DNA of 33,348 nt from Phycisphaerae bacterium. GTDB taxonomy: Bacteria > Planctomycetota > Phycisphaerae > UBA1845. The notes below the pieces were generated by a model. It made no database searches and had not been told where the DNA came from. It was given only the letters and a program-made list of their open reading frames with translations. This document shows positions 1-33,348 of this stretch, piece after piece. The position numbers and the translations under genes are program-made. Each line of letters opens with the position of its first letter. Position 1 is the stretch's first letter. The stretch spans positions 1 through 33,348 of the forward strand of contig JAJDDQ010000026.1 in assembly GCA_029260215.1 (NCBI GenBank). The letters are read 5' to 3'.

Positions 1-437
1 GCCGCGACCGTGAATGGGGCTGGCTCGAAATCGTTAAATGGCACACCCTGGTGGCGATGCCGAATAGATGCTTGGAAAGATCCCGAATTCTTCCCGCAAC
101 CCTCTTGACGGAGACTCGCTCATAGATGCCACCCTGCACTGCGCATGGCCACCCGTTTTGGAATGCACCCGGAAACATCGGCGCATCCGATGGTCGCTCT
201 TGAGGTGGCCAAGCTTCGGCTGAATCGCGCTGCGACGATGCCTGCACTTGCATTCAGCACATGTCGCATTCTTCTTGCGCTGTCCGGCGATATTGTACTT
301 CCTCAGTCGGAATTGGACGTTCCCTGATCCGGGCTAGGAGTTCCTGCCATTAAGGCTTCCACCGGAACTTTCACCTGGCAAATCGCATCCCGAGTTACAT
401 TCGCTAGCCGGTTCGCAGCGTCAGGCATGACGCGCGC
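1..437. other. Non-coding or degraded start of window
   Basis: I see no convincing gene here. The only open frame, plus strand 145-327, has no recognisable domain, no good ribosome binding site and mixed codon use. Reading the minus strand gives Cys-rich stretches in two different frames around positions 190-330, separated by stops. That could be a decayed zinc-ribbon-like gene, but the evidence is too weak to call a pseudogene. Confidence 0.4.
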
Positions 438-462
438 AAAAAAAAAGACGGGCCAACGCCCG
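438..462 (-). terminator. Intrinsic terminator, minus strand
   Basis: Read on the minus strand, a perfect 5-bp G+C stem (CGGGC/GCCCG, loop of 4) is followed after two bases by nine consecutive T residues. This is the textbook rho-independent form. It lies about 180 bp downstream of the stop of the minus-strand LolA-like gene and would end that transcription unit. Confidence 0.65.
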
Positions 463-497
463 CCTTGTGCTCGGACACATTTCGATTGATGAGTCGC

Positions 498-576
498 GTG
501 GCATGGCTGGGCACAGCGCAGCCATGATCATGCTTCAGACGCTACTTGCCCACCAGTGAGGCGTTGCATGCCACCC
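498..576. repeat. Structured intergenic repeat, family B copy 1
   Basis: This is a 79-bp element bounded by an outer inverted repeat (GTGGCATG ... CATGCCAC). Inside is one clear hairpin, CATGGCTG/CAGCCATG. A second 79-bp copy lies at 11099-11177, where the second inner hairpin is intact (GCCCGCC TTCGA GGCGGGC). In this copy that arm has decayed. The layout resembles a REP doublet (REPIN) but the family is not identified. Confidence 0.7.
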
Positions 577-639
577 GTCGACCGCCAGCCTTACATTCCC
601 TTTGGTTTATGTATTGTGCGAACGTAGCGTCGAGTGCGG

Positions 640-1458
640 TTATTTTTCGCCTGACTTTTCGCCTTCGGGTTTGGTTGCGGCCTTTTCCTGCTCTTCCATC
701 TTCTTGGCGGCGTCAAGGACGGCCTGGGGTACGTCGAAGCGGTCTTTGGGCAATTCGACGTTGTGTTCGACGGACGTGATGGTCATGATGTTCTCCATGC
801 CGGCGAACGACTGGCGCAACTCATGCGGAATGAGGAGTCCATCGACCTCCTTGTAGTTCTTGAAGAGCACGGTTATCTCGGACTCGCCCATTTGCGACTG
901 GACTTTCATTTTCATGCCGCGCTGAAGCCAAGTGTCTTTTTCGAAGTAGGCTGTCATCGGCTTCCCGGTGTTGGGGGTCAACTCAACGGCGTAGCAGGGG
1001 ATGCCATCGAGTTCGGTGAGTTCGAGGCACTTCACTGTCTTGTAGATTTTGCGCCATTCGACTTCACGGTTGAAGTACGCCTCCCGCTTCAACTGGTCGG
1101 CTTGTTCACCGGTGAGGATTTGACTGCCCATCATGGGGTGCGACATCCACACGGTCTCTCCGTCGTAGCCTTGCATCATGTCACCGCTCATGGGCGACTT
1201 CATCTGCATGAACATCTTGTTGGGCACAGCACCGGTGCGTTCAAAGTCGCCCATCTTTGAACCCATCATGCTCATTTCGCCCTTGATGACGCGATTCTTG
1301 ATGCGCTGGTAGGCGTCCTTGCCGCCGGTGCTTTTGACGTAATTTTCCATGATCTGCTCGCCGGTGGGCAGGGCGTCGTCCGCCGATACCGGGAGGGCGA
1401 CGAGCCAGGTCAGCGCGAGCGTGAGGCTGACGGTCGGGATGTTTCTTGTGATTCGCAT
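640..1458 (-). CDS. Secreted LolA-like / outer-membrane lipoprotein-sorting-like protein
   Basis: The protein has 272 residues if it starts at the ATG at 1458, which has GGAG just upstream; the longer open frame to 1539 adds no sensible leader. Residues 1-26 form a signal peptide with likely cleavage after VSA. The mature part is rich in beta-strand-like segments and Met/Lys, with a Lys/Glu-rich charged tail (last 20 residues). The pattern (export signal, 'GGKDAYQRI', 'YDGETVWM', 'KDTWLQRGMKMK', 'YKEVDGLLIPHELR') matches secreted LolA-fold proteins that bind lipid or lipoprotein. The specific ligand cannot be inferred. It sits 103 bp downstream of an ABC exporter permease and may be co-transcribed with it, ending at the terminator at 438-462. 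Confidence 0.7.
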   Translation of the reverse strand: MRITRNIPTVSLTLALTWLVALPVSADDALPTGEQIMENYVKSTGGKDAYQRIKNRVIKGEMSMMGSKMGDFERTGAVPNKMFMQMKSPMSGDMMQGYDGETVWMSHPMMGSQILTGEQADQLKREAYFNREVEWRKIYKTVKCLELTELDGIPCYAVELTPNTGKPMTAYFEKDTWLQRGMKMKVQSQMGESEITVLFKNYKEVDGLLIPHELRQSFAGMENIMTITSVEHNVELPKDRFDVPQAVLDAAKKMEEQEKAATKPEGEKSGEK

Positions 1459-1561
1459 TTGGGTTCTCCAATTAATGTTGAACGTTGTCTGAGAATTCAG
1501 GCTGGTTGGGAGCATATTAGGCGATGTAAATCGTTGCAAGGGCGGCTGACCGAGCGGGAAT

Positions 1562-2896
1562 CTATCCTCTTATCAGCCAACCAATTATGTCTCGGAACCT
1601 CGCACCATCTCCCTGGATAAGTATGCCGACGCGGAAAACTCGGCCGGCGGCGAAGATACACAGAACGGTCGTCAGTAGGACGAGAACGGCACCGACGACA
1701 GGCTGCCATGCTGGAATTCCAGGCGGGATCGCCTGGCGGGTGAGCATGACCACGGGTGTTACGGGCGGCACAAATGACAAAACCGTGGCGAACGTACTGT
1801 TCGGCTCGCTGATGATTCTCTGGAGGATGAACATCGGAATCATGATGACGACCATCAGCGGCGTTAGCGCGGTCTGGGCTTCGCGATGGTCTTTGCACGC
1901 GGCTCCGACGCCGACGAAGACTGAGCCGTACATCAAGACTGCGAGCACTTGGTACACGACGAACCAGCCGAGCAGGTGCAGGGGTAGGGATGCGAGGTAG
2001 CCGCGTTCGCTCGCGATGATAAGCCCGCCGCCGAGGTAGATGGCTACGATGGTGAAGGATACGCCGACCATTCCGATCAGCTTGCCCAGCATCCAGCCGA
2101 AGGGATCGATGCTGCCCAGAAGCACCTCGGCGATGCGCTGGAGTTTTTCTTCGAGAACGCTCTGCACCAGCGGGCCGGCGGCCATCATGATGACCATGAA
2201 CAGCAGGACGACCATCAGGATGGGGACGAGTGTGCTGGTGACGGCATCGACCTTTTGGGCGGGTGCGATCTGCCCCGTGATCGGGTCGCGTTCCAACAGG
2301 CCTAGCTGCTCGACGGGGGGAGGCACGAGTGCCCACCGGACTTTTTTCGCGTCCAGGCCGGATTCGGCGAAGCGCCATTCCTGTGCAGCCGTCGTCATCG
2401 CGGTTGTAAGCCAGCGGCGCGATTCGGAATAGGTTGTCGCGTTTGTGTAGTAGCGTACTGAGGCTTCCGGATCATCGGGCGATGCGGGATCGAGCACATT
2501 CGGCCCGACCTCGACGAAGGCCAGCAGCTCGCCGTCACGTACGCGCTCGGAGAGGCGGAGCAGCTTTTCGCTCTGATCGTCATCGGTGATTTCGACGCGC
2601 TCGAGGAGGAATCGCGGCGCGACCTGCTCCGGCCCGTCGGATTCGGTTGATTCGGAGTAGATTCCCACCGCGTTGCGCAGTTCGGCTGCGGCTGCGAGCT
2701 TGTCGAACAGTTTTCCCGAGTGATCCAGCACGGCGATGTGGCGATCGCTGATGTCGAGGCCTCGCTTGTCCATCACTTTTTCCGCGATGAATCCGGCGCT
2801 CATGAGGATGGGTGCGAGCAGAATCGTGATGAGAAACGCCTTGGAACGGACTGCGGCGAGGTATTCCCTTACGGCTACGACGATTATTTTATGCAT
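1562..2896 (-). CDS. ABC-2 type exporter permease (NatB/YhaP-like)
   Basis: This 444-residue membrane protein has one N-terminal transmembrane helix (about residues 18-40), a large extracytoplasmic domain (about 45-225), then a cluster of about five hydrophobic helices ('LVPILMVVLLFMVIMMAAG' onward, to the C-terminus). This is the ABC2_membrane_3 layout of NatB-type sodium/drug exporters. The ATG at 2896 has GGAG eight bases upstream and overlaps the end of the ATPase gene by 13 bp, so the two are translationally coupled. The pair would form a heterodimeric-type or 2+2 exporter in the inner membrane. The substrate is unknown; Na+ export is the founding function of NatAB but cannot be assumed. 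Confidence 0.85.
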   Translation of the reverse strand: MHKIIVVAVREYLAAVRSKAFLITILLAPILMSAGFIAEKVMDKRGLDISDRHIAVLDHSGKLFDKLAAAAELRNAVGIYSESTESDGPEQVAPRFLLERVEITDDDQSEKLLRLSERVRDGELLAFVEVGPNVLDPASPDDPEASVRYYTNATTYSESRRWLTTAMTTAAQEWRFAESGLDAKKVRWALVPPPVEQLGLLERDPITGQIAPAQKVDAVTSTLVPILMVVLLFMVIMMAAGPLVQSVLEEKLQRIAEVLLGSIDPFGWMLGKLIGMVGVSFTIVAIYLGGGLIIASERGYLASLPLHLLGWFVVYQVLAVLMYGSVFVGVGAACKDHREAQTALTPLMVVIMIPMFILQRIISEPNSTFATVLSFVPPVTPVVMLTRQAIPPGIPAWQPVVGAVLVLLTTVLCIFAAGRVFRVGILIQGDGARFRDIIGWLIRG

Positions 2897-3846
2897 TCAG
2901 CCGTCTCCGTGGGTTGGGGGGTGTCGTTGTGCTCGTGAATCGCCCGATGCGCGTCTGGCCCTGCGATGCGTACGAAAATATCGTGCAGCGACGGGTGGGC
3001 GTGCTCGAAATGCTGCACGGAGCCAAGACGCATCAATTCGCTCAGGACCGCCTGGGAATTCGCCCCCGGTTTGAGACGCAGTTCCTGGTATTGGCCAAAG
3101 TCTTTGACGCTCTCGATGCCGTCGATGCCGGCGAGCGATTCACTCTCGGCGAGCACGCGTACGCGCAGTGTGTCGGTTCCGTATTGTGCCTGGATTTCCG
3201 CCAAAGTTCCGTCGAGCACTTTTCGCCCTCGGAAGATCATGAAAATCCCGTCGCACATGCGTTCGGCTACGCTCATGTCGTGGGTGGAGAGGATGACAGT
3301 GGAGCCGTCGCGACGCAGCTCGAGAATCACGTCGCGGAGAAGGTCCGTGTTGACCGGGTCCAGCCCGGTGAACGGTTCGTCGAGGATGATCAGGTCCGGC
3401 TTGGCGATGACGGTCGCGATGAATTGCACCTTCTGGGCCATCCCCTTGGAGAGGGCGTCCACGCGTTTTTTGCCCCATTCGGACAGGTTCATGCGTTCGA
3501 GCCACGCGTCGACCTCGGAGCCGGGGCGACGCATGCCCTGTAATTCGGCGTAGAAGCGGAGCGTGTCGCGGACCTTCATGGTTTTGTACAGGCCTCGCTC
3601 TTCGGGCAGGTAGCCGACGCGGTCGCTGACCGACCCCCTGCCGATGACCTCTTCCCCGAATACGCGTACGGTTCCGCTGTTGGGATAGAGAATCCGCATA
3701 ATCATGCGCAGCGTTGTGGTTTTGCCGGAGCCGTTGGGGCCTATGAACCCGTACACGGATTCTGCGGGCACGCACAGCGTGAGGTCGTCGACGGCGACAT
3801 GCACGCCGAAGCGTTTGGTGACGTTTTCCAGTTCAACCGCGTACAC
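2884..3846 (-). CDS. ABC transporter ATP-binding protein (NatA-like)
   Basis: A 320-residue ATPase. Visible motifs in order are Walker A GPNGSGKTTT (about residues 37-46), signature LSKGMAQKVQ, Walker B LIILDEPFTGLDP and the H-loop STHD. A C-terminal extension of about 90 residues matches the DUF4162 tail seen in NatA/YhaQ proteins. The start codon is GTG with only a weak upstream GAG, so the exact start is less certain. It is the first gene of a minus-strand unit running into the permease (13-bp overlap) and then the LolA-like protein. It would energise export by the adjacent permease on the cytoplasmic face of the membrane. Confidence 0.9.
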   Translation of the reverse strand: MYAVELENVTKRFGVHVAVDDLTLCVPAESVYGFIGPNGSGKTTTLRMIMRILYPNSGTVRVFGEEVIGRGSVSDRVGYLPEERGLYKTMKVRDTLRFYAELQGMRRPGSEVDAWLERMNLSEWGKKRVDALSKGMAQKVQFIATVIAKPDLIILDEPFTGLDPVNTDLLRDVILELRRDGSTVILSTHDMSVAERMCDGIFMIFRGRKVLDGTLAEIQAQYGTDTLRVRVLAESESLAGIDGIESVKDFGQYQELRLKPGANSQAVLSELMRLGSVQHFEHAHPSLHDIFVRIAGPDAHRAIHEHNDTPQPTETAECIK

Positions 3847-4005
3847 GCGCTCGAAATCTCCGATATTTTTTTCAATCCGATGCTAACTCTGCGACCGCGT
3901 TCGCATCATAATGCATGGAGGCTGTATCCGTCGCGGGGGCGGTGTGGATTGTTGTAAGACGACGTCGGTCTTCGTTTGGCGACGGTTCGTGTCCTGCGCG
4001 TGCAG

Positions 4006-4020
4006 GCGAAATAATTTCGC
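4006..4020. promoter_or_regulatory. Perfect 15-bp palindrome, possible operator
   Basis: The sequence GCGAAAT-A-ATTTCGC is a perfect 7-bp inverted repeat around one base. It lies in the 226-bp gap between the divergent ABC exporter operon and the DUF4097 gene, 53 bp before the latter's start. It could be a dimeric regulator's binding site, or chance. No regulator gene lies next to it. Confidence 0.3.
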
Positions 4021-4072
4021 AATGTCTGCGATAAACGACTGAGTTTGCCGAATTTGAGCGTGGAGGAAATTC

Positions 4073-4921
4073 ATGAAGACTTGTTCTGTGAAATGGCTGA
4101 CGGTTGTTTCGATTCTCGCGATCACGACGCTCGACTCGGGCTGTTCGCGATTTACGGTGTTCGGCCCCAGATTTTCCGCGACGGCTGAGCAGGATTTGAA
4201 ATTCTCCGCTGAGGGCGTCGGAATTGTGCAGGTTGACACGCGCAATGGCCGTATTTCGATTGTTGGTTCGGAATCTGTTTCTTCGATCGACGCGCATATC
4301 GTAATCACAGCCCGGGCGCCCACGATGGATCGGGCGACAGAGTGTCTGGAAGAGATTCTGCTTACGACGGATCGTGACGGTGACACGCAAACGCTCGGCT
4401 GGGAATGGAAAACGGTGAGGCCCAGTGACTGCCAAGGCTCGGTCGCGTTCGATGTTGCGACGCCGTCGAGGCTCGCAGCCAGAGTGTCGTCGCGTAACGG
4501 ATCGATTGCGGTCAAGAATATCGACGGTGATTGCGACGCGACGACACGCAACGGTTCGATCGTGATCGAGACCGGCAGTCGCAACGTTCAGGCTCAATCA
4601 CGCAACGGTGATGTGCGTCTCACGGCGCCGGTCGATGTTTTCTACGCTGAGACGCGTAACGGCTCGATCACCGCGGATGTTGCCGGCCAAAGCCAGATAT
4701 CCGGCGTAGTGAGTTCGCGTAACGGCAGCATCACGCTGACACTCGGAGTGGATCAGTCGGCAGAGATCGAATGTCAGACACGCAACGGTGGCATATCGTG
4801 CGACGCGGCGCTCGATGAAATCTCGTCGTCGCGGTCCAGTTTCTCCGGGCGGAAAGGCGATCCGGAGGGGACGTTGAAGGTTCGCTCGCGTAATGGGGCG
4901 ATCAGAATCCGCGAACGGTAG
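4073..4921 (+). CDS. DUF4097-type exported beta-repeat protein
   Basis: A 282-residue protein with a strong ribosome binding site (TGGAGG, 6 bases before ATG). The N-terminus is a signal peptide ending 'TTLDSGC'. This looks like a lipoprotein signal, but position -3 relative to Cys24 is Asp rather than Leu, so lipidation is uncertain. From residue 50 on, eight copies of an (S/T)RNG(S/R/D/G/A)I-type motif recur at spacings of mostly about 17-30 residues. This is the turn-and-strand signature of DUF4097/adhesin-like right-handed beta structures. The role is unknown; relatives are usually periplasmic or surface putative adhesins or sensors. It is transcribed divergently from the ABC exporter and converges on the epimerase gene. 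Confidence 0.75.
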   Translation: MKTCSVKWLTVVSILAITTLDSGCSRFTVFGPRFSATAEQDLKFSAEGVGIVQVDTRNGRISIVGSESVSSIDAHIVITARAPTMDRATECLEEILLTTDRDGDTQTLGWEWKTVRPSDCQGSVAFDVATPSRLAARVSSRNGSIAVKNIDGDCDATTRNGSIVIETGSRNVQAQSRNGDVRLTAPVDVFYAETRNGSITADVAGQSQISGVVSSRNGSITLTLGVDQSAEIECQTRNGGISCDAALDEISSSRSSFSGRKGDPEGTLKVRSRNGAIRIRER

Positions 4922-4945
4922 GGCGGGAGTGATTGGTTGCTGGTG

Positions 4946-4980
4946 CGTCCGCGCGGACTGAAATTCGCGGCTCGTTGTGT
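4946..4980. repeat. Short palindromic repeat, family D copy 1
   Basis: A G+C-rich imperfect hairpin (GCGCGGACTGAAATTCGCG region) lies in the 75-bp gap between two convergent genes. A near-identical copy in reverse orientation lies at 17036-17072. In translation both give the peptide PR(G/E)LKFAAR, a pattern I recall from spurious ORFs in planctomycete genomes, so it is likely a genome-wide repeat. Confidence 0.6.
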
Positions 4981-4996
4981 GTGGATTGAAACCGCC

Positions 4997-5650
4997 CTAT
5001 TGCTGCGCCACGCGCGAATTGATGCTTGGCGGAGCGCCGATGTCGGCAGTGACGATTTGGCCTGTGTACTCAGCGGCGGGCGGTTTGGAGAACCCGACTT
5101 TCGCTGCGACAAACGTAACGGTCATGTCGGCTTGTATTGTCGCGTTGGACGGTTGGCCTGTGTCGCAGTCCAAGCCCGACGGTACGTCGATCGCGACCAC
5201 GGCTCGCTTTGAAGCAGCATTGATTCGTCCGATGATTTTCGCGAGCGGCGCGCGGACTTGGCTGGTAAACCCCGTCCCGAGCAAGGCGTCCACAACGACA
5301 TCATTGGGCAACAACTCAACGCTTTCCGCGGCTGCGATGGGCCATCCCATGTTTGCGCAAATGCGGTAATTCACGGCGGCATCCGGCGAGAGTTTTTCCA
5401 CCTTTCCCGCCAGCGCAATATGCACCGGTACGCCCGCGTTGGCCAAGTGTCGCGCGATGACGAAGCCGTCGCCGCCGTTGTTTCCCGTTCCGCAAAACAG
5501 GACGGCCCGCGCGATGGGCGAGAATGCGTCGAGAATCTCGTGGGCAGCGTTTCGCCCGGCGTTCTCCATTAAAACGATGCCGGGAATGCCCAACTCCTCG
5601 ATCGCGATGCGATCCACCTCACGAACTTGTTCGCGCGTCAGCTCCTTCAT
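4997..5650 (-). CDS. nnrE: NAD(P)H-hydrate epimerase, stand-alone
   Basis: A YjeF_N-fold enzyme of 217 residues from the ATG at 5650; a GTG three codons upstream (5659) is an alternative start. It interconverts R- and S-NAD(P)HX so that damaged, hydrated nicotinamide cofactors can be repaired by the ATP- or ADP-dependent dehydratase. Key motifs are visible: the N-terminal 'MENAGRNAA', the nucleotide loop 'GTGNNGGDGF', 'VVDALLGTGF' and 'AIDVPSGLDCDTG'. The protein stops after the epimerase domain. The C-terminal NnrD dehydratase/kinase domain found fused in many bacteria is absent and must be encoded elsewhere. The gene is single and convergent with the DUF4097 gene. Confidence 0.9.
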   Translation of the reverse strand: MKELTREQVREVDRIAIEELGIPGIVLMENAGRNAAHEILDAFSPIARAVLFCGTGNNGGDGFVIARHLANAGVPVHIALAGKVEKLSPDAAVNYRICANMGWPIAAAESVELLPNDVVVDALLGTGFTSQVRAPLAKIIGRINAASKRAVVAIDVPSGLDCDTGQPSNATIQADMTVTFVAAKVGFSKPPAAEYTGQIVTADIGAPPSINSRVAQQ

Positions 5651-5780
5651 GATCCACACATCGTAACATACATGATCGGAAAAGAAGAAAGCAGAAAATC
5701 GACAGCCGAAACACTACAGAACACGCCCTCGTGCGAAGCCACCTTTACGGGGGCGGTGCTGGTGCTACGATCGCGTTGAT

Positions 5781-6560
5781 ATGAACATTCTTCTCAGTAA
5801 CGACGACGGCATCCTCGCGCCCGGATTGGCGGCCTTGTACCGGGTGTTGTGCGAATTGGGTACGGTCCATGTGGCTGCCCCGAATTCCGTTCAATCTGCG
5901 ATGGGCCACGCGATTACCGTCGGCGAGGCCATCGAAGTCCGCCGCATCCACGTGCATAACTCGTTTCACGGCTGGAGTGTCGGCGGCAGACCGGCGGACT
6001 GTGTGAAGCTGGCAGCCCGGCAACTTGTCGACGTGCCCATCGACCTCGTTGTGTCGGGCATCAATGACGGCGCCAACGTCAGCATCAACGTGCTCTATTC
6101 CGGCACGGTCGCAGCCGCAGCCGAAGGTGCTCTGCTCGGATATCCAGCCATCGCCGTCTCGCTGGAGCGCGGGGCGGAGCCGAATTTTGAATGGGCTGCG
6201 GATATCGCGCTGCGCGTAATCAAGGCGTTGCTGGCCGACGGATTGTCGGCGGGGCGACTTGTAAACGTCAATGTTCCCGATTTCTTGCCCGGCTATCCCA
6301 AGGGCGTGCGTGTCGCGACGCAGGCGATGCAGATTATGACCGATTTTTACGAGCGCAAAGAATTGCTCGGCGGGATTGTTCACTACGCGCTCGATGGCGA
6401 ATTCACCGAAGAGGCTCGCACCGAGGAACCCGAGTCGGACCTTCACGCTCTGCATGAAGGGTATGTCGTCGTTACACCGCTGACCGTAGACCTCACCGAC
6501 CGCAGCCGACTCGCCCGACTCGAAGCCGTCGACTGGCCTGATGTGACGGTTTCAGGTTAG
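5781..6560 (+). CDS. surE: 5'/3'-nucleotidase SurE
   Basis: A 259-residue protein starting MNILLSNDDGI, the hallmark of SurE; Asp8 and Asp9 bind the catalytic divalent metal. Further family motifs are 'APNSVQSAMGHAIT' (metal-ligand Ser region) and 'VVSGINDGANVSINVLYSGTV' with the metal-binding Asn. SurE hydrolyses nucleoside 5'- and 3'-monophosphates and short polyphosphate in the cytoplasm and supports stationary-phase survival. Length is normal. The ribosome binding site is weak. The gene stands alone on the plus strand and converges with the methyltransferase gene, leaving 27 bp between stops. Confidence 0.95.
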   Translation: MNILLSNDDGILAPGLAALYRVLCELGTVHVAAPNSVQSAMGHAITVGEAIEVRRIHVHNSFHGWSVGGRPADCVKLAARQLVDVPIDLVVSGINDGANVSINVLYSGTVAAAAEGALLGYPAIAVSLERGAEPNFEWAADIALRVIKALLADGLSAGRLVNVNVPDFLPGYPKGVRVATQAMQIMTDFYERKELLGGIVHYALDGEFTEEARTEEPESDLHALHEGYVVVTPLTVDLTDRSRLARLEAVDWPDVTVSG

Positions 6561-6587
6561 AACAACTTCCAGCGAAGCTCGCTCCGC

Positions 6588-7565
6588 CTACACCCCACCG
6601 GGCGTGAGCACGTATTGAATCTCGACCGGTTCGTTCGGCTCGGTGAACAGGTCCATGTCCGGCTTGCAGAACGGAGCCAGCAGTTGGCTGAACAGATCGA
6701 CCCAATCGCGTTTAATCTCCTGCCGCAGATGCAGGTGGATTGCGTTCATGGTCTTGATGAGCATGGGCGCGATCGGGCGCAGGCCTATGTCCCAGACATG
6801 CGCGTGCGTGCCGGTGACGAACGGTGTCGCGTCCGCAATCTTCAAACCGGCTGAGGCGAATCGAGCCTCCCACGTCGCCCGGTCGCTGAGCGTGGGCCAG
6901 CTTCCCAAGCGCCCGCGATCCATGATATCCAGCCAGCGGTCGCCGAGCAGTTCGCGATGCTTTTGCATGGTGAATTGCTTGATGGCGTCGAGCTTGACCT
7001 GCAAAACGGCTGTTCCGCCGGGCGCGGTGACGCGGGCGATTTCGCGCAGGAAGCCGTCGATATCGTCCACCCAGTAGGCGGTGTTGCAGTAGACCGTCTG
7101 AAATTCGCCGTCCGCAAAGGGCAGACGTTCGTTGTGATCGTGGTGCACGAGCCGATCATACATGCCCAGCTTCGACGCCTTGGCCAACAGATTGCCCTTC
7201 AGATCCGTGCCGCAGTCGATGGTGTAAGCGGGTTTCTCGGTAATTTTAGGGTCGTAATCGTCTTCGATGTGATCGAACACGTCGGCATGGTCGTCGAGCA
7301 CACGTTCCAAATCCTTGACGGCGGAGAAAACGTCGAAGGCGTGGCTGAACTGTCCACCGGCGTGCAGAAAACTGAACACGCCGTCGCCGCAGCCAAGGTC
7401 CAGCACCGGCCCGCGCATGGGCGCGCGTGCGAGCACGTTGCTGCGCAGAACCATCCAGAACGCGTTTTCCGGTCGCAGCCAATACGCATTGAGAAACTGT
7501 CTTTGTTTTGAATCGATCGATGCGCGATCGTTGATTGCCGCAGGTGCGGTCATGCTTCCTTGCAT
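6588..7565 (-). CDS. SAM-dependent methyltransferase (class I)
   Basis: A 325-residue protein with the SAM-binding motif I 'VLDLGCGDGVFSF' (about residues 54-66). A post-motif acidic region and 'LPFADGEFQTVYCNTAYWVDDIDGFLREIARVTAPGGTAVL' (motifs II-III, Methyltransf_11 type) follow. The substrate is not evident. The ATG at 7565 has AAGGA six bases upstream; a second ATG at 7553 forms an ATGA overlap with the stop of the polysaccharide deacetylase gene. In either case the two are translationally coupled, which suggests the methyl acceptor is a glycan or glycolipid handled together with the deacetylase (inference). Confidence 0.85.
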   Translation of the reverse strand: MQGSMTAPAAINDRASIDSKQRQFLNAYWLRPENAFWMVLRSNVLARAPMRGPVLDLGCGDGVFSFLHAGGQFSHAFDVFSAVKDLERVLDDHADVFDHIEDDYDPKITEKPAYTIDCGTDLKGNLLAKASKLGMYDRLVHHDHNERLPFADGEFQTVYCNTAYWVDDIDGFLREIARVTAPGGTAVLQVKLDAIKQFTMQKHRELLGDRWLDIMDRGRLGSWPTLSDRATWEARFASAGLKIADATPFVTGTHAHVWDIGLRPIAPMLIKTMNAIHLHLRQEIKRDWVDLFSQLLAPFCKPDMDLFTEPNEPVEIQYVLTPGGV

Positions 7566-8500
7566 GCCAATTCCTTTTCCAGAAAATCCGCCGCGTGAAT
7601 CGTGTCCACGCGGGCGAGTTCGTGAGCGCCCGCCGAAGCGTCAATCCAGCCCGACCGGGTCGTGAATCCATTCACAAATCCCGCGTTGGCACAGCTTCGG
7701 CGTACGTCGTCATTCATGTTTCCAAACGGATACGCGAAAGGCCTGTCCGCCCGCCCGAGCAAGCCGGACAATCCTCGGGCACATCGCGTGAAATCTTCGA
7801 TCTGTTCCTCGATCGGCAGTCGGCCCAACGGCTCGTGCGCATGGCCGTGGCCGCCGATCGTGTGCCCATTGTTTTGCAAAATGCGCACTTCATCGCGCGA
7901 AAGATACCAGCGCATGGCAAACGCGGACGGTGCGCCCACGTGCTCGGTAAAGAGACGCTCGACAATTTCGTTTCGCAAGTCGATCGGCAGTGCGCAGTGC
8001 AACAGATATTTCAGCCGCGCCCGATCGGGTGTTTCGTAGGCATAGATTCGGTCAGCGTCAGCCAGATCGGCTGTGTCCACCGTGTAACCTTCGCGTGTGA
8101 GTCCACGGTCGATTTCAAGAGCGAGGCGATCCGTTCCCAATTCGCCAATCAGCAGGTGAATCTGATGGGCCGTCGCGAGTCGATGCTCCAGCACGCATGC
8201 GGTCGGCACGAAGAACAGGCCTCGAATGTCGCGAGCGTCGAGAATCGGCATCACCGTTTCAACGTGATCGCTGAGTCCGTCGTCGAACGTCAGGAGAAAG
8301 GAGGGGTTCGGGATCGTCGCCTGCCCGCGCCGCCACGCGGCAAAGGTGGGCCAATCGATCGGGGCAGCCACTTCGCACAGTGCGTCGACCTGCTCGGCGA
8401 ACTCAGCCGCAGTCAGACCGCGGACACCCCCGGTCGGACCGCCCTGCCGGTCGCCGACGTAGTGATACATGATGCAGAGACATCTCGCAGAAGACGCCAT
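7550..8500 (-). CDS. Polysaccharide deacetylase family protein (NodB-like)
   Basis: A 316-residue carbohydrate esterase 4 family protein. It has the catalytic/metal motif TFDDG (about residues 71-75) and a metal-binding His motif in 'HTIGGHGHAHEPL', followed by 'FAYPFGNMNDDVRRS', typical of the NodB fold. These enzymes remove N- or O-acetyl groups from cell-wall or exopolysaccharides. No signal peptide or membrane helix is seen, so it may act in the cytoplasm on a lipid-linked or soluble precursor. The ATG at 8500, with GGAG seven bases upstream, is preferred to the adjacent TTG. It is the first gene of a two-gene unit with the methyltransferase. Confidence 0.88.
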   Translation of the reverse strand: MASSARCLCIMYHYVGDRQGGPTGGVRGLTAAEFAEQVDALCEVAAPIDWPTFAAWRRGQATIPNPSFLLTFDDGLSDHVETVMPILDARDIRGLFFVPTACVLEHRLATAHQIHLLIGELGTDRLALEIDRGLTREGYTVDTADLADADRIYAYETPDRARLKYLLHCALPIDLRNEIVERLFTEHVGAPSAFAMRWYLSRDEVRILQNNGHTIGGHGHAHEPLGRLPIEEQIEDFTRCARGLSGLLGRADRPFAYPFGNMNDDVRRSCANAGFVNGFTTRSGWIDASAGAHELARVDTIHAADFLEKELACKEA

Positions 8501-8503
8501 CAA

Positions 8504-8758
8504 ACGCTCCGAAGTTCAAGAAACCAACTACCTTATGATAGGCTTATCGGTTGGACTTATGCAGAATCTGCACCGCTCAAAGCCGTTTGAACGCCTCTGG
8601 GACGCGATTTCAGGACAACTCACAAGGCGGCCTTATGCGGTCGCAAGCCGGTTCCTGCCGCAGGAACGACGCTCGCGGCGGGTGTGAAATGATTGTTGGC
8701 GAAATTTACGGAATTTCCCCCACTTGACCTTTTTTTCACGCTTGCCCAGACTCCCGAG
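8504..8758. other. Divergent intergenic region with a hairpin
   Basis: This 255-bp gap lies between the divergent deacetylase and small lipoprotein genes. A perfect 7-bp stem with a 3-base loop (GTTCCTG/CAGGAAC) lies at 8651-8667. It has no T-tract, so it is not an intrinsic terminator. No promoter can be assigned with confidence. Confidence 0.35.
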
Positions 8759-9142
8759 ATGCTCGAATCGCGACTATTTCTCCAAGCCGCCGGGTTCACG
8801 CTCCTGTTCGCAGGCGGCGGGGGCTTGCTCGGGTGCGATTCGTCCCAATCAGAGCCGAGCTACACAGCCATCGAGGGCACGTTCGAGTCCATCGACCCAC
8901 GCAACGGATCGACCCAATTTCGCTTCCGCCAGGAGAAGACAGGCCAATACAAGAAAGTGGCTGGTTTCATCGGCCCGAAATGCGAGATTCTGATAAACGG
9001 CATGCTCGCACAGCGAAGCGACATTAAGGAAGGCGAGGACGCCTTTGTGGTGTGGCGAATCGAGCACGTAGGCAGCCGGCAAATCAATCAGGCACTGCGT
9101 ATCCGCATCCACCGAAATGATCGCGAATCCGAAACCGATTGA
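8759..9142 (+). CDS. Small lipoprotein, unknown function
   Basis: A 127-residue protein if read from the ATG at 8759; a TTG at 8693 would add 22 residues that spoil the signal peptide. Residues 1-25 form a lipoprotein signal ending LLGC, with Cys26 as the lipid-modified residue. The mature domain of about 100 residues ('YTAIEGTFESIDPRNGSTQFRF...KKVAGFIGPKCEILING') looks like a small beta-barrel or OB-like fold, but I recognise no family. It has no obvious operon partner. It is followed by a structured repeat and then the convergent pdxA. Confidence 0.65.
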   Translation: MLESRLFLQAAGFTLLFAGGGGLLGCDSSQSEPSYTAIEGTFESIDPRNGSTQFRFRQEKTGQYKKVAGFIGPKCEILINGMLAQRSDIKEGEDAFVVWRIEHVGSRQINQALRIRIHRNDRESETD

Positions 9143-9196
9143 ACGTACCGAGTGACGTTTTGGATTGGCGGCCTGTTGAGGGTGATGGGCCTTCGA

Positions 9197-9249
9197 TGTG
9201 GCACCGGTTTGCAACCGGTGGAGGCACGGGTTGAAAACCCGTGCCACAC
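9197..9249. repeat. Structured intergenic repeat, family A copy 1
   Basis: A 53-bp element with outer inverted repeat TGTGGCAC/GTGCCACA closing two perfect inner hairpins: CACCGGTT-TGC-AACCGGTG, and CACGGGTT-GAAA-AACCCGTG with a shared end base. A partial copy is at 11067-11092, and a more diverged relative lies inside the element at 31617-31763. It sits between the stop of the small lipoprotein gene and the stop of pdxA and could act as a bidirectional transcript end. Confidence 0.75.
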
Positions 9250-9279
9250 TGTTTCGATGAGCGGCCTTTCGGTGGGCTG

Positions 9280-10398
9280 CTAAGGTTCAATCTGGCCGGC
9301 GGCGGGTTTTGGAACGCGGCGAAACTCCCCCGGCGTTGAACGAACGCGCGGCAGGTCGAATGCGGGGCGACTCGACAACTCGCAGGCCAATCGAATGGCA
9401 GCCTTCATGCTCCCAGCGTCGGCTCGATTCTTTCCGGCGATGTCGTAGGCGGTTCCGTGGTCAACACTGACGCGCAGCACCGGCAGGCCGAGCGTCATGT
9501 TCACGGCTGTCTGAAACGACATGAGCTTGACCGGGATCAACCCCTGATCGTGGTACATGGCTACTATCCCGTCGTACCGCCTGCTCCGATCCGGGCAAAA
9601 CAGCGTGTCCGCGGGGAAAGGCCCCTCGACGTTGATGCCGATTTCACGGGCCATCAGAATGGCCGGCTCGATGATGCGTGCTTCCTCGTCGCCGAATTGT
9701 CCGCCCTCGCCCGCGTGCGGATTCAGACCGGCCACCGCGATACGCGGGTGTTCGATCCCCCAGCAGGCACGCAGCGCTTCGTCCATCAGATCGATGGGTT
9801 GAAATACGAGACCTATCGTAAACAGGTTTCGCAGGTCGAACAGTGCGATGTGCGTGCTGGCCAGCGCGACGCGCAACGTGTCGGTCACGAACATCATCGT
9901 GGATCGTTTGACGTTGAATTCGCGCGCGAACAGTTCGGTGTGTCCGGGACACTTGCAGCCGGCCATCTTCCAACCGGCTTTGTTGATCGGCCCGGTCACC
10001 ACGGCATCGATGCGACGCTGCTTGGCGGCTTCGATGGCATCGGTGACGAATTTCAGCGACGCCTCCCCGCACTCGGGCGTCGGCTGGCGAACCCCCGCAG
10101 GCACGCGGAATTCGTCGTAGTCCGCCAGCACAACGCCGCTGCGAATCTCGCCGACGTCCTCATGCGGTACGCGGAACCAGAACGGATCGATCTCCGCCAA
10201 CCCGGCAGCCACATCGCAGGCCTCTTCCATGCCATAGATGATGAATCGGCCCAGCGCGCGGATGGCAGGGTCGGCCAACGCTTTGACGACAACCTCCGCT
10301 CCGATCCCGGAAGGATCGCCCATCGTGATCGCGATGCATGGTTTTTCAGCGTGGCGGGGGCGAGGGTCGGAGGCGGATGGGTCGGCTGGGGGAATCAT
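9280..10398 (-). CDS. pdxA: 4-hydroxythreonine-4-phosphate dehydrogenase
   Basis: A 372-residue PdxA, which oxidises 4-phosphohydroxy-L-threonine with NAD(P)+ in the DXP-dependent pyridoxal phosphate pathway. Evidence is 'PCIAITMGDPSGIGAEV' near the N-terminus, 'VTGPINKAGW' and the three metal-binding His contexts: 'CPGHTELFARE', 'MYHDQGLIPVK' and 'VDHGTAYDIAG'. It is about 40 residues longer than E. coli PdxA because of short N- and C-terminal extensions. I chose the ATG at 10398 because it forms an ATGA overlap with the riboflavin synthase stop. The longer frame to 10677 runs antiparallel to nothing but overlaps ribE entirely and is not credible. Confidence 0.93.
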   Translation of the reverse strand: MIPPADPSASDPRPRHAEKPCIAITMGDPSGIGAEVVVKALADPAIRALGRFIIYGMEEACDVAAGLAEIDPFWFRVPHEDVGEIRSGVVLADYDEFRVPAGVRQPTPECGEASLKFVTDAIEAAKQRRIDAVVTGPINKAGWKMAGCKCPGHTELFAREFNVKRSTMMFVTDTLRVALASTHIALFDLRNLFTIGLVFQPIDLMDEALRACWGIEHPRIAVAGLNPHAGEGGQFGDEEARIIEPAILMAREIGINVEGPFPADTLFCPDRSRRYDGIVAMYHDQGLIPVKLMSFQTAVNMTLGLPVLRVSVDHGTAYDIAGKNRADAGSMKAAIRLACELSSRPAFDLPRVRSTPGEFRRVPKPAAGQIEP

Positions 10399-11036
10399 GC
10401 GAACCCGTGCGACTTGAGCGTTTCGCGCGTGAGGCCGACGGGGGACTTCTGCCGGGCGAGATAGTGAACGATTGTGCGTGCGAGAATGTCCGTTTCGATG
10501 TTGACCCGGCTGCCCGCTTCGAGATGGGCGAGCGTGGTCAATTCCAGCGTCGTGGGAATGAGGGCGACACTGAATCGCGATTCGTCCACTTCCGCAATGG
10601 TCAGCGAGACGCCGTCGATTGTGACCGATCCCTTCGGAACGATGCAATCGAGCAGGTGAGCCTGCGGTGAAAACCAATACATGTGATCGCCCGTGCCAAT
10701 TTCGCTTCGGACGAATTCAGCCGTGCCGTCTACGTGCCCCTGCACGAAGTGGCCGTCGAGCGAATCTCCGATGCGAAGCGAGCCTTCGAGATTGACGTGC
10801 GATCCTTTACGCAACCCACCGAGCGTGGTTTTCCGCAGCGTTTCCGCGACGACGTCGAACTCGATGAGCGGGCCGTCGGCGCTGGCTACGGTCAGGCAGA
10901 CGCCGTTGACCGCGACACTGTCACCTTCGCCAACGGCCGATGCGAGCTTGGGCGCGCCGATCGTCAGTCGCGCTCCGGCGGCGTTAGGCCGAAAGTTCGT
11001 TACGTTGCCTGAATGTCGAATGATTCCCGTGAACAT
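10395..11036 (-). CDS. ribE: Riboflavin synthase, alpha subunit
   Basis: A 213-residue protein beginning MFTGII, the signature start of riboflavin synthase. It contains two homologous lumazine-binding (barrel) halves of about 97 residues. Each has the recurring 'VNGVCLTV'/'IDGVSLTI' strand, and 'GHFVQGHVDGT' lies between them. It dismutates two 6,7-dimethyl-8-ribityllumazine molecules to riboflavin. The longer frame to 11126 is rejected because its first 30 residues are encoded by repeats. The stop overlaps the pdxA start (ATGA), so synthesis of the B2 and B6 enzymes is coupled. No FMN riboswitch is visible upstream, only repeat elements. The ribosome binding site is weak. Confidence 0.95.
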   Translation of the reverse strand: MFTGIIRHSGNVTNFRPNAAGARLTIGAPKLASAVGEGDSVAVNGVCLTVASADGPLIEFDVVAETLRKTTLGGLRKGSHVNLEGSLRIGDSLDGHFVQGHVDGTAEFVRSEIGTGDHMYWFSPQAHLLDCIVPKGSVTIDGVSLTIAEVDESRFSVALIPTTLELTTLAHLEAGSRVNIETDILARTIVHYLARQKSPVGLTRETLKSHGFA

Positions 11037-11066
11037 TTTCAAAACACCTTCGTGCGACCGTATATT

Positions 11067-11092
11067 CACCGGTTGAAAACCGGTGCCACACT
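11067..11092. repeat. Structured repeat, family A partial copy
   Basis: This is one arm of the family A element: hairpin CACCGGTT-GAAA-ACCGGTG followed by GTGCCACAC. It lies 31 bp upstream of the ribE start, so it falls in the 5' leader of the ribE-pdxA transcript if the promoter is further out. Confidence 0.65.
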
Positions 11093-11098
11093 CGTCTG

Positions 11099-11177
11099 GT
11101 GGCATGGCTGGGCCTAGCGCAGCCATGAGTACACTTTACGCGCAACATGCCCGCCTTCGAGGCGGGCATGCCACCCA
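11099..11177. repeat. Structured intergenic repeat, family B copy 2
   Basis: A 79-bp element with the same length and ends as the copy at 498-576: outer GTGGCATG/CATGCCACC and inner hairpins CATGGCTG/CAGCCATG and GCCCGCC-TTCGA-GGCGGGC. The second hairpin is intact here. It is separated by 6 bp from the family A arm and by 43 bp from the family E element. Confidence 0.75.
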
Positions 11178-11220
11178 TCGAAAAAAGCGTGTCAACGCGC
11201 TAGTGCTCCATTACACCTCA

Positions 11221-11334
11221 AATAATGGGTACAGACGAGCAGAGCCGCGACCGTAAGGGAGCGGTGGACCGAGATAATCGTCTATTACGCCTATTTTCAA
11301 CCGCGCTGTCGCGGTTCGAATTACCCATCATTTC
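11221..11334. repeat. 114-bp element with terminal inverted repeats, family E
   Basis: The ends AAATAATGGGTA and TACCCATCATTT are inverted repeats with one mismatch. Inside are 'GCCGCGACCGTAAGGGAGCGG', a string I recall as recurrent in planctomycete genomes, and a perfect hairpin ACCGCG-CTGT-CGCGGT at 11301-11316. It has no coding capacity. The form suggests a non-autonomous mobile element (MITE-like) or repeat. Only one copy is seen in the window. Confidence 0.55.
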
Positions 11335-11349
11335 ATGTGGCAGGCATCA

Positions 11350-11688
11350 CTAGCCGCCGTCGCCGCCTCCATCACCGCCATCACCACCATCGCCGCCACC
11401 ATCATCAACCGGGGGCGGTGCGACGGGTGTGCCGAGTCCGTCTTCAACGAGCGAATCGATCAAAGTCTGACTTTCGATCCCGATCGCGCGAAGCGCGTCG
11501 CTTTGCTGATCCGGCGTCAAACTGGGGTCCGTAAGGATGTCGTCGATATCCTCTACGAACACGAACTCCCCGTCCGCACCGATGGGCTGAGCCGGGAAGA
11601 TCGTCCGCTCGAAGCAAGCGGAGCACAAAACGGTCAACGCGACGCACGCGATACAACCGAACACTTTCTTTGAAACGCTCTTTTCCAT
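11350..11688 (-). CDS. Small exported protein with Gly/Asp-rich tail
   Basis: A 112-residue protein with AAGGA six bases before ATG. Residues 1-24 are a signal peptide ending LCSAC, which suggests a lipoprotein, although Cys rather than Leu is at position -3. The middle ('DGEFVFVEDIDDILTDPSLTPDQQSDALRAIGI') is acidic and probably helical. The last 20 residues are a low-complexity run of Gly and Asp ending (GGD)n-GG, encoded by a simple CCG/CCATC repeat on the opposite strand. The function is unknown. Such tails may bind calcium or be disordered linkers. The repeat DNA could vary in length between strains. Confidence 0.65.
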   Translation of the reverse strand: MEKSVSKKVFGCIACVALTVLCSACFERTIFPAQPIGADGEFVFVEDIDDILTDPSLTPDQQSDALRAIGIESQTLIDSLVEDGLGTPVAPPPVDDGGGDGGDGGDGGGDGG

Positions 11689-11879
11689 CTTGATTCCTTA
11701 CATCGGCCTACCGGCGGTTCCGGGTGAAGCACGAATTCTATATCCACCCCGGCGTCAAGCCAATGGAGCATGCCTGCCGTCTCAGGCGATTTCCCAAGAT
11801 ATTTTTTCATCGAAAAATCCGGCAACGGACACGAAATGCGACCCGAGCGACGTTCAGGCGGTTAGGGCTGTGAATATGA
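11689..11879. other. Intergenic gap with AT-rich stem
   Basis: This 191-bp gap lies between the FG-GAP gene and the small Gly/Asp-tailed gene, both on the minus strand. An AT-rich inverted repeat (ATTTTTTC-ATC-GAAAAAT) lies at 11801-11818. It is not a convincing terminator because the stem has almost no G+C. Nothing else is seen. Confidence 0.35.
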
Positions 11880-14237
11880 CTACCGCCCGCCGCGGTTGAA
11901 CTGTACGGAAACGCTGTTGTCCGCCGAGTTGGTCGTGACCAGGTCCATAGCGCCGTCGCGGTCGAGGTCTCCAGCCGCAATGGAGCTTGGGCTCCCGCCG
12001 ACGCCGTACTCCCGTCGGGAAAAAGAGGCTGAACCGTCGTTGATCATCAGGGTAATGTTACCGACGCCGCTGTTGGCGGTCACGATATCGATCAGGTCAT
12101 CGCCGTTGAAATCGCCCGCAGAGATACCGACCGGTTCCTCACCGACATCGAATGCCGTCTGCCCGTCAAACGTACCCTCGCCGAGGTTCAACAACACGGA
12201 AATCGTACGGCCCGATTCGCCCACCAATCCGAAATTCGCAACAGCCAAGTCCGGCAGCGCATCGCCGTCGAAATCGGCGGTGGTCACCGACGCGGGCGAT
12301 GCACCGACCTCGTACAACTGCACGTTCAGAAAACCGCGCCCGCTGTCGTTCAACAAGACGCCGACATCGTTGCTGAAGAAATTCGCCGTCGCGATGTCCG
12401 GAAGCGAGTCCCCGTCGAAATCGGCCACGGCAACCGAAAACGGTGCCTGGCCCGTGATGTAGGCCACGCGCGGCGCGAACGTACCGTCGCCGAATCCCGC
12501 CAGGATCGAAACAGTCTGCCCCGGCACGAGCAGTGTTCCCGAATCCGCGACGGCCAAGTCCAGCACATCATCGTCGTTGAAATCAGCGACCTCAATCGCC
12601 CAAGGCCCCATGCCCGTCGAATAGATTACGCCCGGCGCATAAGTGCCGTCGCCGGTGTTCAACAGAACGGAGAGATGCCCATTGAAGAAATTCGCGACGG
12701 CGATATCCACATCGTCATCGCCGTCAAAATCGCCGCTCGCCACAGCCGACACGCCGAGGCCGACCGTATAATCGACACCGCCGGGGAAGCCGGCTGCACC
12801 ATCGTTCAACAACACCGACACGCGCTGCACACTGAAATTGGTCACAGCCAAGTCAGGCTCGTCGTCGTCGTTCAACAACCCGATCTCAACCGACCAGGCT
12901 GAACTGCCGGCTGGGGAACTCCGGTCCGTCGCGAACGTCGCGTCGCCGTTATTCAGCAGGACCGAAACGCTGTTGCTGCCGACGTTGGCCGCGATCAACT
13001 CGGGGCGATTGTCGCCGTTGAAATCACCGCCGACAACCGACCGCGGCGTCATGCCCGCACTGTAGCGCTGCTCGGGCAACAGCGTACCATCGCCCGCATT
13101 GACCAGCATAGACAAATCCTGACTCACCACGTTTACCACGGCGATGTCCAACGCGCCGTCGTCGTTGAAATCGCGTACGTCAACCGACCAGGGTCCAACG
13201 CCCGCACCGTAGTCCGTCCGATCGCCGAACACGCCGCCACCGTCGTTGATCAAAATCGTAACGCCGCCCGGCAGGCCCAACTGACTGTCGCCCTGATTCG
13301 CGATCACCAGATCGAGCACACCGTCACCGTCGAAATCAACGGATTTCACCGTACGCGGGACAGCCCCGACCGCGTACGTCTCCGTCACGGTGAAACGACC
13401 CTGGCCGCCGTTGAACATGATCGCGACCGTGTTGTCCTGAAAATTTACAGCGGCTAGATCGTCGTCGCCGTCCCGGTCATAGTCCCCCACCGCCACCGAA
13501 AAAGCGCCATTGCCCGAACGGACATTTTTGGGGAAACGGAATCGGCCTTTGCCGTCGTTCAGGAGAATCGACACGCCGGAAAACTGCCCGACGTGTGCGA
13601 TGGCTAAGTCGACCGAACCGTCGCCGTTAAAGTCGCCGGTGTCGATCGACAGCGGCGTGCCGTTCGCGTGCGTCATCACATCGTCGGCGAACGTGCCGTC
13701 GCCGTTGTTCATGAGAATCGAAACCGAGAACCGAGGCGAGAATACATCGCCCTGATTGACGACGGCCAAATCCATGTCGCCGTCCGCGTCAAAATCTTCG
13801 GCGATGATGTATAAAGGCCTGTTGCCGACCGGGTAGCGATTCTCTTCGCCAAACGTGCCGTCGCCCAATCCGAACATAACCGTGACGTCGCTGTCCCCGA
13901 AGTTGGCCACCAATAGATCGAGCATGCCGTCGTTGTTCACATCAGCCGCCTCGGCATACCGAGGCTGGTCGCCGACCGTGAATTCCGGGTTGCCGAATAC
14001 GAGAGAATCACCCGCTTTCCCGGCAGACGCCGTCGTCGTCTGATCGCGTGACGGTGCAGCCTCGCGTACCGGTGGGACTTCCGGCACGGGCGTTCGATCC
14101 TGCGCCAGCGAAGCGCCAACCGTCACGTCCTTCCGGCCATCACGCGGCGACCGGTTCACAGTCTGTGCGGGCGAGGGGATCGTCGTCGCAAACAGCAAAG
14201 CGGCGAGTTGGATGGTCACGATCGAACTGCGTCTCAT
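11880..14237 (-). CDS. Secreted FG-GAP/VCBS repeat protein, 14 repeats
   Basis: A 785-residue protein. The ATG at 14237 has CAGGAGA eight bases upstream; upstream in-frame starts are poorer. The signal peptide is residues 1-24 ('LLFATTIPSPAQ'), then a Pro/Ser-rich linker to about residue 75. The rest is 14 tandem blades of about 50 residues. Each has a DxNxDG / DFDGDG-type calcium loop ('ADVNNDGMLDL', 'GDFNGDGSVDL', 'ADFDGDALPDL') followed by 'VANFG..' and 'VSVLLNNGDGTF' strands. Fourteen blades would make two seven-bladed beta-propellers of integrin alpha type. Some loops lack the full Asp set (for example 'GLLNDDDEPDL'). It is likely extracellular or surface-bound, with unknown partners. 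No C-terminal sorting domain is seen. Confidence 0.92.
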   Translation of the reverse strand: MRRSSIVTIQLAALLFATTIPSPAQTVNRSPRDGRKDVTVGASLAQDRTPVPEVPPVREAAPSRDQTTTASAGKAGDSLVFGNPEFTVGDQPRYAEAADVNNDGMLDLLVANFGDSDVTVMFGLGDGTFGEENRYPVGNRPLYIIAEDFDADGDMDLAVVNQGDVFSPRFSVSILMNNGDGTFADDVMTHANGTPLSIDTGDFNGDGSVDLAIAHVGQFSGVSILLNDGKGRFRFPKNVRSGNGAFSVAVGDYDRDGDDDLAAVNFQDNTVAIMFNGGQGRFTVTETYAVGAVPRTVKSVDFDGDGVLDLVIANQGDSQLGLPGGVTILINDGGGVFGDRTDYGAGVGPWSVDVRDFNDDGALDIAVVNVVSQDLSMLVNAGDGTLLPEQRYSAGMTPRSVVGGDFNGDNRPELIAANVGSNSVSVLLNNGDATFATDRSSPAGSSAWSVEIGLLNDDDEPDLAVTNFSVQRVSVLLNDGAAGFPGGVDYTVGLGVSAVASGDFDGDDDVDIAVANFFNGHLSVLLNTGDGTYAPGVIYSTGMGPWAIEVADFNDDDVLDLAVADSGTLLVPGQTVSILAGFGDGTFAPRVAYITGQAPFSVAVADFDGDSLPDIATANFFSNDVGVLLNDSGRGFLNVQLYEVGASPASVTTADFDGDALPDLAVANFGLVGESGRTISVLLNLGEGTFDGQTAFDVGEEPVGISAGDFNGDDLIDIVTANSGVGNITLMINDGSASFSRREYGVGGSPSSIAAGDLDRDGAMDLVTTNSADNSVSVQFNRGGR

Positions 14238-14626
14238 AAAACCGTCTCCTGGATTCACCGTCATTGTAGACGCCTTCTCCCCATCATCACCACACAAAAC
14301 ACCTCAATCCCCGCGAATCCGCCGATCCCCGCCAAGTTTCAGTGCAAACCATCCGCCTGCACCGCAATCACGACAACGCGGATGCAACCAGTGCTTTGTT
14401 AAGCCTGAAACGACGGACTGGGTGCTCCATCTCTTCAGAGGTGGGAAAGCAAGTTCCTTGGATTCGACTTCCCCAAGGCTAAAGCCGTGGGGCACCCAGC
14501 GCCCACGACATTTTGATTCACCGATTTGCCCGGCCCGCATACTCCCGATTAGATTGGGGTGTGGTTGAACCCAGTTCCGCAAGCATCGATGATCGCAGCG
14601 AAACCGATAACACAGGCCGAAATTCC
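14238..14626. other. Divergent intergenic region with family C repeat
   Basis: A 389-bp gap between the divergent FG-GAP and LOG-fusion genes. Positions 14391-14501 are the family C repeat described separately. Promoters for both flanking genes must lie here, but none is clear enough to mark. Confidence 0.5.
14391..14501 (+). repeat. Structured intergenic repeat, family C copy 1
   Basis: A 111-bp element with outer ends GGGTGC/GCACCC. Its inner hairpins are a CTCTTCAGAG-centred arm and GGCT-AA-AGCC extended to ACGGC/GCCGT. A second copy in the reverse orientation lies at 18349-18462. The similarity includes about 27 bp beyond the outer stem on one side (gtgctttgttaagcctgaaa), so the repeat unit is larger than the hairpins. 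Confidence 0.75.
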
Positions 14627-15610
14627 ATGACGCAAACCAGCAACGTCACGAAAGACAATCGACCAACCCAGGCCACGCGAACCGTCGCAATCTTCGGCGG
14701 CTACGGCGCATCTGAGGGCGAATCGGCCTACACCTACGCACGCGATATCGGCCGAGGCTTGGCGGAAGCGGGTATCGAATTGCTCAACGGCGGATACGAC
14801 GGAACGATGCGTGCGTCCAGCCAGGGGGCCAAGGACGCGGGCGGTACCACCATTGGCGTCACCTGTCCCGCCGACCTTTCCAGCGCCCGAGGCCCGATGA
14901 AACCCAACAAGTTCATCGACCTCGAATTACCGGCACCGGACATTCTCTCGCGCATCAACGCCATGATGCGCCTGTCGGGTGGCTACGTTTTTCTCGACGG
15001 CGGCACGGGTACACTTTCGGAGCTTGGCGTTATCTGGGAATTTGTGGCTAAGGGCTTCATTCCGCCGCGTCCGATCGTTCTGGCTGGTGCAACATGGGAC
15101 GATTTGCACACACGCCTCGGCGACTATCGCGCGGGCTGCACAAAGCACGTCCACCGCGCGGACACGCCGGAAAAGGTCGTAGCCATCCTCAGCGAACACA
15201 CCGTACGCGGCACGCGGGCGAGGTTCTCAACTCGATACGAAACGGGCACGCACGATCTGACGACCACCGTGGACAGCCTCAAGCAAATTATGCAACGGTT
15301 TGTCGAACAGCGTGACTGGCTTCCGTTTCACGACCCCAAGAATCTGTCAGCCTCCATCGCCATCGAAGCCGCCGAGCTGATGGAACACTTCCAATGGATC
15401 CGTTCGGAAGACCTCGTCAACGTGAGGACGGACCCGAAGAAGATGGAAGAAATCCGCGAAGAGATCGCGGACATATTGGCCTACACGCTGTCATTCGCCT
15501 CGACGATGGACATCGATCTTTCCAGGGCGCTGGCGGACAAAATGGTCAAAAATGCAGAAAAATACCCGATCGAAACATACAAAGGCCGATTTGAACTGCC
15601 CGCGGAGTAA
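14627..15610 (+). CDS. LOG-family / MazG-like (dCTPase-like) fusion enzyme
   Basis: A 327-residue two-domain protein. Residues about 20-205 are a Rossmann LOG/lysine-decarboxylase-like domain: 'TVAIFGGYGASEGE', 'LLNGGYDGTMRASSQGAK' and 'LDGGTGTLSELGVIWEF'. Asp124 replaces the usual Pro of PGGxGT, and Glu132 is the conserved catalytic Glu. Residues about 217-320 are an all-alpha NTP pyrophosphohydrolase resembling dCTPP1/RS21-C6: 'QRDWLPFHDPKNL', metal motif EAAE (247-250), EIAD (279-282) and 'KNAEKYPIETYKGRF'. LOG enzymes cleave nucleoside monophosphates to free base plus ribose 5-phosphate; MazG-type enzymes convert (d)NTP to (d)NMP plus PPi. The fusion could run both steps. Start at 14627 is chosen because earlier codons come from the repeat; its SD is weak. 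Confidence 0.88.
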   Translation: MTQTSNVTKDNRPTQATRTVAIFGGYGASEGESAYTYARDIGRGLAEAGIELLNGGYDGTMRASSQGAKDAGGTTIGVTCPADLSSARGPMKPNKFIDLELPAPDILSRINAMMRLSGGYVFLDGGTGTLSELGVIWEFVAKGFIPPRPIVLAGATWDDLHTRLGDYRAGCTKHVHRADTPEKVVAILSEHTVRGTRARFSTRYETGTHDLTTTVDSLKQIMQRFVEQRDWLPFHDPKNLSASIAIEAAELMEHFQWIRSEDLVNVRTDPKKMEEIREEIADILAYTLSFASTMDIDLSRALADKMVKNAEKYPIETYKGRFELPAE

Positions 15611-15654
15611 CCCACGCGGCGACCAATATTTCGACTGTTGGTGCCACGGCAGGA

Positions 15655-16977
15655 TTATGTCGCCGCGTCCACACCGATCGTCTGGCCATATCGTTCCTGA
15701 AACTCGTCCGGCGAACGTTTCGCAACCTCCGCTAATCGCCGCAGCGTCATCTGATTATCGAAGTCCGCACGTTCAAGACGAATCATGTACGATCTAGCCA
15801 CACGGTAAATGTCGGAATTGATATCGACGCGCCGAACGCGGATGCGATTCGTCTCGGCATCGATCATCTCGGACAGCTTGATGGGGTGCAGATTGCCGTT
15901 GACCAGCGTGACGAGAACACCCTCACGCGAACCGGTTCCGTTCCTCGTCAACAGGCGCACACACCCATGCCCGAGGCAACGACAGTAGGCCATGTCTCCG
16001 GGGGTCGGGTCGGCTGAACGCAGTTCGTACCCCAGCATGTGCGTCACGATCGACATCTTTTCACCGCGATCGGCGAAGCGAGCCTCAATCTCCCGTCGCA
16101 GCAGCAGCCCCAGCGGTATGTCGGACAGACGCATGTGCCCGGCAGCGTCCACCGGCACTTCGCGACCGAGCAACCGCTCAATCTCCTCCTTGTCCCCAAG
16201 CCGGTTGGCCAGACCCTCCGCGATCAATGCCACACCGTCAGGCCGACCCATGCTCAGACGCTTGAGCATCGACCCTTCGATGACGTCGGCGATTTCATGA
16301 AGCGATGTTTGCTCGTGGAATTCCTCGGGAATCACGGTTACGGTCGCACCGGCGGCCAGACCAATACCCATCGCCAACTGCCCGACACTCCGGCCCATGA
16401 CGGTGACGAGATACCACCGGCCTGTAGTGATGGAGTCCTGCATCAGATTTTTGACGACTTGCGTACCGTGGAATCTCGCTGTCGAAAAACCAAACGTCGG
16501 CGTGCCCTGCGGCAACGGCAGATCGTTGTCGATCGTCTTGGGAACGTGAACCACGCGAATCGCACCGTCAGCCGCTTCGCTGACGAAACGAGCACTGAGC
16601 GCCGTGTCGTCGCCGCCGATGGTGATCAAATGATCCACGCCAAGTCGAACGAGATTGTCTATGACCTGACGAGTCTTGATCTCGTCATTCCGAACGCGCC
16701 CGCCGTGAACGATGGACTCGGCATCGATCAGGTTCGCACGCGAGGTGCGCAGAATCGATCCGCCGTCGAAATGGATGCGCGCCACGTGCTTGATCGTCAG
16801 CGGCATCGCATGCACGGACTCGATGAATCGATCCGTGGTCAGCCACTTAAAGCCATCGAAAATGCCGACAACATCGAACCCGTGATTGATGGCTTCAATG
16901 GTCGCAGCCCCAATGACGCCGTTAATCCCCGGCGCAGGCCCGCCCCCAACAATGATGCCGATTCGTTTCTCAGCCAT
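15655..16977 (-). CDS. pfp: 6-phosphofructokinase, PPi-type
   Basis: A 440-residue PfkA-superfamily protein. It contains 'GGGPAPGINGVIGA' (residues 11-24, where many family members have GGDAPGxN), 'TIGGDDTALSA' (119-129), 'PKTIDND' (146-152) and 'VMGRSVGQLA' (193-202). Asp in GGDD and Lys in PKTIDND are the residues that mark pyrophosphate-dependent enzymes; ATP-dependent ones have GGDG and PGTIDND. The predicted reaction is reversible phosphorylation of fructose 6-phosphate with PPi in cytoplasmic glycolysis/gluconeogenesis. It is a single gene, convergent with the LOG-MazG fusion (44 bp apart). That neighbour's MazG-like domain would make PPi, but any link is speculative. Confidence 0.9.
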   Translation of the reverse strand: MAEKRIGIIVGGGPAPGINGVIGAATIEAINHGFDVVGIFDGFKWLTTDRFIESVHAMPLTIKHVARIHFDGGSILRTSRANLIDAESIVHGGRVRNDEIKTRQVIDNLVRLGVDHLITIGGDDTALSARFVSEAADGAIRVVHVPKTIDNDLPLPQGTPTFGFSTARFHGTQVVKNLMQDSITTGRWYLVTVMGRSVGQLAMGIGLAAGATVTVIPEEFHEQTSLHEIADVIEGSMLKRLSMGRPDGVALIAEGLANRLGDKEEIERLLGREVPVDAAGHMRLSDIPLGLLLRREIEARFADRGEKMSIVTHMLGYELRSADPTPGDMAYCRCLGHGCVRLLTRNGTGSREGVLVTLVNGNLHPIKLSEMIDAETNRIRVRRVDINSDIYRVARSYMIRLERADFDNQMTLRRLAEVAKRSPDEFQERYGQTIGVDAAT

Positions 16978-17035
16978 ACACGCTCAACCTGCCGACGAAC
17001 GCGGTGAAACATCCCCGTGGCGTTCTCACCGAATA

Positions 17036-17072
17036 CCCAACGAGCCGCGAACTTCAGTTCGCGCGGATTCAT
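17036..17072. repeat. Short palindromic repeat, family D copy 2
   Basis: A perfect hairpin CGCGAAC-TTCA-GTTCGCG sits within AACGAGCCG...CGGATT, in the 152-bp gap between the PFK and peroxidase genes. It is the reverse-oriented partner of the copy at 4946-4980, with only a few differences over about 35 bp. Confidence 0.7.
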
Positions 17073-17129
17073 TCAGTTCGCACGGTCCCCTGGGTACTAC
17101 CGCCGCAAGCCGCCCAAAGTTCGTCGTCG

Positions 17130-18224
17130 CTAGAAAGTTCCGTCGGCCTTTTTCGGCAGCTCCGGCTTGGCGATGACGATGGGATCACCCGACAGCGATT
17201 CCAAAAACGCAACCAAAGCAGCCTTCTCGTCGTCGCTCAGATGGAGCGGTTTGAGCAGCGGGTCTTTGGTGGCAACCTTGCCGCCGCCGCGATTGTAGAA
17301 ATCGACCACGTCCTCAAGCGTGATGAACGCACCGTTGTGCATGTACGGAGCCGTCTCGGTGATCTCGCGCAGCGAAGGCGTCTTGAACTTGAACCGATCC
17401 GATGCTGACTTGGTAATCAGCTCCCGTCCGTAATCGGCATCGATGCGGAAATTCTTGTAGCCCGCATCCCGTGCGAAGAAGTGCCGCGTCGCGATACGAT
17501 CGGACTCCTTGCGCAGCGGCTCGATCTCCGGCACGCCTGTGGCGTGAAACTCGTCGTCATCCAGCATCGCGCCATGATGACACTTGATGCACCCGGCTTT
17601 GCCTTTGAACAATTGAAGCCCGCGCACCTGCTCCGCATCCAGCGCAGCCTTGTCACCGCCAAGATACTGATCGAACGGAACATTCCTCGACACAATCGTC
17701 CGCTCAAACGCCGCGATCGCCTTGGCCATGTCCGTGAACATCACGTCGGTTCCAAACACCTTCCGAAAGGACCGCTTGTAATACGGAATCTGGCTGAGTT
17801 TCTCGACCAGATGACCCGGATTCTGGTTCATCTCGATCGGTGCCTGCACAGGCCCCACCGCCTGATCTTCCAGACTGTGCGAGCGACCGTCCCAGAAAAG
17901 ATTGTTCGCGTAGGCAGCGTTAAAAACCGTCGGCACGCCCCGCCAATGCTTCGTTCCGGGATACGCGTCCGAAAGCTGCGCCGCGTTGGAAAACCCCTTG
18001 GCAGGATCGTGACACTTCGAGCAGCTGATGCTGCTGTCACCCGCCAGACGCGGATCGAAAAAGAGCATCTTGCCCAGCTCGATTTTCTCCGGCGTTGACG
18101 GATTGTCCCCCGGCGTCACCCTCTCGATCGGCGGCAACTGCGCCAACGGCCTCGGCTCGGCCGCAATGCTTGCCAGTGTTCCCACAAATCCAAACGCAAT
18201 CAATCCCATCGCAATGCGAATCAT
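17130..18224 (-). CDS. Diheme cytochrome c peroxidase (CcpA/MauG family)
   Basis: A 364-residue protein with a signal peptide (residues 1-22, cleavage after IAA/AA). Heme 1 motif is CSKCH (68-72) in 'DSSISCSKCHDPAKGFS', followed by 'VPTVFNAAYANNLFWDGR', typical of bacterial di-heme peroxidases. Heme 2 motif is CIKCH (212-216) and 'FKTPSLREITETAPYMHNGAF' holds the distal Met/His region. It would reduce H2O2 in the periplasm with electrons from a cytochrome or cupredoxin, or act as a MauG-like oxidase. Length is usual for the family. The next gene upstream on the same strand encodes a cupredoxin-domain protein (237-bp gap containing a repeat), a plausible partner. Confidence 0.92.
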   Translation of the reverse strand: MIRIAMGLIAFGFVGTLASIAAEPRPLAQLPPIERVTPGDNPSTPEKIELGKMLFFDPRLAGDSSISCSKCHDPAKGFSNAAQLSDAYPGTKHWRGVPTVFNAAYANNLFWDGRSHSLEDQAVGPVQAPIEMNQNPGHLVEKLSQIPYYKRSFRKVFGTDVMFTDMAKAIAAFERTIVSRNVPFDQYLGGDKAALDAEQVRGLQLFKGKAGCIKCHHGAMLDDDEFHATGVPEIEPLRKESDRIATRHFFARDAGYKNFRIDADYGRELITKSASDRFKFKTPSLREITETAPYMHNGAFITLEDVVDFYNRGGGKVATKDPLLKPLHLSDDEKAALVAFLESLSGDPIVIAKPELPKKADGTF

Positions 18225-18348
18225 GTCTCGCCCTTTCGTTGAAAAAACCGGATGCTCATCCGCCCCAATTATGATCGCACAAAGAACAGGTTCCTTCGCC
18301 GATCGTGTCCCACCAATTGCTCCAGTGCATTGTCACGACTCAATTGAC

Positions 18349-18462
18349 GGGCTGGGTGCCTCACGGCTTTAGCCGTGGGGAGGTCGAATCCAAGGACCAC
18401 TCTACTTCCCCACCTCTGAAGAGGTGGGGCACCCGTCCGTCATTTCAGGCTCAACAGAGCAC
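18349..18462 (-). repeat. Structured intergenic repeat, family C copy 2 (inverted)
   Basis: The reverse-oriented copy of the 14391-14501 element. Outer stem GGGTGCC/GGCACCC closes two perfect hairpins: CACGGC-TTTA-GCCGTG, and CCCACCTC-TGAA-GAGGTGGG. One end reaches the stop codon of the cupredoxin gene at 18462. Confidence 0.75.
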
Positions 18463-19301
18463 TATTCACCAGACAAATCGATATCCAGCCGCGTGGTTTC
18501 GCCAGCCTCGACCGTAACCGTTTCCTCGCGCTGGCCGACGTGCTCCTGCCAGACAATAACTTTGTATTCACCCGGCGGAATCTCGTCGATCGTAAACGCC
18601 CCGTCCGTACCGGTCATGTCGTAATAAGGATGCCACAAAACGTAAGCGTAAGCCTGCATCCAATTGTGGACCGCGCACGTGATCGTCGCCAAACCAGGTC
18701 TCTTGATCTTGAATTCGTTGCGCATCCCCTGCTGCGGCTGCACGGGGTTAAAAAGCGTTACCATATTCTGCACGCACTGTGCGTTGTGCGCGACGGGGTC
18801 GTTGTTGACGATCACGAACGGCTGCCCCTTGGTCAGCACCTGCACATGCGGAACAAACGTGCAGTGCTTTTGCTCGATCACGTGCTTCTCCGCGACCTCG
18901 GGGATAGCCTTGCCCTCGCGAATGTCCGCCAGAAAAACGACCACGTCCGCCACAGGTCCGTCGCTCTTCGCGCGCACCTTGGCCCGCGTCTTTTCGCGGT
19001 GATCGCAAGTCTCGTGATCCTTGACCACCTGAATCGTCTCGGGTTTCGGCACTTCGCCCGTGAAACGCACAACACCGGTAATCGCCCCACCATTTTCGAC
19101 TTTTACAACCTCATATTTCCCGCCCAATCGCCGAGGTCGCCGCCGTCGCCGAGGCCGAGCGGAATTCATCGCGATCACGATTCCACTGTCCGTAGTACCC
19201 AGCACAACAGGGTCGGTCGCCGGGTTGACCACATCCGCCGGCGGCCCATCAGCCGCAACCGTAATCGCAACCGACATCATCAGGACAATTAAGATTTCCA
19301 T
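18462..19301 (-). CDS. Cupredoxin-like protein with carboxypeptidase-regulatory-like domain
   Basis: A 279-residue exported protein. ATG 19301 has GGGAG eight bases upstream, and the TTG at 19316 is rejected. Signal peptide is residues 1-17. Residues 49-58 are an Arg-rich stretch (RPRRRRRPRR) before the first domain. A type-1 copper site is likely: His172 in 'VNNDPVAHNAQC', then Cys209, His212 and Met215 in 'ITCAVHNWMQAY'. The following 'DGAFTIDEIPPGEYKVIVWQEH' is the carboxypeptidase-regulatory-like beta domain usually fused behind this cupredoxin. It probably carries electrons in the periplasm or on the outer membrane. Being next to a diheme peroxidase, it may be that enzyme's donor (inference). 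Confidence 0.85.
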   Translation of the reverse strand: MEILIVLMMSVAITVAADGPPADVVNPATDPVVLGTTDSGIVIAMNSARPRRRRRPRRLGGKYEVVKVENGGAITGVVRFTGEVPKPETIQVVKDHETCDHREKTRAKVRAKSDGPVADVVVFLADIREGKAIPEVAEKHVIEQKHCTFVPHVQVLTKGQPFVIVNNDPVAHNAQCVQNMVTLFNPVQPQQGMRNEFKIKRPGLATITCAVHNWMQAYAYVLWHPYYDMTGTDGAFTIDEIPPGEYKVIVWQEHVGQREETVTVEAGETTRLDIDLSGE

Positions 19302-19397
19302 GCATACAACTCCCAATTTTGTTTCGCGGGAAACGACCTGCTGCGGTTTGTATCTCGCAGGCCGACAATTGGCAACGTCCCCGCGCGAGGCCCGCCG

Positions 19398-19694
19398 TCA
19401 GCCCGCAGAATCGCCCTCCGCATCACCCGTCAAGAACTGATTACGCGGCTGCTTGGTCTTGATGTAGTCCCGCCGCGCCTCGGCATATTCCTCACGTGTC
19501 ATCTCACCCGCCGCGAACGAGCCGGGACTCTCCGCGATCTTGATCAGAAACGGAATGCACCACCCGCACCCCGTCCCCGCCCCGAGACATTGGGACATCT
19601 GGCTGGGGCGCCCGGGCTTCTCCCGCCGAGCGTAGTTCACCAGCTTGCGCAGGGAGACGTGATAGCAATAACAGATTTCGTCGTCGGGATTCAT
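19398..19694 (-). CDS. BFD-like [2Fe-2S]-binding protein
   Basis: A 98-residue protein with the Fer2_BFD pattern CYC (Cys8, Cys10) and CGWC (Cys43, Cys46) binding a [2Fe-2S] cluster, plus extra Cys36. The domain ends near residue 60; a charged C-terminal tail of about 35 residues ('EMTREEYAEARRDYIKTKQ') is not part of the canonical 65-residue bacterioferritin-associated ferredoxin. Family members release iron from bacterioferritin or serve as small redox modules. No bacterioferritin gene is in the window. The ribosome binding site is poor (AAAGG directly abuts the ATG), so a downstream start cannot be excluded, but that would lose the first Cys pair. Confidence 0.8.
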   Translation of the reverse strand: MNPDDEICYCYHVSLRKLVNYARREKPGRPSQMSQCLGAGTGCGWCIPFLIKIAESPGSFAAGEMTREEYAEARRDYIKTKQPRNQFLTGDAEGDSAG

Positions 19695-19753
19695 CCTTTG
19701 ACGGGGATTCTATCCGCCCCATCCGCAAACGTCGCGTCCATCCAGGACTGTTC

Positions 19754-19797
19754 GCGAAAACACCCCACTCAGGGGCACATGAGCCTTGTGTGAGGCT
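19754..19797 (-). terminator. Candidate end of the nuo operon (two hairpins)
   Basis: Just after the nuoN stop, reading the minus strand, come a 5-bp stem (AGCCT/AGGCT, loop 6) and then CCCC-TGAGT-GGGG followed by TGTTTTC. The stems are short and the T-run is broken, so this is a plausible but not strong intrinsic terminator. Confidence 0.4.
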
Positions 19798-19800
19798 GTC

Positions 19801-21381
19801 TCACCCCGCGTGTTCTTGGTCGTCCGACGGTGCAATTGGCTGAATGCCAACAGCACCGCGATCGACGCGGGCGATGGACGCCTGCCCCGCGGTCCGCACG
19901 GATTCGGTCGCGGAGCGGGCTTGGCGGACAAGATCGTTCGGGCGCAGGAACAGGCAGAACATCGCCAAGCTGCACACCGCGAGAACGAAACTCTGCGTCA
20001 AGCCGCCGGTGCGACTCTGTTCCGCCACCGGCTCGCGAACGTAGCAGGCGGAGGCGATTTTGAGGTAATAGGCCGCACCAATGGCGGAGTTCAACACGCC
20101 AATAACCGCAAGCACAATCAGCGAAGTCTCACCGGCTGCGAACGCTCCGCTGAACAGGTAAACCTTCCCGATGAAGCCCGCGGTGGGTGGAAAACCCATC
20201 AGGCTGAACGCGCAGACCGCCATCGCGAAAGCGGACAACGGTGCCCGACGCGACAGGCCGGCGAGATCGTCCAGCGTTTCAGCCGGTTCACCCTTGATGC
20301 TCAGGTTGGACAGCACGGCGAACGCGCCGAGATTCATCACGCCATAAACCACGATGTAAAACAAGACAGCCGCCACGCCGTCACGCATAGGCCCCGTGCC
20401 CCACATCGGTCCGACCAAGATGCCGACCAGCATGTACCCGCTGTGCGCGATGCTCGAGTAGGCCAGCATCCGTTTGACATTATGTTGCAGCAGCGCGAGC
20501 ACGTTGCCGACCGTCATGGTCAAAGCAGCCACCACCCACAGCATCCACATCAAAGGGGCCGACACCCCGTCGGCAGCAGGCCAACCGCAGACAGCCATCA
20601 ACTTGATAAGGGCGGTGAAACCAGCCAACTTGGGAATGAACCCCAGAAACGCGGTCAACGGTGAGGCTGCACCTTCATAAACATCGGCTGCGTAAGCGTG
20701 AAACGGGGCAGCCGCCACCTTGAACGCCAGCCCGGAAAAAGCGAGCACAAGCCCGATGAGCGCAAAAGGCCCCCAGGATGCGTCGCCCGCAAAATACTTG
20801 GCCAGCGACTGACCAGCCCCGCCTTCGAGCACCGTCGAACCTGACACGCCGTACAGAAAGCTGAAACCGTAGGCCATGATGGCCGCCGCCAGCGCACCGA
20901 GGAAGAAATACTTAACCGCCGATTCCGACGCCCGAACATGCGTGCGACTGAGCGCCACCATGACGTACGTCGGCACGCTGACCAATTCGAGCGCAAAGAA
21001 CAGCACAATCAGATCGTTCGAGCAGGCAGTCAGCGAAACGCCCGCCATCGAACACAGCATCATGCCGAAGTATTCGCCCTGCTCCCGATCCGCCGGCACG
21101 CGCCAGTTGGCCAACAGCAGAAGCGCCCCCACGATCAGCGTAGCCCAACGCACGAATTCGGACAGTGAGGTCATGCGGATGCCCGGCATCACAGCGGCTG
21201 CCTCGGGCGACGGGCATCGCCAGGCGAGGAACATCGCCACCGCAACAACCGCCAGAGTCAGCCCAGCCATCGAAGCGCGAATGCCCGCACTGCGCGACAC
21301 GCCGACGAGCCAGACCAGGCACGCGCCCGCCAACAGACAGCATTCGGGCGAAAGCAGCGACAGGTAGGTCGAAGTGTTCAC
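19801..21381 (-). CDS. nuoN: NADH-quinone oxidoreductase subunit N
   Basis: A 526-residue membrane subunit with about 14 hydrophobic helices, the most proximal antiporter-like proton channel of complex I. Characteristic strings are 'FFALELVSVPTYVMVAL' (with the channel Glu), 'AAPFHAYAADVYEGAASPLTAFLGFIPKLAG' (broken-helix region) and 'RMLAYSSIAHSGYMLVG' with the conserved Lys. The Lys/Arg-rich C-terminal stretch after the last helix is longer than in E. coli. The start forms an ATGA overlap (4 bp) with the nuoM stop. It is the last gene of the operon. Confidence 0.95.
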   Translation of the reverse strand: MNTSTYLSLLSPECCLLAGACLVWLVGVSRSAGIRASMAGLTLAVVAVAMFLAWRCPSPEAAAVMPGIRMTSLSEFVRWATLIVGALLLLANWRVPADREQGEYFGMMLCSMAGVSLTACSNDLIVLFFALELVSVPTYVMVALSRTHVRASESAVKYFFLGALAAAIMAYGFSFLYGVSGSTVLEGGAGQSLAKYFAGDASWGPFALIGLVLAFSGLAFKVAAAPFHAYAADVYEGAASPLTAFLGFIPKLAGFTALIKLMAVCGWPAADGVSAPLMWMLWVVAALTMTVGNVLALLQHNVKRMLAYSSIAHSGYMLVGILVGPMWGTGPMRDGVAAVLFYIVVYGVMNLGAFAVLSNLSIKGEPAETLDDLAGLSRRAPLSAFAMAVCAFSLMGFPPTAGFIGKVYLFSGAFAAGETSLIVLAVIGVLNSAIGAAYYLKIASACYVREPVAEQSRTGGLTQSFVLAVCSLAMFCLFLRPNDLVRQARSATESVRTAGQASIARVDRGAVGIQPIAPSDDQEHAG

Positions 21382-23075
21382 GAAGAGCGCTCCCCGTCGT
21401 TGTCGTCAGCCGCTTCGATCGCATCGACGGCGAAAATCACCTCGGGGGCGACGGCGTCGGTTTCACCGGCGTATTGGAGATCTTGCTTGACCTGAAACAC
21501 GTTCGCCATGATGGCCGGCTGAATCGTCTCGATGAGCGGCTTAGGCCAAACACCCAGCACGACGCACACGATGGCCAGCGGTGCAAGAATGAACCGCTCC
21601 CGGAGATTCAAATCCGGCGGCAACCCCTGAGACGCATCCGGCGTACCCGGCGGCTCGACCACAGGACCGAACAGAACGCGACGGCACATCAACAACATAT
21701 AGACCGCGCCGAAAATGATCCCTAAAGCAGCCGCCGCAGCGTATCCAAAGCCAAGTCGTCCCGCTGACAGATTGTCCGAGACGGTCCCCGAGGCGGCTGT
21801 CCCCAAGAGCACCAGGAATTCTCCGATGAACCCGTTCAAACCGGGCAGGCCTATGCTGCTGAGCGTGAAGAAGACCAGGAAAAACGCCATCCACGGCATC
21901 GGCTTGGCCAATCCTCCGATGCGCGACATCTCGCGTGTGTGGTAGCGTTCATAAACCATGCCGATGACCAGGAACAACGCCCCGGTGGAAAGGCCGTGGT
22001 TGAGCATGTACAGCACGCTACCGGTCGCGCCGGCCATCTTCATACTGAACATGCCCAGCATGCAGAAACCAAGATGCGACACCGACGAGTAAGCCACCAG
22101 TTTCTTAACGTCCGTCTGCACCCAGGCACACAACGCACCGTAAATAATGCCGATCACCGCGAGGGTGGCCATCATGGGTGCGAAGCGAACCGAGGCGTCC
22201 GGCAGAATGGGCAGCGACAGACGAAGAAAACCATAAGTACCCAGTTTGAGCAGCACGCCCGCGAGAATCACACTGCCCGCCGTCGGCGCTTCGGTGTGCG
22301 CCAGCGGCAGCCAGGTATGCACGGGGAAGAACGGAACCTTGATCGCAAAGCCAGCCGCAAACGCGAGGAACAACCACCACTGCACGTTGTACGGGATCAG
22401 ATATTGCTGGCCCATCGCGGTCAGCTTCAATATGTCGAGCGTGAACACACCGATACCGTTGGTCACATAGGCGTGATGGGCCAGGAAAAGAATAGCCGCA
22501 AACATCAGCACGCTGCCAGTCAGTGTGTAGATGAAAAACTTGTTGGCTGCCTTGCGACGCTGCGGGCCACCCCAGATGCCGATGATGAAATAAAGCGGGA
22601 CCAGCGTGAACTCGAAGCACACGTAGAACAAAAACAGGTCGAGCGCGCAGAACACGCCCAGCATGCCCACTTCGAGCAGGAGCAGGAGAATGAAATACTC
22701 GCGAACACGCTCCCGGATCGAGCTGAAACTGCCCCACACCACGAGCGGCATGAGGAAGGCTGTCAGCAGAACCAGCGACAGACTGATGCCGTCAACCCCG
22801 ACGCGGTAGGCGATGTCGACAACACCCCCCACGCTGTCGCCAAGCCAGGCCGTCGTGGATTTCAAATGAAACGCATCCCACCGATCAGCAGCATCAGCCG
22901 CACGGGAGAAATCAACGGCGGCTACGATGGCCAGCGCGAACGTCGCCAGCGAAGTCACCATCGCCATCAAACGCAGACGCTTGTGATCCCGCGCGTCGAT
23001 GAGCATCAGGAAAAAGATGCCCAAAAGCGGCGAGAGCGTCATCAAAGTCAGAATGTTGGGGATCCAGTCAGCCAC
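21378..23075 (-). CDS. nuoM: NADH-quinone oxidoreductase subunit M
   Basis: A 565-residue membrane subunit of complex I, the middle antiporter-like proton channel. 'LYFIIGIWGG' lies near the conserved Glu helix ('CFEFTLVPLYFIIG'). 'FFPVHTWLPLAHTEAPTAGSVILAGVLLKLG' is the strongly conserved NuoM/ND4 region, and 'KKLVAYSSVSHLGFCMLG' carries the channel Lys. About 13-14 transmembrane helices can be traced. A hydrophilic C-terminus of about 30 residues, ending in acidic Asp/Glu, is extra. It is 27 bp downstream of nuoL and overlaps nuoN by 4 bp. Confidence 0.96.
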   Translation of the reverse strand: MADWIPNILTLMTLSPLLGIFFLMLIDARDHKRLRLMAMVTSLATFALAIVAAVDFSRAADAADRWDAFHLKSTTAWLGDSVGGVVDIAYRVGVDGISLSLVLLTAFLMPLVVWGSFSSIRERVREYFILLLLLEVGMLGVFCALDLFLFYVCFEFTLVPLYFIIGIWGGPQRRKAANKFFIYTLTGSVLMFAAILFLAHHAYVTNGIGVFTLDILKLTAMGQQYLIPYNVQWWLFLAFAAGFAIKVPFFPVHTWLPLAHTEAPTAGSVILAGVLLKLGTYGFLRLSLPILPDASVRFAPMMATLAVIGIIYGALCAWVQTDVKKLVAYSSVSHLGFCMLGMFSMKMAGATGSVLYMLNHGLSTGALFLVIGMVYERYHTREMSRIGGLAKPMPWMAFFLVFFTLSSIGLPGLNGFIGEFLVLLGTAASGTVSDNLSAGRLGFGYAAAAALGIIFGAVYMLLMCRRVLFGPVVEPPGTPDASQGLPPDLNLRERFILAPLAIVCVVLGVWPKPLIETIQPAIMANVFQVKQDLQYAGETDAVAPEVIFAVDAIEAADDNDGERSS

Positions 23076-23102
23076 CGATGCACACCCTCGTTGACGAAGC
23101 CA

Positions 23103-25088
23103 TCAGGAAATCACGCCCCACAAAACAAACGCCAGTAGAACCGCCAGCCCCACCATCATGGAGGCAGCGTATCCTTGCAGCGAACCTTGCTGAATCGAAC
23201 GCAGCAGCATCCCGATCAACCTTGGAACAGCCGTCACCAGCCACACCAGCCCGTCGATCAGGTGCTCGTCGATGGCGGCACAGAATCGACCGAGCGAACG
23301 CAACGGACGCACGATGAACCGATCGTAGCCCTCGTCCACATGATACTTGTTAAGCAGAAGCTCGTGCGTCGCAGGGAAAACGCGCCGCATAATCATCGCA
23401 AGCATAGGGCTGTCCACGTAAAGCGTGTACGCGACCGCGATGCCGAAGACCGACAGGGCAGCCGACGCATACATCAACCCGAACTCCTGAAAATGCCCCA
23501 GCGTCGCGTGGGCTTCGTGCCCGCCGTGCGTGAACGGCGTCAGCACCGGTTCGAGAAAATGATGAAACGCACCATGCGGGCGGAACAGGCCCAGCATGCC
23601 GCCGTGGCCCACCTCAACGCCGACGAAACCGGCGAAGACCGCCCCAATGCTCAGCACAAAGAGCGGGACCAGCATCCACAGCCCCGACTCGTGCGCGTGG
23701 ACGCCTTCCGGCACCCGCGTCGTTCCGAAGAACGCGCGGAAGAACATCCGAAACGTGTAAAACGCGGTCATCACAGCCGTCAGCAGCGCGAGGCCGCCGA
23801 GGAATTTGTCTTGTGTGAAGGCTGCGTGAATAATCTCGTCCTTGCTCCAGAACCCCGACAGCAGCGGGAAACCAGCCAGCGCGAGGCAGCCGAGGAACAT
23901 CGTTCGATACGTCCACGGCAACACGCGACGCAGCCCGCCGAACTTGCGAATGTCGATGATCCCGCCCATCGCGTGCATCACGCTGCCAGCGGCTAGGAAC
24001 AACAGCGCCTTGAAAAACGCATGCGTGTAAAGATGAAAAACCGCCGAACCGGCAGCCGACACACCCAATCCCAGAAACATGTACCCAAGCTGGCTGATGG
24101 TCGAGTAGGCCAGGATGCGCTTCATGTCGTATTGCACCAGCGCGATGCTGGCTGCAAACAGTGCAGTCAACCCGCCGATTAACGCCACGATCGTCATCGC
24201 CAAAGGCGAAGCCGCAAAGATCGAACCGCAACGAACGATCATGTAAACACCGGCCGTCACCATCGTGGCTGCGTGAATCAACGCGGATACCGGCGACGGG
24301 CCTTCCATCGCATCGGGCAGCCAGACGTGAAGCGGAAGCTGAGCACTCTTGCCCACAGCCCCGCAAAGCAGAAGCAACGCGATCGCGGTCACTCGGCCAT
24401 AAGAAAGATCGCCGGAGACCGCCACGCCCCGCTCAGCCATGTCGAACACCGTGGCGAAGTCGAGCGAACCGAACGTGAGATAGATCAGCAGGATTCCCAG
24501 ACCAAAGCCAAAGTCGCCGATGCGATTGACCAGAAACGCTTTCTTGGCAGCGGCAGCCGCAGCTGGCTTGTCGTAATAAAACCCGATGAGCAGAAAACTG
24601 CACAAACCGACCGCTTCCCAACCGAGATAAAGCAGAAGGAAATTACCGCCCAGAACCAACGCGACCATCGAAAAAACGAACAGCCCGAGGTAGGCGAAAA
24701 ACCGCTCGTACCCCTTCACCGCCTGCCCGTCTTCACGCATGTAGTCGCGCGAGTAGATAATCACCAGCAGAGATACGCCGGTCACCACCAACAGCATGAT
24801 CACGGTAAGCGGATCGACCAGCACTTCGACGTTGAACCACTTGCCCTCATAAGCGGCGAACCACTGATACAGCACAACCGTCACCGAGTGCGCCCCCTCG
24901 TGGGCACCATGACGAACCAGACCAAACAGCTTGAACGCGCCCAGGACAGCAGCCCCGACACCGAGAATCACAGGCCAGTGCGAGCGACCCTTCAACACAC
25001 CCGGACCGAGTACACCGGCTGCGATGGCGCCCGCGAGCGGAGCCAGCAGAATCAACAATGCCCAGGTTTGGACGGCCGACGAATCCAT
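23103..25088 (-). CDS. nuoL: NADH-quinone oxidoreductase subunit L
   Basis: A 661-residue distal antiporter-like subunit of complex I with the C-terminal region that forms the long lateral helix HL and last TM. Signatures are 'YLGWEAVGLCSFLLIGFYYD', 'FLVNRIGDFGFGLGI', 'LPLHVWLPDAMEGPSPVSALIHAATMVTAGVYM' and 'RILAYSTISQLGYMFLG'. Around residues 480-530 there is a His-rich linker ('HGGHEAHATLGHFQEF') before HL. Length is normal to slightly long. It starts 6 bp after the nuoK stop. Confidence 0.96.
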   Translation of the reverse strand: MDSSAVQTWALLILLAPLAGAIAAGVLGPGVLKGRSHWPVILGVGAAVLGAFKLFGLVRHGAHEGAHSVTVVLYQWFAAYEGKWFNVEVLVDPLTVIMLLVVTGVSLLVIIYSRDYMREDGQAVKGYERFFAYLGLFVFSMVALVLGGNFLLLYLGWEAVGLCSFLLIGFYYDKPAAAAAAKKAFLVNRIGDFGFGLGILLIYLTFGSLDFATVFDMAERGVAVSGDLSYGRVTAIALLLLCGAVGKSAQLPLHVWLPDAMEGPSPVSALIHAATMVTAGVYMIVRCGSIFAASPLAMTIVALIGGLTALFAASIALVQYDMKRILAYSTISQLGYMFLGLGVSAAGSAVFHLYTHAFFKALLFLAAGSVMHAMGGIIDIRKFGGLRRVLPWTYRTMFLGCLALAGFPLLSGFWSKDEIIHAAFTQDKFLGGLALLTAVMTAFYTFRMFFRAFFGTTRVPEGVHAHESGLWMLVPLFVLSIGAVFAGFVGVEVGHGGMLGLFRPHGAFHHFLEPVLTPFTHGGHEAHATLGHFQEFGLMYASAALSVFGIAVAYTLYVDSPMLAMIMRRVFPATHELLLNKYHVDEGYDRFIVRPLRSLGRFCAAIDEHLIDGLVWLVTAVPRLIGMLLRSIQQGSLQGYAASMMVGLAVLLAFVLWGVIS

Positions 25089-25094
25089 GCGTCG

Positions 25095-25397
25095 TTATCC
25101 CCACATACTCGACCAGCGATCTGCGTCGAGCGTGCCTTTACGGCGAAACAGCAATACCACCAGTCCCAATGCCAAGCCCGCCTCAACGGCGGCTATGACA
25201 AAGAGAAAGAGTGCAAAAATCTGACCATTGAGCTGGCCGTGCAAACGTCCCATCGCCACCAGATTGACCACGACGCCCTGCAACATCAGTTCCGTCGACA
25301 GGAAAATCACGATCAGGTTGCGGCGCGACAGGAACCCGACCACGCCAATGGCAAAAAGCAATGCCCCGAGAATGATGTACGGTGCGATGTCGTTCAT
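25095..25397 (-). CDS. nuoK: NADH-quinone oxidoreductase subunit K
   Basis: A 100-residue, three-helix subunit (ND4L). The first helix is 'YIILGALLFAIGVVGFLSRRN', followed by 'LIVIFLSTELMLQGVVVNLVAMG' with the membrane Glu essential for proton translocation. The third helix is 'IFALFLFVIAAVEAGLALGLVVLLF', with the second buried Glu. Length matches the family (about 100). It lies in canonical order between nuoJ and nuoL. Confidence 0.96.
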   Translation of the reverse strand: MNDIAPYIILGALLFAIGVVGFLSRRNLIVIFLSTELMLQGVVVNLVAMGRLHGQLNGQIFALFLFVIAAVEAGLALGLVVLLFRRKGTLDADRWSSMWG

Positions 25398-25438
25398 CTA
25401 AGACTCTATCCGAACCGTGACCGCGCCAACGGTCGAAA

Positions 25439-26197
25439 CTAAAACGGCTGAACCTCACGCCCGATCTGCCCGGGCGGCTTGGCTGACGCGCGAACGACCT
25501 CCGTCGGAACACGCTTGCGGGACATCGCGATGGCACCCACCATCGCCACCAAAAGCAACACGCCCGCAATCTCGAACGCGACCAGATAGTCCGTCATCAT
25601 CACCCCGCCGATCATAGCCGTGTTGCCCAACTCGGTCGCCCGCTCCGCCGATGCGGAGGCCAACGTTCCCTGAACAACATGCTCTTCCGGCAGCACCGTC
25701 ATCTGCCCGGCGATCAACGCCATCGTGAAAAACCCGCCAAAAACAGCCACAAACGGCTGACGTGCGCGACGATCGTAAATCGAAGCGCCACCCTGCTGGG
25801 CAAGCATGATGACGAACACATAGGTCACCAGAATCGCGCCAGCATAGATAATTACCAGCGCGACAGCCAAAAATTCCGCATGCTGAATAATCAACAACGG
25901 AGCAATCGCCAAGACCGTCAGCACGAAGTACAAAGCGCTGTACACCGGCTTCTCATGTGTGATAACTTTGACCGCCGACGCGACCGCGACGACGGCTGAC
26001 AGATAGAAAAATACGTTCCCGCCCTCGGTACCCAGAAACCGGCTCGCACAAAGAACCATCGCCGCCGCAAGGGCAGCCACCCCGAAAATCGCACCCGCCC
26101 CCCGCGTCGACCGGTCGGTACGCGGCATCAGAAAATAGATCGCCAACCCGCCCAGCGCGAACGTCACGTAAACCATCAAAGGCCAAGGGTTACTCAA
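25439..26197 (-). CDS. nuoJ: NADH-quinone oxidoreductase subunit J
   Basis: A 252-residue membrane subunit (ND6-like) with five to six helices. The conserved 'VKVITHEKPVYSALYFVLTVLAIAPLLIIQHAEFLAVALVIIYAGAILVTYVFVIML' core includes the YAGAI pi-bulge motif of the proton path. It is longer than E. coli NuoJ (184) because of one extra N-terminal helix and a linker before the last helix, plus a hydrophilic tail. The start overlaps the nuoI stop by 4 bp (ATGA). Confidence 0.93.
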   Translation of the reverse strand: MSNPWPLMVYVTFALGGLAIYFLMPRTDRSTRGAGAIFGVAALAAAMVLCASRFLGTEGGNVFFYLSAVVAVASAVKVITHEKPVYSALYFVLTVLAIAPLLIIQHAEFLAVALVIIYAGAILVTYVFVIMLAQQGGASIYDRRARQPFVAVFGGFFTMALIAGQMTVLPEEHVVQGTLASASAERATELGNTAMIGGVMMTDYLVAFEIAGVLLLVAMVGAIAMSRKRVPTEVVRASAKPPGQIGREVQPF

Positions 26198-26802
26198 TGT
26201 CCCCCTCCCGACGGCGGCAGGGCAGGCCTATCGCCCGTTCCCGCATAACCCGTGATGCGCGGATTCTTCCGAGGCTTCTCTTCGCACGTGCGATCGAACA
26301 CCTGAAGCAGCTTCTCCTTGTCGAAGATCATCTCTTCACGTGTCAAACCAACAAGATGATACTCCGGCGTCAGCTCGATCGCGTCCACCGGGCAAGCCTC
26401 CTCGCACATACCGCAGTAAATGCAGCGAAGTTCGTCGATATCAAACTGAATCGGATACTTTTCACGATCCTCCCACGGCGACTCCCCGCTCACGATGTGA
26501 ATGCAGTGTGCTGGACAAGCGGTCTCGCACATAAAGCACGACACGCACGCGACGCGACCCTTTTCGTCGCGGTTCAACCGATGCACGCCGCGATAATTCT
26601 CAACACGCAGCGTTCGCTTCTGTTCCGGATATTGAACCGTAATCTTCTTCTTGAACATGTGACGAAACGTCGTACGCATGCCGCCCAAAATCTGCGGCAG
26701 GTACAAACGCTCCGCCGCCGAAAGGTCCGGCTCGTCCACAACGATGATGTCTTCGTCACGAATCATAACAACACCAGACGGAACCTTCGCCCGCCCGCCC
26801 AT
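26194..26802 (-). CDS. nuoI: NADH-quinone oxidoreductase subunit I
   Basis: A 202-residue peripheral-arm subunit with two [4Fe-4S] cluster motifs, CVSCFMCETACP and CIYCGMCEEACP, which bind clusters N6a and N6b that pass electrons toward NuoB. 'MFKKKITVQYPEQKRTLRVENYRGVHRLNRDEKGR' is the usual lead-in to the first cluster. It starts 4 bp downstream of the nuoH stop and overlaps nuoJ by 4 bp. Length is slightly above the 160-180 usual, with a longer N-terminus. Confidence 0.96.
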   Translation of the reverse strand: MGGRAKVPSGVVMIRDEDIIVVDEPDLSAAERLYLPQILGGMRTTFRHMFKKKITVQYPEQKRTLRVENYRGVHRLNRDEKGRVACVSCFMCETACPAHCIHIVSGESPWEDREKYPIQFDIDELRCIYCGMCEEACPVDAIELTPEYHLVGLTREEMIFDKEKLLQVFDRTCEEKPRKNPRITGYAGTGDRPALPPSGGGH

Positions 26803-26806
26803 CTCA

Positions 26807-28015
26807 TCACGCAGGCTGACGACCGCCGATCGCAGGCATATTCGCCTGCCGACCGCTCACCAAAGGCCTGTGCAAAACGTTGAACACCAGCACGCTGAGC
26901 ACCAGAACAATGTTCCCGCCCAACGCCCAGTACACGTCACGATCCAAACCAACGTACACCAGATAAACCGCGTAGCCAGCCAGAATCATGCACATCGGCA
27001 GCAATCCCTTCCAGGAAAGCCGCATCAACTGATCAAATCGGAATCGAGGCAGCGTCCAGCGCACCCACATGAACAAAAACAGGAACGCGACGATCTTCAA
27101 CCCCATCACGCCCATCTTCATGAACATAGCCCCGACAGACACGTCCTCCGGCTGAAGACCCGGCACCCACGGCAGATGCCAGCCACCCAGAAACAGCACC
27201 GTAATGAACGCGCTGCCCGTAATCATGTGCGCATACTCGCCCAGAAAAAACATGCCGAATTTCAACGCGCCGTATTCGGTATGGTAACCACCCACAAGCT
27301 CCTGCTCAGCCTCAGCCAAGTCGAACGGCGTGCGGTTGGTCTCCGCGAAAATCGTCACCAGCAGAATGAAAAACGCAACCGGGTGAAGCACGATATTCCA
27401 AACATGACCCTCGCCAACCTGCGAAAGCACAATGTCCTCAAGACGTAGCGAGCCGACGCAAACGACGACGATGAAAATGCACAACCCCATCGGAATCTCA
27501 TAGCTGAGCATCTGAGCCGTCGAGCGCATAGCCGCAAACACGGCGTACTTGTTGTTGCTCGCCCATCCGCCCAGCACAACACCGTACACGCCCAGACTGC
27601 CCACACCGAGCAGGTAAAGCAACCCAATACCCGGGTCAGCCACCTGTGCGACCACATCCACAACACCGTCACCGTCCAGATCAACACTGCCGCCCCAAGG
27701 CAGCACGACGAACCCGATCATCCCCAGGATGAACGCGACAGTCGGCGCAATCAGAAAAAGAGGCTTGTCCACGTTGGCCGGAATACTGTCTTCTTTGAAA
27801 ATAAACTTCGCACCATCCGCCAGCGGCTGCAACAACCCCAAAGGCCCAACACGATTCGGACCCACGCGATCCTGAATCCACGCGGAAATCTTCCGCTCAA
27901 AATAAATGCAGTAGGCCACCACCGTCATAATCACGCCGATGAGCGCAGCCGCCAATCCCGCACTAAACCAGAATTGATCTTTCAGGATATCCATCACACC
28001 CACGACATCGACCAT
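26807..28015 (-). CDS. nuoH: NADH-quinone oxidoreductase subunit H with an acidic loop insertion
   Basis: A 402-residue (or 395 if the ATG at 27994 is used) eight-helix subunit forming the quinone chamber. 'ERKISAWIQDRVGPNRVGPLGLLQPLADGAK' and 'FAETNRTPFDLAEAEQELVGGYHTEYGALKF' are family signatures. Between the second and third helices the loop contains 'DLDGDGVVDVVAQVADPG' (residues 112-129). The DxDxDG part resembles a calcium-binding dockerin/EF-hand loop and is absent from E. coli NuoH, where this loop runs straight into 'ADLNIGLL'. The gene is 326 bp from nuoG, the gap being filled by repeat DNA. Confidence 0.95.
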   Translation of the reverse strand: MVDVVGVMDILKDQFWFSAGLAAALIGVIMTVVAYCIYFERKISAWIQDRVGPNRVGPLGLLQPLADGAKFIFKEDSIPANVDKPLFLIAPTVAFILGMIGFVVLPWGGSVDLDGDGVVDVVAQVADPGIGLLYLLGVGSLGVYGVVLGGWASNNKYAVFAAMRSTAQMLSYEIPMGLCIFIVVVCVGSLRLEDIVLSQVGEGHVWNIVLHPVAFFILLVTIFAETNRTPFDLAEAEQELVGGYHTEYGALKFGMFFLGEYAHMITGSAFITVLFLGGWHLPWVPGLQPEDVSVGAMFMKMGVMGLKIVAFLFLFMWVRWTLPRFRFDQLMRLSWKGLLPMCMILAGYAVYLVYVGLDRDVYWALGGNIVLVLSVLVFNVLHRPLVSGRQANMPAIGGRQPA

Positions 28016-28341
28016 CCGTTCAAGAACAGTAACTCGTCAATCTGTTTCTGCCTTCTGTCCCTTAACGACAAGCTTCTACACCGGCACCTGCGACTACGCT
28101 GGCACCCGCGACAGACGGCAGTCTTCGTCCCCCCTTGCAAAGGGGGGATACAGGGGGGTCCAGACCAGAGCAACGCCTCGCACCGCAAAAAGAACCTCCC
28201 CCAGCCCCTCCTTATCATGGAGGGGAGGAATATGGCAAGCATTACATCCGCGCCAAGAAACCCTGCCTCGGTATTGACTTCCGCCGTCCAGTGTTGCGCA
28301 TGGCTGAAATTCTTCAAAAAACACACTGCGTCAGTCACGAT
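28016..28341. other. 326-bp gap inside the nuo operon
   Basis: No gene. It holds the family G repeat (28128-28229). Just beside it is an imperfect direct repeat of GGCACC(T/C)GCGAC around 28084-28111. Every other nuo junction here is at most 41 bp or overlapping, so this gap is out of keeping. Confidence 0.55.
28128..28229. repeat. Structured repeat, family G copy 1 (in nuoG-nuoH gap)
   Basis: It opens with palindrome CCCCCC-TTGCAAA-GGGGGG, then ATACAGGGGGGTC. It ends with a second hairpin CCCCTCC-TTATCAT-GGAGGGG. The first 70 bp align with the copy at 33245-33316. The peptide PPCIPPLQGG from the opposite frame is one I recall from spurious ORFs in many bacterial genomes, consistent with a widespread intergenic repeat. 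Confidence 0.7.
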
Positions 28342-29964
28342 TCAATGCTGATGCACCGGCACAGGCACCAACTCCGCAATCTCCGCGAACTGACTCAAAT
28401 CCTCCGCCATCATCTCACGCACACGGTCGGCTGTGAACAAACCCGTGTAACCGGCCATCTCGAACAAATACTGCCCATCACGTCGGCCGCCCTCCTGCGG
28501 AACCACCGCCCGCTCGAAGGGCTGAATCACACCCGCGTGGTTCACAAAACATCCGTCACGCTCCACCCAGGCACAAGCCGGCAGAACAAGCTCCGCCTCA
28601 GCCGTCAGCGCATTCTCAAATATATCCTGCACCACCAGCAACTCAGCCTTGGCAGCCGCCGTCGCCAACGGTTTCGGAACCCACGGATTCGGATACCCAC
28701 CGACGATCCACATCGCCGAAAAAGCTCCCTCACCCGCCTTCTTCACAAACGTATCAAAATCACAAATCTCACCGCCCGCCTGCCGCGAAATCATCTCCAC
28801 ACCCAGGCGGTTCGGGCATTTCTCTTTTCGAATCGTGAACTTAGCCTCGTCCGGCTTGCAACCGACCGGAAAACTCTGGTCGTCGCCCTCCACCGGCACG
28901 AACCCCGTCGCCACCGTCGATTCGGGCGCAATCTTCCGAATGAACTTCGCCAGCAGCCATGCTTCCTCGCACGACATCATCGGCGACAAGACCACACCAA
29001 CAGACGCAGCCCCATGCTTGGCGACGTGCTGCTCGAAACGGTATTCAACAATATCGGACAACGCGTCCCACACGGGCGTTTCGTGTTCCTTCCCGCGACG
29101 CAGCATCGGTTTCACGATGCGTTTCTTGTCATGAACATACTTGAAGCCGAAGCGACCCTCGTCGCACATCCACCAGTCATTAACGCCGGGGTTGTAACGC
29201 GGCTTTAGACGGTGAACGACTTCCTCATTCTGGTCCACGCGAATCGCACAACCCGTGCTGCACCCAGCGCAGATCGAATCGGCACGCTTGAGAAACCACA
29301 CCCGCTGCTTGAATAGAAAATCCTTGTCCAGCAGGCAGCCGACCGGGCAAATATCCACAACGTTGCCCTGCAGCGCGTTGTCCAGTGGTACACCGGGAAA
29401 AACATCGATTTCAGTACGAGACCCGCGATTGACCAGGCAAAGTTCGCCCGTCCCGCTGACCTCATCCGCGAAACGCACGCAACGCGAACACGTCACGCAA
29501 CGGTCCTGATACAGCAGCGTCCGAGGACCTATATCTTTTTTTGGATTAACAATTTTCGACTCGACCATCCGCGACTCGGCGTGGCCGAACTTGTAGGAAT
29601 AGTCCTGAAGGTGGCACTCGCCCGCCTGATCGCACACCGGGCAATCAAGCGGATGATCGATCAGGAAGTACTCCATGCAGCTCGCCTGATTGGCCTGAAC
29701 CTTTTCCGAATCGAATCGAACGATCATGCCGTCCTTGACCGGCGTCTGGCAGGATGGGAACAGCTTCGGCGCCCAGCCCATCTCGCCCGTCTTGGGATGC
29801 GGCATCTGCATTTCCATCAGGCACAGGCGGCAGGAAGCCACAATGCTCAAACCCGGATGGTAGCAATAGTGCGGCACGTCCCAGCCCGCCTCAAGCGCTG
29901 CCTGAATCACGGGGATGCCGTCGCGGCATTCTATTTCTTTGTTGTCGACCGTGATTTTCGGCAT
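28342..29964 (-). CDS. nuoG: NADH-quinone oxidoreductase subunit G, short form
   Basis: A 540-residue peripheral-arm subunit. An N-terminal [2Fe-2S] domain holds 'CYHPGLSIVASCRLC'. Next are the HxxxCxxC-type N5 motif 'HPLDCPVCDQAGEC' and the N4 ligands 'CVTCSRCVRF...DICPVGC'. A molybdopterin-oxidoreductase-like domain begins with 'CAGCSTGC', which would bind the extra cluster N7 found only in some bacteria. At 540 residues it is much shorter than the E. coli protein (about 900), but the C-terminus is a natural stop rather than a frameshift. nuoF and nuoE, its electron-input partners, are not upstream. Confidence 0.93.
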   Translation of the reverse strand: MPKITVDNKEIECRDGIPVIQAALEAGWDVPHYCYHPGLSIVASCRLCLMEMQMPHPKTGEMGWAPKLFPSCQTPVKDGMIVRFDSEKVQANQASCMEYFLIDHPLDCPVCDQAGECHLQDYSYKFGHAESRMVESKIVNPKKDIGPRTLLYQDRCVTCSRCVRFADEVSGTGELCLVNRGSRTEIDVFPGVPLDNALQGNVVDICPVGCLLDKDFLFKQRVWFLKRADSICAGCSTGCAIRVDQNEEVVHRLKPRYNPGVNDWWMCDEGRFGFKYVHDKKRIVKPMLRRGKEHETPVWDALSDIVEYRFEQHVAKHGAASVGVVLSPMMSCEEAWLLAKFIRKIAPESTVATGFVPVEGDDQSFPVGCKPDEAKFTIRKEKCPNRLGVEMISRQAGGEICDFDTFVKKAGEGAFSAMWIVGGYPNPWVPKPLATAAAKAELLVVQDIFENALTAEAELVLPACAWVERDGCFVNHAGVIQPFERAVVPQEGGRRDGQYLFEMAGYTGLFTADRVREMMAEDLSQFAEIAELVPVPVHQH

Positions 29965-30295
29965 CGTTTCAACTTCCGACGGTTCGAGAGATCGCCACTG
30001 ACGTCGCCAATCGTCCCATTCCTAACGGCATACGAACATTTCCGCCACCCAACCCCGAAGGGTTGCCTCGCCCGCGATTGTAATCACGCCCCGCGCGTTG
30101 GAAAAGAATCACGCCCCGAAGAATATCGAATTCTCAGAACCGGTACACAAAGAAAGGGGTCGGGAGTCGTTTTTTTTGGCAACCCCTCAAAAACGCCCGC
30201 TGTTGGCCACTTGCATCCATTCTTCACCCTGACCGGTAGCCATCCAGTAGCCATACCGCTTGAGCGTCCGGCGAAGCCCATCTATCATCGCGAGC
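29965..30295. other. Intergenic region upstream of nuoG
   Basis: A 331-bp divergent gap. It contains a direct repeat AATCACGCCCCG (30082-30093 and 30107-30118, 25-bp period). It also holds an inverted repeat AGGGGT/ACCCCT (30155-30187) whose loop carries GTCGGGAGTCG and a T8 tract; the latter string reminds me of REP-type sequences. The nuoG promoter should be here, but I cannot place it. Confidence 0.4.
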
Positions 30296-30670
30296 ATGGT
30301 GAATGCCCCGCCCAATCCCGCTCGATACTCGTTCGCATACACCGTTGGCCTCTACGTCGTATCTGCCGTCGCCGCGATGACCATTGCCTCGCACCAGATG
30401 CTGATCGTGATGATGCAAGAGAGCGAAGCCGACAAAATCGTAATTTCCATACTCAGGTTCCTGCAAGCGGTCGAACTGATCATCTCTGCTTTCGCGATGG
30501 CCGTTGCGATTCTCAGAACAAGAAACGCCCAGTCGGCCCGCACCACAACAGCAGCCGTGAGTATTCTGCTCGCGTTTTGGCCGCCCTTCGGCACAGCGGT
30601 CTTCATTTGGTGGGTAGTCTGGATACGACCGCGGGAACGAACCAGGGACAACAGTGGAGGCCTCGCCTGA
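30296..30670 (+). CDS. Small membrane protein, unknown function
   Basis: A 124-residue protein if read from the ATG at 30296; no good ribosome binding site supports this or the earlier start at 30260. Three hydrophobic segments are evident: 'YTVGLYVVSAVAAMTIAS' (with 'MLIVMM'), 'SILRFLQAVELIISAFAMAVAIL' and 'SILLAFWPPFGTAVFIWWVVWI'. The WPPFGT-x-WW pattern near the C-terminus is common in small planctomycete membrane proteins. No catalytic motif is visible. It is on the opposite strand to the nuo operon and 214 bp upstream of the sigma factor gene. Confidence 0.6.
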   Translation: MVNAPPNPARYSFAYTVGLYVVSAVAAMTIASHQMLIVMMQESEADKIVISILRFLQAVELIISAFAMAVAILRTRNAQSARTTTAAVSILLAFWPPFGTAVFIWWVVWIRPRERTRDNSGGLA

Positions 30671-30884
30671 AACGCAAGCGAATCGCAAGATCCCCCAGGA
30701 GTGATCTGTAGAAAAACCAATCCCGTGCGCCGCACATTTGCGCCGCCACTGCGTGTTCACTTGGCGTCAAATCTAGGTTTCTCTCCAAAGCACTCCGGAA
30801 GTCGTCCACCGACCCACTCTGCGCCTCAAACGCGCCCCGAATCCATTTTTTGACCTGAACGTCACCACGGAGACAATAACCCTC

Positions 30885-31508
30885 ATGACGTCGGACGAAG
30901 CGCCCGATCTCAGAATCGTCCCACCGGACGACAGCGCCGCAACTGCTACGCAGGACGGTCGCCTCATCAGAGGCCTCCTCCTCGGCGACGCGTCCGCGCT
31001 AACCGGAATCATCGACCGCTACGACAAACTGGTCCGCTACACCGTTTTCAACACCTGCCGAACCGAATGCCGCCGCGATCCCACCTTCCTCGACGCCCGC
31101 GCTTCCGATGTCTGGGCCGGTTTCGTCGATTCCATCCGCAAGCGAAACAAAGGCCCCGACGGCGCACTGCCCGCCTATCTCGTGCGCATCGCCCGAAACA
31201 AATGCACCGATTTCCTCCGCAAAGCCGATCGCAGCCCCACAGCCTCAACTCTGGGCGACGATATCCCCGCTGATTCCACGGAATCCGATCCGATCGACGC
31301 CCTGATCCGCTTCGAACAGGCAGAACACCTGCGAGCCTGCATCGCCAGTCTCGACCTAAATGACCGTAACCTATTGAAAGAAATAGAGTTAATAACACAG
31401 AAGCGATGGTCGGAAGCCGCCCAACGGCTCAATCTGGCTGAATCCACCCTCCGAAGCCGCTGGGCACGCATCCTCGATCGGCTCCGCGACCGACTCGAAA
31501 AAAACTAG
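30885..31508 (+). CDS. RNA polymerase sigma factor, ECF-like
   Basis: A 207-residue sigma-70 family protein. Region 2 spans about residues 25-105 ('GDASALTGIIDRYDKLVRYTVF' ... 'YLVRIARNKCTDFLRKADRS'). Region 4 spans about residues 150-205 ('ASLDLNDRNLLKEIELITQKRWSEAAQRLNLAESTLRSRWARILDRLRDRLEKN'), with a helix-turn-helix. Regions 1.1 and 3 are missing, as in ECF factors. The R2-R4 linker is acidic. Planctomycetes carry many such factors, often controlling surface functions. No anti-sigma gene is adjacent. The downstream multiheme gene could be a target, but nothing shown proves it. Confidence 0.85.
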   Translation: MTSDEAPDLRIVPPDDSAATATQDGRLIRGLLLGDASALTGIIDRYDKLVRYTVFNTCRTECRRDPTFLDARASDVWAGFVDSIRKRNKGPDGALPAYLVRIARNKCTDFLRKADRSPTASTLGDDIPADSTESDPIDALIRFEQAEHLRACIASLDLNDRNLLKEIELITQKRWSEAAQRLNLAESTLRSRWARILDRLRDRLEKN

Positions 31509-31554
31509 CCGCGTCCCCGTCTCACCTCCGATTTTGCTCGACGAGACGACTGGT

Positions 31555-31582
31555 TTGACTTACGAATTTCGTGGATTAGACT
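31555..31582 (+). promoter_or_regulatory. Candidate sigma-70-type promoter
   Basis: TTGACT (31555-31560) and TAGACT (31577-31582), separated by 16 bp, are close to the -35 and -10 consensus. Transcription would cross the 147-bp element and give a leader of about 200 bases before the nine-heme gene. Visual match only. Confidence 0.35.
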
Positions 31583-31616
31583 TCTAAGCGAACGGTTATA
31601 TTTTCGGTGATCCGCG

Positions 31617-31763
31617 CTAGCCGCCTGTCGAAAAACATGGTTCCCTACGTGCGGCACCGGATTTCAGGCGGTGAAAATGGACGGCAACCCCCGTCAAGGG
31701 GAGGCATCGCTAACGGGATAATCGGAAAGGTGCCGATGCCACACTTTTTCAACAGGCTGCTAG
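31617..31763. mobile_element. 147-bp MITE-like element with terminal inverted repeats, family F
   Basis: The ends CTAGCCGCCTGTCGAAAAAC and, reversed, CTAGCAGCCTGTTGAAAAAG agree at 17 of 20 positions. There is no transposase gene inside. The interior contains a degenerate family A-like arm (GCGGCACCGG...) and matching GGTGCCGATGCCACAC near the other end. No clear target duplication is seen. It lies 31 bp upstream of the nine-heme cytochrome gene. Its 60-residue internal reading frame is not a gene. Confidence 0.65.
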
Positions 31764-31797
31764 GTGTCTCAGGTGTCGATAACTTAAGGAGCGCATG

Positions 31798-33102
31798 ATG
31801 AATGCAAGAAACTCAGTAGCTCGTTCCGGTTTTGCCCTCGCGACGGCGCTCGGATTTGCATGCGGTAGCTTGGGTTTCATCGCTGGGTGTCCGTCGGTGC
31901 CACCGACGACGGGGGGCGGCGAACCGACCGCGAGTAAGTTCGTCGGAGCGGATACTTGCATGCCTTGTCATTCCGGTATGCACACCGATTGGTTGGCGAC
32001 AGGTCATGCCACCGCACTGGACACGCTCGAAGCGATCGGCCAAGGTGAGAACGCTGCGTGCCTTGGCTGCCATACGGTTGGGTTCAACGACGATGGGTTC
32101 ATAAGTCGCGCCGAAACTCCAGCACTTGCCGGAGTTCAATGCGAAAATTGCCACGGCGCTTCGGCAGAGCACGCCACGAACCCCGGTGACTTGGCCCTCC
32201 GTCCATCCGTCGATATGTCCGCCACACTGTGCGGCTCATGCCACACCGACGCGCATCACCCCACGTTTGAAGAGTGGCAGCTCTCAAAGCATGCGATGGC
32301 TTTGGAAGGACTACGTTCCAACCCGTTCGCACAGGACACTTGCATGATGTGCCACTCACAAGACTATCGCCATGCCGTCGAAGACCAGGAGGTGGGTGAG
32401 GATGTGGAGGTTCCAACCCTCGCAACAGCCCAGCTTTCGATTGAGTGTGCAACGTGTCACGCGCCGCACGGCGGAGTTGCTCAAGACCATCAGCTGCGCC
32501 AGCCGATTGCCAACTTATGCGGCGAGTGTCACACGCAGGAAGAGGCGATGCTGGGTGATTCACCTCATCATCCGCAGATTGAAATGCTGACCGGAATTGG
32601 CGCATTCCAAGCTGATGGCAGTGGACTGGTGCAGACTCATGCTCACAGTGCGTTGGCGGCAGCTGGCGGCGAAGCTTGCGCGCAGTGTCACGTCGTCAGG
32701 CACGAAGTTGAAGACCCGAATGAAGGTAACCCCAACGTTACGGGACACACTTTCAACCCGTTCGATTCTGATATCACCACGATTTCCCCAGAGCACCAAA
32801 CCGACCAATACACTGGGTGTCGGGACTGCCACACAGATTCCGTAGCGGACGCGCTGAGGAGCTCGTTGCAGGCGGACCTGTCCGCACGGCTGGATGCGTT
32901 GGCGCCCACTTTCGACGCGGAAAGCGCGACGTTTATCGATCCTGAAAGCTTGAGCACGGCGGACCAAGCGAGGCTCGCGACCGCGAAATTCAACTTCGAG
33001 TTCGTACGCGCGGACGGAAGCTTGGGAGTTCACAATCCGGCGCTTGCGCAAGGCGCGCTTGATGTGGCCGAGCAGATTATCAACGATCTTACAGGCCAAT
33101 AG
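31798..33102 (+). CDS. Nine-heme c-type cytochrome lipoprotein
   Basis: A 434-residue protein. AAGGAG lies six bases before the ATG at 31798 and three before the ATG at 31795, so 31798 is preferred. The lipoprotein signal ends FIAGC (Cys31), so the protein is anchored in a membrane and exported. Nine CxxCH heme-binding motifs are present in order: CMPCH, CLGCH, CENCH, CGSCH, CMMCH, CATCH, CGECH, CAQCH and CRDCH. The arrangement and 'ATGHATALDTL...CLGCHTVGF' resemble the cytochrome c554/c3-type multiheme family used for extracellular or periplasmic electron transfer. After the last heme about 90 residues are heme-free. The physiological partner is unknown. An ECF sigma gene and a mobile-type element lie just upstream. 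Confidence 0.9.
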   Translation: MNARNSVARSGFALATALGFACGSLGFIAGCPSVPPTTGGGEPTASKFVGADTCMPCHSGMHTDWLATGHATALDTLEAIGQGENAACLGCHTVGFNDDGFISRAETPALAGVQCENCHGASAEHATNPGDLALRPSVDMSATLCGSCHTDAHHPTFEEWQLSKHAMALEGLRSNPFAQDTCMMCHSQDYRHAVEDQEVGEDVEVPTLATAQLSIECATCHAPHGGVAQDHQLRQPIANLCGECHTQEEAMLGDSPHHPQIEMLTGIGAFQADGSGLVQTHAHSALAAAGGEACAQCHVVRHEVEDPNEGNPNVTGHTFNPFDSDITTISPEHQTDQYTGCRDCHTDSVADALRSSLQADLSARLDALAPTFDAESATFIDPESLSTADQARLATAKFNFEFVRADGSLGVHNPALAQGALDVAEQIINDLTGQ

Positions 33103-33348
33103 ATGATGAACGGTTGTAAATGATGGTGGCACTTGCGCCCAGTCCAACCGTGGAAACCGAGTGAAATAGGGGACTGGTAACTCTTCAGCCATGTGCAATG
33201 CGAAGCCACGTTCTGCCCTCGCCTTGCGACAGAATACGATCTTTTCCCCCCTTGCAAAGGGGGGATACAGGGGGGTCTGGATCGGAGTGACGCTTCGGTT
33301 CGCAAGAAGAACCTGATTCTGGACGCTCCCGACTTGGTTGCGTCCAGC
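33103..33348. other. Gene-free end of window with family G repeat
   Basis: No gene is supported; the minus-strand open frame at 33030-33305 is built on the repeat. The family G element occupies 33245-33316. Nothing else is recognisable. Confidence 0.5.
33245..33316. repeat. Structured repeat, family G copy 2
   Basis: The same start as the element in the nuoG-nuoH gap: CCCCCC-TTGCAAA-GGGGGG then ATACAGGGGGGTC, with further matches (CGCTTCG/CGCCTCG, CGCAA-AAGAACCT) over about 70 bp. It lacks the second hairpin seen at 28201-28229. Confidence 0.7.

Follow-up and report, generated by a model that had tools for sequence, protein, structure and literature searches.

A predicted protein joining a LOG-like domain to a MazG-like domain in a narrow lineage of uncultured Planctomycetota

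What might a bacterium do with a single polypeptide whose N-terminal half resembles LOG-type nucleosidases and whose C-terminal half resembles MazG-type NTP pyrophosphohydrolases? The question is raised by contig JAJDDQ010000026.1 of a Phycisphaerae bacterium (assembly GCA_029260215.1; Planctomycetota; Phycisphaerae; UBA1845), of which we analyzed positions 1 to 33,348 of the forward strand; by 'the window' we mean this whole 33,348-nucleotide stretch. Positions 14627–15610 on the plus strand translate into a single intact, stop-free ORF of 327 amino acids, which a first-pass annotation had described as a LOG-like domain fused to a dCTPase-like MazG domain. The gene has the following features:

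14627..15610, plus strand: fusion gene (LOG-like nucleosidase plus MazG-like NTP pyrophosphohydrolase, 327 aa), from the ORF, Pfam, relatives and a structure model
14675..15199, plus strand: LOG/SLOG-like domain, residues ~17–191 (PF18306/PF03641; 1weh at Z 26.3 over 170 residues)
14951..14953, plus strand: Arg109, counterpart of the proposed catalytic Arg99 of CgLOG (R in 35 of 35 aligned LOG halves)
14996..15022, plus strand: DGGTGTLSE motif, residues 124–132, including Glu132, counterpart of the proposed catalytic Glu122 (E in 35 of 35)
15200..15250, plus strand: inter-domain linker, residues ~192–208 (pLDDT <50 for 197–206)
15251..15580, plus strand: MazG-like domain of the RS21-C6/dCTPase type, residues ~209–318 (PF12643; 6sqw at Z 13.9; 4qgp at E 1.2e-20)
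15365..15376, plus strand: EAAE, residues 247–250, with Glu247 and Glu250 matching Glu63 and Glu66 of DCTPP1 (46 of 46 MazG halves; HMMER alignment)
15461..15472, plus strand: EIAD, residues 279–282, with Glu279 and Asp282 matching Glu95 and Asp98 of DCTPP1 (46 of 46 MazG halves; HMMER alignment)

The fused architecture itself was borne out. In the N-terminal half the top Pfam model was PF18306 (LDcluster4, SLOG cluster4; residues 18–135, 64.4 bits against a cut-off of 26.3), accompanied by PF03641 (Lysine_decarbox/LOG; residues 61–185, 42.7 bits, cut-off 27), and the C-terminal half matched PF12643 (MazG-like; residues 243–318, 60.8 bits, cut-off 27) and, weakly but over its cut-off, PF03819 (MazG; residues 238–313, 23.2 bits, cut-off 22). 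No NCBIfam model above its own cut-off spanned the LOG-MazG protein. The fusion was the only PF12643 match in the window's genome, which encodes two other PF03641 proteins. A contig scan, seeded by an exact short pattern and covering the best 80 of 556 relatives, recovered five relatives with both halves (L004–L008, at 51–65% identity to the window's protein), and from the sixth relative on the matches were partial and confined, entirely or for the most part, to the MazG half. Since five other MAGs thus encode both halves in a single open frame, with such identities, the fusion in the window is neither a chance joining nor an assembly chimera. A frameshift or stop between the domains, which the first-pass annotation had said would count against its reading, was found in none of the six fusions, one of which (L006) has lost its first ~28 residues at a contig end.

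Among the sequences that we searched, the fusion occurred in 6 of the 51 genomes of the window's family, spread over five genera, and nowhere else. At the level of the class, six of 397 genomes had both halves in one match, all of them from this family and all ranking as the top six among the matches listed. PF12643 was matched in 94 of 392 genomes of the phylum; in the 20 stretches that we examined there (17 non-window PF12643 matches with frames of at least 246 aa, the shorter match in G451 and two places from the class search), we found the MazG half in 15 and the LOG half in none, although the LOG profile was made from this subfamily and could therefore have missed a distant LOG. Searching the 51 family genomes with each half separately (E <= 1e-12), we found the MazG half in 46, with exactly one copy in each (40 unfused and 6 fused), and the LOG half in 10, comprising the 6 fusions, 3 unfused copies (G398, 56%; G319, 50%; G373, 43%) and 1 weak match (G160, 31%). 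The fused copy was the only MazG-half match at this threshold in all six fusion genomes, and because the MazG half is present in exactly one copy per genome, the fused copy stands in for the stand-alone enzyme. We saw no operon link between LOG and MazG among unfused relatives: in all 14 genomes showing both halves unfused among the matches listed, the two lay on different contigs. Three unfused family genomes (L016, L017 and L035) have a different, type-II-like LOG 2.3–4.0 kb from MazG, which is unconvincing as a link. Separately, L034 carries a Planctomycetota-type MazG.

The surroundings of the unfused gene bear on how the fusion came about. In the unfused loci that we compared, MazG is convergent to a gene for a ~220-aa protein, which is followed by a PIG-L deacetylase gene, with both neighbours matched in 12 of 13 such loci. 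In four fusion genomes (G000, G263, G196 and G272) this pair persists away from the fusion, on sequence that extends over the side where MazG would be expected, but a profile search run unfiltered (E 0.1) detected no trace of MazG or LOG beside it. A usual neighbourhood that lacks MazG in four of the six genomes implies that there the fusion sits elsewhere and that the stand-alone gene has disappeared from where it normally lies. The pair is itself part of a conserved cluster (seen in L232, L234, L235, L236 and L237), in which the ~220-aa protein has no Pfam match and which in some genomes includes glycosyltransferases. In G346 we found no PIG-L match. Two genes upstream of the G166 fusion (L008), one of them encoding an aminotransferase, recur at the unfused MazG locus L010, so that this fusion may sit at or near the usual MazG place, with PIG-L on another contig, near a contig end. 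G166 speaks against a simple account in which the gene moved in all genomes, and L008 may mark the place where the fusion arose.

In trees, the LOG halves of the fusions formed one group (support 93/97; 94% of bootstrap trees). Their MazG halves did not, requiring four label changes, with AU p values of 0.025 for all six and of 0.063 without G166, a subset picked after the tree had been seen. The fusion may have arisen once, to be spread, lost or converted afterwards, or may have been captured repeatedly. The dN/dS ratio was 0.09–0.41 for the LOG half (five pairs) and 0.09–0.16 for the MazG half in three of five pairs, synonymous change being saturated in the other two and dS being high throughout; where computable, these values suggest that both halves are kept by purifying selection.

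We then compared the active sites with those of characterised relatives. For the LOG of C. glutamicum (CgLOG), Arg99 and Glu122 are the proposed catalytic residues (PMC4979012), and their counterparts R109 and E132 were kept in all 35 aligned LOG halves, six of which are fused. With these residues and the Pfam scores over cut-off, the N-terminal half falls within the LOG family by sequence, and the first-pass annotation had placed Glu132 correctly within DGGTGTLSE. The first position of the motif departs from the PGGxGTxxE of classical LOGs: all six fusions read DGGTGTLxE, with the remainder of the motif intact, and of the 35 LOG halves 6 have D here, 9 have E, 18 have P and 2 have another residue. 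Three of the residues described as lining the prenyl pocket of CgLOG, Lys100, Glu125 and Trp129, correspond, by an ungapped offset, to I/V110, V/I135 and F/H139 in all six fusions, and the protein scored below the cut-offs of the NCBIfam cytokinin LOG equivalog NF058542 (26.9 versus 300 bits) and of TIGR00730 (51.9 versus 96.35 bits).

In the MazG half, W231, H235, N239, E247, E250, W257, E279, D282, K305 and N309 were kept in all 46 MazG halves, and the ExxE ... ExxD metal site among them, together with the PF12643 score, identifies this half as an all-alpha NTP pyrophosphohydrolase of the MazG-like kind; the motifs EAAE and EIAD were where the earlier annotation had put them. The pocket of DCTPP1 is described as His38, Trp47, Glu63, Glu66, Trp73, Glu95, Asp98 and Tyr102 (PMC4491611), for which the HMMER alignment gave M222, W231, E247, E250, W257, E279, D282 and Y286 as counterparts. 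Seven of these eight residues were kept in all six fusions, and the Tyr102 position was Y in 36 and F in 10 of the 46 MazG halves. The exception was His38, which hydrogen-bonds cytosine and is replaced by M, V or I in the fusions and by M, V, I or F in all 46. The dCTPase-like label thus holds for the fold and for most of the pocket but is weakened as a strict dCTPase assignment. None of the six fusions has lost a catalytic residue from either half, so that a loss in homologues of the kind that would have told against the earlier reading was not seen. Judged by their residues, both halves look catalytically competent, and neither carries the specificity residues of its best-known relatives (for cytosine in DCTPP1 and for prenyl-adenine in LOG).

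An AlphaFold2 model of the fusion, built from an alignment of 66 sequences that placed the ends of certain LOG-only sequences in MazG columns, had a mean pLDDT of 88.7 and a pTM of 0.65. Because linker residues 197–206 had pLDDT <50 and the pTM was modest, the relative placement of the domains, and with it any channel, is not readable from the model. For the LOG half, 170 residues aligned with 1weh (TT1887; Z 26.3), and TT1887 was also the nearest solved structure by sequence (2.6e-21). The C-terminal half has the dCTPase fold, with 109 residues aligned to the mouse enzyme 6sqw (Z 13.9, rmsd 1.7), and its nearest solved structures by sequence were the Archaeoglobus pyrophosphatase 4qgp (AF1178; 1.2e-20) and 6sqw (3.9e-17). 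The structural match to 6sqw came from a second structural comparison; no MazG-type chain was among the best 50 Foldseek matches.

How might the two halves work together? MazG is described as converting NTP to NMP and PPi (PMC10014863) and PpnN as converting NMP to base and ribose 5-phosphate (PMC6717881), and the plant LOGs characterised so far are reported to use monophosphates and not di- or triphosphates (PMC8234997), which makes a monophosphate-producing domain a logical fusion partner. On the strength of the conserved residues, we propose that the fusion could be a bifunctional enzyme that removes a nucleotide in two steps, our leading reading, which we consider about as likely as not. 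The MazG-like domain would hydrolyze a (d)NTP, most likely of pyrimidine type or modified, to (d)NMP and PPi, and the LOG-like domain would then hydrolyze the N-glycosidic bond of the (d)NMP to release free base and (deoxy)ribose 5-phosphate; because the base would be removed from the monophosphate, the nucleotide could not simply be rephosphorylated. We infer both activities, their order and the shared substrate, as well as a transfer by proximity inside an oligomer of the kind expected from the relatives. A more specific version, in which one polypeptide takes a particular, perhaps modified, dNTP to free base and sugar phosphate, with a LOG domain acting on deoxynucleotides, and in which the fusion has taken the place of the single separate MazG of the lineage, is possible but doubtful.

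A direct hand-off faces a problem with the sugar. DCTPP1 is reported to bind the four canonical NTPs only very weakly (PMC4491611) and its deoxyribose-packing Tyr is kept in the fusions (Y286), whereas the catalytic Arg of CgLOG is described as gripping the ribose hydroxyls (PMC4979012), so that one half must differ from its relative. Either the MazG half accepts ribonucleotides or the LOG of the fusion accepts deoxynucleotides; the MazG of M. tuberculosis is said to hydrolyze all canonical NTPs, which softens the clash (PMC10014863). Also against the two-step reading, most family genomes that bear MazG have no close LOG (10 of 51 with the LOG half, one of them weak), the unfused halves lie on different contigs (14 of 14, among the matches listed) and the MazG tree does not group the fusions.

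The same mismatch between ribose and deoxyribose in the characterised relatives, the flexible linker and modest pTM, the separate contigs of the unfused halves and the scarcity of common neighbours at the fusion loci would also fit two active, tethered enzymes with separate substrates, the MazG domain acting on a deoxy-pyrimidine triphosphate and the LOG domain on a ribonucleotide monophosphate, with the fusion providing only co-expression or a shared oligomer. We regard this arrangement as rather unlikely: the pairing persists at 51–65% identity across five genera, as the only MazG half found there, and the reactions of the two joined enzymes would be chemically consecutive.

Alternatively, the LOG domain might not be an enzyme itself but might regulate the MazG domain, as a nucleotide or ligand sensor or as an oligomerisation module. 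The top rank of the LDcluster4 model would suit such a role, as would the structural matches to Moco-binding/carrier proteins, which fit the model no worse than PpnN (Z 20.6–22.1 versus 20.4–21.7), and to the SLOG domains of ThsA, which bind signal nucleotides (Z 13.2–13.7). However, the catalytic Arg and Glu are strictly conserved, unfused relatives included, and LOGs with solved structures match at Z 21–26, TT1887 best of all, which together make a purely regulatory domain improbable.

A cytokinin-activating LOG served by a MazG helper that supplies isopentenyl-AMP from the triphosphate would be in keeping with the LOG fold, its catalytic residues and the existence of IPT-LOG chimeras (PMC8234997), but with the prenyl-pocket residues replaced in every fusion and a score far below the cytokinin LOG equivalog cut-off we consider it very improbable.

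Returning to the proposed nucleotide-removing enzyme, we looked at its genomic context. The ten neighbour proteins that we scanned, mostly of housekeeping kinds, were PFK, a MauG-type peroxidase, PdxA, a lumazine-binding protein, SurE, YjeF_N, a methyltransferase, a polysaccharide deacetylase, a multihaem cytochrome and a DUF4097 protein; by eye, the ORF list continues with complex I-like subunits. Comparing fusion loci, with flanks that were short in places (L006 starts inside the fusion, L007 ~0.3 kb upstream and L004 ~1 kb), we found that the congeneric pair L004/L005 alone had neighbours in common, apart from a weak, repeat-like similarity (28–36%) between L004 and L007. None of the window's genes other than the fusion had a match in the flanks examined at the five other fusion loci. 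The first-pass annotation had speculated that a neighbouring PPi-dependent kinase might use the PPi produced; this hand-over is unsupported, the PFK gene (15655–16977, minus strand) being convergent with the fusion gene and unmatched in the flanks examined at other fusions.

The window also holds several repeats. The fusion gene, PFK and the MauG-type gene lie between positions 14405–14498 and 18351–18448, which are two copies, inverted relative to each other, of a dispersed element of ~94 bp that is partly palindromic; this element has at least 48 matches at at least 40 distinct places in its own genome (40 of 93 candidates scored). A second dispersed repeat of 70 nt with a palindromic C/G-run core lies at 28128–28197 and 33245–33314 (84% identical). 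A large protein encoded at 11880–14297 on the minus strand contains eight repeat copies, many at 147-nt spacing, with VNNDGMLDLLVANFG-like units that by eye resemble FG-GAP.

The earlier suggestion of a phage-type or antiphage role did not hold up either. None of the 19 matching phage records and none of the 54 matching plasmid records covers at least 80% of the fusion, the one matching locus in viral contigs has MazG only, and no defence family was found among the ten scanned neighbours. An antiphage or nucleotide-depletion defence protein, to which the occurrence of SLOG domains in conflict systems (PMC9503650) and the only PADLOC match (PsyrA, weak at 19.4 bits) might point, is highly implausible given this record, the mostly housekeeping neighbours and a MazG half that is a near-universal single-copy gene of the family. 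The housekeeping neighbours and the lack of a mobile record with the fusion favour a metabolic role over both the PPi-kinase and the defence ideas.

In the literature that we searched, judged by titles and the start of abstracts among the matches listed, we found no report of a LOG-MazG fusion. Both halves are known enzyme types, and what is provisionally new is their pairing, restricted to a narrow lineage of uncultured Planctomycetota. LOG-type proteins are widespread, and beyond the biochemistry of cytokinins and PpnN many of them lack, to our knowledge, a known substrate. A natural fusion of LOG with a pyrophosphohydrolase points to a likely upstream partner for such proteins, can be assayed directly by the conversion of one NTP to free base, and could reveal a nucleotide that this bacterial lineage needs removed.

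HisE and MazG-like proteins form separate branches of one superfamily. The consecutive-step logic put forward in the first-pass annotation has precedents in HisIE and in the IPT-LOG chimeras. With the LOG, PpnN (YgdH) and TT1887-type proteins the fusion has in common the fold, the GGxGTxxE motif and the catalytic Arg and Glu; it differs in the D for P in the motif, in lacking the prenyl pocket and the flanking domains of PpnN, and in its added MazG domain. DCTPP1/RS21-C6 and 4qgp (AF1178) have the same fold as the fusion and seven of the eight pocket residues but are stand-alone proteins. In the IPT-LOG chimeras of Rhodococcus fascians A21d2 and Claviceps purpurea, LOG is likewise joined to another enzyme from the pathway in which it acts (PMC8234997), but there the partner is an isopentenyltransferase and the products are cytokinins, whereas the fusion has not kept the prenyl pocket. 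In HisIE (phosphoribosyl-AMP cyclohydrolase plus phosphoribosyl-ATP pyrophosphohydrolase), as in the fusion, an N-terminal hydrolase for the following step precedes a C-terminal HisE-like pyrophosphohydrolase, and the intermediate is reported to be handed over preferentially by proximity channelling with no tunnel (PMC10242683); HisI is not a LOG, however, and the HisIE pathway is biosynthetic, not degradative. If the more specific version of our reading, with a LOG domain acting on deoxynucleotides, is correct, the fusion would be a bacterial, single-chain form of pyrophosphatase-then-nucleotide-hydrolase sanitation.
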